From IMG/VR virus record IMGVR_UViG_3300037104_000223, positions 1 to 47,716 of that record: DNA of 47,716 nt; one strand, written 5' to 3'. Source of the stretch: a virus. Under the pieces are notes generated by a model. It was not told the DNA's origin. It saw only the letters and a program-made list of their open reading frames with translations, and ran no database searches. Shown piece by piece: positions 1-47,716 of the stretch (position 1 is the stretch's first letter; each line of letters opens with the position of its first letter). The translations under genes and the position numbers were made by a program.

Positions 1-127
1 GCAGGAGCGGCGGGAAAATGAAGCCGGGGAGGCACATGCCGGCGAATTGACGGCGCAGCAGGTGCGCTATCAGGAGGCGCTGCGCAACCAGACCAACCAG
101 ACGGCCGAGGCCAAGGTGGCGGCGGAA
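1..127. repeat. Terminal direct repeat, left copy (circular overlap)
   Basis: Bases 1-127 are identical to bases 47590-47716. The frame entering at base 2 continues the tape measure frame that runs off the right end, so the repeat is the overlap of a circular or circularly permuted molecule and not two genomic copies. A length of exactly 127 is also what a k-mer assembler leaves on a circular contig. Confidence 0.95.
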
Positions 128-778
128 CATCGCGGGTACGCTCAGACGGTCGCTCTTCAGGAAGAGTCGTTCCGCGTCCAGATGGACAACGCGAAGCAGA
201 ACGGCCACGCGATGGTTGACCTTGTGGACAAGCAGCAGGCCGATCTACGCAAGGTTCGCCAGCGGGGGGCACGGGAGGGGCTTGAGGGTGGCATGGCCGC
301 ATGGTCGCCGATGATGGCGCAGCGAGCCTTCGGGAGGCGGATGGAAGACGCTAAGGCTCAGGGCGCGACCCCCGACGAACTGGATGCGATTAAGAAGGAA
401 GAACTGACCGGCCAGTACATCCGGTCTACCGCAGAGGCCCGGCTGGAGCTCGCGGTCAAGCGCCGGAAGATGACCATGAAGGAAGCGGACATCGCCCGCG
501 CCATGCTGGCCGATCCGAAGGCTCGCATGGCTGGTGCCGAGGGCGATGCGGTGCGGAAGTCAATCGCGGAGAATGCCGAGGCTCGGGACGCCCTGCGGTG
601 GGCGCCGCGAAACCCGGGGCAGTTCTCCACGCGTTTTCAAGCGGGTTTCGTGAACACCAGTGTCCTCGATCAGACGCCGCGGCGGGATGCCCTGACCACG
701 GCCCGAGAGCAGTTGCAGATTCAGAAGTTCATGTCCGACACCCTAACGCGCATCGCCCAGCGTGGCGGCCTGAATTAG
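1..778 (+). CDS. Tail tape measure protein, C-terminal part (continues from the right end)
   Basis: This is the 3' third of the gene that starts at 46058. After removal of the terminal repeat the frame crosses the junction without a stop and ends at TAG 776-778, giving 2310 nt and 769 residues in all. The visible part is strongly helical and rich in Gln, Glu, Ala, Arg and Lys (for example KQNGHAMVDLVDKQQADLRK), as expected of the coiled-coil rod that sets tail length. A TTG at 47 could be mistaken for a start, but the frame is open upstream of it. The next gene follows after 16 bases, in keeping with tail-tip genes lying downstream of the tape measure. The family call comes from position, coiled-coil composition and the hydrophobic Gly/Ala segment in the other part. 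Confidence 0.85.
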   Translation, partial: QERRENEAGEAHAGELTAQQVRYQEALRNQTNQTAEAKVAAEHRGYAQTVALQEESFRVQMDNAKQNGHAMVDLVDKQQADLRKVRQRGAREGLEGGMAAWSPMMAQRAFGRRMEDAKAQGATPDELDAIKKEELTGQYIRSTAEARLELAVKRRKMTMKEADIARAMLADPKARMAGAEGDAVRKSIAENAEARDALRWAPRNPGQFSTRFQAGFVNTSVLDQTPRRDALTTAREQLQIQKFMSDTLTRIAQRGGLN

Positions 779-794
779 CCGCGGAGGATTGCCT

Positions 795-1634
795 GTGCCC
801 ATTGTCACGCTCGATACCCTGGAAGGAACCTCAGGCTCGCACGACCTGTCCCGTGGCTGGGAGTGGACGCAGGTGGCGATTGTGGAGGATCTGGAGCCCG
901 ACACCACCAGCAACTTACTCCAAGCGGCGGAGCGCGCCGTCGTGCAGCAGGTTGGGGGCCGTGGCAGCCAATGCCGGGACTTGGCCATCCCGAACTATCT
1001 GGCGTCGTTCAACGTCGATCTCCCGAGCGCCACCAGCGCCAAGGTCCGCATCGTCTACCGGGGCTATCCGATTGCCGTGTTCGAGTTCGGCGGCGGCTTG
1101 AACCAGCGCGAAACGAATCTGAAACTTGACGGGTCTCCGGTGGTCCTCCAGTACACCTACCCGAGCGATTACGATCTGGACGGCACGCCATCCCAACGGG
1201 CGGGCAAAACGCAGAAGCAGAGTGGCCTATTCCCGGTCGGGATGTCGGAGCCGGTCATCACGGTGCGTTTTACGATCGCGGCGGGTGGCGGGCAGAACTC
1301 CAGCACGCTCATGGGCCAGTACAAGACTGGGTATGAGGGTTATGTCAACAAGAGCACGTACACGCTGGGGGGCATAACCGGACAGCCGCACGAGTGGCTG
1401 ATCGAGCAGGTGACCGGCACGACCGCGGATGGTGGCCTGTCCTATCAGGCGGCGGTGACCTTCCACCTGCGCCGTAAAGCGGCGAACTTCCCCGGCGGCT
1501 GGGACACACGGGCTACCTTCGTCAACCCGGACACGGGCGTTCCTCCGACAGACCTGGTGGAAAACACGGGCATGATGTCGTTCCCCTCGTACCCCGAACT
1601 CGACTTCCCCACGATCACGCTGGACTCCAACTGA
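795..1634 (+). CDS. Tail protein downstream of tape measure (distal tail protein candidate)
   Basis: 279 residues, beta-rich, with no signal peptide or membrane segment. The GTG at 795 is chosen because GGAGG at 783-787 sits 7 bases upstream; an in-frame TTG at 789 is too close to it. Lying directly after the tape measure and overlapping the next gene by one base (TGATG) places it in the tail-tip module, where siphophages keep the distal tail protein. The sequence has no motif that fixes the family. A Tyr/Gly/Thr-rich stretch around residues 110-210 suggests a beta-sandwich virion protein. The role is inferred from position. Confidence 0.6.
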   Translation: MPIVTLDTLEGTSGSHDLSRGWEWTQVAIVEDLEPDTTSNLLQAAERAVVQQVGGRGSQCRDLAIPNYLASFNVDLPSATSAKVRIVYRGYPIAVFEFGGGLNQRETNLKLDGSPVVLQYTYPSDYDLDGTPSQRAGKTQKQSGLFPVGMSEPVITVRFTIAAGGGQNSSTLMGQYKTGYEGYVNKSTYTLGGITGQPHEWLIEQVTGTTADGGLSYQAAVTFHLRRKAANFPGGWDTRATFVNPDTGVPPTDLVENTGMMSFPSYPELDFPTITLDSN

Positions 1635-2125
1635 TGACCCTGCAGCGCTTCCAAGGCGAGCATCCGGCGGTGCCCAAGCTCAATGCGGTGGTGGAAATGC
1701 TCAACGCGCTGCGGGGGGACGGGACGTTTATTTCGCTCGCCCCCAGCGGCCTCATCTCGTTCAACTGGCAGGCGATGCTGCAACGGGTGCCGAGGGCGAT
1801 GCGGGGCGAGAGGCTGCTGTTCGCCAAGGTGACCAAGATCAAGTCGGCCGCGTCCACCGATTGGGTGGACTTTGTCACCAGCAGCGGATACCAAATGTAC
1901 GCCGAAACCAACCCCTGCGGAAGTGACGGCAGCAGCGTCGATACCGGAACCACGATCCATATCGGCCTGACTGATTCGCCGGCAACCGCGTTCACCGGCT
2001 ACGAACTCTGGGCCGTCGGCGACGTCATCCCCTACCTGCCCGGCGACGGGCTCGGCTCGTATGACGGCGTGGCACTCTACACCCCTGGCAAGCTCGGGCC
2101 GCCGCGAGCCCATGGAGCGGTCTGA
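1634..2125 (+). CDS. Tail-tip module protein of unknown function
   Basis: 163 residues, family not recognised. The ATG overlaps the preceding stop by one base (TGATG) and its own stop overlaps the next start in the same way, so the three genes 795-3273 look translationally coupled. The N-terminus (GEHPAVPKLNAVVEMLNAL) is amphipathic and could form a helix; the rest is mixed beta. It has no signal peptide or membrane segment. Being locked between a tail gene and a large secretory-looking virion protein suggests a tail-tip or fibre-attachment component. Confidence 0.55.
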   Translation: MTLQRFQGEHPAVPKLNAVVEMLNALRGDGTFISLAPSGLISFNWQAMLQRVPRAMRGERLLFAKVTKIKSAASTDWVDFVTSSGYQMYAETNPCGSDGSSVDTGTTIHIGLTDSPATAFTGYELWAVGDVIPYLPGDGLGSYDGVALYTPGKLGPPRAHGAV

Positions 2126-3273
2126 TGTTGTGGGCCGACAGCACAACCCCCGCGGCTCACGCCGGCTACTCGCCGCTGGACCTGGCCATGTGGCAAACGC
2201 TGGTCAAGGCCACAAACGAGCGATATCGCTGTTTCTTCGGAACCGCCTACAACGGCGGGCTGCCGTTCGCCCGCGTGCCCATCGCCGGCTGCAAGGTCGA
2301 TTCGCTCGCCAGTTCCCTGGCCGCTCTCGACACGGCCACCGAGAATCAGGACGCCGACCCGGCGACCCACGTCTACGGATGGGGCTGGCTGCAGCGGCGG
2401 ATCGAAGCCCTCTTCCCCGCGTGCGTGGTGTGCGCCGACGACGCGGCAGCTTTCGAGTACGTCGGTCAGCGGACGCGCGATCCGGCCCTCTACGACGCGC
2501 CGGCGCTGGCGAAAGTGTTCAAGCTGATCACGGGCGGCCACTTCACGACCTGGCCGCGGGCCACGAAGATGCCGGCCCACTGGAGCGACTTCAGCGACGG
2601 GGCCTACTCCGCGGGCTACCTGGCTGAGCATGACATCGTGGGGCCGTGGCTGCCTTACGTGGCCTGCCGGCTGCTGGACTACCTGCGGTGGACGCTGGGC
2701 GATTACGACTGGGGCATCCCCGATACTTGGACCCAGAACCAGAAGGTGTACGGCGATGGCGCGGGCTACGGGGTGAGCGGATGGGGGGTCTGTACCACTG
2801 TGGCAGGCGGGCTGTGGGGCGCGAACGGAATGAACGGTTACGAGTTGCACATTGGCCCCTATGCCTATTCGTCGGGCGGCTACGCTGCGCCGCCGCCGAC
2901 CGGTGGCACCTATGCCGCGCAGCTCGCCCGGCTGGTGGCGCAACTCACGGCTACGGGAACGATGCCGACCGGGGCGAGCGGATGCGTGGCGCAGGGAATC
3001 GTCCGGTGCGTCGCTCCCCCCGGCGACTCTGTTGTCTTCGATGCCTGCGGCCAGACCTGGGCGAGCTTGGATTATCAGGAGCTAGGCCGCGTTACGCTCA
3101 CCAGCAACACGCCGACCGTGGTGGGGGTCTTTAACAGCTTGGACGCCCCGCCGTGGTGTGACTCTCCGAGCCTTGGGGTGAACACCGCCAAGGGGTTTAC
3201 AACTTCGGTTTCTCGCCTGATCCAGCGCTGGGAGAGCGTGCTGACCTACTGCAGAGCCGACCACACTGTCTGA
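2125..3273 (+). CDS. Putative tail-tip or adhesin protein
   Basis: 382 residues, not assigned to a known family. It is unusually rich in Trp, Tyr, Gly and Cys (for example HVYGWGWLQRRIEALFPACV and a Trp-rich stretch near residues 180-240), a composition common in carbohydrate-binding or receptor-contacting virion proteins. About nine cysteines are spread along the chain. No endolysin motif (HExxH, lysozyme E-D-T, CHAP Cys-His or an amidase zinc triad) is evident, so a lytic role cannot be claimed. It is the last gene of the coupled tail-tip trio, and its start shares one base with the upstream stop. Confidence 0.55.
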   Translation: MLWADSTTPAAHAGYSPLDLAMWQTLVKATNERYRCFFGTAYNGGLPFARVPIAGCKVDSLASSLAALDTATENQDADPATHVYGWGWLQRRIEALFPACVVCADDAAAFEYVGQRTRDPALYDAPALAKVFKLITGGHFTTWPRATKMPAHWSDFSDGAYSAGYLAEHDIVGPWLPYVACRLLDYLRWTLGDYDWGIPDTWTQNQKVYGDGAGYGVSGWGVCTTVAGGLWGANGMNGYELHIGPYAYSSGGYAAPPPTGGTYAAQLARLVAQLTATGTMPTGASGCVAQGIVRCVAPPGDSVVFDACGQTWASLDYQELGRVTLTSNTPTVVGVFNSLDAPPWCDSPSLGVNTAKGFTTSVSRLIQRWESVLTYCRADHTV

Positions 3274-3328
3274 CCTATGATCCCCCAAACCCCCGGCGCC
3301 CGCGGCCATTTTGTTCGGAGCCTCCGCC

Positions 3329-3829
3329 ATGCCTCACCGCCACGTTGTCCGCCTTTGCCGCAGAATGCCACTCTTGACCACGATTGCCGTGGCCGTGCTG
3401 GCGTCCATCGCCGGAGCCACCGTCGTCGCTCAGGCCAGCCAGCCGTCCACAGCGGCCACCAACAGCACCGGCACATTCCTCAGCGATTCGACTTGGTTCA
3501 GCATGGGGCTGGTGGTGATGTTGGTGAGCGGCACGGCGTTCATCAGCCGCAAGTTGGCCCTGGTGGATGCCCGCTTCCAGGCCGGCGACGTTCGGTTTGC
3601 CGGCGTCGATAAGCGGCTCGATCAGCACGACGCGCGCGACAATCAGGCCGACGCACGAGCCGTGCAGAACGAACTCGTGCTGGCATTGCTCAACGCGAAG
3701 ATCAATGCGGGCGATGACACGCGGGACAGCAACCTTCGCGCCGCCGTGGCGCGGCGTGAAACCGTGTCCGACAAGCTCGATGACCGGATCGGACACCTGG
3801 AACATCCTGTCCCCCCCCCCCCCCGATGA
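3329..3829 (+). CDS. Membrane protein with two N-terminal hydrophobic segments and a coiled-coil tail
   Basis: 166 residues from the ATG at 3329, preceded by GGAG at 3317-3320. An in-frame ATG at 3311 would add six residues. A hydrophobic segment at about residues 14-34 (MPLLTTIAVAVLASIAGATV) is followed by a second at about 58-72. The C-terminal 90 residues are charged, with heptad-like Asp/Arg/Ala repeats typical of a coiled coil. Topology and position between tail-tip genes and the lysis region fit a spanin- or holin-associated protein, but no family is recognised. The last codons are read through a run of 14 cytosines, so the C-terminus (PPPPR) depends on the exact run length. Confidence 0.6.
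   Translation: MPHRHVVRLCRRMPLLTTIAVAVLASIAGATVVAQASQPSTAATNSTGTFLSDSTWFSMGLVVMLVSGTAFISRKLALVDARFQAGDVRFAGVDKRLDQHDARDNQADARAVQNELVLALLNAKINAGDDTRDSNLRAAVARRETVSDKLDDRIGHLEHPVPPPPR
3811..3824. repeat. C14 homopolymer at the 3' end of the membrane protein gene
   Basis: Fourteen consecutive C residues lie five codons before the stop at 3827-3829. One base more or less would shift the frame and alter only the last few residues. The run is a candidate for polymerase slippage or for a sequencing-length error. Confidence 0.9.
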
Positions 3830-3867
3830 ATGAACGATGAGCCGGGGATAACCTGAAAGGCTTCACC

Positions 3868-4023
3868 ATGGACGTCATCCTAATCGTGCTCGTGATTCTG
3901 CTGCTCTGCGGTTCGGGGCTCAGCGCGCCCAGCTTCGGCTGGCACCACTACGGCTGGGGGCCGAGCGGCGGGCTGGGCCTGCTGCTGATCATCGTGCTCG
4001 TCGTGCTGCTGCTGCGCCGCTGA
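3868..4023 (+). CDS. Small two-helix membrane protein (DUF3309-like)
   Basis: 51 residues. The start ATG at 3868 follows a weak AAAGG at 3856-3860. Two hydrophobic segments (about residues 2-14 and 32-49) flank a Trp/Gly-rich turn with the signature YGWGPSGGLGLLL, closely resembling the small bacterial DUF3309 membrane proteins. The gene lies among other small membrane proteins just before the late terminators. The function of the family is unknown. A role as a small holin or antiholin is possible from size and topology but is not shown by the sequence. Confidence 0.7.
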   Translation: MDVILIVLVILLLCGSGLSAPSFGWHHYGWGPSGGLGLLLIIVLVVLLLRR

Positions 4024-4056
4024 TCGAAACCAAACCTCTTACTCAAGGATCTGACA

Positions 4057-4320
4057 ATGCACTATCGTAACGGACGCGAAGCGAAGAACGGGGACAAGAT
4101 CGTGAAAGTCGATGCCCGATACGTAGACGGCAAACTTGTCCAGCAGATCGTTGCCTTCGGTGTGCTGTACGACGCCGTTCCGGGCAATGACCACTGCAAC
4201 GGAAACATCGCCCCGATCACCGACGACAGGAGCGCGTGCATGTGCGACTGCCTGCACGTCGATGACGTGGTGGAGATCCTCGCCGAGAAGGGCCTCGACA
4301 AGCGGACGGCCGGGATGTGA
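4057..4320 (+). CDS. Conserved-looking small phage protein
   Basis: 87 residues with an AAGGA ribosome site at 4047-4051. The N-terminus (YRNGREAKNGDKIVKVD) looks like a short beta barrel of the kind found in small phage proteins with an NGDKVV motif. Near residues 57-70 there is a Cys cluster (CMCDCLHVDD) that could bind metal. It has no membrane segment. It is the last gene before the terminators at 4.36-4.46 kb. Function unknown. Confidence 0.65.
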   Translation: MHYRNGREAKNGDKIVKVDARYVDGKLVQQIVAFGVLYDAVPGNDHCNGNIAPITDDRSACMCDCLHVDDVVEILAEKGLDKRTAGM

Positions 4321-4361
4321 CCGCCGCTGATCGATCCTCCACTACTGGGTGGTAGCGGGTG

Positions 4362-4391
4362 CCCCCAGCGCCGGTTCGCGTCGGGGGTTTT
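4362..4391 (+). terminator. Rho-independent terminator of the late operon
   Basis: CCCCC at 4362-4366 pairs with GGGGG at 4383-4387 and is followed by TTTT. It lies 40 bases after the last late gene stop (4320). Confidence 0.6.
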
Positions 4392-4406
4392 CATTGCGCG
4401 TTTCCC

Positions 4407-4456
4407 AAAAAGCGCGCGCGCCCAAAAGAGCTTTTTTTGCGCGCGCGCTGTTTTTT
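4407..4456. terminator. GC-alternating hairpin with A and T tracts (possible bidirectional terminator)
   Basis: An A-tract and GCGCGCGCG (4407-4420) are followed, after a loop containing T7, by GCGCGCGCGC (4439-4448) and then T6 at 4451-4456. The symmetry (A-tract, GC stem, T-tract) would stop transcription from either side. Another GCGCGC block follows at 4457-4464. Confidence 0.6.
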
Positions 4457-4471
4457 GCGCGCGCTCAGATT

Positions 4472-4645
4472 CAGACTTGAAGAGCAAGGGAGGAAGATGG
4501 GTTCTAGTCAGCCAGCGGGAGGCAGAGCGGGGGGAGAGCGACCCCGCAAATGGGGGTCGCTCGCTCAGCCATCGGTCGGCGTCGCGGTGCTTGGCGAGCC
4601 GCACTGATTGTTCGCGCTCTGCGGCCGCGTCAACCCCAAATTGCA
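4472..4645 (+). other. Gap segment with one hairpin and a possible 36-residue ORF
   Basis: There is no convincing gene between 4321 and 4699. A short ORF (4497-4607) has a strong AGGGAGG site just 3 bases before its ATG but a low-complexity product. A perfect 10-bp hairpin (GAGCGACCCC at 4536-4545 with its complement at 4553-4562, 7-base loop) lies inside it without a T-run, so it may be an RNA structure or part of the termination zone. Confidence 0.4.
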
Positions 4646-4674
4646 TTGACGCACGCGCCAGTCACGGATAAACT
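4646..4674 (+). promoter_or_regulatory. Sigma70-type promoter for tRNA-Met and lysis cassette
   Basis: TTGACG at 4646-4651, a 17-base spacer, then TAAACT at 4669-4674. The predicted start near 4681 is about 20 bases before the tRNA. It sits after the late terminators, so this cassette appears to have its own promoter. Confidence 0.7.
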
Positions 4675-4699
4675 GCATTCGTGACTCAGCAATCCATTT

Positions 4700-4771
4700 C
4701 GCGCGGTAGAGAAACGGTATCTCGCCGGGTTCATAACCCGGAGGTCGCGGGTTCGACCCCCGCCCGCGCCA
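4700..4771 (+). tRNA. tRNA-Met (CAT) with initiator (fMet) features
   Basis: A 72-nt cloverleaf: acceptor 4700-4706 with 4764-4770, D stem GAGA/TCTC with a 7-base loop containing GG, anticodon arm CCGGG-TTCATAA-CCCGG with CAT at 4732-4734, 5-base variable loop, T arm GCGGG-TTCGACC-CCCGC, and discriminator A at 4771. Three hallmarks of bacterial initiator tRNA are present: no pair at 1:72 (C opposite C), three consecutive G-C pairs next to the anticodon loop, and A11-U24 in the D stem. CCA is not encoded. A strong promoter lies just upstream. An elongator Met or a lysidine-modified Ile tRNA would not normally show all three features. Confidence 0.88.
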
Positions 4772-4963
4772 TTCCCGTGTCCCTGGCGTCGCGGACATTC
4801 GGCGTCCAGCAAGGCACGCTCCAGTCGGGCGCCGGGCCTAACCTCGGGCCGCAGTTTACGGCGAACGATCAATCGTCCCGACTGGAACCTGTGCCCCCCT
4901 ACCGCCGGCGCGGCCCATCCCCGAGCCGCGCCGGCTTTTGACCATCTCACCCAAGGAGCAGCC

Positions 4964-5395
4964 GTGAAGACCCGAACCTGCATCGCCGTCGCCGCCGTGC
5001 TCGTGCTGTCCGCGTGCGCCACCACACCCCGCCAGCAGTACGCCGCGGCCGAAGACGTGTTCATCACCACACTCCAGGGGCTCAACGTGGCCCGTACCTC
5101 GGGGAAGATCAACGACGCCCAGTGGAAGGCTGTCCTTGTGGCCGCAGACGCCGCGCAGGCTTCGCTCCAGGCGTGGCGACGGAACATCACCGCCGGAACG
5201 CCGGCCGATCAGACCATCATCGACGTGTTCCAGTCCGCCCTTTCCGCCATGTCGGCGGCAGCGGTAACACCCACCCCCACCACGAAAGGGAGCAACGCAT
5301 GGACCCCGCAACGATCATCCTGGCCATCAATGCCGCTAGCCTGGCCCTCGGTCTGGTCGAGAAGCTCATCTCCGATCTTCAGGCAAGCGGCGTAG
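4964..5395 (+). CDS. Small lipoprotein (outer spanin candidate)
   Basis: 143 residues starting at a GTG with AAGGAG 6 bases upstream. The N-terminus is a lipoprotein signal: Lys-Arg, hydrophobic core IAVAAVLVLS, then lipobox LSAC with the lipidated Cys at residue 18. The mature part is helical and Ala-rich up to about residue 110. The last 32 residues overlap the next gene in another frame and look less constrained. Position next to a holin-like gene supports an outer-membrane lysis protein, but no paired inner spanin is certain. Confidence 0.65.
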   Translation: MKTRTCIAVAAVLVLSACATTPRQQYAAAEDVFITTLQGLNVARTSGKINDAQWKAVLVAADAAQASLQAWRRNITAGTPADQTIIDVFQSALSAMSAAAVTPTPTTKGSNAWTPQRSSWPSMPLAWPSVWSRSSSPIFRQAA

Positions 5396-5493
5396 ACCCA
5401 ACCGACGCCGTGCTGGACGCGAAGGACGCACTTGCGGCGCAGGCGCTCGCTCTGAGCCACACGCTCGCCAAGACCACCACTCCCGGAGCTTGA
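5299..5493 (+). CDS. Small helical protein overlapping the lipoprotein gene
   Basis: 64 residues. The ATG at 5299 has GGGAG about 6 bases upstream and lies inside the 3' end of the lipoprotein gene, in a different frame (97-base overlap). The sequence is Ala/Leu-rich and amphipathic (LAINAASLALGLVEKLISDL) with no clear transmembrane length. The overlap resembles the nested arrangement of phage lysis genes. Function unknown; a lysis accessory or virion-associated helix are both possible. Confidence 0.55.
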   Translation: MDPATIILAINAASLALGLVEKLISDLQASGVDPTDAVLDAKDALAAQALALSHTLAKTTTPGA

Positions 5494-5495
5494 CC

Positions 5496-5762
5496 ATGGA
5501 CCGCACTCAGATCATCAGTTGGGCAGTCGGCACGGCCGCCCGCTACGCCGCTCTGGCACTTGCCGGCTGGCTCAGCCTCAGCGCCACTCAGTCGGCCAAC
5601 CTCCAGGCCCAGATCGGGCAGGCGGTGGGCGCCGCCGTGGCGGTCGGGATCTCCCTGTGGAGCAGCTACCGGGGTCGGGCCAAGGCTCACGCGACCAGCG
5701 CCGCGGCTGGTGTTGTCGAGGGTCAGGACCAGCAGTCGCCGCCGTCGCCGAAGCCCGTTTGA
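5496..5762 (+). CDS. Holin-like membrane protein
   Basis: 88 residues from the ATG at 5496, two bases after the previous stop. Two hydrophobic helices (about residues 8-28 and 42-57) are separated by a short polar turn and followed by a basic, then Pro/Ser-rich cytoplasmic tail. This is the size and topology of class II holins, which permeabilise the inner membrane at lysis. No endolysin is recognisable beside it. It is the last gene before the 5781 terminator. Confidence 0.6.
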   Translation: MDRTQIISWAVGTAARYAALALAGWLSLSATQSANLQAQIGQAVGAAVAVGISLWSSYRGRAKAHATSAAAGVVEGQDQQSPPSPKPV

Positions 5763-5780
5763 CGTGCTCTTTCATCCTCC

Positions 5781-5815
5781 CCCGCCGTGGCCCAGAAGCC
5801 CCACGGCGGGTTTTT
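5781..5815 (+). terminator. Strong Rho-independent terminator between convergent blocks
   Basis: CCCGCCGTGG at 5781-5790 pairs perfectly with CCACGGCGGG at 5801-5810 (10-base loop) and is followed by T5 at 5811-5815. The leftward block ends at 5815, so the hairpin separates the two converging transcripts. Confidence 0.9.
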
Positions 5816-6249
5816 CATGCGCCGGGCTTCGCTTCTGCCATTTCCCGAAGTTGGGCCGCGATCTGCATGGGCTCGCTGTAGTCGCCACGGGCGAACCTGG
5901 ACGCTATATCCGCGGCCTCCCGTAGCGCCGCCGCCCGCGCCTTGCCCCGGTGCAACGGCAGCTTCGCCCCCTCATAGCACTTCTCGCACAGATAGACGCC
6001 CTCGTCGCAGCTGTACATCAGCACTGAGCTCCTCCACTCCCCGCACGCCTCGCACTGCTCTTGCCCCGCGTCCCGCTCTTCGCGGTCGAGGCTGACGCTG
6101 GCCGGCGTGAGGTCGTACAGCAGCACCCGGTCCTGCTCCAAACTGTACATCCGAGCATCGCCCCGCGTCTTGTAATCATCGACAAGTCGGCCGCTGGGGG
6201 TCACGATGCACCACCGCTTCGCTGCCTTCGGTGCCTTCGGTTTCATCAT
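5815..6249 (-). CDS. Zinc-finger-like protein, last gene of leftward block
   Basis: 144 residues. The ATG at 6249 overlaps the upstream stop (ATGA); a second ATG at 6246 follows a GGA ribosome site equally well. Two CxxC pairs (CEAC near residue 69 and CEKC near residue 87) are spaced as in a treble-clef or LIM-like zinc site. The C-terminal 45 residues form a predicted helix rich in Ala and Arg. It directly follows the RusA-like resolvase gene. No enzymatic motif is visible. Function unknown, possibly nucleic-acid binding. Confidence 0.6.
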   Translation of the reverse strand: MMKPKAPKAAKRWCIVTPSGRLVDDYKTRGDARMYSLEQDRVLLYDLTPASVSLDREERDAGQEQCEACGEWRSSVLMYSCDEGVYLCEKCYEGAKLPLHRGKARAAALREAADIASRFARGDYSEPMQIAAQLREMAEAKPGA

Positions 6250-6764
6250 TCGGTCCTTTCCTTGGTTGGTTCGATGCTGATCCTCACCGCCTCGTTCCCC
6301 CGCTTGCACGACTCTTGCCGGCAGCGCCACGTCCACAGTGGCGAGCGGTCATTCGTTCCGATCCACTCCGCGACCTCGTCGCGCACGGGTTTGAGGGCGC
6401 CGCCTAGGTTGTCGTCGTCCAACGGCATCCACGAGATTCTGGTCAGTGTCACCACAGCCGGCAACTCCCGCCTCGTCTTTGAGCTAAGTAGCATGGCCAC
6501 GGCGCAGCGCACGTTCTTGACGGTTTTCGCCTTCGCCCGCCAATGCCCGCGGGCATTGGCCAGGCTCTCTGTGTGGATCGGTACGAGCACCAACATCGGC
6601 TCGCGCGTCACCGGCGCGGGACCGGAGTCTGGGAGCGTGTACCGGCCGCGCCGCTGGTGTTTGGCCTTGGGTTCGCGTTCGCCAAGTTGCTCACGCACCG
6701 ACGCCTGCATTGCCGGATCGTGCGCGAGCGAGGCCAGGAGTTGGGCAGAGGTTGGGTTGCTCAC
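6246..6764 (-). CDS. rusA: RusA-family Holliday junction resolvase
   Basis: 172 residues. RusA enzymes are Mg-dependent dimeric endonucleases that cut four-way DNA junctions symmetrically. The core signature is at residues 115-139: LDDDNLGGALKPVRDEVAEW, with Asp116-118, Asn119, Lys125, Asp129 and Asp139, matching the catalytic acidic residues and lysine of RusA. An N-terminal extension of about 55 residues makes it longer than E. coli RusA (120 aa). It couples by 4-base overlaps to both neighbours. With the RuvB-like gene at 19164-20273 it gives the phage both motor and nuclease for branched DNA. Confidence 0.88.
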   Translation of the reverse strand: MSNPTSAQLLASLAHDPAMQASVREQLGEREPKAKHQRRGRYTLPDSGPAPVTREPMLVLVPIHTESLANARGHWRAKAKTVKNVRCAVAMLLSSKTRRELPAVVTLTRISWMPLDDDNLGGALKPVRDEVAEWIGTNDRSPLWTWRCRQESCKRGNEAVRISIEPTKERTE

Positions 6765-6964
6765 GTCACCTTCCTCAACGCCGCCAGGATCGCGTCGTCT
6801 TGCTCTACGCCGGTTCCCTGAAAACCATCGTTGTCGTCGCTTTCGTCGCTGTAGTCAATGAGTGAGCAGTACCAGCCGCCGGCCTTGCCGGAATAGTCCG
6901 TTTTGGCCTGGCGCGCACCCGGGTCAGCGTCCACCCACGCTTGAAGTTGTTCTGTTGGGGTCAC
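6761..6964 (-). CDS. Small acidic protein of unknown function
   Basis: 67 residues from a GTG with AAGGAG upstream. It has a central acidic patch (DYSDESDDNDGFQG) and no membrane segment or Cys cluster. The stop overlaps the resolvase start by 4 bases, so translation is probably coupled. Family not recognised. Confidence 0.6.
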   Translation of the reverse strand: MTPTEQLQAWVDADPGARQAKTDYSGKAGGWYCSLIDYSDESDDNDGFQGTGVEQDDAILAALRKVT

Positions 6965-6976
6965 GGCTTCGGCTCC

Positions 6977-7267
6977 TTAGATGATCTCGCCAAGGACTTT
7001 GTAGGCCATCCGAGTTAGCGCTTGTTCGGGGGTGAAGTCGTCGGTCTTCAGGTAGCCGTTGTCATCGACCATGAACCTGCGAGCGACTGCCCGTAACGAT
7101 GGGTCGCATGACGCTACGCACTTGTCTACAGCCTTGTCAACCAAACGGCCGTTCGGGTGTCGAGCCTTAACCTCGTAGGTGCCAAGGTCGTTTTTGTAGA
7201 TCATAATCTGCCACCCGGAGTCAAGCATTTGAGCGACCTTGGGCATGTCTACGATGGTGTCACTCAC
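6977..7267 (-). CDS. Small protein of unknown function
   Basis: 96 residues from a GTG that overlaps the upstream stop (GTGA). The sequence looks folded (alternating hydrophobics, MLDSGWQIMIYKNDLGTYEV), with two Cys near residues 50-54. No family is recognised. It lies in the coupled early operon between the 585-residue coiled-coil protein and the small acidic protein. Confidence 0.6.
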   Translation of the reverse strand: MSDTIVDMPKVAQMLDSGWQIMIYKNDLGTYEVKARHPNGRLVDKAVDKCVASCDPSLRAVARRFMVDDNGYLKTDDFTPEQALTRMAYKVLGEII

Positions 7268-9021
7268 GGCGTCGGTTCCTTCTCCCCGGCCTGGGCCAGA
7301 GCGGCGGAGATGGCGGCGGGGAGGCTAGGGTTTAAGAAATCGGGACTTTGCGCAAGATCGGGGCATACGTCCCACACCTCTTCGGGCCAGTCCCACCGCA
7401 TTCGCGGTGTAGCGTCGTGAGCCTTCCCCCACGCCTCCAACTCCATCACCTTCCGCCCGACCTCCAGCGCCTCCGCGTCGGCGGGGGAGAGCGGCGGGGG
7501 CAGCTCAAGCCAGGCCATGTCCGTAGGCAGAGAGTAATTGGCGCTGTCGGGCGGTGGCCCAAGTAGCTGCAGCGGTGTTATCGGCTCCTCACTTGCCCCA
7601 TACGCCCGCTCCACACCGTCATTATCGGCGACCACCACTACGCTTGGTTCTGGGTCTGCGTCGGATGGCTCCAGAAGCGGAACGCCGCCGATGCTGCGGC
7701 CCGCAGTGGGCACAGGGTTCGCGCTCGGCTCGGTCGGGTAGGAAGCGTAAAGCGCGCCTATACACCGAGAGATGGCGGCGTAGAGAACATCGGCCTCGTG
7801 TGCATTTTCCGGCGATCCGGTGTGGCCCGAGTCGTGACACGCCGATCCGTATTGGTTGATCATCTCGACTAGATCTCTGGCGTCAGATGTGAATTTGATT
7901 TCCTGGCCAGCCGAGGACGTGTTCAACACTCTGAGAATGTCCTTCTTGTGAGACTCAATCACGGCTCGGACTTCATCGTTGCTCTTCAACATGTGTACCC
8001 AGTCGAGCACACTGTAGAGAACATCGGCAACGCCGGTGGGGAGCACCGGCGTGTTCGGTTTGGGCGGATCATCAAGGGCGGCAGCGGCGGCGCGAAGAGT
8101 TCCCGCTTTGAACCGACTGTCACACAATCCGTCGTCATCCCATGACACCGGTAGGAACTTGGACGCATCCGCAAACGGCTTCAGCGCCTCCCCCCTTCGG
8201 TGGGCCTGGGACTCAGCTGTGATGGCGCGCTGTAGGCACGCATTTAGACTCTCAATCACCTCGTTGTAGTAGGCCCGTGGGATACGCTTCTCCGCCTCCA
8301 CCAGCTTCGCATCGACCTCTGCCAGCCGAGATTCAGCCTCCAGATTACGTTGGACCGCTAAGCCGCGGGCATACTTCAGTCCTTCAATTGTGCCAAACTC
8401 GGTAGCCCACTGCTTCGCTGCCTCCGCCAGCTTCGCCTCGGCGATTTTTCGATCGGTTACCGCCTTCAACTCGCCGCCATACGCCGTGGCAATCATACGA
8501 TCAGATTGCAACAGCTTCTCCGCGAGATCGGCGACCTCGTTCGCGTGGGCCTGCTCGCGGGCGGTGAGGGCGGTGCGGAGGACGTGGGCTAGTTGTTTGT
8601 CGCTCAAGCATTCCTTACAGCCGCACTTGCTGTTTTGCCCTGGGTAGACGGATTGCACTGTCCGATTCACCCATCTTTTCGCCTCCTCCGGCGCCTGACA
8701 AACCGGACATAAGCCGAGGTAGTTCCACCCCGGCCCATCGTCGGATTGCAACTGGGTCCATCCTTCTGCCACGGCTTCGCGCAGACTCGATACGCCGCAG
8801 TCGCATTCTGAGCACTCTACGGTTTCGGCTGGTGGTAGCGCGGCCTTGGCCACTTCCGCATCGTGGGCGCGGACGAGGGCGATGGCAGTGTCGTAAAACG
8901 GACCTGAACTAGCTGCTAAATACCAACTTGAGAATTTCTTTTGCAGTGCGTCCAGTGAATGCAACAACTGCGCGGCGGGATCGGGCATCGGTTCGGGGGT
9001 GGTCGTCGGGGTTTCAGTCAT
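7264..9021 (-). CDS. Large coiled-coil protein with Cys-rich N-terminal third
   Basis: 585 residues, the largest protein of the leftward block. The ATG at 9021 has AAAGGA upstream. Cysteine clusters at about residues 69-75 (CSECDC), 103-106 (CPVC) and 133-138 (CGCKEC) could form zinc ribbons. A long Ala/Glu/Lys helix at about 150-290 (KIAEAKLAEAAKQWATEF and similar) looks like a coiled coil. The C-terminal half is Pro-rich and mosaic. It overlaps its neighbours by 4 and 8 bases. No catalytic motif is seen. It may be a scaffold assembled from several short modules. Confidence 0.6.
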   Translation of the reverse strand: MTETPTTTPEPMPDPAAQLLHSLDALQKKFSSWYLAASSGPFYDTAIALVRAHDAEVAKAALPPAETVECSECDCGVSSLREAVAEGWTQLQSDDGPGWNYLGLCPVCQAPEEAKRWVNRTVQSVYPGQNSKCGCKECLSDKQLAHVLRTALTAREQAHANEVADLAEKLLQSDRMIATAYGGELKAVTDRKIAEAKLAEAAKQWATEFGTIEGLKYARGLAVQRNLEAESRLAEVDAKLVEAEKRIPRAYYNEVIESLNACLQRAITAESQAHRRGEALKPFADASKFLPVSWDDDGLCDSRFKAGTLRAAAAALDDPPKPNTPVLPTGVADVLYSVLDWVHMLKSNDEVRAVIESHKKDILRVLNTSSAGQEIKFTSDARDLVEMINQYGSACHDSGHTGSPENAHEADVLYAAISRCIGALYASYPTEPSANPVPTAGRSIGGVPLLEPSDADPEPSVVVVADNDGVERAYGASEEPITPLQLLGPPPDSANYSLPTDMAWLELPPPLSPADAEALEVGRKVMELEAWGKAHDATPRMRWDWPEEVWDVCPDLAQSPDFLNPSLPAAISAALAQAGEKEPTP

Positions 9022-9277
9022 GGATGGTGGTCCTTTGGATGGTGGCCTTCAGCGCCGCGATTAGCGCTGTCCAGTCGATATTGTGGGCCTCGGTGTAGAA
9101 CCGCGCATCGTGTTCGTCGGGGTCGCCTGTCGGCGTGAGTCCGAAGACCACCATGCCGCGACCCGGTTGGTTAACAACGGCCGCATCCTCACAGATGCTC
9201 AGTCGATACTGCCCCGGCGTCGTGCGCCGCCAGAGTTCGGCCAGTCGTTCAAGTTTGGCAATCGGGTCAACTTTCAT
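9014..9277 (-). CDS. Small protein of unknown function
   Basis: 87 residues with an ATG at 9277. An amphipathic N-terminal helix (PIAKLERLAELWRRTTPGQY) is followed by a beta-rich region ending in an Ala-rich helix, which looks like a small folded domain. It overlaps the next gene by 8 bases and the previous one by 11. Family not recognised. Confidence 0.55.
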   Translation of the reverse strand: MKVDPIAKLERLAELWRRTTPGQYRLSICEDAAVVNQPGRGMVVFGLTPTGDPDEHDARFYTEAHNIDWTALIAALKATIQRTTIHD

Positions 9278-9449
9278 CCGCCACCCCCTCTCCCGGATTC
9301 GCGGTCGGCTCGCTCGCGTCCTGCTGCGCGATCGCAGCGAGAATATCGCGCTCTAGCCGCTCCATCGCAGCCACATGCCCGCGTTCGATATGGAGGAATC
9401 GCCGCGCGTCTGCCAGATGCTCTTGCAATTGTGCTTTCGTTAGCGTCAT
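9267..9449 (-). CDS. Short helical protein
   Basis: 60 residues from the ATG at 9449, which shares one base with the preceding stop (TGATG). It is almost entirely helical (LTKAQLQEHLADARRFLHIE), a likely coiled-coil or dimerisation peptide. Function unknown. Confidence 0.5.
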   Translation of the reverse strand: MTLTKAQLQEHLADARRFLHIERGHVAAMERLERDILAAIAQQDASEPTANPGEGVADES

Positions 9450-9676
9450 CACTTCGCTCCCTTGTCTGCATTGTCCATGCGCCGCGCCTCCGCGATGGTG
9501 ACACTCAGCAGCTTGCAAAACTGTTCAGCTTGCCGAACCGTCATTGTGCTGTCCCGCGAGTAACAGCTAAGCTTGGCGCAGCTATCTCGAAACTTGAACG
9601 CATTGGACCACATGGTTTTTCCAACGTGGAGCTCGACACCCCGGCCGCGTGAATGCTCGAATTCAAATCGCTTCAT
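9449..9676 (-). CDS. Small protein of unknown function
   Basis: 75 residues, ATG at 9676 with AAGGAG upstream. It carries three cysteines and a C-terminal helix (TVRQAEQFCKLLSVTIAEAR). Its stop overlaps the next start (TGATG). Not recognised. Confidence 0.55.
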   Translation of the reverse strand: MKRFEFEHSRGRGVELHVGKTMWSNAFKFRDSCAKLSCYSRDSTMTVRQAEQFCKLLSVTIAEARRMDNADKGAK

Positions 9677-9691
9677 TGCTTCGCTCCTTGG

Positions 9692-9868
9692 TTAATCCTC
9701 AACCGCTGCCGCCTCACCCGTTCGCATTGCCACCGCCAGTTCCGCCAGCCGCGCGGCCAATTCCCGGATCTTCGCCGCCCGCGGATCATCGTCGCCGTCG
9801 TACGGCGCGAAGATGTGCGCGAGCATTGCGGAGGCCACTTCGAGGTCGCGGGGAGTGGCGGGGGTCAT
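9692..9868 (-). CDS. Short Ala-rich helical protein
   Basis: 58 residues, ATG at 9868, which overlaps the stop of the upstream gene (ATGA). The product is helical with an acidic DGDDDPRAAK turn and an Ala/Leu helix (IRELAARLAELAVAM). Operon position and start/stop overlap support it despite its short length. Confidence 0.5.
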   Translation of the reverse strand: MTPATPRDLEVASAMLAHIFAPYDGDDDPRAAKIRELAARLAELAVAMRTGEAAAVED

Positions 9869-10065
9869 GCTCGGGGTTCCCCGAACAGCCTCCCCGCGTC
9901 GGGCTCGGCCTGGGCGCCCGGCTCGCGTGGTGCCGGCTCGCAGCCCTCACGCCGGCCATCGCGCCACTCCTGAGCCGTGGGGGGATGCTGGTGCGGACAC
10001 GCGGGACAGTTGCCGTTGCACCACGGGCTATATGCGTGGTCCGAGTAGTCGATGGTGGTGCTCAT
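9865..10065 (-). CDS. Small Cys-containing protein
   Basis: 66 residues, ATG at 10065. CNGNCPAC followed by PHQHPP near residues 16-28 could bind zinc; the C-terminal half is Pro/Glu/Ala-rich. Its start falls within the stop region of the upstream methyltransferase frames (overlap of 4 bases with the frame ending at 10062). Confidence 0.5.
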   Translation of the reverse strand: MSTTIDYSDHAYSPWCNGNCPACPHQHPPTAQEWRDGRREGCEPAPREPGAQAEPDAGRLFGEPRA

Positions 10066-11396
10066 GCTTCACGATCCGATCCCCGCCTCCCGCATGGCAC
10101 GGGCGACGGCGCAGACGACTTCGGGGCAGACGGAGTTGCCGTAGGACTTGAGAGCGAGTTTGTTGGCACGGCGCACCAGTCGCTCGGGTAGCCCATCAGT
10201 TGCGCCACCCAACGACTGTTCAGGTGGCCTCCCGCTTTCGTCTGGAAGTCCACCCCTCCCGATCCCCGCTGCGCCTTTGCCTCGCGTGATTCCGGTCCCC
10301 GAGTCGGTACATTTGGCGTAGGCCAGTCTTGGCTCTTCCCATTCGTGCTGGGGCTCGTCGGGGCGGGCTGGCCAGACAACACGGAGAGCATGTGGCGCAG
10401 GTTTGGGGCCTGTCCCGTGGCCGCATCCGCTGTGTTCTTCTCGTCCGCCGCTGAGGGTGTCGGCCACTGTTGCACGGCTCCCGCCAGCGTCGGATTCCCG
10501 CCCATGTAAACTCCCCCCCGCTTGGCATCCGAAGCCGACGCGGTCGGCCACGCCTGAACCTGCATTTGTAGGTCCGTCAGGCAAATTCCCATCTTGTTCC
10601 CCCGCGCTACGCTCTCGCGCTTGCGGCGAAGGAAGTCCTCCGGCATCCCGTTGGCCGGATGTGCCACTGGGGTTGCCCAATGCCCCACCGCATACCCCAG
10701 TTCCGTACCTGTCGGCCCGTTGTTGCCCCCGTTGCCGTGAACGGTCGGCCACAATCCAAACCCGGTCCCGCTTGTGGGGCGCGCCGACCGCCCAAGCACC
10801 CACCACGATCGGTTCGACGGCGTAGCCGATTCGTTCCAGCGCATCGGCAATCCGGTCGTACCCGCGAGTGCGGAGAGCAGGGACGTTCTCAAGCAGGACC
10901 AGCGGGGGTCGGCATCCGCGAATGAGCCGGAAAGCCTCGCGCCACAGGCCCGAGCGTGTGCCTTTCGAGATGCCCGCCCCGCGCCCGGCACAGGAGACAT
11001 CTTGACAAGACTAAGGGAAGCCGCCGACGATAACGTCAACGGCTTCGCATTGTCTCCGAACAAGTTGAGTTGTGAGTGTACGGATGTCATCGTGAATCCA
11101 AACATCGGGCCAGTGTTTCCTGAGTACTGCTTGGCAGAATGGTTCGATTTCGCAGAAGCCGACCGTCTTGAATCCGCCAGCCCATTCCAAGCCAAGGGAA
11201 AAGCCGCCGATCCCGCTGAACAAGTCAAGTACGCGCAGGATGCTGCACCCCCTTTGCCGTGTTGTACCGATGCCAGTTGTGGTGGCATGGCTGGCATAGC
11301 CAACGAACCTCCAAAGGTTTGGAGTAATCGTCGTGGTGGGCCTGAACGAGTGGCCGACCATCTTTCATGGTTCCGGTGGCACCGCACCGCTCGCAT
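10062..11396 (-). CDS. Second long open frame overlapping the methyltransferase (WPTP-repeat type)
   Basis: This frame is open for 444 codons on the same strand over the methyltransferase. Its second half shows recurring blocks LWPTVHGNGG, AWPTASASDA, QWPTPSAADE and DWPTPNVPTR, ending in LNSRWVAQLMGYPSDWC. This is the pattern I recall from many phage proteins annotated near cytosine methyltransferases. The same DNA read in the methyltransferase frame gives VAD repeats, because TGGCCGAC-type blocks read as WPT or VAD. It may be a real overprinted gene or a by-product of the methyltransferase target-recognition repeats. The start is uncertain; an internal ATG lies at 11105. Confidence 0.35.
   Translation of the reverse strand: MRAVRCHRNHERWSATRSGPPRRLLQTFGGSLAMPAMPPQLASVQHGKGGAASCAYLTCSAGSAAFPLAWNGLADSRRSASAKSNHSAKQYSGNTGPMFGFTMTSVHSQLNLFGDNAKPLTLSSAASLSLVKMSPVPGAGRASRKAHARACGARLSGSFADADPRWSCLRTSLLSALAGTTGLPMRWNESATPSNRSWWVLGRSARPTSGTGFGLWPTVHGNGGNNGPTGTELGYAVGHWATPVAHPANGMPEDFLRRKRESVARGNKMGICLTDLQMQVQAWPTASASDAKRGGVYMGGNPTLAGAVQQWPTPSAADEKNTADAATGQAPNLRHMLSVLSGQPAPTSPSTNGKSQDWPTPNVPTRGPESREAKAQRGSGGVDFQTKAGGHLNSRWVAQLMGYPSDWCAVPTNSLSSPTATPSAPKSSAPSPVPCGRRGSDREA
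10069..11238 (-). pseudogene. C5-cytosine DNA methyltransferase interrupted by in-frame TAG
   Basis: The motifs of a cytosine-5 methyltransferase are present in order in one frame: motif I DLFSGIGGFSLGLEWAG (SAM binding), motif IV GGFP then CQDVS (catalytic Cys), motif VI LLENVPAL, motif VIII RDRVWIVA, and motif X YGNSVCPEVV. Codon 76 (11013-11011) is TAG, placed exactly between the Pro and Cys of the catalytic PCQ loop with one extra Ser codon, as if six bases had been inserted. Either the enzyme is inactive or the amber is read through. No ATG precedes motif I. A CTG at 11238 with AGGGGG upstream gives the usual N-terminus (LRVLDLFSG) and overlaps the HNH gene end. Downstream of the TAG the frame is open to 10069. 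Confidence 0.8.
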
Positions 11397-11665
11397 GGCT
11401 GGCGATCAATCTTCCCCGTTGACGTTGCCTGCTCAAGCACGTTCTGCGCGTGGTCGTCTGCCCTGATCCCGCCACGCCAGAACGTATTGTCTGCGCCAAG
11501 CCGAATCCTGGGGCGGAGCGTGGTGCGTCGGCGCAGAAGATCCCACATGGACTGCCGCGAGACGCCGTAGCGTTCCCCGAGTTGCTGTAGGCTCTGGCCA
11601 GCGTTGTAGAGCTCGACCGATTCTGACGCCTGATTCGGCGTCAACTTCCTGAGATTCTTTGGCAT
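11225..11665 (-). CDS. HNH-like endonuclease with N-terminal helix-turn-helix
   Basis: 146 residues from the ATG at 11665; the open frame extends far upstream without recognisable sequence. Residues 5-55 form a helix-turn-helix (LQQLGERYGVSRQSMWDLLR). The C-terminal half holds a zinc/HNH-like module: CERCGAT near residue 99, then HHDDYSKPLEVRWLCQPCHH, with paired His and a CxxC as in phage HNH proteins. Its stop overlaps the methyltransferase start. HNH genes beside phage methyltransferases are often homing endonucleases, so it could have inserted here. Confidence 0.7.
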   Translation of the reverse strand: MPKNLRKLTPNQASESVELYNAGQSLQQLGERYGVSRQSMWDLLRRRTTLRPRIRLGADNTFWRGGIRADDHAQNVLEQATSTGKIDRQPCERCGATGTMKDGRPLVQAHHDDYSKPLEVRWLCQPCHHNWHRYNTAKGVQHPART

Positions 11666-11669
11666 CGCA

Positions 11670-11873
11670 TCACCGATAGCGACCGCCCGCGGTGACTTGC
11701 CCAACGCGCGCAAGGCGAATTGGCACCGTGGCGGTCGTTGGTTGTGGTATGCTGAGGGGAGCGAGCGTCGGGCAAGTGGACGCATTGTACAGCACCCCGC
11801 CTCCAGATGCAATGCGGGCGCGGAGCACGGCGCAGGGGAACGCTTCGATTTCGTTGTAGTAGACTTCGGGCAC
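11670..11873 (-). CDS. Short ORF resembling the N-terminus of methyltransferase-linked phage proteins
   Basis: 67 residues from a GTG at 11873, two bases after the previous stop. The opening EVYYNEIEAFPCAVLRARIA resembles the YYNEIDPFAAxWLRxLI module found at the start of some phage cytosine methyltransferases; the remainder is not recognisable. It may be a detached or decayed N-terminal domain. Confidence 0.4.
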   Translation of the reverse strand: MPEVYYNEIEAFPCAVLRARIASGGGVLYNASTCPTLAPLSIPQPTTATVPIRLARVGQVTAGGRYR

Positions 11874-11877
11874 ACCC

Positions 11878-12018
11878 TCATATCCCCAGCGCTCGCCGCG
11901 CCTGTTCGATGGTCACTTCCTCGCAGGCTTGGTCTCCACCAACGTCCCGAAACACACCTTGCCCGCGGACAGTCGGGTACAGGTGATCGTCTGTTCTGCG
12001 TCGGTAGGTTCGCGCCAT
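11878..12018 (-). CDS. Short basic protein
   Basis: 46 residues from the ATG at 12018; a longer version would begin at 12066. It starts with a basic stretch (MARTYRRRTDD) and ends in a helix (EEVTIEQARRALGI). No clear ribosome site. It is closely followed by the GTG-started ORF. Low certainty. Confidence 0.35.
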   Translation of the reverse strand: MARTYRRRTDDHLYPTVRGQGVFRDVGGDQACEEVTIEQARRALGI

Positions 12019-12164
12019 ATGCACAGACCGGCGAAGATCCGCAGACGAGCCGAAAGCACCTGGCATGTGATGCCCCAGCCGCGTCCGCGCTCGCGGGGGT
12101 GGCGCAGGCCGGCGCGAGCGGCGCCGCGGGCGGGCAGGCGGAAGCGGGGGCTGGGGTGGGGGGG

Positions 12165-12725
12165 TTAGCGGACATGGATGTACCCTCCAGCGTTCTGAGC
12201 CACCGCGTCAATCGACACCGCATCATCGCCGTGCACCATGCCCCACACCGGGGCCATACCCTCGGGGCGGCCAAACCTCGTGCGCCGCTGATATCGTCGT
12301 GCAAAGACCTCCATCCACAGGTCGTCGTGCAAGCCCGGCAGAACCAAGGGAAACAACTCCCTCGCCTGCGTCATCAGAGAACCCACCACGTTGTGCTTGT
12401 AGCCGCCTCCCGCGTACCGCTTATCGTTAATGCCGATCAGATAGGTCCACCACCCGGTGAAAAGTGATCCGCCCACGTAGAAGACGTGGAGCATTATGGC
12501 GCGGCGTTCGGCGTCGGGTTCGCGCTTGTACCACAACGCCCGCTCCATACGCTCCACCTTCTCGCGTTGGATGTCCGTTTCGTACGTGTACACAAACGCC
12601 TCTCCGGGGTAGCGCTGTTCGGCACTCACCGAACCGTCTGGCCAGGGGAATCTTGCCGTCATCCAGCCATCGCGCATAGCGCGATCGCGGTCGCGTTTTC
12701 GCGGGCGGATGATGACGGTGCTCAT
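12165..12725 (-). CDS. Protein of unknown function
   Basis: 186 residues. The ATG at 12725 overlaps the stop of the winged-helix gene (ATGA). The sequence is well structured, with aromatic-rich segments (FYVGGSLFTGWWTYLIGIND near residues 90-110) and a basic N-terminus (RPRKRDRDRAMRDGW). No family is recognised. The Trp/Tyr-rich core without a signal peptide suggests a soluble enzyme or binding protein. Its 3' end faces a 146-base gap containing no supported gene. Confidence 0.6.
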   Translation of the reverse strand: MSTVIIRPRKRDRDRAMRDGWMTARFPWPDGSVSAEQRYPGEAFVYTYETDIQREKVERMERALWYKREPDAERRAIMLHVFYVGGSLFTGWWTYLIGINDKRYAGGGYKHNVVGSLMTQARELFPLVLPGLHDDLWMEVFARRYQRRTRFGRPEGMAPVWGMVHGDDAVSIDAVAQNAGGYIHVR

Positions 12726-13009
12726 GCTGCACCAGCCTCTCCTGCCAGCGCCTCTCGCCCCGCGCGAGTGATCGCGTAAGCGACGGCGCGCCGGCCACGG
12801 TGCATCGTTGCCCAGCGCTCGCCAGTAGGAGCGATCAGACCGGCATCGCGCAGTGTCTTCGCTGCAGCTTTGATCTTCCAACTGTGGATGTGAACGCCCG
12901 CGCCGCCGTAGTTGGACAAGGGGGAGTAGTAGTACAGATCGCCGGTCGTGGCACCCTCTGCGCCTATCGAGGCGAGGATGGTCAGCAGGCGGATGTGGGT
13001 GGGGTTCAT
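12722..13009 (-). CDS. Winged-helix transcriptional regulator-like protein
   Basis: 95 residues. The ATG at 13009 is preferred over the one at 13015 because AGGAG lies 8 bases upstream. The fold reads as MarR/PadR-like: helix LLTILASIGAEGATTGDLY, recognition-helix region HSWKIKAAAKTLRDAGLI, then a beta wing (ATMHRGRRAVAYAITRAG). It may bind DNA and modulate early or late transcription. It lacks an additional ligand or dimer domain. Confidence 0.6.
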   Translation of the reverse strand: MNPTHIRLLTILASIGAEGATTGDLYYYSPLSNYGGAGVHIHSWKIKAAAKTLRDAGLIAPTGERWATMHRGRRAVAYAITRAGREALAGEAGAA

Positions 13010-13034
13010 GGTCATAACTCCTAGTGCATCCCGG

Positions 13035-13313
13035 TCATGCTGCGGCAGTTCCGTCGCCGCGGGGACGGCCGCGCCGTGCGCGGTGACCAGCCATCGGCAC
13101 GCCGTTGGCGTCTGGTGGTGGCGCGGACCACCCATTGAACGGATCGGGTCGGCCCGCGTCACTTAGGTGCCAGCCGCGCCGGTCGTTGACCCACACTTCA
13201 CGCCAGGAGCAGTCGGGGTTGCGGCAGACGTGCTCGCGGGTGGTGTCGGTGCTCTGCGCGGTAAGCACCGGGTATCCGCAACGCGGGCAGGTTTTGGGAG
13301 TGGTGGGTGGCAT
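13035..13313 (-). CDS. Zinc-ribbon protein
   Basis: 92 residues, ATG at 13313. The N-terminal CPRCGYPVL with CRNPDC about 20 residues later forms a four-Cys zinc ribbon. The C-terminal half is polar, Pro/Gly-rich and basic. Probably a small nucleic-acid or protein-binding factor; function unknown. Confidence 0.6.
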   Translation of the reverse strand: MPPTTPKTCPRCGYPVLTAQSTDTTREHVCRNPDCSWREVWVNDRRGWHLSDAGRPDPFNGWSAPPPDANGVPMAGHRARRGRPRGDGTAAA

Positions 13314-13351
13314 CGACTACTCGCCTCTCATCGCGCTTTGTGCGTCGTCAA

Positions 13352-13422
13352 TGGTGCGGGCCGAATCGAACGGTCATTTCCCGCCATAAAGGCAGGGCGT
13401 GTGGCCAACACACTTCCGCACC
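13352..13422 (-). tRNA. tRNA-like element, anticodon read as UUA (possible suppressor or decayed tRNA)
   Basis: It fills a gap between two genes. The 7-bp acceptor is perfect (GGTGCGG with CCGCACC, discriminator A). The D arm is a perfect GTGT/ACAC with a GG-containing loop. The anticodon stem CCTGC/GCGGG (one G-U) closes the loop CTTTATG, and the T arm GACCG-TTCGATT-CGGCC has one A-C mismatch. Position 8 is A, position 37 is U, and two bases separate the D and anticodon stems, so it is atypical. If functional, UUA would read UAA and, by wobble, UAG. Confidence 0.4.
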
Positions 13423-13452
13423 ACGCCCGTCTCTCCGGGCTGCCACCGCTGT

Positions 13453-13902
13453 TTACCCGCGGCGGTTAGCGCATTGATCAGTTGCCGGGTCGAACTCTTG
13501 CTGGTCTTGGATCACAATGCCGAGCATGTCTAGCATCCACGCTCGGCACTTTTCGATGTAGTCGGCGAACTGCGCGGTGTCGAGCTTCGTGGTTGAGCCG
13601 ATGGCCTGGCCGATGACCTCGCCGGTGGTTGGGCTCGCTATCGGACGGCGCAGGAACTTCGCCTTAAACAGTTCATGCACTTCGGACGCATCGACCGTCT
13701 GGCCCTGATCGTTCAGGAACTCGACTAGAGTTCCGACGATGACTTTCCAGTAGTACCTGTTCGCCGCGTTGCTACGCATCGCCCGGCGCGGTGTGATGCG
13801 AATGTCGTACATGCCGACGAGCGTGCCGATGGACGCGAGCAGTCGCCGCTTGTTCGCCGCGTTGCTCAGGTCCAGCCACAGGTCGATAACTTCGCGTGCC
13901 AT
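13453..13902 (-). CDS. NinB-like recombination protein
   Basis: 149 residues. NinB (lambda Orf) is a DNA-binding recombination mediator. The pattern seen here is RSNAANRYYWKVIVGTLVEF, then VHELFKAKFLRRP, then STTKL with a following F..YI..CR.WM helix and the GIVIQD end. I associate this order (RS..N..Y.W, then H..LK..FL, then STTKL) with that phage family. Length is close to lambda Orf (146 aa). No nuclease motif. It belongs with the phage RuvB and RusA genes as part of a recombination set. Confidence 0.55.
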   Translation of the reverse strand: MAREVIDLWLDLSNAANKRRLLASIGTLVGMYDIRITPRRAMRSNAANRYYWKVIVGTLVEFLNDQGQTVDASEVHELFKAKFLRRPIASPTTGEVIGQAIGSTTKLDTAQFADYIEKCRAWMLDMLGIVIQDQQEFDPATDQCANRRG

Positions 13903-13915
13903 ACATCATCTCGAA

Positions 13916-13983
13916 TCGGGCGGGGAGGACTCGAACCTCCATCCGGGTAGCGATCCCGTGTCCTGCCGTTGAACGACCGCCCG
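13916..13983 (-). tRNA. tRNA-like element with short anticodon stem
   Basis: It lies in the gap between the NinB-like and ssDNA-binding genes. Acceptor CGGGCGG/CCGCCCG is perfect; the D arm GTTC-AACGGCA-GGAC and T arm GGAGG-TTCGAGT-CCTCC are canonical, with discriminator A. The anticodon stem has only 4 pairs (CGGG/CCCG) around ATCGCTA, and the variable loop is 3 bases, giving 68 nt. By the U33 rule the anticodon would be CGC, but U37 is abnormal, so identity is uncertain. The D arm resembles tRNA-Gly. Confidence 0.6.
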
Positions 13984-14012
13984 AGGTTGGCCCGCGCCGC
14001 GGGGCACGGGCG

Positions 14013-14789
14013 TTAATCAAAAGGGATGGAGTCCTCATCGAGCGGCACATGCTGCTCGCTCTTGCTCGCGTCAGCGCGCCGCTGCACTTCCATCTCCATC
14101 TCGCCGATCAGCGACTCGATGCCGGCGATGGTGCCGGAGTTGATGACGGTCATGCCGTTGCCGCGCATCTTCGCCTTGAGCGTGTCGAGGTTGATGTTCA
14201 TGATCTTGAGCCGCATCATGCACGTTTCCCAACGGGCCTTGGTATCCGACAGCGACGGCGCCGGCGGCTCGCTCTGGCCGCGGGTGGTGGGTGGTGAATC
14301 GGCGGCAGCGCCACCGGCCGGGGTGAACACGGCGGCGAACTGCTTGGACGGATTGAAGCCGGCAGTTTTTGCCTTCTTGTCTCCGATGTACTTGACGGCC
14401 AGCGTTCCACCGAATGACTGGCTTATCTTGACTTTGCCCAACGCCTTGCCGATTGCAGCGAGCATCGCGCCTGGCTTTTTGCAGAACAGTCGCCGCGTGC
14501 CGTCGTCGTCCTCGACCTCATCATCATGCTCATCGGTCTGAAGCATGATGACTAAGTTCTCCTTGGGGTTTCCGTCGTCCCACGTCAACGGCGTTCCGGT
14601 CTTCATATCGCGGGCCTGCTGCATCGTGGCGCCGAGGATCACTCCTCGGTGGATGGTGTTGACCTCCTTAAACTTGCACGAGGGCGCGCCGCCGCTCACC
14701 GCTTCGTCGATGTCGCTCAGACCTCGCTGCGGAGGTGGCGCCTGCTGCTGATTAGGGTCCTGTGGAAACTGATCGAACTCGTCTGGCAT
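14013..14789 (-). CDS. Putative single-stranded DNA-binding or replication protein with SSB-type acidic tail
   Basis: 258 residues. The ATG at 14789 has AGGAG 8 bases upstream; the long open frame above it is not coding. A Pro/Gln-rich N-terminus (QQQAPPPQRG) precedes a beta-rich domain (about residues 38-160, FKEVNTIHRGVILGATMQQA), consistent with an OB-type fold. A helical region follows, and the chain ends in DEDSIPFD, like the DDxIPF tip by which bacterial SSB recruits repair proteins. No direct sequence match to SSB is claimed. It sits at the head of the recombination part of the operon. Confidence 0.55.
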   Translation of the reverse strand: MPDEFDQFPQDPNQQQAPPPQRGLSDIDEAVSGGAPSCKFKEVNTIHRGVILGATMQQARDMKTGTPLTWDDGNPKENLVIMLQTDEHDDEVEDDDGTRRLFCKKPGAMLAAIGKALGKVKISQSFGGTLAVKYIGDKKAKTAGFNPSKQFAAVFTPAGGAAADSPPTTRGQSEPPAPSLSDTKARWETCMMRLKIMNINLDTLKAKMRGNGMTVINSGTIAGIESLIGEMEMEVQRRADASKSEQHVPLDEDSIPFD

Positions 14790-14794
14790 GGTGC

Positions 14795-15334
14795 TCACTC
14801 CTGTTGGGTGGTGTCGCTGTTGCCGGCCGCGCGGCCGGGGAGAAACTTGGTGTCTACTCTCTGGACCTTGGTTATCGGCTTTCCCTCCTTCAGGTCGGGC
14901 ACTTCCTCGATTTGCCAGTGCTGGTCCCACTCTTCGGGTGTCAGCACTTTGTGGGCGGCGCCGTGCTTGAGGGCGTTGCTGCTCAGGCAGGAGCAGATAA
15001 GCGCCCAGTCGCCGTGCGCTGCGTCCATCAGCGCCTCCAGGGCCTTCGCCACGTCGCGGCACTTGGTTACCTTCGTCGTGCCGGCGTAGTACCGGATCGT
15101 GCCGAGCGTGAGCGGCCCGTTGGCCTGGAGCCAGGGCAGCAGTCTGGCCTCTAGCGTCGCCTTCAGCGCTTTTGCCTGCTCCATGGCAAATTCGACTCGG
15201 GTGAGAATGTTCAGCACGTAAGACGCATCCGCATCGGTGTCGAGGTCGAAAACCGCATCGCGCAGGTCGATGTCGGTAACCAGTTCGGTGGTCGGCATGG
15301 GCAGGATGATTTCGCCGTCGTCGTCGCAACTCAC
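14795..15334 (-). CDS. Early protein of unknown function
   Basis: 179 residues from a GTG at 15334 overlapping the previous stop (GTGA); an in-frame ATG lies 36 bases in. It contains a helical middle (LTRVEFAMEQAKALKATLEA) followed by LPWLQANGPLTLGTIRYYAG, an arrangement I associate with phage proteins encoded near SSB/recombinase genes (host-nuclease-inhibitor-like), but the match is loose. It ends 5 bases before the SSB-tailed gene, so the two probably act together. Confidence 0.55.
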   Translation of the reverse strand: MSCDDDGEIILPMPTTELVTDIDLRDAVFDLDTDADASYVLNILTRVEFAMEQAKALKATLEARLLPWLQANGPLTLGTIRYYAGTTKVTKCRDVAKALEALMDAAHGDWALICSCLSSNALKHGAAHKVLTPEEWDQHWQIEEVPDLKEGKPITKVQRVDTKFLPGRAAGNSDTTQQE

Positions 15335-15534
15335 ATCTCACCCCCATTCGCCTGATGCGTCCCCTCGCTGCACTTACGGCACTTCCCGCCGTCACGACCG
15401 CCCGGCACGCACCGGCACTCGGGGCGGCGGTTCGCGGCGGCGTAGGGGTCGGCGGGGCGAGGGAGGCGCAGCGGCGGCGCGGTGGTGGGCTCCTGCGCGG
15501 CAATGTGGAACAGGTTGCGGATGGTGGTGGTCAT
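15331..15534 (-). CDS. Small Cys-containing protein
   Basis: 67 residues, ATG at 15534 overlapping the upstream stop. The C-terminal half has CRCVPGGRDGGKCRKC, a compact four-Cys zinc-binding candidate; the N-terminus is Pro/Ala-rich. Function unknown. Confidence 0.5.
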   Translation of the reverse strand: MTTTIRNLFHIAAQEPTTAPPLRLPRPADPYAAANRRPECRCVPGGRDGGKCRKCSEGTHQANGGEM

Positions 15535-15866
15535 GGCTGAACTTCCTCAGGTTGGAATACCCAGTCTTCGCTGAGCAGGTCGCAGAGTGTTCCCCACCCT
15601 GGCTGGTCATGAATCCACGGCTTGTCCGGGTTCATCTGCCAGGTGGCGAACAGGTAGCGGTGCAGGCGTTTGTGATCGCGATTCTGCTTGCACCAAATCA
15701 GGTCTTGGATGATGTTGCGTAACACCAGCGGGGTGTCGGTGGTGCAGTCAATGGTGGCGTTGGCGAGCACGTTGAGCCGGTCGGAGATGAGATTGAGCAG
15801 GTTATCCCACTCGGCATCGACGTTTGCCCACCACTGTTCCGGCGTTTCGGGTGCATGTAGGTGCAT
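15531..15866 (-). CDS. Protein of unknown function
   Basis: 111 residues, ATG at 15866 preceded by GAGGCGACACC, the same leader as the next upstream gene. The product is acidic and Trp-rich (EQWWANVDAEWDNLLNLISD) with DLIWCKQNRDHKRLHRYLF in the middle. No membrane segment or catalytic motif. Not recognised. Confidence 0.55.
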   Translation of the reverse strand: MHLHAPETPEQWWANVDAEWDNLLNLISDRLNVLANATIDCTTDTPLVLRNIIQDLIWCKQNRDHKRLHRYLFATWQMNPDKPWIHDQPGWGTLCDLLSEDWVFQPEEVQP

Positions 15867-15875
15867 GGTGTCGCC

Positions 15876-16046
15876 TCACATAAAGTGGTGTTCGCACGCG
15901 GACGTGGGAAGCTGACGGTATCGCTTCGACGCGGACTTTGGGCGCTTCCCATACACCCGCTCGCGGTAACCTTCATCGCGCCCGCACAGCACGCATTCGC
16001 CGATATAGGTTCGATACCAGTGCTTGCGGGTGGGTTTACGCTTCAT
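15876..16046 (-). CDS. Small zinc-binding-like basic protein
   Basis: 56 residues. ATG at 16046 with GAGG 7 bases upstream. CVLCG near residue 18 and CEHHF at the C-terminus form a Cys2-CysHis type site, and the chain between them is strongly basic (RERVYGKRPKSASKRYRQ). This pattern occurs in small phage proteins of unknown function. Probably nucleic-acid binding. Confidence 0.6.
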   Translation of the reverse strand: MKRKPTRKHWYRTYIGECVLCGRDEGYRERVYGKRPKSASKRYRQLPTSACEHHFM

Positions 16047-16080
16047 GGTGTCGCCTCAAAAGTGAGTTGATGCGTGAGAA

Positions 16081-16149
16081 AACGGGGGTCAGGAGTCGAA
16101 CCTGACATCTCCAGCAAGGGCCTGGTGGGTTACCGTTACACCACCCCGC
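16081..16149 (-). tRNA. Degenerate tRNA-like element
   Basis: It sits in a 150-base gap. A canonical T arm (TCAGG-TTCGACT-CCTGA), a tRNA-Gln-like D-loop region (GGTGTAACGGTAAC) and a 4-bp anticodon stem CCAG/CTGG are visible. The acceptor is imperfect (GCGGGGT against CCCCCGT) and position 33 is C, so the anticodon cannot be assigned. Either a decayed tRNA or a tRNA-like structure. Confidence 0.4.
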
Positions 16150-16195
16150 AGTTTGCGACCGGATGCCCGCCCGTCGCCGCGGGGACTGAGTCAGG

Positions 16196-16432
16196 TCACG
16201 AATAGCGCGAGACCACTATCGCCCCCCCTTCGCCGAACTTGGTACGAACATCCCATCCGAAGCCAATTCGGATGATAGACACAATCGTGCCCACCGAGGC
16301 CCGCTTCAGAGTGGTATCCAAAATTGCCTCCTCACCAGCCTTCAGGGAACAAATGGCCTTGACCGCGTCGTTCCATCGGGAAGGCTCAGGAGGAGTCTGA
16401 TCGGATGTGGGAATTGGCGTGATCTTAATCAT
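16196..16432 (-). CDS. Small protein of unknown function
   Basis: 78 residues. ATG at 16432 with AAGGA 8 bases upstream. The sequence alternates hydrophobic strands and ends with RIGFGWDVRTKFGEGGAIVV, suggesting a small alpha/beta domain; RASVGTIVSIIR precedes it. Possibly DNA-binding by its basic helix, but not recognised. Confidence 0.55.
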   Translation of the reverse strand: MIKITPIPTSDQTPPEPSRWNDAVKAICSLKAGEEAILDTTLKRASVGTIVSIIRIGFGWDVRTKFGEGGAIVVSRYS

Positions 16433-16461
16433 GGAAATATTCCTTGTTGATTGGTCGATTC

Positions 16462-17454
16462 TCAGTTCGCCCCGACGATGTCCGCGCCCACCACGCCGCC
16501 GCCGGGGAGTTTGCGGCCGTTCCACCGCGTCACGGCGGCACGGACCACGTCCACGTCGTCATCGTCCTGAATCGCAGCGGCCGGATTCCAGCCGAGGTCG
16601 ACTGATTTCGCAAGTTCGTTCATGTCTTCAATCTGCCCCATGCGGAGTTCCGCCGCCAACGGGCCGGGAATGTCGTTGGCCTCGAAGTCGGGGTCGGGCT
16701 CCGGCTGGGGAGCGGGGCCGGGGTTCGCCGACACCGCCGCCGGTTCCTTCACCGCCGGCCGCTGGTCCGGGTGGGCAGCAAACCACGCGGTTGCCGCGTC
16801 GGCGATCCGATCCGCCTTCGCCTGGCCGATGCCCGGCACGTCGGTCAATCGCTGGAACGGCTTATTCTGGTAGTCGGTCATGCTCCCGAGCGTTGCCGAA
16901 TACAGGTGATCCGTCAGAAACGACGACAGCAATTCGATGGACTTCGCGCTGGCACCATGCTGCACCAGTTCGGTAAGTGGCACGAACCGCCACGCCTCGC
17001 CGTCGATGGCGGTGGCGCCTTCCTTCTCCCACGGCTTATCAATGAGCGGCAGCACCACCGGCTGCGCGTCGATGGCCTGCTGCTCACGTTCGACGGCCTG
17101 GTCGTAGGCGGACTTGGCGGCGCTCGCGGCCGCCTTGCGTTCCTCCCATTCGAGCGCGGCCGTAGCGACCTCGTTGCGCGAGGCTCGGACGCCGGCCTGC
17201 CACGCTTCGAGTTCGCGGACCCGATCGCGCAGGAGCGAGTCGGGCGGCTGGGCGGCTGTCATGTCGATGACGACGCGCGGGTTTCCGGTGGCTTCGTCGG
17301 CGGGCAGCTTCGCGATGACCGTACCGACGAATTCGGGTGGGGACTGCGGAGCTGTAAGTGCGGCCGCGATGGCAGCAATGCCGGTGGGCGTGGCGGGTTC
17401 AATGGTGGGGTTCATCGGCGGGATCAAGCTCGGCTCGGGTCGTTTGCGGGTCAT
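16462..17454 (-). CDS. Helix-hairpin-helix-containing early protein
   Basis: 330 residues. The ATG at 17454 has AGGAG 6 bases upstream; an upstream extension is not supported. A coiled region at about residues 75-120 (REVATAALEWEERKAAASAA-type) precedes a mixed domain. At about 205-235 the motif FQRLTDVPGIGQAKADRIAD is a classic helix-hairpin-helix (VPGIG), which binds the DNA backbone in repair and recombination proteins. The C-terminal third is Pro-rich, then DDDDVDVVRAAVTRWNGRKL. It may be a DNA-structure-binding partner of the RuvB/RusA set. No nuclease residues stand out. Confidence 0.6.
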   Translation of the reverse strand: MTRKRPEPSLIPPMNPTIEPATPTGIAAIAAALTAPQSPPEFVGTVIAKLPADEATGNPRVVIDMTAAQPPDSLLRDRVRELEAWQAGVRASRNEVATAALEWEERKAAASAAKSAYDQAVEREQQAIDAQPVVLPLIDKPWEKEGATAIDGEAWRFVPLTELVQHGASAKSIELLSSFLTDHLYSATLGSMTDYQNKPFQRLTDVPGIGQAKADRIADAATAWFAAHPDQRPAVKEPAAVSANPGPAPQPEPDPDFEANDIPGPLAAELRMGQIEDMNELAKSVDLGWNPAAAIQDDDDVDVVRAAVTRWNGRKLPGGGVVGADIVGAN

Positions 17455-17783
17455 GGTGGGCTCCTGTGGGTGGTAATGCGGATCTCTTTCAATTCGGCGG
17501 GCTGCCTGTCGGCTACCCCGCCATCGCATTCGCTTCCCCGGGTGGGGCGGCTTTCCCGCCCCCGGCTGGCATGGCCCACCTCGCAGTCGCGTTAGAGTCG
17601 TGAAGTTCGGTCACGATTCTGGGGAGCCGCGTTTTACTGCGGCCGATCCATCACGCCCGCAAGCCGCCCTGTCGCGGGCGGCGGACGCCGGGTCTTAGCC
17701 GGAGGCTGGGTTGGTGGTAATGCCAGGCGGGGCCTATGTTCCCCGCCCGACGCGGGCCTACGTCGGCCCGGTTCTGCTCAGGT
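17455..17783 (-). other. Gene-free stretch with several hairpins
   Basis: About 330 bases upstream of the helix-hairpin-helix gene have no supported gene. Inverted repeats visible: TCGTGA at 17598-17603 with TCACGA at 17611-17616; GCCGC/GCGGC around an 8-base loop near 17627-17644; CCGCCC/GGGCGG near 17660-17680. No T-run follows. It may be a structured 5' leader, but I see no known riboswitch. Confidence 0.4.
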
Positions 17784-17849
17784 TCAGACGATGCCGCCGC
17801 CGAACGCAAACGCGGCGTAGACGGCGAGAATGAGGCGCAGGCGGATCAT
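17784..17849 (-). CDS. Possible 21-residue hydrophobic peptide
   Basis: The ATG at 17849 overlaps the upstream stop (ATGA), the usual coupling in this operon. The product (RLRLILAVYAAFAFGGGIV) is one hydrophobic helix with two Arg at the N-terminus. Too short to be sure. Confidence 0.3.
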   Translation of the reverse strand: MIRLRLILAVYAAFAFGGGIV

Positions 17850-18094
17850 GGCTTCGCCTCCGCGTTGAGCGCGGCGATCAGGGCGTCGGCATACCGCACG
17901 GCATCAAGCCCAACCGCCGCGAATTTCAACTCGTTCAGATTCCCGCCGTGGCTAGCCAGCAGCCCCTGCATCGCATTCGCGGCTAGGTAGGTGCGGGTGG
18001 AGATGCACTCAATCAGCAAGCAGACACGGCCCGAGCCGCCGGGACCGTCCGTGTTGACGGGGATCAGAAACCCTGAGTCAATCGGTTGAGTCAC
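17846..18094 (-). CDS. Small protein of unknown function
   Basis: 82 residues from a GTG at 18094 overlapping the upstream stop (GTGA) with GGAGGT 5 bases before it; an ATG at 18115 would lie inside the preceding gene. The fold looks alpha/beta (RVCLLIECISTRTYLAAN, then an Ala-rich C-terminal helix). Not recognised. Confidence 0.55.
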   Translation of the reverse strand: MTQPIDSGFLIPVNTDGPGGSGRVCLLIECISTRTYLAANAMQGLLASHGGNLNELKFAAVGLDAVRYADALIAALNAEAKP

Positions 18095-18324
18095 GTGCCA
18101 CCTCCGATCAGCCATCGGTACACCAAGATGAACACGCCGGCCCACACGGCCACGCTCCCCACCAGCAGCCAACCCCAGACCCGCGCCACGGGCGGCCCGT
18201 CATCCGGCGGCTCGTGCGGCTCGTAGCCGCCACGGACCGGCCAGTCACTCCGGTAGTCGCCTTGGCCTGTACTAACCGGTGCCTGCGGCTCGAACGTGTC
18301 GCCATCGTGGTTGCGCTGGATCAT
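18091..18324 (-). CDS. Single-pass membrane protein
   Basis: 77 residues, ATG at 18324. The N-terminal 45 residues are polar and Pro-rich. One transmembrane helix follows at about residues 50-72 (VWGWLLVGSVAVWAGVFILV), then a short tail. Probably anchored with the N-terminus in the cytoplasm. Function unknown; it could tether early proteins to the membrane. Confidence 0.6.
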   Translation of the reverse strand: MIQRNHDGDTFEPQAPVSTGQGDYRSDWPVRGGYEPHEPPDDGPPVARVWGWLLVGSVAVWAGVFILVYRWLIGGGT

Positions 18325-18360
18325 GGCCTGCCTCCACTGGGGGTCGATGCTGTGCCTGCA

Positions 18361-18615
18361 CTAGAGCGCCGGTTCGCGCGTCGCCGCCTGCTCATCGCGG
18401 CTCATGCCCACCATGGGGGCGGCGGCGGCGCGACGTTCCCGCGCCTGATACGCCAGCGCCTCGACGAGCAATTTTCTGACCATCGACGCGAGCGAACGGT
18501 CGCCGTCCTCACGCCGGGCAAATTCGGCGCAAACGCGGGCTAATAGATCCGGCTCGCGGAGGCAAACGCTGTTGCCGGCAGACGCGGGCTTGGGCTTGGA
18601 CTTGGGCTTGGCCAT
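18361..18615 (-). CDS. Ribbon-helix-helix-like small DNA-binding protein
   Basis: 84 residues, ATG at 18615 with AAGGAG 7 bases upstream. A basic N-terminus (AKPKSKPKPAS) is followed by a strand (SVCLREPDLL), a helix and SLASMVRKLLVEALAYQ, the strand-helix-helix order of Arc/MetJ/CopG-type proteins. It is the first gene after its own strong promoter, so it may be a regulator. An antitoxin is possible, but no toxin partner is seen. Confidence 0.5.
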   Translation of the reverse strand: MAKPKSKPKPASAGNSVCLREPDLLARVCAEFARREDGDRSLASMVRKLLVEALAYQARERRAAAAPMVGMSRDEQAATREPAL

Positions 18616-18642
18616 GGGATGCTCCTTGTTGCAGATCGACAC

Positions 18643-18670
18643 ATTGTATATCGGTTTGTGGCGATGTCAA
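18643..18670 (-). promoter_or_regulatory. Strong leftward sigma70-type promoter
   Basis: On the minus strand TTGACA (18670-18665), a 16-base spacer, then TACAAT (18648-18643). It lies 28 bases upstream of the ribbon-helix-helix gene start, in an AT-rich pocket, and would drive the second half of the leftward block. Confidence 0.75.
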
Positions 18671-18682
18671 TGTTAATGAAAG

Positions 18683-18691
18683 TTATCCACA
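18683..18691 (+). other. Perfect DnaA box
   Basis: TTATCCACA matches the bacterial DnaA consensus exactly. It lies 13 bases from the -35 of the 18643-18670 promoter and overlaps the end of the gene 18683-18898. Confidence 0.6.
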
Positions 18692-18898
18692 ATGATCGTT
18701 AATCCGCCACAAGATGGCCATCCGCCGCGCCTGCATCGCCGCCTCATCTTCGGCGCGGTTCCTGTCCGCGGCGCGCATCGAGATGGCCGGCGGAAACACG
18801 TCCTGGGTCTGGTGCGCCGCCAGCCGCGCCGCCTCCGCGAGCACGGCCCGGTGGGGAACGTCGTGGCGCTGGCCACAATTGGGGCAGGTTACACGCAT
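18683..18898 (-). CDS. Small zinc-ribbon-like protein
   Basis: 71 residues, ATG at 18898 with GGGAG 9 bases upstream. It starts with a CPNCGQRHDVPH zinc half-site, followed by a long charged helix (RAADRNRAEDEAAMQARRMA) and a C-terminal DHCG that may complete the site. Overlaps the upstream gene by 10 bases. Function unknown. Confidence 0.55.
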   Translation of the reverse strand: MRVTCPNCGQRHDVPHRAVLAEAARLAAHQTQDVFPPAISMRAADRNRAEDEAAMQARRMAILWRINDHCG

Positions 18899-19167
18899 GG
18901 CTTTGCGCTCCCGATTAGAACTCTCGACAGAACCCATTCCATTGCCGTTTTGAGGTTGCGATATTCTGCCGTGCGCTCATAGGTATCAATCGCCGATTGG
19001 GCATTGGCCAAGTAACGATCCCACTCAGCTTGCGTCAACGGGCGGATTCCGGTGTCAGTACAAAGGGACATATCCCCCCTACATTTATCCCGAATCAACC
19101 CTCGCAGGCGGCCAATCTCCTGCCTGTGGAACTGCGCCATCGGATGATCGCGGTTGGGGTCGTTCAT
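18889..19167 (-). CDS. Small helical protein of unknown function
   Basis: 92 residues, ATG at 19167, overlapping the RuvB-like stop by 4 bases. Mostly helical (QEIGRLRGLIRDKCRG, then EWDRYLANAQSAIDTYERTA). No motif recognised. Its coupling to the RuvB-like gene makes an accessory role in branch migration conceivable, without direct support. Confidence 0.55.
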   Translation of the reverse strand: MNDPNRDHPMAQFHRQEIGRLRGLIRDKCRGDMSLCTDTGIRPLTQAEWDRYLANAQSAIDTYERTAEYRNLKTAMEWVLSRVLIGSAKPCV

Positions 19168-20273
19168 GGCTTTACCTTTCGCGTTAAGTGCTCCCGACCG
19201 GCGTCGGTGAGGCGGCGGCCGTCGGCGTCCTTCGATATGAGCCCGAGCCACACAAGGTCCGGCTCCACCCTCATTTCGACCGTGCGCCGGCTCAGCCCGT
19301 CCAGCTTGGTCGCCAGCACGTTCAGCCGCACGGGCTCGCCGCCTGCCTCCGCCAGATAGGACAGGTACTTGCGGGCTACCGCGTCCAGCCCCAGATCGTC
19401 GATGCCCCAGATAGCGCACGTCATGGTCACTACGTCGGCGTCGATGGCCACCCGCCACTGCGCCGCCGCCGCGTCAAGGCAACCGTCCAGCAGGCCCACC
19501 GCGAGCCGGGGCGTCCCGTGGGCACGGTCGGCGATCATCCCCGCCGCCTCATCGGTCAGGGCGATGGACTTCCGCTCCGCCCGGCTGGCGATGGCCGCTG
19601 CCAGGTCGGCGGGGGTGAGGCGTTCAAGGGACACCCGGTACTTGAACCTCTGCAAGAGCGATGGAAGCAAAGCCCAAGCATCCGTCGTGGCGCCGATCAG
19701 CGTGAATGTCTTGAGCTTGATCGGCGGCCCCACCGGCTTGCCGGCCTTTTCCACCGGCACAAGGATGCCTTCTTCCATGGCTCTATAGAGGGTCTCTTGG
19801 CATTGCGGCTTCAGCCCGTGCATTTCGTCGATGAACAGCACGTCGCCGGCCTTGAGGCTCAGGAACACGTCGGCCACGCGAGCGGGGGTCGATAGACTCT
19901 GCCCCATTTGCAGGCGCAGGGGGCGCTTGACCTCCCGCGCGATGATGCCGGCCAAAAGCGTCTTGCCACATCCGCCGGGGGATGAAAGCAAGACGTGGGG
20001 AAACGCGCCCTTGCCACCGCGCGCCCGGTGCGCGTCCAGCGCCGTGCGGATCTGCAACACGGCCGGGGCGTTTCCGATCACGTCGTCTAACGTGGGCGGC
20101 GCGGCGGCCGGCTCGGGCGCTGGTTCAGGTTCGGCGGGGGCGGCCGGCTCCCGCGGGGCGGGGATGGTAAAGGGGTGGACTTCCCGGCTGGTATCGCGGT
20201 GATACCACTCGATGCCTCGCCGTATCCGCTTGGAGATTTCGTCCTCAACGTCTATGGCATAGGGGGCGATCAT
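19164..20273 (-). CDS. ruvB: RuvB-like Holliday junction branch-migration ATPase
   Basis: 369 residues; bacterial RuvB is about 336. RuvB is the hexameric AAA+ motor that drives branch migration. After a 60-residue Pro/Glu linker come LDDVIGNAPAV (the RuvB-type N-motif), Walker A PGGCGKT (99-105), Walker B VLFIDE (145-150) followed by MHGLKPQCQETLYRAMEEG, sensor 1 TLIGATTD (191-198), arginine-finger region LLPSLLQRF (Arg209), sensor 2 GTPRLA (Arg256) and a C-terminal winged helix. All catalytic residues are present. No RuvA is recognisable nearby, so it may use host RuvA or the phage junction binders. RusA is in the same operon. Confidence 0.9.
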   Translation of the reverse strand: MIAPYAIDVEDEISKRIRRGIEWYHRDTSREVHPFTIPAPREPAAPAEPEPAPEPAAAPPTLDDVIGNAPAVLQIRTALDAHRARGGKGAFPHVLLSSPGGCGKTLLAGIIAREVKRPLRLQMGQSLSTPARVADVFLSLKAGDVLFIDEMHGLKPQCQETLYRAMEEGILVPVEKAGKPVGPPIKLKTFTLIGATTDAWALLPSLLQRFKYRVSLERLTPADLAAAIASRAERKSIALTDEAAGMIADRAHGTPRLAVGLLDGCLDAAAAQWRVAIDADVVTMTCAIWGIDDLGLDAVARKYLSYLAEAGGEPVRLNVLATKLDGLSRRTVEMRVEPDLVWLGLISKDADGRRLTDAGREHLTRKVKP

Positions 20274-20279
20274 AGCTTG

Positions 20280-20317
20280 CCTTTCGCCGCGAGTCGCGGC
20301 AGTTGAAAGTGAGTGGA
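20280..20317. repeat. Leader repeat, copy 1
   Basis: About 38 bases, nearly identical to 20887-20924. Both lie just upstream of minus-strand genes and include a near-palindrome (CCGCGA next to TCGCGG) and GTTGAAAGTGAGTGGA (plus strand). Possibly a shared ribosome-site or regulatory leader. Confidence 0.75.
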
Positions 20318-20324
20318 GAACATT

Positions 20325-20627
20325 TTACCGGCCCGTATGAATGGCAACCATCATCAACGCCAGGGGAACGCCGACGATCAGACCCAAGACAAGCACGGCC
20401 AGCCAGACCCGAAAGACGATGCCGAGCCAGTCGCCGACGGACCATCCGCGGGCGTCGTTCGGGCGTTCGCGCCGTGGCATCTGGGTCGGGGAGTCGGGGC
20501 GCGGCCCCCGGACCTCGCCCGGCATCACTACCGGATACTCGCACTTGGGGCAGGCGATGGTGTGCCCGCTGTACTGGTCGCCGGCTTCGATCTTCCGACC
20601 ACAATGACTGCACGCGGTACGGATCAT
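20325..20627 (-). CDS. Zinc-ribbon membrane protein
   Basis: 100 residues, ATG at 20627. A zinc ribbon (CSHCGRKIEAGDQYSGHTIA then CPKC, residues 6-30) is followed by a Pro/Arg linker and one or two transmembrane helices (about 70-95, WLAVLVLGLIVGVPLALMMV). This layout is common among small proteins of Planctomycetota, which hints at the host. Function unknown. Confidence 0.6.
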   Translation of the reverse strand: MIRTACSHCGRKIEAGDQYSGHTIACPKCEYPVVMPGEVRGPRPDSPTQMPRRERPNDARGWSVGDWLGIVFRVWLAVLVLGLIVGVPLALMMVAIHTGR

Positions 20628-20875
20628 GGCTTGCCTTTCGGGTCACAAGGGAGTGATACGGTTCGGATGAAATCTGCCGCTATCGCCTGCATTTCCAGCA
20701 GCGATGTGAACTCTTTTGCTCTAACCGCCACTTCCACCGTCTTCCCATTGACAGTGCGCGTTCTAAACGGTTTCCCCCTATGCGCCCAGCAGGCCAGATC
20801 ATAGATGATGTACAGCATTTCCCCGCGTTGTTTTCTGGTCAGTCTGTTAACGTCAATCGTTCCATATTCTGGCAT
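20624..20875 (-). CDS. Small protein of unknown function
   Basis: 83 residues, ATG at 20875. The sequence begins MPEYGTIDVNRLTRKQRGEM and carries a short hydrophobic segment (LYIIYDLACWA) and an alpha/beta C-terminal part. It overlaps the zinc-ribbon membrane gene by 4 bases. Not recognised. Confidence 0.55.
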   Translation of the reverse strand: MPEYGTIDVNRLTRKQRGEMLYIIYDLACWAHRGKPFRTRTVNGKTVEVAVRAKEFTSLLEMQAIAADFIRTVSLPCDPKGKP

Positions 20876-20886
20876 GGTTAGCCTGT

Positions 20887-20924
20887 CCTTTCGCCGCGAG
20901 TGCGGCCAGTTGAAAGTGAGTGGA
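20887..20924. repeat. Leader repeat, copy 2
   Basis: Second copy of the 38-base leader at 20280-20317, with differences confined to the middle (TGCGGCC in place of TCGCGGC). It lies between the genes 20624-20875 and 20939-21229. Confidence 0.75.
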
Positions 20925-20938
20925 TGTCATCGGATTGC

Positions 20939-21229
20939 TCAGCCGTTATCCCACCAGCCGCCGATCGCGCCGTAGATGGCGATGACGAGTCCGCCCGAGG
21001 CGACTACGCCGCCGAAGATAAGCGGGACCGGGGTTTCGAAGAGCACTGAAAGCACTTCACCCGCCCCCATCGAACCGAGGACGATAATCGCGCCGATAAT
21101 CTTAAGAAACTTCCATTCCTTCGCCGTGGCTTCGATGGTCAACGCCTTGAATGGGTGGCCACACTGGGGGCAGGCGGTGGCCTCCGAGGATGTCGGGTGC
21201 TCGCACGCGGGGCAGTTTACGAGGGGCAT
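20939..21229 (-). CDS. Zinc-ribbon protein with two membrane helices
   Basis: 96 residues, ATG at 21229. CPACEHPTSSEATACPQCG (residues 6-24) is a zinc ribbon of the type found at the start of bacterial membrane proteins. Two hydrophobic helices follow at about 42-62 and 66-88. Overlaps the clamp-loader-like gene by 13 bases. Same architecture as the 20325-20627 product, so the two may be paralogues in layout. Confidence 0.6.
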   Translation of the reverse strand: MPLVNCPACEHPTSSEATACPQCGHPFKALTIEATAKEWKFLKIIGAIIVLGSMGAGEVLSVLFETPVPLIFGGVVASGGLVIAIYGAIGGWWDNG

Positions 21230-22059
21230 GGCTTGCCTTTCTGCGCCAGAATCGGCACAAGGGATTGCACCACACGTCGGAAGCTAAGCCGGCCGGCGCG
21301 AGTCGCCTTGACCAGCACAGATTCGAGCACGTCGGGGGGGATGTCCTGCCCTGTCTCTGCCCGCCAGATCGAAGCCGCCAGCGCCCGCGCCGACTCCCGC
21401 AGATCGTCGGCCGCGCCGCGAAATTGAATCACCCCGCCGATGCAGCGGTCAACAAAGCGGTCGGGCAGGGACGCGAGCGCATTCGTGGTGAAGATCACCA
21501 CGGTCTGCGGGGGCAGATCCTCCAGCTTGTCGAGCCATAACCGCTCCACCGCGCCGTTCAACTGCTCGACCTCATTGACGATCAGCACTTTCCAGCCGTC
21601 CTTGCTCTGAAATGGTATCGTCCACAAGCCAGGCCAGATCGTGCGCAGGGAGTCGGCGGATTGCTCCCCGCTGGGCATCGACCAGACGCCACCGAACTCC
21701 GGCGGATCGGCGTCGATGCTGCACCCCAGGTCGGCGGCCAGCGCCCAAGCCGCCGACGTTTTGCCTGTCCCGCTGTCTCCCCCGAAGATGAAGGCCGTGG
21801 AGTAGGGGTTGGCCACGAATGCCAGGAGGGCCGCTACGGCGTCTGGCTGGCCTGCCAGGGCCGCGAGGGAGCGGGGGCGGTATCGGTCGGTCAGGGCTTG
21901 GCGCCGGGCGGGTGGCCGCTCCGGGGCGGCAGATAGGGCAACGGGCGGCTCGGGCGCCGGCTCGGGGAGCGGGGCAGCGACTACGGGCGCGGCCGCCTTG
22001 CCCATCGACGCGCGGACTGCGGACCAGTCGGCGTAGGTTTTGCCTTGATAGTTGACCAT
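21217..22059 (-). CDS. Clamp-loader-like AAA+ ATPase
   Basis: 280 residues. The ATG at 22059 has GAGG 6 bases upstream. After a Pro/Ala-rich 50 residues comes LTDRYRPRSLAALAGQPDAV, the opening of RFC/DnaX-type AAA+ domains. Walker A is GGDSGTGKT (93-101). Walker B reads VLIVNEVEQL, with Asn in place of the usual Asp, which may lower ATPase activity. Sensor 1 is FTTNA (190-194). The C-terminal half has the helical lid but no collar of full-length DnaX. It may act with the phage primase-helicase or with RuvB. Confidence 0.75.
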   Translation of the reverse strand: MVNYQGKTYADWSAVRASMGKAAAPVVAAPLPEPAPEPPVALSAAPERPPARRQALTDRYRPRSLAALAGQPDAVAALLAFVANPYSTAFIFGGDSGTGKTSAAWALAADLGCSIDADPPEFGGVWSMPSGEQSADSLRTIWPGLWTIPFQSKDGWKVLIVNEVEQLNGAVERLWLDKLEDLPPQTVVIFTTNALASLPDRFVDRCIGGVIQFRGAADDLRESARALAASIWRAETGQDIPPDVLESVLVKATRAGRLSFRRVVQSLVPILAQKGKPCPS

Positions 22060-22096
22060 TGGATACCTCGGTTCGGGGTGGGGGTGGTGGGTGGGC

Positions 22097-22195
22097 TTAC
22101 TCATCCATGGCGACGCGGATCGCCCGGGCGGCAGCGTGATACGCACGGCTCAGCGCCAGCGCCAGCGCCTGCGCTTCGGTCATCGGTTTGGTCAT
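22097..22195 (-). CDS. Possible 32-residue peptide
   Basis: A short ORF between two genes with an Ala-rich helical product (EAQALALALSRAYHAAARAI). No ribosome site is evident. Low certainty. Confidence 0.3.
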   Translation of the reverse strand: MTKPMTEAQALALALSRAYHAAARAIRVAMDE

Positions 22196-22279
22196 GTTGT
22201 CGTGGGGGCTGGTGTCGCCGATGGCCTTTGTGAAAAGACGGCAAGCGTGCAGAAGAGCGGGCGCGGAGGGGCGCCGGGG

Positions 22280-22603
22280 TTAGGGCAATCCCATCGCGTC
22301 GCGGTGTTTTTGCCGATCCGCCCACAAAGCAGATACAGCCTCCTCATGGTTTGGCAATACCCCTTGTACCGGGCGAATGCTCGCCGCGTAGAGCATGCGC
22401 TGATACTCGATCTTCGCCGCGGCCTCGGCTCGCTCCCACTCGGGGGTGCCCGCCGCGATGCCCGCGCTGATCAGCACGTCGCCGTCTATCGGGTCCAGAC
22501 CTGTCCATTTGCGGGGCATGTCCTCGGCCAGCACATCGCGCGCGATTGCCGCGCCGACTCGGGTGCCGATCTGTTCTGGGGTGGGGTGGGTGGTAGTCGT
22601 CAT
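22280..22603 (-). CDS. Small early protein of unknown function
   Basis: 107 residues, ATG at 22603. Begins MTTTTHPTPEQIGTRVGAAI and continues as Ala/Glu-rich helices, with a DGDVLISAGIAAGTPEWERA segment. Soluble; no motif. Close to the left-arm promoter end of the operon, where phages encode host-takeover proteins. Confidence 0.55.
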   Translation of the reverse strand: MTTTTHPTPEQIGTRVGAAIARDVLAEDMPRKWTGLDPIDGDVLISAGIAAGTPEWERAEAAAKIEYQRMLYAASIRPVQGVLPNHEEAVSALWADRQKHRDAMGLP

Positions 22604-22680
22604 GGCTCGTTTCCTCAGTTGTGGCCTTGCGGCCGGTGTCGGTGTCGGTTCAGAATGCCTCGCGCTCGCCGTCGGGCGGG

Positions 22681-22724
22681 CGCGGAGCGGGGGGTCAGGC
22701 CAGCGCGGAGCGGGGGGTCAGGCC
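22681..22724. repeat. Two 21-base tandem repeats
   Basis: The 21-base unit beginning CGCGGAGCGGGGGG occurs at 22681-22701 and 22704-22724, separated by AG. The second copy covers the 3' end of the gene 22718-23116, so the duplication may mark recent slippage. Confidence 0.8.
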
Positions 22725-23116
22725 GTGATGGCTTGCAGCGCGGAATAGTAGGTCCGCCCCTTGACGATGCAGATCGGGTACAGGCCGGGGAATTGCACTA
22801 TGATCCCGAACAAGCGGCACACGCGCGCCCACGTCGCTTGCGTGAGATCGCATTCGGCTTCCATGAGTCTTAGCGTTTCGGGGTTGCCCGAGTTGTTGCC
22901 CGCAGTCCACTGGTTAGCGGCCCTTTCCCATCCGTCCTCAATGGCGTCGGCCACGATGAGGGGGGCGACTTCCGCGATGTTGCGAACGTGCTCCTCCAGG
23001 GTCGGCGTGGCAAGGTCATGCTCGAGCTGTCCCTTGGCGCGGCGGATCATCCGCGCCAACGCTTTTCGATAAGCGGCTTCGGCTCGGGTTCGGGGTTCGG
23101 TGGTGATCATGGCCAT
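22718..23116 (-). CDS. Early protein of unknown function
   Basis: 132 residues, ATG at 23116 (a second ATG at 23110). A basic N-terminal helix (YRKALARMIRRAKGQLEHDL) is followed by an acidic helical domain and a C-terminal CRLFGIIVQFPGLYPICIVK. It is not recognised; the basic helix could bind DNA. Confidence 0.55.
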   Translation of the reverse strand: MAMITTEPRTRAEAAYRKALARMIRRAKGQLEHDLATPTLEEHVRNIAEVAPLIVADAIEDGWERAANQWTAGNNSGNPETLRLMEAECDLTQATWARVCRLFGIIVQFPGLYPICIVKGRTYYSALQAITA

Positions 23117-23203
23117 GCTCCTCTAGTGTGGGTGTCAAGTCACTGTCCAGGCGAGCCGGCCGCCGCGTGGGGGCCGGTTGCGCGCGGGCGGTGTTAAGGG
23201 CCG

Positions 23204-23551
23204 TTACACGAGGGCGGCCGGCTCTCGGCCGCCGTATCCCCAGCGGTATCCATCGTCGTATGCGGATTCTAAGTCGGCGGTATCCATCGCCGCGAAGCGA
23301 GTGGCAAAGCGCCGCTGGCCGACAAAGTCGCGGCGGTGCGCGCGGGCGAGGGCTTCATCCCCGCGCTTGCGCGCTTCCCCCCCAGATATCCCCAGGTGAG
23401 TAGCCGACCGAAGATATTGGGCCGCGCCGGAGTTAAGCGCCGGCGGCAGAACCACAGGGGAGATATCCTGCCCGTAGCGCGAGTCGCGGCCGAAATCGCC
23501 GCTTACGTGGGACAGGAATGCACGAGCGTACTTGCGGGCGTCAGAAGTCAT
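23204..23551 (-). CDS. Early protein of unknown function
   Basis: 115 residues, ATG at 23551 with AGGAG 9 bases upstream. Rich in Arg, Ala and Gly (RKRGDEALARAHRRDF), with a C-terminal YDDGYRWGYGGRE aromatic-glycine tail. No motif is recognised. Second gene of the leftward operon. Confidence 0.55.
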   Translation of the reverse strand: MTSDARKYARAFLSHVSGDFGRDSRYGQDISPVVLPPALNSGAAQYLRSATHLGISGGEARKRGDEALARAHRRDFVGQRRFATRFAAMDTADLESAYDDGYRWGYGGREPAALV

Positions 23552-23641
23552 GATCCGTATCTCCTGCTAGTGGTAAGTGCTGCCACCCTAGGGGTGGTAT
23601 CGGACAATCCGGCCGGCGCCCGCTAAGGCGCCCGCAGGGGT

Positions 23642-23809
23642 TTACTCGCAATCCCCAGCTATCGCCATGCCAGCGGCGGCGGCGGGAGTAACGCCACTGG
23701 CGTACCACGCCTGGCAGCAGGCAGGCAATACAGCCAGCACCATCCCCATACGCGAGGCGATGATATCCTCCACTCTATCAAGCCAGGCGTCTAACGTTGT
23801 GCGGTCCAT
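23642..23809 (-). CDS. First gene of the leftward operon, small hydrophobic protein
   Basis: 55 residues, ATG at 23809 with AGGAG 8 bases upstream. The N-terminal half is an amphipathic helix (TTLDAWLDRVEDIIASRMGM), followed by a hydrophobic Ala/Leu/Cys stretch (VLAVLPACCQAWYASG). It starts about 70 bases after the leftward promoters. Function unknown. Confidence 0.6.
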   Translation of the reverse strand: MDRTTLDAWLDRVEDIIASRMGMVLAVLPACCQAWYASGVTPAAAAGMAIAGDCE

Positions 23810-23877
23810 TGTCCTATCTCCTGATTAGCCGCTCTAGGGGGGCGTCCCTGTCTGTCTGATCGTCACTCAACATCTAC

Positions 23878-23929
23878 ACTCTACACTATCGGCACGCGTT
23901 GTCAATAGACTTGAGGCGATTTGTGTCAA
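23878..23929 (-). promoter_or_regulatory. Tandem leftward early promoters
   Basis: On the minus strand two exact TTGACA boxes lie at 23929-23924 and 23905-23900. The second is followed after 16 bases by TAGAGT (23883-23878), the first after 16 bases by TATTGA. The second pair points at the first leftward gene (start 23809). Confidence 0.65.
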
Positions 23930-23946
23930 TTTGTTGCAATTGCTAC

Positions 23947-24186
23947 TTATCCACCAGTTGTCCACAATAGGACTACCATGGTGGCAGCATATATAGATAC
24001 GCTGATGGCAGTACCGGCGGCGGCGCCTAGCTGGCTCAGCCAGGCGGCAACTAAGACCAGGGGCGCAGACCAGGGGCAGCTAAGACCAGGGGCGCGGCCC
24101 GCGTTGCGTACTGTCTCATGGGCAATACATAGCGCAGCATGAGACATACATATCATACACTGGTTATACCACTGTAGCGTTCTACA
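23947..24186. other. Candidate replication origin: DnaA-like boxes, short repeats, inverted repeats
   Basis: TTATCCACC (23947-23955) and TTGTCCACA (23958-23966) are DnaA-like boxes one helical turn apart. AGACCAGGGGC is repeated three times (within 24052-24066, 24067-24080 and 24081-24095), like short iterons. TGTCTCATG at 24112-24120 pairs with CATGAGACA at 24138-24146, and TGTAG/CTACA frame CGTT at 24173-24186. The region is more AT-rich than its neighbours and lies at the divergence point of transcription. No gene is supported here. Confidence 0.55.
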
Positions 24187-24264
24187 AACGTAGGGTCCTC
24201 CTGGCGATACAAAGTGCTGAGACTACACGGGTTGCAGTTAAAAGGCAGCGTAATTTCATTCACG

Positions 24265-24302
24265 CCCCCATGATCGTGGGGGTATCCCCACGTTTATGGG
24301 GA
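24265..24302. promoter_or_regulatory. Tandem palindromic operators upstream of the regulator gene
   Basis: CCCCCA-N6-TGGGGG (24265-24282) is followed by TCCCCA-N6-TGGGGA (24285-24302). Their centres are 20 bases apart, two helical turns, so a dimeric protein would bind both on one face of the DNA. They end directly against the -35 box of the regulator's promoter. Confidence 0.75.
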
Positions 24303-24331
24303 TTGCGTCGTCTATGACAACGTGGTACGTT
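24303..24331 (+). promoter_or_regulatory. Promoter of the regulator gene, possibly leaderless
   Basis: TTGCGT (24303-24308), 17 bases, TACGTT (24326-24331), then 6 bases to ATG 24338. The predicted transcription start coincides with the start codon. The operators are then centred at about -44 and -64. Confidence 0.55.
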
Positions 24332-24337
24332 TTGGGC

Positions 24338-24973
24338 ATGACTACCACCCACATCGACGCCCGTGCCAAATACCTCGCCGCCGACTGGTCGCTCCAAGAC
24401 ACCGTGCTCGGGCGCCTGCTGGGGGTGAGCCGAGAGCGGGTACGACAGGTGCGGCGCAAGCTGGGAAAGCCGCGGGCGCTGCACCACCACGAGTACACGC
24501 GGCACATCGTGAGTCGACTCGCCGTCGTGCTGGATTGGCTCCGCGCCGATGTGGTGTTCGCGAGTCTGGAGGAGTTGGCAATTGTGGCCGGGGTCAGCAC
24601 CACGACGGTGCGGAATGCGATGAGGCTGAGACCCGTCGTCGGCTTGTCCGTCTGCGGCTCGCTAATCCACCCATGGCCGCTGATGAACTGGTCGCTCCCC
24701 AACATGGACCTAGACGCGATCTGGGGGCTGACTCACAACCGCGCCGGCACGAATCGGGCACGGCACGGACATCGCCAGGCGACGTGGCGCCGCCAGCACG
24801 GTGCCGTGCCAACCTCACTGGCCTACACCGCGGCCTTCCGTTCGGAGATCATCACTGCCACGTCGTGGCGCCGGGACAAAGCCGAGGCGCGGGAACGGCT
24901 GTTCGCGGCGCTGCGCGGGCTCGAGCTGGGAAAAAGACACGCGGGGGTTGCAATCGCGGCCGCGGCGGTGTAG
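24338..24973 (+). CDS. Helix-turn-helix transcription regulator (sigma region 4-like helix)
   Basis: 211 residues. The ATG at 24338 is chosen because earlier ATGs at 24296 and 24314 fall in the operator or promoter. An early helix-turn-helix, VLGRLLGVSRERVRQVRRKL, is very like the -35-reading helix of sigma70 region 4. A second possible one, LEELAIVAGVSTTTVRNAM, lies at about residues 75-95. The middle is Trp-rich and unfamiliar, and the C-terminus is basic then Ala-rich. It is the first rightward gene, behind tandem operators, so autoregulation and control of the early/late switch are likely. Confidence 0.7.
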   Translation: MTTTHIDARAKYLAADWSLQDTVLGRLLGVSRERVRQVRRKLGKPRALHHHEYTRHIVSRLAVVLDWLRADVVFASLEELAIVAGVSTTTVRNAMRLRPVVGLSVCGSLIHPWPLMNWSLPNMDLDAIWGLTHNRAGTNRARHGHRQATWRRQHGAVPTSLAYTAAFRSEIITATSWRRDKAEARERLFAALRGLELGKRHAGVAIAAAAV

Positions 24974-24976
24974 AGT
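24948..24976 (+). promoter_or_regulatory. Promoter for the replication genes
   Basis: TTGCAA (24948-24953), 17 bases, TAGAGT (24971-24976), overlapping the end of the regulator gene. An ATG follows 7 bases later at 24984. Same TTGC-N17 layout as the promoters at 24303 and 32380. Confidence 0.55.
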
Positions 24977-24983
24977 GGGGGAC

Positions 24984-25086
24984 ATGCGAGTTGTCCGATC
25001 ATCGAATTGACTACAGCCCCCCGTCCCCTGGCAGCATCCGCGCCAACGGCGACTCGCACTCCCCTCCGGCGCACTGCCAGGGACGG
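24984..25086 (+). other. Mini-ORF and long inverted repeat in the leader of the replication operon
   Basis: ATG 24984 opens an 8-codon ORF (MRVVRSSN, stop 25008-25010). It is followed by a near-perfect inverted repeat: CCGTCCCCTGGCAG (25021-25034) against CTGCCAGGGACGG (25074-25086), one bulged C. The layout is that of a leader peptide with a following RNA structure, ending 20 bases before the next gene. Confidence 0.4.
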
Positions 25087-25106
25087 GCGGCTGTGGACGT
25101 TTGCCA

Positions 25107-25937
25107 ATGAAGCGCGGTACCATCGAACACGCCAAGACAGCCGACCTCGCCCGCCGGCTAAAGATCGAACGCTGGGGCGCCGTGGGGATTCTGGAAAGTC
25201 TATGGCACGCCGCGGCTCGTTATGCCCCTACCGGGGACATCGGGCGGCTCTCGGATTTCGACATCGCGTACTACGTTGGGTGGCAGGGCGAGCCATCCGT
25301 TCTTATAGCCGCTCTAACTAAGTCGCGTTGGTTGGACCTATCAGATACCTACCGGCTGGTCATCCACGATTGGAGCGAACATGCCGAAAGATCGGTGCAG
25401 AAGTACATTAAGGATAAGGGGTTAAAGTTTGCGTGCGCACAAGTGCGCACCAGTGCGCACAAATGTGCCCTGCCATCTCCAGAGCCAGAGCCATCTCCAG
25501 AGCCAGAGCCATCTCCATCTCCAGAGCCTTTTCCCGCTTCTCCGAAGCGAACGAAGAATTCGGTTTCGCCCAAAGTCAACGGCAAGCCGAAGACCAGGGA
25601 ACCCGACCCGATCTGGGACCGGATCTGCGAACTGTTTTCCCTCACCCCGGTAACCACATCGGAACGCTCCCGTGTGGGGAAGGTCGTCAGTTTCCTGAAG
25701 GCCAAGGAAGCCACCCCGGACGACATCACCACCCGCCACGGTCGCTACCGCAAGCACTGGCCTGACATCGACTGCACCCCCGAGGCACTGCTCAAGCACT
25801 GGGACATGTTCGTCAAAGATCAATCCCCCGGGTCAGGGGGAGACGCTGAAGCAGAGTGGGAGCGGGTTGAGCCGACCGGGGAACTGCTCGCCGAAATCGA
25901 GGGCGTGCCGTGGCCGCCGCCGGGGGGTGTGCCTTGA
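25107..25937 (+). CDS. Phage replication initiator / helicase-loader-like protein
   Basis: 276 residues from the ATG at 25107. The N-terminal 110 residues (KRGTIEHAKTADLARRLKIE, then AVGILESLWHAAARYAP and a winged-helix-like continuation to VIHDWSEHAE) match a widespread phage replication-protein pattern with a DnaD/DnaT-like role. A low-complexity linker follows, coded by CCAGAG/CCATCT repeats (PSPEPEP type, about residues 123-145). A C-terminal domain (about 165-250, DPIWDRICELFSLTPVTTSE) may contact the helicase. Its stop overlaps the primase-helicase start, which supports a joint role in opening the origin. Confidence 0.65.
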   Translation: MKRGTIEHAKTADLARRLKIERWGAVGILESLWHAAARYAPTGDIGRLSDFDIAYYVGWQGEPSVLIAALTKSRWLDLSDTYRLVIHDWSEHAERSVQKYIKDKGLKFACAQVRTSAHKCALPSPEPEPSPEPEPSPSPEPFPASPKRTKNSVSPKVNGKPKTREPDPIWDRICELFSLTPVTTSERSRVGKVVSFLKAKEATPDDITTRHGRYRKHWPDIDCTPEALLKHWDMFVKDQSPGSGGDAEAEWERVEPTGELLAEIEGVPWPPPGGVP

Positions 25938-27721
25938 TCGCCCCGGCTGTTGAAAACCTGCGCCACGACCGTACCGCCTTGGAGGCGGAGTTGCGGTTTG
26001 TGGGCGCGACGATCAAGGGCAACGACTGCACTTGCGTCGGGCACGGCGACAATCACGCATCCGCGTCCATCCACCAGGGCGATGACGGTGCGTGGCGGGT
26101 AACGTGCCACAAGCCGGGGTGCGGGTGGGGTGGCGACCTGTTCGACATTCGGACGTGGGCCAGCAAGCGGCCGGTGGGCGAAGTGCTCAAGGCGGCCGCG
26201 GGTAATGGCAACGGCCAGCACACGGCGCCGGCGAAGCCCAAGCCTGTGTTTGCCACCTTGACGGCACTTACCGCAGGATTGGCGAACGTGGCGACGGTTC
26301 ACCAGTACCGGAACCCCGAGGACCGAAACGTCATCGACATGGCGGTTGTGAGGATCGAAGATCCAGGGGCTGGCAAGCGGTTCATCCAGGCCAGACCCGT
26401 TCCGGGAGGCGGGTGGATGATGGAAGCCCCGGCTAAGCCGTGGCCGATCTACGCGCGGCCGGCGGTGGTGAAAGCGGATGCCGTGGTGGTGGTCGAGGGG
26501 GAGAAGTGCGTGGAGCGGCTGTACCCGCTCGGCATCGTGGCCACCACTAGCCCAGGCGGCGCCAAAAATGGTAAGAACGCTGACTGGTCGATGCTGGCCG
26601 GCAAGACGGTTTACCTGTGGCGCGATAACGATGAGCCGGGCACCGTCTATGTTCGGGATGTGCAGTCCATGCTCGAACCTCTGCGGCCGTCTGTGAGGCT
26701 TTTGCGGGTCCGAGTGGAAGACCTGGGCCTGAGTGATGGCGGAGACGTGGTGGATTACCTGGACGCCAATGGGGGAAACATCGAAGACCAGCGGGCTGCC
26801 GTCCAGTTGGTGCTCGATGAAGCGGAGCCGTTGGGGGTGTCGCGGGAACTGGAAGAGCGGTTCGCAGCGATGAAGAGCGGGAAGTGGAGCAACGTGGCGT
26901 GGCCGACGTGGCCACGGCTAACGAAATCGGCGCGAGCGCTTTACCCCGGAACGGTTACGGTTTTGTGTGGAGATCCCGGATCGACCAAATCGTTCTGGCT
27001 TCTGGAGGCGATGTGGAGGCTTCACTTAGCGGGGGTGCCGGTCGCGTTATTCGAGCTTGAGGAAGATCGGGTAGACCACCTAATCCGTGCCGTTTCGCAG
27101 ATGGAACAGAACTCGAATTTAACCGATGCTGAGTGGGTGAAGGAAAACTCGGCCGAGCAAGAGAAGGCGATGGCGCGAAACCGCGAGTTCGTTGACGATT
27201 TTGGACCTTGCATGGCGTCGGCGCCAGACCGAGAGATCGGTTTGGATGAACTGACGGCATGGGTGGAGGCGAGGGCCAAGGCCGGGGCCAGGGTGATCGG
27301 TATTGACCCGGTGACTGCGGCCGCGGCCAGCAGCAAGCCGTGGCTAGATGATCAGCGGTTTATTTTGGCGACCAAGCGGCTGATGCGCGAGTACACAGCC
27401 AGTCTGGTTCTAGTGACGCATCCGCGGTCGTTGAATGTCAAGGTCAAGGGTGAGACGCACCTGGACAACTTGGCGGGCGGGCGGGCTTACTCGCGGTTCA
27501 CACAGACGATTTTCTGGATGCACGCTGCGGACGATGACAAGACGAAGACCGTCAAGCGAATGGCAATCAATGGTCAGGAGTATCAAGAGCAAGTGATGGT
27601 GAACCGCACGTTGCGGCAGATCAAGGCGAGAAACGGGCGCGGGCGGGGCATGGAGTTTGGGCTATGGTTCGATCCGGCGACTTTGTGCTTTGCCGAGCAG
27701 GGTATGCTGGTGAAGGAGTGA
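25934..27721 (+). CDS. Primase-helicase (zinc finger, Toprim, RecA-like ATPase)
   Basis: 595 residues from a TTG at 25934 overlapping the previous stop (TTGA); a GTG at 25910 is an alternative. The N-terminus has a Cys/His zinc site (DCTCVGHGDNH, later CHKPGCGW, about residues 31-65) like CHC2 primases. A Toprim domain follows: VVVVEGEKCVERL (Glu near 186) and LWRDND near 230. From about 320 a RecA/RepA-type helicase core contains Walker A GDPGSTKS (near 346) and LVLVTHPRS. This combines template recognition, primer synthesis and unwinding as in phage and plasmid primase-helicases. No DNA polymerase is found. Confidence 0.85.
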   Translation: MIAPAVENLRHDRTALEAELRFVGATIKGNDCTCVGHGDNHASASIHQGDDGAWRVTCHKPGCGWGGDLFDIRTWASKRPVGEVLKAAAGNGNGQHTAPAKPKPVFATLTALTAGLANVATVHQYRNPEDRNVIDMAVVRIEDPGAGKRFIQARPVPGGGWMMEAPAKPWPIYARPAVVKADAVVVVEGEKCVERLYPLGIVATTSPGGAKNGKNADWSMLAGKTVYLWRDNDEPGTVYVRDVQSMLEPLRPSVRLLRVRVEDLGLSDGGDVVDYLDANGGNIEDQRAAVQLVLDEAEPLGVSRELEERFAAMKSGKWSNVAWPTWPRLTKSARALYPGTVTVLCGDPGSTKSFWLLEAMWRLHLAGVPVALFELEEDRVDHLIRAVSQMEQNSNLTDAEWVKENSAEQEKAMARNREFVDDFGPCMASAPDREIGLDELTAWVEARAKAGARVIGIDPVTAAAASSKPWLDDQRFILATKRLMREYTASLVLVTHPRSLNVKVKGETHLDNLAGGRAYSRFTQTIFWMHAADDDKTKTVKRMAINGQEYQEQVMVNRTLRQIKARNGRGRGMEFGLWFDPATLCFAEQGMLVKE

Positions 27722-27724
27722 CGC

Positions 27725-28264
27725 ATGGAACTTCGCGCGATAGAAACCGCCTACCACGATTGTCTGTTTCGCAGTCGCATTGAAGCGCGGTGGGCAGTGT
27801 TCTTCGATTACCTGAAGATTGCGTGGGAGTACGAAGCGGAGGGCTTCGAGCTTCCGTACGGTCGCTATCTGCCCGACTTTTGGTTGACCGATCATCGCTG
27901 GTGGTTTGAAGTAAAGGGCGCGTTGCCGGTTGCCGAAAAAGATCGGAACAGGTGCGTTGACTTGGCCAAAGCGACAGGCCAACGGGTGTTCATTGCTCGC
28001 GGCAAGATCGAAAAGCCAACATGGGAAAGAGCATCGTCGATAAGTGAGGTATTTCCGTCCGGCGGATACTCCGGCTATTACTGGTGGGCTAGTTGTGCTG
28101 AATGCGGCATGATGGTCCTGAAGTTCTACGTTGAAACCGATAGCGGAGGCGGCCAGTGTCCGCGGTGCGGGAAGTACATTGACGCTGGCGAACCTTGCGG
28201 ACAAGTTGGGTATGCGGTTCGGGCAGCGAACTCCGCACGCTTTGAGCACGGAGAGACAGCGTAA
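27725..28264 (+). CDS. PD-(D/E)XK nuclease with C-terminal zinc ribbon
   Basis: 179 residues, ATG 3 bases after the preceding stop. The signature of a widespread phage nuclease is clear: RSRIEARWAVFFD (Glu20), WEYEAEGFEL, YLPDFWL (Asp51), then WWFEVKG (Glu62-x-Lys64), giving the E...D...ExK active site. The C-terminal 70 residues hold CAEC and CPRCGKY zinc pairs. Such nucleases process DNA during replication, recombination or packaging. Here it sits between primase-helicase and terminase. Confidence 0.8.
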   Translation: MELRAIETAYHDCLFRSRIEARWAVFFDYLKIAWEYEAEGFELPYGRYLPDFWLTDHRWWFEVKGALPVAEKDRNRCVDLAKATGQRVFIARGKIEKPTWERASSISEVFPSGGYSGYYWWASCAECGMMVLKFYVETDSGGGQCPRCGKYIDAGEPCGQVGYAVRAANSARFEHGETA

Positions 28265-28267
28265 GCC

Positions 28268-28516
28268 ATGGCCAACCTGTTCACCATTGCCAAGTCGAGC
28301 CGTCGTGCCCCAGCCGCCTCGGCGCGCCCGCCCAAGCCCAAGCCCTCCACCGCCTGCCCGTCCTGCCCCAAGGGCAAAGGCGAGCTCGTCGAATTCTTCA
28401 CGCGCCACCCGAACACTCCCTGCGTGATGTGCCCAGTCTGCGGCTACTGGCGGGAAGTAGCGGAAGAGGAAACCCCACCCACCCCGGCCACGCCGGGAGA
28501 GAGGCAAGTGCCATGA
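28268..28516 (+). CDS. Zinc-ribbon protein
   Basis: 82 residues, ATG at 28268. A Ser/Pro/Lys-rich N-terminus is followed by CPSC and CPVCGYW (about residues 30-62), a four-Cys ribbon, then an acidic Pro-rich tail. Its stop overlaps the next start. Small ribbon proteins like this often bind nucleic acid or partner proteins. Function unknown. Confidence 0.6.
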   Translation: MANLFTIAKSSRRAPAASARPPKPKPSTACPSCPKGKGELVEFFTRHPNTPCVMCPVCGYWREVAEEETPPTPATPGERQVP

Positions 28517-29955
28517 GCGAAACGAAAGAGCCCGATGCGTTTGAGTTGCTGTGCCAAGCCGTCATGGCAAGCGTCGATCAGGATCGCGAATGGATGGCAA
28601 TGAATCTGGTCGCCGAGGCCCGCGCCGCCCACGCGCGGGAGGTTGAGTTGTCCAAGGGCGTATTCTCTGAGTTCAATCACACCATCCGCAACAAGGCAGT
28701 GGTGCATGATTTTTCCAAAAAGATCTGTGCCAACGTGCGGGAGATGTACCGCGACATGGGGGGGCCGGTGCCGATTCCGTCTCTGCCGCCGTTGGATACG
28801 GTTGGCCCGTTTCTCCCCAAGTACAAAATCCATAGCGAGGAACCGCTGAACCACAGCACCCCACCTGTGGGCGGGGGGGTGATCGAAGGCGCCGCCGTTC
28901 CCATCGGAACGCCCGTTTGGTGGAGCGGGAAGGATCAAGTCGTCAAAATCGACGGCCAGTGGCTCCGGGTTGTGAGCGGTGAGGAAGCGGCGTTCACGGT
29001 TGAGCAACTTCCACGTCGGGTGCAATACGGCAGTTACCTCGGCAAGGGCTGCATCTTAGGCGACCCCAAGCCCGGAGATGAGATTTGGAGTGATGGGGAG
29101 AAAATCGGAGTCGTGATTGGGAAAACAGTTGGCCGGGATGATTGGGTGACATATGAGTCACTTCCAGCGTCGCGCCACGGTAGGTGGTTTCTGGACGCTC
29201 CTATTCACCGGGGCATAACGCCACCCCCACCGCCTATTGCGCGCAAAGACCACTGCACCTGGACGTGTGCTGGGTGCGGAGCGCCATTCAAGGCTTCCCC
29301 GATATGCCTCTCCCCCGTTGACGGCCGGCCCCGTTGCCCCGCGTGCGCAAAAATCCCGGAGGGTGAGCCGCTGAAGCCGATGCCCAACGAACCTGGACAG
29401 CGCAAGTTCTACATGCCCCCGCTGGACACGGCTGAGGTTAGCACCGACAGTGTAGGTGTGATCGAAGCCGCTGCCGTTCCCATCGGAACGCCCGTTTGGT
29501 GGAGCGGGAAGGATCAAGTCGTCAAAATCGACGGCCAGTGGCTCCGGGTTGTGAGCGGTGAGGAAGCGGCGTTCACGGCGGGGTACCGGTTTGGCGTAGC
29601 CGTGACGGAAGCGGTTCTGAGGCCCCTGGTGGATAGCGGTCGCGACTTCAGCCCCCCGCTGCCAGCGGCATCGTGTTCCTCAACCCCGAGCACTACCAGA
29701 TCGTCGAATGAGGAGAAGACAGTGAAACTGCACTTCAGCGACAGCACGATCCAAGCCTTCGAGGTTTGGGACCGCGAGTTTAAGCGGATGGCGGACGAAT
29801 GGTCCAAACGGACCGGAAGAAGTCCGTATGCGTTCACGCTTACCTTCAAGCGGTCGGAACTCATGCGGCCCGCGAGTGAACTTCCGGCGGCAATGGGGGC
29901 GGCTGTGGCCGACGCCATGAACGAGACGATCCTGAAAGCGTTTAATGAAACCTGA
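28513..29955 (+). CDS. Mosaic protein with an internal duplication, upstream of terminase
   Basis: 480 residues from the ATG at 28513, which overlaps the previous stop (ATGA). A 40-residue segment (IGTPVWWSGKDQVVKIDGQW region) occurs twice, at about residues 122-162 and 315-355, coded by nearly identical 121-base repeats. Between them lies a Cys-rich zinc-ribbon-like part (CTWTCAGCGAPF, then CPAC). The last 77 residues read like an independent small protein, and a GTG at 29722 with AGGAG upstream could start it. It precedes the terminase, where a small subunit is expected, but no small-terminase motif is recognised. Confidence 0.6.
   Translation: MSETKEPDAFELLCQAVMASVDQDREWMAMNLVAEARAAHAREVELSKGVFSEFNHTIRNKAVVHDFSKKICANVREMYRDMGGPVPIPSLPPLDTVGPFLPKYKIHSEEPLNHSTPPVGGGVIEGAAVPIGTPVWWSGKDQVVKIDGQWLRVVSGEEAAFTVEQLPRRVQYGSYLGKGCILGDPKPGDEIWSDGEKIGVVIGKTVGRDDWVTYESLPASRHGRWFLDAPIHRGITPPPPPIARKDHCTWTCAGCGAPFKASPICLSPVDGRPRCPACAKIPEGEPLKPMPNEPGQRKFYMPPLDTAEVSTDSVGVIEAAAVPIGTPVWWSGKDQVVKIDGQWLRVVSGEEAAFTAGYRFGVAVTEAVLRPLVDSGRDFSPPLPAASCSSTPSTTRSSNEEKTVKLHFSDSTIQAFEVWDREFKRMADEWSKRTGRSPYAFTLTFKRSELMRPASELPAAMGAAVADAMNETILKAFNET
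28879..28999 (+). repeat. 121-base direct repeat, copy 1
   Basis: Nearly identical to 29458-29578; the differences I see are GGCGCC against CCGCTG-type changes in the first 15 bases. It encodes a 40-residue module in the mosaic protein. Confidence 0.9.
29458..29578 (+). repeat. 121-base direct repeat, copy 2
   Basis: Second copy of the 28879-28999 repeat, in the same reading frame of the same gene, 579 bases downstream. More than 100 bases in a row are identical, so the duplication is recent or kept alike by recombination. Confidence 0.9.
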
Positions 29956-32122
29956 TTCCGCCAAGCCGCGCAAGAAGGGGTTCCCTGCTCGCTTCACCAA
30001 AGCCGAGTTGAAGGCGCGCGATCTCGCGCGCCGCAACGCGGTGACGCTGGTGGCGCAGGACATCGGCAAGATCCCGGCGGTGAAAGACCCGGAGCGGTGG
30101 GCGCGGTGCGGCGCCAGCTTCTCGATGTTCTGCACCACGTACTTCCCCAGGGTCTTCTACTTCGCCTGGTCGAAAGACCTGCTGCGGGTGGTGCGGAAGG
30201 TGCAGGAGGTGGTGTTGGAGAACCAGAGCCTTGCGGTGGCCATGCCGCGAGGGAGCGGGAAAACCAGTCTGTGTCGCGCGGCTCTCCTGTGGGCGATCTT
30301 GTACGGCTACCATCGGTACGTGATGCTGATCGCAGCTATCGCCCGCAAGTCATCCGACTCGATGGGGGTTCTGAAAACCGCTCTGGAAAAGAACGACCTG
30401 CTGATGGAGGATTTCCCGGAGGTCTGTTACCCGATCCGCAAGCTCGACAACGAGCCGCGGAAGCAGCGGGGGCAGCGATACCTGGGCGAGCATACCAACA
30501 TCAAGTGGGAACTGTCACGCATCGTGCTACCGACGATACCTGGGAGCCCATCCAGCGGCTCGATTATCGACACGACCAGCATGGAAGGGGACATCCGCGG
30601 CGGCAACCTGTCGTTGCCAGACGGAAGTTCCGTTCGGCCATCGCTGGTCATGTGTGACGATCCGCAGACTCCAGAAGTAGCGCGTTCCCAAGGCCCGGGT
30701 GGCCAGACGGAGCACCGGCTACAAACGATCGTCCAAGATGTTCAGGGGCTCGCGGGGCCGGGGTCGACGACGGCGATTCTCGTGCCTTGCACGGTGATCA
30801 AACACGGTGATGTCGCTGATCGGCTGCTTCAGCGGCCCGACTTCCGCGGCGAGCGAACCAAGCGGCTCTATTCCTGGTCGACGAACACAGCGATGTGGGA
30901 CCAGTACCGGGAACTCAGAGATCAGGCAATGCGGGAAGGGTCGCCGCTGTCCGACGTGACGGCGTTTTACAAGGCGCGGATGTGTTCGCAAGGCCGGGGC
31001 CTCGACGATTCGGCGGAGAAGTGTGGCGACTGCCCGGCCCGGGCGACGTGCATGGATTGCGGGGCACAGGTGGACTGGGCGGAGCGGTTCGATGTGAAGC
31101 ATGGCGAAGTGTCGTCGCTCCAGAACGCCATGCACGACTTTTACAAGTACGGCCCGGACGGCTTCGCGGCCGAGTTTCAGAACGAGCCGCTGACGGGCGA
31201 TGAGGGGACGGGGGTTCTCTCCGCGGCGGTCTGCGCCTCGCGGTTCAACGGTCGGGCGCGGCTGGAAGTACCGCTCGAATGCACCGAGATCACGATGGGG
31301 GTGGACGTTCAGCAGTCGTCGCTGTGGTGGGTGCTCGCGGCGTGGGCGGCAGACTTCACAGGGGTCATCCTCGACTACGGGGTGTGGCCGCCCCAGTCGC
31401 GCCGATCATACACGCTGAGGGAGATTGTGGACAGTCAGCAGAACCTCCAGACGATGTACCCTGGCCGTGGCATCGAAGGGACGATTCAGGCGGGGCTGGA
31501 GGAGTTCGTGGGGCGGGCGCTGGCGACGAATTACACGAAGGTGGGCGGCGGGGGTCTGATGCGGATCGGCCGGCTGCTGGTGGACTCGGGCAAGTGGCCG
31601 GGCGTCATCGCGGCGGTGAAGCGGAAGGTTGGCGGCGCCACGATGATGCTCAGCCGCGGTGTCGGCATCAAGGCCGGCGGGAAGCCCATGAGCGCGTACA
31701 AGCGGAAGACCGGCGAGCGCCAGGGTGAGCACTGGCAGATCCCCAACGTGATCGGTACGCGGGAGTTCCCGCACGTCGCGGTCGACACGAATTACTGGAA
31801 GAGCGAGGTCCACTCGGCGTTCCTCACGGCGCCGGGCGATCCTGGCGCCATGACGCTCTTCGGGGACCGTGCGGACCTGCACACGCTGCTGGCGAGCCAC
31901 ATCACGGCGGAGACGTTCGTGCGGACCCAGGGGCACGGGCGTGAGGTTCAGGAGTGGACGATCCGACCGCACCGGCCGGACAATCACTGGTTCGACGCGG
32001 CGGTTCTGACGCGGGTGGCGGCGTCGATGCAGGGGGTGCGGCATCCGAACCGGGAACCGGTCGGCCAGATCAAGCGAACCGTGATGAGTTACGCCCAGCG
32101 GGTGGCGGCGAGGAGTGCGTGA
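29945..32122 (+). CDS. Terminase large subunit (GpA family)
   Basis: 725 residues. The large terminase is the ATP-driven motor and nuclease that packages DNA into proheads. Walker A is PRGSGKTS (101-108), Walker B LVMCDD (234-239). The nuclease half shows GVDVQQSS (near 450) and the C-terminal PDNHWFDAAVL, both at positions expected of gpA-type enzymes. A Cys cluster (CGDCPARATCMDCG) lies near 360. It overlaps the upstream gene by 11 bases and shares one base with the next start. No small subunit is recognised beside it. The lambda-like family predicts cos-type ends, which the contig does not show directly. Confidence 0.9.
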   Translation: MKPDSAKPRKKGFPARFTKAELKARDLARRNAVTLVAQDIGKIPAVKDPERWARCGASFSMFCTTYFPRVFYFAWSKDLLRVVRKVQEVVLENQSLAVAMPRGSGKTSLCRAALLWAILYGYHRYVMLIAAIARKSSDSMGVLKTALEKNDLLMEDFPEVCYPIRKLDNEPRKQRGQRYLGEHTNIKWELSRIVLPTIPGSPSSGSIIDTTSMEGDIRGGNLSLPDGSSVRPSLVMCDDPQTPEVARSQGPGGQTEHRLQTIVQDVQGLAGPGSTTAILVPCTVIKHGDVADRLLQRPDFRGERTKRLYSWSTNTAMWDQYRELRDQAMREGSPLSDVTAFYKARMCSQGRGLDDSAEKCGDCPARATCMDCGAQVDWAERFDVKHGEVSSLQNAMHDFYKYGPDGFAAEFQNEPLTGDEGTGVLSAAVCASRFNGRARLEVPLECTEITMGVDVQQSSLWWVLAAWAADFTGVILDYGVWPPQSRRSYTLREIVDSQQNLQTMYPGRGIEGTIQAGLEEFVGRALATNYTKVGGGGLMRIGRLLVDSGKWPGVIAAVKRKVGGATMMLSRGVGIKAGGKPMSAYKRKTGERQGEHWQIPNVIGTREFPHVAVDTNYWKSEVHSAFLTAPGDPGAMTLFGDRADLHTLLASHITAETFVRTQGHGREVQEWTIRPHRPDNHWFDAAVLTRVAASMQGVRHPNREPVGQIKRTVMSYAQRVAARSA

Positions 32123-32322
32123 TGGCAGCCAGGCCGGTGAAGAGTTATGCGCAGATGCGGGCTGAGTCTGGCGCCGATACGGCCGGTATCGCCTGCCCGT
32201 ACTGCGGATGCACAATTACCGTGGTGGTGAACACCATGCGGCTGGTCGGGTTCGTGCGGCGATATCGGCAATGCGTCCACCCGCGGTGCCGGGGGCGATT
32301 CTCCACCCAAGAAAAAGCGTGA
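32122..32322 (+). CDS. Ogr/Delta- or NrdR-like zinc-ribbon protein (late activator candidate)
   Basis: 66 residues, the ATG sharing a base with the terminase stop (TGATG). CPYCGC, then RRYRQC, CVHPRC and GRFSTQE give a CxxC...C4C ribbon. The order resembles both the P2 Ogr/phage Delta activators (CP.C...Y.QC...C...F.T.E) and the zinc part of NrdR. Ogr proteins switch on late promoters. The gene lies just before the promoter that leads into the head genes, so such a role is plausible. Confidence 0.6.
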   Translation: MAARPVKSYAQMRAESGADTAGIACPYCGCTITVVVNTMRLVGFVRRYRQCVHPRCRGRFSTQEKA

Positions 32323-32379
32323 GGATTGCTATATGTAGCACTTGTGGCACTTTTTCTTGGCCCGGGTAAGCGTTTCCTC

Positions 32380-32408
32380 TTGCATACCACCGGCTGACCC
32401 GCTAAATA
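32380..32408 (+). promoter_or_regulatory. Late promoter, possibly leaderless
   Basis: TTGCAT (32380-32385), 17 bases, TAAATA (32403-32408), then GTGGGC and ATG 32415. The arrangement is the same as at 24303-24340, including the GGGCATG around the start. No ribosome site separates the -10 box from the ATG. Confidence 0.6.
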
Positions 32409-32414
32409 GTGGGC

Positions 32415-32630
32415 ATGGCCGATCCCCAAATCAGCACGAGTGATCCCGGCCCCAAGGCCGTGGCTGTTGCTGGCATGGGCCAGTCCGAAGAGTTTTCGCT
32501 GGCCGACCAGATCGCCCGCGACAAGTACATCCGTGCCAATGCCGCCGGCACCGTACCCGGTGGATTCTTCGGCATTCGTCGCTGCAAGTTTGTTCCTCAC
32601 GGCTCGGTCCTGGGCGTCGGTTACCACTAA
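32415..32630 (+). CDS. Small protein at the head-tail joining (gpW) position
   Basis: 71 residues. The ATG at 32415 is used; a GTG at 32409 would lie on the -10 box. Lambda-type genomes place gpW, a 68-residue neck protein, between terminase and portal. This product matches in size and position, and SLADQIARDKYIRANAAGTV could be its helical core, but the sequence is not clearly gpW. It ends in a basic Gly-rich tail. The role is inferred from position. Confidence 0.5.
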   Translation: MADPQISTSDPGPKAVAVAGMGQSEEFSLADQIARDKYIRANAAGTVPGGFFGIRRCKFVPHGSVLGVGYH

Positions 32631-32633
32631 CCC

Positions 32634-34400
32634 ATGAACCCCATCGCCCCCATCTTGCGGATGGTCAAGGCCGCGCTTTGGCGCCGGCCGGTTGCCGATC
32701 CGTCGGTGCAGCAGGCGAAGGTGGCGGCGGCGTTGGACGCCCTGAACGCCAAGGCGAACAGACGGCGATCCGAGTGGGAAGCCGAGGCGAAGTCGTTGCA
32801 GCGCGAGTACGTGGCGGCAGGTGGCTCATTGCCGGCTGAGTCGGTGAGTGATTGGCTGATGGGTCCGCGGCCAACGGCGAGCTTCAGCGCCCAACGGGGT
32901 GGCGGCATCGCCGCTCGCTACGACACGGCCTTAACCACCACTGACAATCGCGCCCACTGGGCGATGGCCGACGCTCTGGCCGCAGACGCGCAGGCGAACC
33001 CGATGGTGCGGTATGTGCTGCGGAACCGGGCGCGGTACGAAGTCCAAAACAACGGCTATGCGCGGGGCATCGGCAAGACGATTGTGAACGACACAATTGG
33101 CCGTGGTCCGCGGCTCCACATCGACGATGAGCGGCTTGATCCGGAAGTCCGCAGTGACGTGGAACGCAAGTTTCATGCTTGGGCAAAGGCCGTGAAACTC
33201 GCCACGAAGATGCGGGTGATGCGGCAGGCGGAGTTCCAGGACGGTGAGGTCTTCGCGGAGAAGATCACCAATCCAGGCTTGGCACACCCGGTCAAGCTGG
33301 ATTTCCGCCCCATCGAAGCCGATCAGGTTCGGTTTGTGGACATCAACCTGTTGACCGTTCCGTCAGTGGACGGCATCCGGTTCGACGAATATGGAAACCC
33401 GGTCGAGTACCACATTCTGCGGGTGCATCCCGGCTACTGGTCCTACGCGACGGGCTACGTCGGAATGCCGTGGGAATATGACAAGTGGGACGCGCAGTTC
33501 ATCGTTCACAACTTCACGCCAGAGCGGCCGGGTCAGCACCGCGGGGTTCCCGAAGTGCTCACGGCGCTCCCGTTGCTGGCCATTCGGCGGCGGCTCATTA
33601 CGGCCATTCTGGACGCCCTGGAAACAGCGGCGGACTTCTCGGTCGTTCTCGAAACCGAAATGGGTGCCGACAATGAGTCGACCCCGCTGTTGCCGATGGG
33701 CGATCATGTGCCGCTCGAGCGCCGCATGGGCGTGGCGCTGCCGGCGGGGTACAAGGCCACTCAGATCCGGCCGGAGCAGCCGCAACAGGCGTTCGACGCG
33801 CTCGACAAGCGGATCATCGCGGAAATCGGCCGCGGGATGAACGTGCCCTACGTGGTGGCCGCCTGCGATTCGAGCGATTCAAACTTCGCGTCGGGCCGGC
33901 TGGATTACTCGATTTATTACACCGGCATCGACATCCGCCGGGCAACGCTTGGGGAGGACAATCTCGACGGGCTCTTCGTCGAGTGGGTGCGCGAAGCCGC
34001 GCTCATCTCAGACCGCGGCGTGCGGTACATCCCGCGGGAAGTCGCGGCGATCATCGACGATCTGGAGTTCTCTTGGTTCTGGGATGGCCACGAAATGGGC
34101 AACCCGGTCCAGTTGGCACAGGCCCGCGAAATTGATCTTGCTATTGGCGCCACGACCCTTGCGGAAGTTTATGCGAAAAAGGGGCAGGATGCTCGCAAGT
34201 CCCTTATTGCCTATGCCCGCATTGTCGGGTTGAAGGACGATTCCAACGGCACGGCTTTGGAGAAGATACAGGCCATGATCCGCTCGCGCATTTTCACAGT
34301 GCGTGGCACCCCGCCGCTGATCGAAGCCGACCTCGAAGAGCGCGAACTTGGCCTGACGCCGCAGAACCCGGCGCCGGCGAAGGAACCTGGCAATGCGTAA
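32634..34400 (+). CDS. Portal protein (lambda gpB family)
   Basis: 588 residues; lambda gpB is 533. The portal dodecamer is the DNA gate at one capsid vertex. Family features in order: RNNGYARGIGKTIVND-type core (QNNGYARGIGKTIVND near 135), REAEFQDGEVF-like RQAEFQDGEVFAEK, PEYHILRVHPG-type sheet, and FTPERPGQHRGVPEVLTALP, the hallmark of lambda-type portals. The C-terminal part is charged. It overlaps the capsid gene by 8 bases, so the two are translated together. Confidence 0.9.
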   Translation: MNPIAPILRMVKAALWRRPVADPSVQQAKVAAALDALNAKANRRRSEWEAEAKSLQREYVAAGGSLPAESVSDWLMGPRPTASFSAQRGGGIAARYDTALTTTDNRAHWAMADALAADAQANPMVRYVLRNRARYEVQNNGYARGIGKTIVNDTIGRGPRLHIDDERLDPEVRSDVERKFHAWAKAVKLATKMRVMRQAEFQDGEVFAEKITNPGLAHPVKLDFRPIEADQVRFVDINLLTVPSVDGIRFDEYGNPVEYHILRVHPGYWSYATGYVGMPWEYDKWDAQFIVHNFTPERPGQHRGVPEVLTALPLLAIRRRLITAILDALETAADFSVVLETEMGADNESTPLLPMGDHVPLERRMGVALPAGYKATQIRPEQPQQAFDALDKRIIAEIGRGMNVPYVVAACDSSDSNFASGRLDYSIYYTGIDIRRATLGEDNLDGLFVEWVREAALISDRGVRYIPREVAAIIDDLEFSWFWDGHEMGNPVQLAQAREIDLAIGATTLAEVYAKKGQDARKSLIAYARIVGLKDDSNGTALEKIQAMIRSRIFTVRGTPPLIEADLEERELGLTPQNPAPAKEPGNA

Positions 34401-36897
34401 GCAGAAAATCCAGAATATCCGCGCCGCTGCGACGGCCGCCGGCCGCATGGCCTTGTCGTTCCCGACGACGTTCACGATCACGGCCGCGGCCCCACTGGGC
34501 GATCAAGCGGGCATCGACAGCAATCAGGCGAGCAAGAGCCCGGACCCCAACAATGGCCATCAAGCCAGTGGCAAGCCCGGCAAGCCCCCGCTGCCCAAGT
34601 TTTCGCTGTCGATCTATAACGGCGGCCCGATGCACGTTCAGGGCTGGAAGCTTCCGGTGGCGATCCGCTGTGCGGGCGTGAAATGCGCGGCCGACCGTTT
34701 CCCGGTCTACGCGAACCACATCGACGCGGACACGTCGGGGCCGGACATGATCGAACAGCTCATCGGCCAGTCCAGCGGCCCCTGCACGATCATGCAGGCG
34801 TGCAACCTGGTGGCCTCGGGCGAGGTCACCGGAAACTCCAAAACGGTTCAAGCCGTGATGGCGCATGCGGCGGCCGGTTTTCAGTGGCAGGCCAGCATCG
34901 ACGCGATGCCCACCAAAGGGCACGTCATTCGGGAGGGGGAATCGGAAGAAGTCAACGGACAGATCATCGCCGGGCCGGTCTACGTCGCGGACGAAGCCGT
35001 GCTCGCCAACGTGGCTGTGGTTCCGCTAGGCGCGGACACCACCACCGCTGCACATTTTGCGGCTACTGCTGCCGCAGGGAGCATTCACATGGAATTCGAA
35101 GCCTGGTTGAAGGCCGAGTACGACATGACGCCGGCCGAGTACGCGGCCCTCGCCACTGGCAAGCCCGGCCAGCACGCGAAGATCAAGGCGCGGTGGGACA
35201 AGGTGGGCAACATCGCCGCTGGCACCAACCCGGACGGTGCCGCGGTCAATACGGCGGCCCCGGCCGGCGGCGGGATCAAGGCCGCGGGCGGCAACGGCAG
35301 CGGGGCGGAGGGCGACGACGGCGGGATCAAGGCCAGTCGGCAGGCGCGGGCGCTGGAGGCCCGGCGTGTGGCCAAGCTCGATCAGATCCAAGCGAAGTAC
35401 TCGAAGATCGAGAACGTCGCGGAGATCGTGGCAAAGGCCATTGAGGACGGCGCCGAACCCGACACCGTGGAACTCGGCCTGCTCCGGGCCAGCCGCAAGC
35501 CCAGCGAGTCGGGTACGGTAGCCCCAAACGTGATGACGCGGGCGCCGCGGAGCAAGGGCATTTTGGGCGAGTACCACGGCGCCAAGCCGGCGCAGGGCGG
35601 GCGGTATGAGGTCGAACCCGGGGCAACCATGCTCGACGACGATCAGTGCCGCATCATCGAAGCGGCCGGGCTGATCTCCAGCGGGCGGGCGCAGAACAAG
35701 CAGCAGTGGTCGGAGATCTTGGCCAAGCATCCGCAGTACGGGGCGCGGTGCGTGGAAATCGCCGAAGACGAAATGAGCCGGCATGGCCACGGCCTCGGGC
35801 CTATGGGCCTCATGTGCATGGCCGCCCGGATGGCCGGCATGACCGATCTGCCCCGCGACAACGCCTCCGCGTGGGACTACCTGCGTGGGCGTGGCATCCG
35901 GGCCGAGTTCACTACCTTCACGTTGCCGGGAATCCTGAGTAACGTGATGAATCGGTGGCTGTTGGACGGCTACTACCACGTCGATCCGAACGCCGGGGTT
36001 GGGGGCGGGATTGCGTGGCATCAATTTGCCCGCATCGGCAGCGTGCAGGACTTCAAGCCGCATTATCGCACGCGCATGATCGGCAACTTCCGGCCCAAGA
36101 GCCTCGGCGCCGGCGGCGAGATTCAGCACGCGCAGCTCGGCGACGAGTCCTACATGATCCAGGCGAAGATCAAGGCGTTGATGGATGGCATCCCCTACGA
36201 CGCCATCGTCAACGACGACCTCAACGCCTTCAGCACGATCCCGACCTACGCTGGTGTCGGTTGCGGCGAGCAGGTGGCGCGCGACGTGTACGAAGCCTTC
36301 CTGGCCAACCTCCAGAGCGACGCCAGCACGGCGTTCTTCAGTAAGAGCGACCGTCTTAGCGCGGCCTACAACAAGGCCCTCAACGCCTTCGCCAAGAACT
36401 GGAACGCGGGTGCCACCTATGCCCTGTCGGTGTCGGGCTTGTCCCTGGCGTTTGTCCAGTTCCTCAACCAGGTCAAGCCCAATGGCGAACCGCTCGGCGA
36501 GCTCCCGGCGATCCTCCTGGCCCCGGTGGGGCTGGCCGTCACCGCGAACCAGCTCTATCAGGACAGCCAGTTGATCCCGGCCCTGGTCAGCACCACGGGC
36601 GCCGCCAGTCAGCAGTTCGGCAAGAACCCGCACGCGGGGTTGTACCGGCCGGTCATCAGCCAGTACCTCAGCAACGCCCTCATCACGGGGTACTCGACGA
36701 CCTCGTGGTACCTGCTCACCGAGCCGACCAACAGTTGCTATGCGGTCGAAGCGGCGTTCCTCAACGGCAGCCAAATGCCCATCGTGGAGCGCGACGAGAT
36801 GAGCTTCGACCGGCTGGGCATTGGGATGCGATGGTGGCTCTCCTACGGCGTCGGCATGGGCAACCCGCGGGCCGCGCAGCGTAACGACATCGCCTGA
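34393..36897 (+). CDS. Fused prohead protease-scaffold-major capsid protein
   Basis: 834 residues. Residues 70-225 form a prohead serine protease: His109 in FPVYANHID, Ser168 in FQWQASID, then NGQIIAGPVYV and VAVVPLGADTTT. Residues 235-400 are Ala/Lys/Glu helices with a Gly hinge, as in a scaffold domain. From about 405 to the end lies a Mu gpT-like capsid protein (AEFTTFTLPGILSNVMNRWL, DFKPHYRTRMI, LGAGGEIQHAQ, then IVNDDLNAF). Other phages make these as two or three proteins. Here the protease must cut itself free from the coat precursor during maturation. The ATG at 34393 lies inside the portal gene. Confidence 0.88.
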   Translation: MRKQKIQNIRAAATAAGRMALSFPTTFTITAAAPLGDQAGIDSNQASKSPDPNNGHQASGKPGKPPLPKFSLSIYNGGPMHVQGWKLPVAIRCAGVKCAADRFPVYANHIDADTSGPDMIEQLIGQSSGPCTIMQACNLVASGEVTGNSKTVQAVMAHAAAGFQWQASIDAMPTKGHVIREGESEEVNGQIIAGPVYVADEAVLANVAVVPLGADTTTAAHFAATAAAGSIHMEFEAWLKAEYDMTPAEYAALATGKPGQHAKIKARWDKVGNIAAGTNPDGAAVNTAAPAGGGIKAAGGNGSGAEGDDGGIKASRQARALEARRVAKLDQIQAKYSKIENVAEIVAKAIEDGAEPDTVELGLLRASRKPSESGTVAPNVMTRAPRSKGILGEYHGAKPAQGGRYEVEPGATMLDDDQCRIIEAAGLISSGRAQNKQQWSEILAKHPQYGARCVEIAEDEMSRHGHGLGPMGLMCMAARMAGMTDLPRDNASAWDYLRGRGIRAEFTTFTLPGILSNVMNRWLLDGYYHVDPNAGVGGGIAWHQFARIGSVQDFKPHYRTRMIGNFRPKSLGAGGEIQHAQLGDESYMIQAKIKALMDGIPYDAIVNDDLNAFSTIPTYAGVGCGEQVARDVYEAFLANLQSDASTAFFSKSDRLSAAYNKALNAFAKNWNAGATYALSVSGLSLAFVQFLNQVKPNGEPLGELPAILLAPVGLAVTANQLYQDSQLIPALVSTTGAASQQFGKNPHAGLYRPVISQYLSNALITGYSTTSWYLLTEPTNSCYAVEAAFLNGSQMPIVERDEMSFDRLGIGMRWWLSYGVGMGNPRAAQRNDIA

Positions 36898-36967
36898 GTG
36901 GGCGGTTCGACAGCATGACAACACACCCTCAGTCGGGGCCGGTTGGCCCTGAAAGGCAGAAACGAAA

Positions 36968-38263
36968 ATGAGCGAAATCTCGACTATCACGCCGACCGTT
37001 ACCCCGACGATGGGGCTGGTCCAGTTCGACCACGGCGGGGAAACGGCTCGGTACTACAACAACAGTGCTTCGGAGTTGCCGGCCGGCACTCCGATTGTTC
37101 AGGGCACCCTCTTCGGCGTTCCCGTCCGTCCGATTGCGGCGCATTCGTGGGGCGCGCTGCTGATCGAAGGGGCGATGATGTTCCCCAAGGCAGCGAACGA
37201 TTCGAGCCTCACCGCTGGCCAGCCGGCCTTCTGGGACGCCACCAACCTTGTCGCCACCAGCACGGCCTCCGGTAACGCCTACATCGGCAAGGTCGAGTAC
37301 GGCATGGGATCGGACGGGACGCCCGGCAGCATCGCCACGGATGACACGGTGGTTTGGATCACGGTCGAAGCGGCGGCCAACCCCACGGCCACGTCGGCGC
37401 TGTCCGGCAGCATCACCTGCACCGACATCGGGTGCAGTGACGGGGCGCTCGGCATCACCGGCCTCCAGGCCGCGCAGGGCGGCACGGTGACCGCGACGGG
37501 TGGGACCAGCACGACCTCCGGCAACGCGGGCGGTCTGGTGTCGATGACCGGCGGTACCGGCGGCGCGACCGGCAACGGTGGTGCGGCCTCCATCGTCGGT
37601 GGCACCCCCGGCGCCACCAGCGGCACGGGCGGGGCCGTGGCGGTGACCGGCGGCGGTTCGGCCGCTGGCACGAATTACACCGGTGGCACGGCGGCGTTGA
37701 CCGGCGGCGCCGGCAAGGGCTCGGGTAGCGGTGGTGCTACCTCCGTGGTCGGTGGGGCGGGTGGCACGACCGGCTCGGGTGGGGCTATCGCCATCACGGG
37801 CGGGGCCTCGGCGGGTGGCAGTGGCACCGCCGGTTCGGTGACCATCGACGCTGGGGCTGCCACGGGTGGCACTGCGGGCACGGTCACCATCGGTGGCACG
37901 AACGCAAGCGCGGTCATCACGGGTGGCCTCTTGAAGCGCTCGACCAATGCAACCCCGGTTGCTGCGTCCGGCACGCTCATCGGTGACGCCGCGGCCCTCA
38001 CCGCGACGTATGACATCCAGACGATCAGCAGCGCCGGTGCCACTGCCGGCGTGATCCTGCCCACCGGCGTGGTCAAGATGAACCTCCTCATCGTGAACAC
38101 TTCGGCGACGGCCGCGAAGCTGTGGCCGCAGTCGGGTGGCACGATCAACGGTGGCACCGCCAGCCACGCTTGCACGGTTCCGGCGAACGGGATCATGCTG
38201 GCGATCTGCACGGCGGCGGACACCTGGTTCGTGGCCGCGCTGACTGGCGCCACGGTGGTCTGA
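36968..38263 (+). CDS. Capsid cement/decoration protein (DUF2190-like) with glycine-rich repeat extension
   Basis: 431 residues. The N-terminal 120 residues (RYYNNSASELPAGTPIVQGT, then FGVPVRPIAAHSWGALLIEG) match the DUF2190 capsid-stabilising fold that follows the capsid gene in many phages. Residues about 135-315 are a long Gly/Thr/Ala repeat (VTGG, GGAVAVTGG and GGTGGATGNGG units) predicted to wind as a beta-solenoid. The last 100 residues form a separate beta domain (TYDIQTISSAGATAGVILPT). A cement protein carrying an exposed solenoid would make capsid spikes or fibres. Confidence 0.75.
   Translation: MSEISTITPTVTPTMGLVQFDHGGETARYYNNSASELPAGTPIVQGTLFGVPVRPIAAHSWGALLIEGAMMFPKAANDSSLTAGQPAFWDATNLVATSTASGNAYIGKVEYGMGSDGTPGSIATDDTVVWITVEAAANPTATSALSGSITCTDIGCSDGALGITGLQAAQGGTVTATGGTSTTSGNAGGLVSMTGGTGGATGNGGAASIVGGTPGATSGTGGAVAVTGGGSAAGTNYTGGTAALTGGAGKGSGSGGATSVVGGAGGTTGSGGAIAITGGASAGGSGTAGSVTIDAGAATGGTAGTVTIGGTNASAVITGGLLKRSTNATPVAASGTLIGDAAALTATYDIQTISSAGATAGVILPTGVVKMNLLIVNTSATAAKLWPQSGGTINGGTASHACTVPANGIMLAICTAADTWFVAALTGATVV
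37489..37920 (+). repeat. Glycine-rich coding repeat (GGT/GGC blocks)
   Basis: Imperfect repeats of about 20-25 codons with GGxGG turns and VxVTGG/AxITGG strands, for example GGAVAVTGGGSAAG and GGAIAITGGASAGG. The protein repeat is regular while the DNA is divergent, so the pattern is under protein-level constraint. Confidence 0.8.
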
Positions 38264-38350
38264 TAGCGGTTGAAATCCCAAGACGGTCTGAACGGCCCGG
38301 TGGATGGTGGGTGGTCCATCCACCGGGCCGCGCAGTAAAGGGAGGCTCGC

Positions 38351-38728
38351 GTGGTCAGGAACGCCAACTGGATGCAGGGAGCCGTGGATACGCTGATGTC
38401 GCGGTTCAAGCTCTGCGCCGCCGTCATCGTCGAATACGCCGACGGCGGCATTTCGATCAAAGGGATTCCCGCCACGGTTGGCCGCAGACTGTTCGATGTG
38501 GTCGATGGCCCGGTGATGATCGCGCACGAGTCGCGGACATACTTCATTGAGAAGGTCTATCTGGTGACTGCGGACGGCGAGCAGTTGATTCCGCGAAGTG
38601 GAGTGCGGATCACCGAAGCGGACGGTCGGGTTTACGAAGTCTCGGTTCCCAAGCCGTTCAACGTCTACGAGAGCATGGGTCCGGGGGGCAGCGTGTTCAA
38701 AATCCACACCATCGGGCCGGTGAGTTGA
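38351..38728 (+). CDS. Head-tail joining protein candidate
   Basis: 125 residues from a GTG with GGGAGG 5 bases upstream. The product is beta-rich (CAAVIVEYADGGISIKGIPA, DGPVMIAHESRTYFIEKVYL) and fits a small barrel of the gpFII/stopper type found after capsid genes. No sequence signature proves it. A gap of 87 bases separates it from the decoration gene. Confidence 0.55.
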   Translation: MVRNANWMQGAVDTLMSRFKLCAAVIVEYADGGISIKGIPATVGRRLFDVVDGPVMIAHESRTYFIEKVYLVTADGEQLIPRSGVRITEADGRVYEVSVPKPFNVYESMGPGGSVFKIHTIGPVS

Positions 38729-38731
38729 GAA

Positions 38732-41086
38732 ATGCCGAATAGCTGGACATCCCCGGTCGACGGCAAGAACTGGTCCCGGACCAGTGACCACAGCGATTCC
38801 CCGTGGTACGACGCGGGGACGCAGAGTGCCCGATCTGCCATTCCCGCGGACGGGGACTCGATCACGATCAGCAGCGGCAAGCAAGTGTTCATGAACGTGG
38901 ATATGACCGGGTGGGCGGGCCTGGCGGCGCTGGTGGTGACCGGCACACTGACCTACCTCGCCGGCGGCAACCGCAAGCTGGTGATGGCGGCGAACATCAC
39001 CGGGGCGGGGATGGTCAACATCGGAGCGGCCGGGACTGGGAACGAGTGGAGCAGTACGTACACCGCCAACATCCTGCTCAACGGCAATTTCAGCATCAAC
39101 GGCCCGACGTGCAACTTCTACTGCAACCCCGCCGGCGGGCGGGTGGGGAGCACGGAGAATGAGGCGACGGGCTGGATGACGCTGATTCCGCCGCCGAACA
39201 CGGCGAGCACGACGCCCTATGACGGCTCGATCCCCGCGTCGATGCCGATCACCAGCATCAGTCAGGGCGCAACCTGCACCGTGGTCTGCTCGGCGGCCCA
39301 CGGGTTCACGGCCGGGGCGAACGTGGTGCTTCGCAAGCTCGGGACGATGACGCAACTGGAGGGGGTCAGAGTCAGAGTGCTCGCGGCGAGCACGACCAGA
39401 GTGACGGGTGACACCGCGACGCTCAAGTGGTTCGACTTCAGCGTCAAGATCGACTCGACCAGTTTCGGGGCCTACAGCGGCGGGGCCGGCGTGCTGTGCT
39501 CGGCCACGGCGGCAGCGGCCGGGGCGACGACGCTGTACGTGGATGGCAACATGTCGGCCGACGCGGAGTGGACGCGGGCGGGGGCGTTGCTCAACATCGA
39601 CAACTGCAACCGGGCGGCGCAGAGCGAGCGGCGGACGATCAACACGGTGAGCAACGGGTCGCTGACTATCACGGCGGGGTTGACCGCAGCGAAGAATACG
39701 GGCTCGCCGGTCATCTTGGTCACTCGCAATGTGATGGTGACGGGGACGGCGAGCACGGTCAACTTGTTCTTGAGCGGGACTGCCGGCCCGCACGTCCTCA
39801 ACGCGGCGTTCCTGCACATTGGCAGTGCCGGCTCCGCGGTAAGTCTCCAGACCGCGAGCGAGGCTGTGACGTTTGCCAGGGGCTGCATTAGCAGCAATGG
39901 GACCAGCACGCTCTTTGGCATTACCTGCGCTGCCACGCCGACCGTGACGATGAGCGGCGGGGTAATGTCGGGCTTCACGGCGGCGGTGGGGACGCTGGCG
40001 GCGGCGGGCGGAGGGATTAACTCCGGCGTCAACCACGTCATCTCCGGCGGGCTGATCTCCGGCTGCACCAACGGCATCAACGCGGCGACCAACGTGCAGA
40101 TCAGCGGAACGGTTGAATTCAACGGCCTCTTGACGGCCTTGAATGCGATCATTGGCGGGCTGGTTAGTGGCGGCCTGTTCAGCGGGTGCGGCACCAAGCT
40201 CATGTCCACGGTTGGCATCATGGTGACCGGGACAACCGCGATCAACTGCAACACGCTCAACAACGCATCGTTCGGGACCACCGTTACGGGAGGGACCAGC
40301 CTTGGCTTTCTCACGGGTCGCCTTAACTGCCGAGGTTCAGTCGTGTCCGGCGGTCTGATGCTGGGCGTGAGTGTCCCGATTTCTGGCAGCGACGTGACCG
40401 TGCAAGGGCTGGCGATCCCCACGGGTTCGGTGCTCTCGGGCGGCCAGGTTAAGGGGCTTGGTGCCACCTTCACCGGCTGGACATCCTACGGCCAGACCAA
40501 CAACGGCCTCGGTGGCTGGCAGCAGGCGATTAGCTACGACAACGCCGGGATCATCGGGAATGTCGCGGCGTGGATGTCGGGTGGGACCATCGCGCCAGAC
40601 ACCGCGACGATCCCCGCCGGCAGCAGCCCGACGCTCTCGACCGCCAATAAGTTCGACTTCGCGGCGCCGGCCTTCACCGCGGGCGTGGGTGCCTACCCCG
40701 GCTCAACCCTCACCAATGCCTACCCGTGCTTCTACGACCTCCCGATCTTCGCTCGGGCGGGACAGGCGATCAGCGCCTCGATCCAGGTCAACTCAACGGT
40801 GGCTTACGGCTCGATGTACGAAGCCCCGCGTATCCAGATCATCGACCCCAACGTCGGCCCGCCGCTCGCCGCCGGGCAACTGCTGGTCGAGACTGCGAGC
40901 ACGGCGGGGGCGAATGCCTGGGCCACGCTCAGCGTGAGCTACACGGCCACCGCCGACCGGCCGTTGATCGTGCGGATTCGCGGGTGCCATGCCAGCGGTT
41001 CGTGCTGGGTGAGCGTGCCGATCATCCAGATCGGTGGCGGCCTGCTCGTGCCCCCGACGATGGACGGCGGATTCCAACGCGAGTGA
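38732..41086 (+). CDS. Beta-helical virion protein (fibre, spike or adhesin)
   Basis: 784 residues, the second-largest single-piece gene. The N-terminal 150 residues (WTSPVDGKNWSRTSDHSDSP, then ADGDSITISSGKQVFMNVDM) resemble G8-like or beta-sandwich adhesin starts. Residues 330-560 are a long stretch of short Gly/Ser/Thr strands (GGLISGCTNGINAATNVQIS) typical of a right-handed beta-helix, as in tailspikes. The C-terminal 130 residues form a jelly-roll-like domain. It is probably trimeric and host-contacting. No hydrolase triad is evident. Unusually, it lies upstream of the tail tube genes. Confidence 0.65.
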   Translation: MPNSWTSPVDGKNWSRTSDHSDSPWYDAGTQSARSAIPADGDSITISSGKQVFMNVDMTGWAGLAALVVTGTLTYLAGGNRKLVMAANITGAGMVNIGAAGTGNEWSSTYTANILLNGNFSINGPTCNFYCNPAGGRVGSTENEATGWMTLIPPPNTASTTPYDGSIPASMPITSISQGATCTVVCSAAHGFTAGANVVLRKLGTMTQLEGVRVRVLAASTTRVTGDTATLKWFDFSVKIDSTSFGAYSGGAGVLCSATAAAAGATTLYVDGNMSADAEWTRAGALLNIDNCNRAAQSERRTINTVSNGSLTITAGLTAAKNTGSPVILVTRNVMVTGTASTVNLFLSGTAGPHVLNAAFLHIGSAGSAVSLQTASEAVTFARGCISSNGTSTLFGITCAATPTVTMSGGVMSGFTAAVGTLAAAGGGINSGVNHVISGGLISGCTNGINAATNVQISGTVEFNGLLTALNAIIGGLVSGGLFSGCGTKLMSTVGIMVTGTTAINCNTLNNASFGTTVTGGTSLGFLTGRLNCRGSVVSGGLMLGVSVPISGSDVTVQGLAIPTGSVLSGGQVKGLGATFTGWTSYGQTNNGLGGWQQAISYDNAGIIGNVAAWMSGGTIAPDTATIPAGSSPTLSTANKFDFAAPAFTAGVGAYPGSTLTNAYPCFYDLPIFARAGQAISASIQVNSTVAYGSMYEAPRIQIIDPNVGPPLAAGQLLVETASTAGANAWATLSVSYTATADRPLIVRIRGCHASGSCWVSVPIIQIGGGLLVPPTMDGGFQRE

Positions 41087-41096
41087 GGATCAGACT

Positions 41097-41423
41097 ATGA
41101 GCCAATTACAAACTGACCCTGGCAGCAAGCCTCAACCGAGGCCGCTTCCTTCCGCCGGCGACACCGCGGCGCTGAGCGATGCCGACTGGAAGGCCGCGCT
41201 CACCGACGATGACGTGACGGCCCTGCGGACTGACCTCGCGGAGCGGCAGCGGCAGGCGGCTCTGGACGTGCTGCGGGGCGGGGTAAACGACGCCTGCAAC
41301 GCGATGCAGAAGTGGCTGCGGGATGCCTACGCCGATCCGACGATCCCCGCCCCGGCCGACGTGACGGAGTTGCTCGGCAACGTGACGGTCCAGGTGGCGC
41401 AGCCGCCGGTGATGGGACACTGA
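41097..41423 (+). CDS. Small virion-associated protein
   Basis: 108 residues, ATG at 41097. The sequence is helical and acidic (LSDADWKAALTDDDVTALRT, then RQAALDVLRGGVNDACNAM), ending in a VTELLGNVTVQVAQPPVMGH tail. Between two fibre genes, it may be an attachment or chaperone protein. Family not recognised. Confidence 0.55.
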   Translation: MSQLQTDPGSKPQPRPLPSAGDTAALSDADWKAALTDDDVTALRTDLAERQRQAALDVLRGGVNDACNAMQKWLRDAYADPTIPAPADVTELLGNVTVQVAQPPVMGH

Positions 41424-41426
41424 GCC

Positions 41427-43307
41427 ATGGCCGATGTAAGCCTTGCAGGCAGCCAACTCGTCCGGTACGTGAACGCCGTCGATGCGTCGGGGGCGAATCT
41501 CACGGGCAAAGCCAGCGGGGATTTCACCGCCAAATGTGTCGTCCAGGGCGGGACGCTTCAGGCTTTAACTGTCGATGCAATTTCGATCCTCGGTAGCTAC
41601 GGCAACCCCGCTACGGGGCACGTCCAGATCAAGGAGTTGAGCAGCTCCGCGCCGAGCGATGGCGTCTATGAGGTACACATCAGCGCATCTCAAGCTGGCC
41701 CGGCGGGCGGGAAAATCTGGATTTTATTCGGTGTGACTGGCGGGAAGGTGAGCCGGCTCGAAGTCGATCTTGTGCCCTACCGCTCGGACGTCCAGACCTG
41801 GCTCGGCACGGCAGCGGCAACCCCCGCCGTAGCGGGAGTGCCGACCGTGACGCTCGGACCCGGAGCCCATGGCGGGAATGGTGCCACCCTTACGTTTGTC
41901 GGGTTGAGCTGGTTCGACGGCGCGCAGGCGGTGCCCTTCCAGATTTGCACATCCAGTTTCAATGGACTTTCCCGCGCGTATCTCGGCTTAGCGCCGGAAG
42001 ATGTGGTCTCGAAAGCATCGGCCGACGTGGCGGCCGTGGGCTGGTCTACCGGTGACGACGGCGCTGTCGTCGCAATTTCTTCTGGCGATTCCCAAACTGC
42101 CGTGTTCGGTGCAAAAGTCAGCCCCGGGTGGTGGGTGCGCGTTCGTGGCTCGGATGGGGGGAGCGTCGGGATCGTGACTCGGGTTACTGCCGTGGCGGGG
42201 GACTGTTCGACGATCACGGTTTCCCCTCCGCTGGTGGCGAACGACAGCGGTTCGCTCGATCTTTATGCGGGTCCGCCGGCGGCTACTTCGGGAGCTATGT
42301 GGGACGCCCTGCCGGCAGACCATGTGATTCCCAGCTCCTACGGCTCCCTGTGGGGCGGCGATGCCTGGTTGCGGCTCAACATTCTGCCGTACCTAATCCA
42401 GATGCCCGAGGGGGGTCTGGCCCCGGTCATCGCGCTCGTACCGAGCCTCGCCACTTACCTGCCAATCGTGCCCGCGGGCACGCACTCCACCACGCACCTG
42501 GACCTGGGCGTCTTCACCAACGATGCCGATCCGTCGCTTGGGCTGGAGGTCGGCAAAACGTACACCTTCCACTGGCCGGGCACCATCGGTTCCCCCGGCC
42601 TCGTCGCCGCATGGGAGGCGTCCACCTGCACTGTCGATGCGATCGTGGCGGGGCGGCGGCGCTTGACCTTCGCGCCGGCATTCGCTCGCGCGATTACGGC
42701 CGGGTTGGCATATTCGGTTTCGACGGCTGCTACTGGCGGCGGGGGTGGCGGCGGCGGGCTCTCCGTCGGCGGCTCGGTCATCCTCGCCTGGCTTGACGGC
42801 AACGCGGCCCCCATCGGCCCGGTGGACTTCGCCATCGTCGGGCAGGGCATGGCCAGGAGCACCGTGGGCGGCACGTTCGCCATGACGCTCGCGGACGGCA
42901 CCTACACCGTGCGGACGGCGGCGAAGAATGGCGTCTTGTTCGCCGACGCCTCGCTCGTCGTTACCAGTGGCGTGGGCTCCGTGACGATCAGCGGGACGGC
43001 AGCGGCGATTACCCCGAGCAGCCCCGGCATGACCACGGGCTACCTCACCTGCTACGACGCGAACGGCGAAGCCGCGCCGGGGCAGATCGTGGAACTGCGG
43101 ATCGTCGGCGCGCCCGGAGATAGCGGCGCCGCCATCGACAACAGCATTCGGTCGGCCACCAGCGACAGCAACGGGCTGGTGTCGTTCGCCAACCTGATCT
43201 ATGGCAGTCGCTTCCAGGTGAAGTACGAAGGTGGGGCTTGGTCCGACCATGGGACCGTTCCCTCCAGCGGCGACACGTTTGCGATTCCCGATGTGATTGG
43301 GCATTGA
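41427..43307 (+). CDS. Large fibre or baseplate-type protein with C-terminal Ig-like domain
   Basis: 626 residues, ATG at 41427. The N-terminal 130 residues are a beta domain (SLAGSQLVRYVNAVDASGAN). The middle contains a poly-Gly hinge (GGGGGGG near residue 440). The C-terminal 90 residues (TGYLTCYDANGEAAPGQIVE, then SDSNGLVSFANLIYG) look like a carboxypeptidase-regulatory or Ig-like module, common at fibre tips and in structural proteins. Probably a side fibre or head fibre. No enzyme motif. Confidence 0.6.
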   Translation: MADVSLAGSQLVRYVNAVDASGANLTGKASGDFTAKCVVQGGTLQALTVDAISILGSYGNPATGHVQIKELSSSAPSDGVYEVHISASQAGPAGGKIWILFGVTGGKVSRLEVDLVPYRSDVQTWLGTAAATPAVAGVPTVTLGPGAHGGNGATLTFVGLSWFDGAQAVPFQICTSSFNGLSRAYLGLAPEDVVSKASADVAAVGWSTGDDGAVVAISSGDSQTAVFGAKVSPGWWVRVRGSDGGSVGIVTRVTAVAGDCSTITVSPPLVANDSGSLDLYAGPPAATSGAMWDALPADHVIPSSYGSLWGGDAWLRLNILPYLIQMPEGGLAPVIALVPSLATYLPIVPAGTHSTTHLDLGVFTNDADPSLGLEVGKTYTFHWPGTIGSPGLVAAWEASTCTVDAIVAGRRRLTFAPAFARAITAGLAYSVSTAATGGGGGGGGLSVGGSVILAWLDGNAAPIGPVDFAIVGQGMARSTVGGTFAMTLADGTYTVRTAAKNGVLFADASLVVTSGVGSVTISGTAAAITPSSPGMTTGYLTCYDANGEAAPGQIVELRIVGAPGDSGAAIDNSIRSATSDSNGLVSFANLIYGSRFQVKYEGGAWSDHGTVPSSGDTFAIPDVIGH

Positions 43308-43310
43308 GCC

Positions 43311-43814
43311 ATGGCAGAGACGACCCCCATCTACGGACAGACCGACGCCCTCGCGGTGGCCGTGGCCGCGTGGATAAACGCCAACCCGGCGAAGTTCTGT
43401 CTGGCCGTGGCGGCCGAGCGGCGGTTTGCTATGCTGAGCGAAAAGAAAGATATCCCCCAGTCTGGCGATCCCGCGAGCGTGGATGTGTTCCCCGACACCG
43501 AGGCGGCACAGCGGCAGGGCGCCTCCACCGCGTTCGCCTCGGAGTATGCCATTCACCTGTACCTCCAGCAGCAACTTGGAGGACCGGTAGATCGAGAGGA
43601 CCAGTGTGCCCAGTTGACTCGGCTGCGGAGTGAACTGATCGAAGGACTCAAGAGCCGGATGTTCGACCTCACCAACGCGGTGCATCCGGTCAATCGCGTG
43701 TTCCTCGCCCACTTGCGGAGTGCCGACAAGGTGGGGCTGTACAGCCTGGCCCGAATGATGGAGGTCGGGGTCTACGAGAGCGACACCATCCTGGTCTTCA
43801 AAGCGTCCGTATAA
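43311..43814 (+). CDS. Tail terminator/completion protein candidate
   Basis: 167 residues, ATG at 43311. Opens with a helix of about 25 residues (TDALAVAVAAWINANPAKFC) followed by alpha/beta segments and a C-terminal strand (LYSLARMMEVGVYESDTILV). Size and location immediately before the major tail gene match the tail terminator of many siphophages (lambda gpU). Assigned by position and fold impression only. Confidence 0.55.
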   Translation: MAETTPIYGQTDALAVAVAAWINANPAKFCLAVAAERRFAMLSEKKDIPQSGDPASVDVFPDTEAAQRQGASTAFASEYAIHLYLQQQLGGPVDREDQCAQLTRLRSELIEGLKSRMFDLTNAVHPVNRVFLAHLRSADKVGLYSLARMMEVGVYESDTILVFKASV

Positions 43815-43815
43815 T
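43810..43815 (+). promoter_or_regulatory. TATAAT box before the major tail gene
   Basis: An exact TATAAT lies 38 bases before the major tail start and overlaps the preceding stop codon. No good -35 is seen at 16-18 bases upstream, so it could be a weak or activator-dependent promoter for the most abundant tail protein, or chance. Confidence 0.3.
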
Positions 43816-43853
43816 CCTAATCCTTTGGAACAAACTTCGATAGGAGCCTTACC

Positions 43854-44288
43854 ATGGCTGATGTAGCGTACGATGGCGATTTTGGAATTCCGATCAGTTT
43901 CACGTTCACGCCTACCACGGGGACGGCGTTCGGAACGACCCAAGCGCAGGCGCAGGAGTTTACGCCCGCTGACACAAAGGTGGAGACGCAAAAGTTCACC
44001 CCGATCAGCGGGACTAACGCTGGCAAAGAACAGTTCATCCTCGGCAAGGTGCCTTCGGCCACGATCCAGGTGAAGGCGACTTACTCCTCCGCCGAGCACG
44101 CGGCGGCACAGACGTGCCTGGCGGCCAAGGTTAAGGGTGCGCTGGTGGTCACCTACAGCGATGGCTCCAGCGACACCTACTCTGGTGCCTTGACGGGCAT
44201 GAAGGGCAGCACCATCAACGCCAGCAGCGAGCGCACGGACGATCTGGAGTTCACCGTATCGCTGCCTTCTACTTTTGCGTCCGCGTGA
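43854..44288 (+). CDS. Major tail tube protein
   Basis: 144 residues, ATG at 43854 with AGGAG 8 bases upstream. The product is almost all beta (GIPISFTFTPTTGTAFGTTQ, then EQFILGKVPSATIQVKATYS), with a Ser/Thr/Gly-rich C-terminus ending in DLEFTVSLPSTF, as in siphophage tube proteins that stack in hexamers. It is followed two genes later by the frameshifted tail chaperone and then the tape measure, the standard order. Confidence 0.7.
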   Translation: MADVAYDGDFGIPISFTFTPTTGTAFGTTQAQAQEFTPADTKVETQKFTPISGTNAGKEQFILGKVPSATIQVKATYSSAEHAAAQTCLAAKVKGALVVTYSDGSSDTYSGALTGMKGSTINASSERTDDLEFTVSLPSTFASA

Positions 44289-44363
44289 TCCCGTGCGGCG
44301 CGGCCTGAGCGCTGCGCCTTGCCTATGTTCCCCTAAACCCTTCTCCCATTTGGAGACTCAGCC

Positions 44364-44855
44364 ATGACCGTAAGCGTGAACTACACCAGCAAACTCGAAA
44401 CCGGCGAAACTCTCCCCATCGCCACCCACTTAACCACCGCCGCCAACGCGGTGACGGCCGCGCTAACTACTACGCTCGTGGCGCAGGGTGCGGCCTCCAG
44501 TCCGGCCTGCACGAAGCGCGGCGGGGCGGACTTCGCGCTTACCGCCGGCGCCGGCACCATCGACCTGACCGCGCTTACCGGCACCAACGGCGTTTCCGTG
44601 GACGGGACCGGCCTGCGCGTTCAGTTCGCCAAGTTCCTCAACCCGGCCACCAACGGGAACCCCATCACGGTGAAGAAGGGGGTGACCAACGGTTACGACG
44701 GGTTCGGAGCGGCCTTCCTGATCATCCTGACGCCCGGAGCCGAGGCCATGATCCGCCTCAATGACGCCGGCAGCGACATCGGCAGCAGCAACAAGACGAT
44801 TGACCTTGTGGGCACGCTGGTCCAGCCGCTTTCCTACGAAATCGTCGTCGGCTAA
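44364..44855 (+). CDS. Structural protein of unknown role, between tail tube and chaperone
   Basis: 163 residues, ATG at 44364 with GGAG upstream. The sequence reads as a compact beta protein (VTAALTTTLVAQGAASSPAC, then GFGAAFLIILTPGAEAMIRL). It may be a tail-surface protein or a second tube subunit. A 75-base gap with a GGCGC/GCGCC stem precedes it. Not recognised. Confidence 0.5.
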   Translation: MTVSVNYTSKLETGETLPIATHLTTAANAVTAALTTTLVAQGAASSPACTKRGGADFALTAGAGTIDLTALTGTNGVSVDGTGLRVQFAKFLNPATNGNPITVKKGVTNGYDGFGAAFLIILTPGAEAMIRLNDAGSDIGSSNKTIDLVGTLVQPLSYEIVVG

Positions 44856-44895
44856 GCCGCTGCCTCAACCCCACCCACCCATGGAGTGACTGAAG

Positions 44896-45288
44896 ATGGC
44901 CAATGGAACCAAAGAGCAGATCGCGGCTGCGGCCCACAAGCGGTTCAAGACCAAGAGCATCGACCTGGGCGATGGCGTATCCGTCACCGTTCGCGAGCTG
45001 ACCCGCAACGAGATTAAGGCCCTCAATGATCGTCTCTACGAGAAGGGCCCCGACGGGAAGTTCGTCGTGGTCGATGAGAAGAATCAGCCGACTACTGGGG
45101 AGGATGGATTCTTCAAGTTCCGCGAGGGCGTGAACTTCCGCCGGGAGTGGCTGGCGGCCACGATGACGCCCTGCGACGCCATCGACGGAATCCTGAGCGA
45201 TGATGTTCCCGGTTCGGTCCAAAATGAGATTCTGGACGCGGCCCGGGAACTCAACGGCATCACCGTGAAGGACGCCGCAAAAAACTGA
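44896..45288 (+). CDS. Tail assembly chaperone, short form (gpG-like)
   Basis: 130 residues. Chaperones of this class coat the tape measure protein during tail assembly. It is the zero-frame product, stopping at TGA 45286-45288. It is acidic/basic mixed with VSVTVRELTRNEIKALNDRL in the N-terminal half and NEILDAARELNGI near the end. Its last codons carry the slippery heptamer A_AAA_AAC, so a minor fraction continues into the -1 frame as the long form. The position directly upstream of the tape measure block is the standard one. Confidence 0.8.
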   Translation: MANGTKEQIAAAAHKRFKTKSIDLGDGVSVTVRELTRNEIKALNDRLYEKGPDGKFVVVDEKNQPTTGEDGFFKFREGVNFRREWLAATMTPCDAIDGILSDDVPGSVQNEILDAARELNGITVKDAAKN

Positions 45289-45521
45289 CGACGCAGCCCG
45301 AGCTTCAGTTCGCCATGAAGCTCGGGCTGCGGTTCGGTGAACCGAACTTCTGGAAGATTTTGAACGACTGGCCCCCGAGCTTGATCGCTTACTGGAATGC
45401 CTACTACCTACTTCAGCCATGGGATGAGGCGAATGCGAACGCCCTGGTGATGAGCGGGTACAAGCCGCCCCGCGGCCTGCTCAGCAAGGTCCGGCGGCGG
45501 TTGAACGGATCGGTGTACTGA
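44896..45521 (+). CDS. Tail assembly chaperone, long form by -1 frameshift (gpGT-like)
   Basis: 208 residues: 130 zero-frame residues up to Asn at 45283-45285, then 78 in the -1 frame from CTG 45285 (LTTQPELQFAMKLGLRFGEP and onward to TAA/TGA at 45519-45521). The added part has RFGEPNFWKILNDWPPS, an aromatic-rich end typical of T-type extensions. An ATG at 45315 lies in the 3' edge of the hairpin loop and has no ribosome site, so independent initiation is unlikely. In lambda, the G to GT ratio set by slippage is needed for tail assembly. Confidence 0.85.
45279..45331 (+). promoter_or_regulatory. -1 programmed frameshift signal: slippery A_AAA_AAC plus 16-bp hairpin
   Basis: The heptamer spans 45279-45285, read in the zero frame as A AAA AAC. 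A 6-base spacer follows (45286-45291). The stem CGCAGCCCGAGCTTCA at 45292-45307 pairs without mismatch with 45316-45331, closing an 8-base loop. All three parts match canonical -1 frameshift requirements. Confidence 0.95.
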
Positions 45522-45523
45522 CC

Positions 45524-46054
45524 ATGGCCACGATCCTGATCGAAATCGACGACGACCTGGCCAAAGAGGCGATCCTCAATTGGTACGAAGGGATGGCCGA
45601 GCGGGCTGCCCATGCCGAGATTGCCCCGTTGCTGGTGGAGGCACTACAACCCTTGGTGGCGTCCGAGCGGGCGTACCTGGGCAGTCACAACAAGAGCGGC
45701 GCCCTGTCGGGCTCGCTGGCGGCCCGCAGTGGCAGTGGGGACCGGCCTGGGACCGTGACGGCCTTCTCCAGCCCCACGGCCACGGTCAAGGACCTCAAGG
45801 CCGCCTGGGGCAGCGGGCGAGCGCAGCAGAGGCGGTGGGCCAAAGGTCTGTCGGGCAAGGGTCGGCGCAAGATCTTCTATGGCAACATTGTTCATCAAGG
45901 GCACAAGGTTATGAGGCGCGGGGCCGATGGTGCGTTGCACGTCGTCGGTAAGGCTGATCCCGTGCCGTTCGCGCAGCAGGCGGTGGACGCCTTGGGCGAG
46001 CAGGCGGCGGAAGCGGCGGCGGAAGCGATCACTAAGCACGTAATTGGTGAGTGA
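45524..46054 (+). CDS. Minor tail protein (HK97 gp10-like)
   Basis: 176 residues, ATG at 45524, three bases after the long chaperone stop. An N-terminal strand-helix (ATILIEIDDDLAKEAILNWY) is followed by SHNKSGALSGSLAARSGSGD, then the YGNIVHQGHKVMRRGADG and VPFAQQAVDALGEQAAE segments, which match the phage gp10/virion-morphogenesis family (KSG.LRdS..., G...E.G). It may complete the tail or neck. It is the gene just before the tape measure. Confidence 0.65.
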   Translation: MATILIEIDDDLAKEAILNWYEGMAERAAHAEIAPLLVEALQPLVASERAYLGSHNKSGALSGSLAARSGSGDRPGTVTAFSSPTATVKDLKAAWGSGRAQQRRWAKGLSGKGRRKIFYGNIVHQGHKVMRRGADGALHVVGKADPVPFAQQAVDALGEQAAEAAAEAITKHVIGE

Positions 46055-46057
46055 GCC

Positions 46058-47716
46058 ATGGCTGAAGCTGACATTCGACTGCGGATGGTCTTCGATGAGG
46101 CGGGGTCTAAGTCTGCGCAGGGCAAGCTCGATCAGGCGATTACAGCGGGCATGGCCGCCGCGAAAAAGCAAGCGTCGATACTCGGCAAGTCAACCGACGC
46201 GGAAGAGATCACAAGTGCCAAGGCCAGACTGGTAAGCGCCAACAATCTGATTGATGCGGCAAACGCTTACGGAGTGAAGGAACGAAATTCCGAAAACGCA
46301 AATCGGGCGGAAGCGCAAAGGGGTGCGGAGCGGGAGCAAGAGCGTACCTGGATTCGCATGTTCGATAAGAAGGCGAAGGCGGATCGCATTCGGCAGGATC
46401 GCGACGAGGGGACTGCTGACGCGCTCGCGTTCCGTGATGCGAAGAGGAAAGATCGCAATGACTTGCGGGAGGGCGCAAGACTCGTAAAGGACTGGAACGC
46501 CCAAAAGAAGGCGCGGGAGCGAGACACAGTCGACGCGGAACGGTCGGAAGAGCGCAAGGGCCGCAACTTTGAGAAGTGGCAAAAGAACAGGTGGCGATTC
46601 TGGCGGCAGGGACTTCATAGTCTACAGAGGCAGGAAGACCGGGCAGAGGATTACGTCGGGGAGCGGCGGCGGGGCCGCGGCATGGCCCGAGCCCTGGGCG
46701 GCTTTGGCGGCAAGATGGTGCTCGGGCGCGCGGCTGGAATGATGGCCGGAGAAATCTCCGGCAGTGGGCAGTTGGGTTCGGAGGTCGGGAACATCGCCAG
46801 CGCGTTTGTATTTGGTAATGCCGGGATTGGCGCGCTTGTCGTTGGAATGCAAGCGGTTGGGGCTTCATTCAGGGTTCACTATGAGGCACTCAAGGCTTCG
46901 CGAGAGGCCGCAAAAGAATACGGGGACATACTTTCCCACGTTTCTGACAAATGGCGAGATTTGGGACTGGCCACGGTCGGCCGCAACTCCTTCGGCCAGG
47001 CAATGCAGGGGCAGGCGCACGAGTCGCTGGCGGCCGTAGTCCCCATGGCCGACAAAATGGCAGAAGCAATCTGGGCGGGGCCTGGACTGTGGGAGCGAAT
47101 GTCGGCGGGGTCGCATAGGCTGACTGGTTTTGGAACCGCTATCGGGGATAGCGCCTGGGGTAAGAACCTCACGGGAATGGACCAGCAGCGTAAGCTGCAA
47201 AGTTCGCAAGCAGACTCATTCGCCGCCTTCTCGAAAGCTGAGTATCCCGAGCAGGTGAAGGGCGAAGAGCGGATCGCGGCGGCGCAGAAGGGCATCTACG
47301 CCGCCAGTCAGGGTCGCACGGGGCTGCTCAAAGAGGAGCGGGTACTGAGCGCCAAGATCGCCGCCGACGATGAGAAGCGCCATGTGGAAAACGAAGCGGA
47401 GCGGCGCAAGGCCGACCATGCCGTCAGCGCGGCTAAGGAGATGGCGGATCGGATGCACGCTCAAGGCATTCCGATCTGGAATAGCCCGAGCACCAACCAA
47501 GGTGAAAAGCAGGCGGCCACTGACAGATACCACGGGGCGCTGGCCGCTTGGACGGAAGCCAAAGAAGCGCAGAATCAATTAGGATCTCAGCAGGAGCGGC
47601 GGGAAAATGAAGCCGGGGAGGCACATGCCGGCGAATTGACGGCGCAGCAGGTGCGCTATCAGGAGGCGCTGCGCAACCAGACCAACCAGACGGCCGAGGC
47701 CAAGGTGGCGGCGGAA
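46058..47716 (+). CDS. Tail tape measure protein, N-terminal part (runs off the end, continues at base 1)
   Basis: ATG at 46058. The frame is open to the end of the window and, after removal of the 127-base overlap, continues from base 1 to TAG 776-778, 769 residues in all. The N-terminal 200 residues are charged coiled coil (ERNSENANRAEAQRGAEREQ and similar). A Gly/Ala/Met hydrophobic region lies near residues 220-275 (LGRAAGMMAGEISGSGQLGS, then IGALVVGMQAVGASF), as in tape measures that insert into the membrane on DNA entry. More helical rod follows. The length predicts a tail of roughly 115 nm by the usual 1.5 angstrom per residue rule. Confidence 0.85.
   Translation, partial: MAEADIRLRMVFDEAGSKSAQGKLDQAITAGMAAAKKQASILGKSTDAEEITSAKARLVSANNLIDAANAYGVKERNSENANRAEAQRGAEREQERTWIRMFDKKAKADRIRQDRDEGTADALAFRDAKRKDRNDLREGARLVKDWNAQKKARERDTVDAERSEERKGRNFEKWQKNRWRFWRQGLHSLQRQEDRAEDYVGERRRGRGMARALGGFGGKMVLGRAAGMMAGEISGSGQLGSEVGNIASAFVFGNAGIGALVVGMQAVGASFRVHYEALKASREAAKEYGDILSHVSDKWRDLGLATVGRNSFGQAMQGQAHESLAAVVPMADKMAEAIWAGPGLWERMSAGSHRLTGFGTAIGDSAWGKNLTGMDQQRKLQSSQADSFAAFSKAEYPEQVKGEERIAAAQKGIYAASQGRTGLLKEERVLSAKIAADDEKRHVENEAERRKADHAVSAAKEMADRMHAQGIPIWNSPSTNQGEKQAATDRYHGALAAWTEAKEAQNQLGSQQERRENEAGEAHAGELTAQQVRYQEALRNQTNQTAEAKVAAE
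47590..47716. repeat. Terminal direct repeat, right copy (circular overlap)
   Basis: Identical to bases 1-127. It marks where the contig closes on itself; see the left copy. Confidence 0.95.

Follow-up and report, generated by a model that had tools for sequence, protein, structure and literature searches.

A probably functional phage-encoded initiator-type tRNA-Met, one of a little-studied viral kind

The window analysed here, the whole 47,716-nt virus record IMGVR_UViG_3300037104_000223, carries a CAU tRNA gene that, judged from its sequence, is probably a functional phage-encoded initiator tRNA of the bacterial type, forming a small unit of its own behind a sigma70-like promoter. Its assignment to the initiator class is supported by its determinants, by covariance models and by its nearest neighbours, and the gene itself is not unique but a well-formed example of a known, little-studied kind. 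The record bears a 127-bp terminal direct repeat, a redundancy indicating an apparently complete virus genome, and its proteins, compared with PHROGs and Pfam, include a terminase of the GpA type, a portal, a head maturation protease, a head decoration protein, a primase-helicase, a RuvB-like clamp loader and a NinB-like protein. The tRNA is well folded and lies alone, mid-genome, within a 643-bp gap between the predicted genes 4057-4320 and 4964-5395. The elements discussed below are as follows:

4646-4674, plus strand: sigma70-type promoter-like site TTGACG-N17-TAAACT (promoter scan)
4660-4686, no strand assigned: inverted repeat AGTCACGGAT / ATTCGTGACT, 9 of 10 positions complementary
4700-4771, plus strand: initiator-type tRNA-Met(CAU) (ARAGORN, Rfam RF00005, structural parser, covariance models)
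about 4904-4939, plus strand: 11-bp inverted repeat without mismatches, then TTTT, about 130 nt past the tRNA (sequence reading)
13916-13983, minus strand: tRNA-like element, called Ala(cgc) by ARAGORN (Rfam 38.1 bits)
16080-16150, minus strand: tRNA-like element (covariance scores of 37.9 bits with the initiator model and 20 with the elongator model)

The tRNA was detected by both ARAGORN and Rfam RF00005 (62.1 bits, E 3.5e-11), and these tools and a structural parser agree on a canonical cloverleaf with a CAU anticodon. The parsed structure reads CGCGCGG TA GAGA AACGGTA TCTC G CCGGG TTCATAA CCCGG AGGTC GCGGG TTCGACC CCCGC CCGCGCC A, with every stem intact except for the open 1:72. An initiator tRNA requires an open 1:72, and here the parser places C1 opposite C72, which form no Watson-Crick pair; it also finds A11-U24 and an anticodon stem of G29G30G31:C39C40C41 (GGG:CCC). 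The first-pass annotation had described a CAT tRNA with exactly these three properties, and all of them, together with its coordinates, are borne out by the parsed structure. The acceptor stem carries G2-C71, C3-G70 and G4-C69 (parser and feature table), the signature of the formylase, for which these pairs are the acceptor determinants. Position 73 is A, and CCA is not encoded, the next bases being TTC. Relative to bacterial initiators, the body is atypical at C5-G68, C27-G43, U32 and C60.

The weight of these determinants was gauged on CAU tRNAs from bacterial genomes of three phyla, retrieved with a search pattern left free at 1:72 and in the anticodon stem, which yielded 81 distinct sequences. 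Position 1:72 is unpaired in 28 of the 31 tRNAs with A11-U24 and in 1 of the 50 others, all of which have C11-G24; G29-31:C39-41 is present in 18/31 and 0/50, respectively, and all 31 have either GGG:CCC or AGG:CCT. Given this co-occurrence across the 81 tRNAs, the combination found in the viral gene is not due to chance. One CAU tRNA from a Rhizobium genome (L195) has an open C1xA72 and AGG:CCT yet C11-G24, an initiator-like exception to A11-U24.

Covariance models made from two bacterial groups, initiators and elongator-Met/Ile2 tRNAs, score the viral tRNA at 80.4 and 63.5 bits, respectively, an isotype comparison that favours the initiator identity proposed earlier. In the controls, known phage and bacterial initiators favour the initiator model (89.9 versus 69.4 for the annotated tRNA-fMet of phage QDWS359) and elongators the opposite, the order being reversed for bacterial non-initiators (e.g., 53.3 with the initiator and 84.8 with the elongator model). 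A log-odds test placed the viral tRNA at +3.8, and at -7.5 once the named determinants were left out; in the same test bacterial initiators score from +35 to +55, non-initiators below -26. As +3.8 is a low value, the nearest-neighbour and covariance analyses were added; log-odds and covariance models disagree mildly on how typical the body of the tRNA is. Among several hundred sequences, the 20 nearest are all initiator-type, with the best identity, 0.85, reached by two viral tRNAs (L352 and L533), versus 0.70 for the best bacterial elongator. L533 shares C1xC72, C27-G43 and U32 with the tRNA studied here, indicating that its odd body features recur among phage-type initiators. An identity as elongator tRNA-Met or tRNA-Ile2(CAU), which needs a paired 1:72 and C11-G24, was rejected, neither being present.

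With bacterial tRNA-fMet, such as that of the E. coli metZWV and metY loci, the viral tRNA has in common the CAU anticodon, the open 1:72, A11-U24, G29-31:C39-41, the three acceptor pairs and A73, but it differs in having CxC rather than CxA at 1:72, in C5-G68, C27-G43 and U32, in its 7-nt D-loop, in the unencoded CCA and in being virus-borne. The same class of determinants is found in the tRNAs of Stenotrophomonas phage vB_Sm_QDWS359, Pseudomonas phage PaMx74, Variovorax phage VBv52 and mycobacteriophage Erdmann (Bixzunavirus), which are 0.79-0.85 identical to it over 67 aligned positions. The PaMx74 tRNA, which is unannotated, also has C27-G43 and U32; that of QDWS359 is annotated as fMet, and both lie directly 3' of the terminase gene and encode CCA, unlike the tRNA described here. 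The Erdmann gene, annotated as tRNA-Met, sits within a tRNA array rather than alone. Short-D-loop initiators of Patescibacteria/Absconditabacteria share the D-arm UAGAGAAACGGUAUCUC and GGG:CCC, whereas they have U1-A72 and are probably cellular genes, with a best identity of 0.81. Phage-borne tRNAs of the initiator class, annotated as such by tool, have also been reported from Erwinia phage pEa_SNUABM_47 (PMC7760394) and from Sinorhizobium phiLM21-like prophages (PMC12429752), phages and hosts that differ from those concerned here; in most of the Sinorhizobium prophages having a tRNA-fMet, it is likewise solitary (PMC12429752).

The earlier report of a TTGACG-N17-TAAACT promoter 25 bases upstream of the tRNA held up: TTGACG (4646-4651) and TAAACT (4669-4674) are separated by a 17-nt spacer, the site ends 25 nt 5' of the tRNA, and it is the sole match on both strands of the 1.2 kb scanned, where shuffles lead one to expect 0.1. 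Promoter-like sites lie upstream of 17/100 solitary viral initiator-type tRNAs (3.8 expected) and of 8/36 solitary viral CAU tRNAs of other types (2.5 expected). Since both are enriched, an own promoter is a trait of solitary tRNA genes and not of initiators. The inverted repeat at 4660-4686 spans the -10 element and the expected start site and could, on weak evidence, be an operator, being 1 of 20 inverted pairs in a 641-base region. The repeat at about 4904-4939, which the terminator scan did not list, is a possible weak terminator that may end the tRNA transcript. Upstream of the unit, positions 4407-4467 consist of alternating (GC)n and T/A runs that form overlapping long inverted repeats.

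A primase-based search recovered no relatives, and megablast of half of the genome against a phage collection gave no match. The only relatives found are four short, partial contigs related through the terminase (L177-L180), none of which is a close relative spanning the tRNA region; they contain no DNA similar to positions 3260-5800, and the tRNA was not seen there. Another contig (L011), considered as a relative with the same D-arm, was rejected, its match lying inside a reading frame and being due to chance. Two of the contigs, representing a distant terminase relative (42%), carry a degenerate initiator-like tRNA (L179:7013-7089 and L180:8026-8102) with C1xA72, an encoded CCA and a lost U8, about 520 nt past the terminase gene; in PaMx74 and QDWS359, an intact initiator-type tRNA follows that gene directly. 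Within our genome, the element at 13916-13983, just upstream of the NinB-like gene, is probably degenerate, in view of its short variable loop and lack of G3-U70, and that at 16080-16150, which lacks CAU and whose D and anticodon arms are degenerate, is possibly a decayed initiator-like tRNA.

The first-pass annotation had implied that initiator tRNAs are rare in phages, an expectation that the wider survey contradicts. The D-arm UAGAGAAACGGUAUCUC recurs among viral contigs, and a search combining it with the anticodon returned 64 distinct well-parsed viral tRNAs. In 57 of them 1:72 is open, with six different combinations of bases (CA, AA, CU, UU, CC and GA), although the pattern left those positions free. 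A second pattern, neutral to all initiator determinants, yielded at least 101 distinct viral CAU tRNAs, some of which may be host flanks of proviruses. Among the matches listed, 24/101 belong to the A11-U24 class; 1:72 is open in 20 of these 24 versus 13 of the 77 others (Fisher 4.6e-9), and G2-C71 together with C3-G70 is found in 19/24 versus 18/68 viral tRNAs with C11-G24. That A11-U24 predicts both the open 1:72 and these acceptor pairs indicates that such viral tRNAs are constrained to conform to the initiator pattern. Isolates with an initiator-type tRNA include Erdmann, QDWS359, PaMx74, VBv52, phPA-G and POI1126, in several of which it is unannotated or labelled tRNA-Met only. Published records of tRNA-fMet exist for Erwinia jumbo phages, including pEa_SNUABM_47 (PMC7760394; its role is discussed in PMC9686651), and for the Sinorhizobium prophages (PMC12429752).

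The anticodon stem behaves differently. Among the matches listed, 10 of the 24 viral initiator-type tRNAs have the canonical triplet, versus 31/31 bacterial ones (p 4.5e-7), a comparison of modest sample sizes uncorrected for relatedness. As a lead, viral initiator-type tRNAs thus appear often to drop the G-C triplet while keeping the acceptor determinants; the tRNA at 4700-4771 retains it. Initiator-type tRNAs without the G-C triplet, with many open 1:72 combinations, are widespread across viral loci (L004-L035, L081-L176 and L400-L517), and AGT:GCT is the commonest such stem in the D-arm set. Bacterial AGG:CCT is already an exception to the three-G-C-pair rule, and our results suggest that viral initiators often break this rule, which a review calls universal (PMC4611024). 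It is conceivable, if improbable, that viruses keep initiator lineages of their own in which acceptor and formylation determinants are selected and the triplet is free, altering P-site stringency or resisting anticodon-stem nucleases, our tRNA being a triplet-keeping member.

If the gene works as its structure predicts, the transcript would be matured by the host's RNase P and CCA-adding enzyme, charged by host MetRS and formylated by host methionyl-tRNA formyltransferase, the last step being proposed on account of the open 1:72, G2-C71/C3-G70/G4-C69 and A11-U24. IF2 would then deliver the tRNA to the P site, and its three G-C pairs would allow it through the IF3 check there. During infection it would thereby add to the initiator tRNAs of the host or take their place. 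A role with leaderless mRNAs, raised in the first-pass annotation, is unsupported: Shine-Dalgarno-like motifs stand at 17/39 longest-ORF starts against a background of 8.6%, and with this roughly 5-fold enrichment the motivation falls away.

Other explanations of the gene were weighed. As a decoy or replacement, a phage initiator could survive the cutting of host tRNA-fMet by defence nucleases, VapC-type or other, so that translation goes on. Some host nucleases, such as VapC (cited in PMC10264068), are known to cleave initiator tRNA, the variable anticodon stems of the viral group alongside conserved acceptor determinants would fit evasion, and U32 and C27-G43 set our tRNA apart from bacterial initiators. 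However, its CAU-AA/CCC target is preserved and its G-C triplet complete, so that it would probably be cut too, and phages are reported to avoid tRNA-fMet genes in general where VapC threatens (PMC10264068). We consider this explanation unlikely here; nuclease evasion may apply to viral initiators more widely but is a weak proposal for this tRNA, whose anticodon stem-loop target is intact.

The two degenerate tRNA-like elements of the opposite strand and the atypical body in the log-odds test could instead point to a recently captured or decaying gene without function, but the stems, 1:72 alone being open, and the combined determinants are intact, and its closest neighbours in sequence belong to other viral initiators and not to one bacterial gene, making this quite doubtful. 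We regard as highly unlikely that the gene is a relic of tRNA-dependent lysogeny, complementing or deriving from a host tRNA-fMet attB. Some actinophages do need a phage-encoded cognate tRNA for lysogeny (PMC10865867), and the distant terminase relative (42%) ends in a tRNA-Val gene, maybe its attachment site; yet no integrase was recognised among the genome proteins tested against PHROGs and Pfam, flanking genes included, on which ground a prophage attachment-site origin was rejected, and the tRNA is complete, mid-genome and has its own promoter.

A functional initiator tRNA thus remains the preferred reading of the gene, and the survey suggests that phage-borne initiator tRNAs are common and often annotated merely as tRNA-Met. 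Because initiator tRNA governs how fast and how accurately every protein is begun, a virus with its own copy could retune initiation or survive the loss of the host's.
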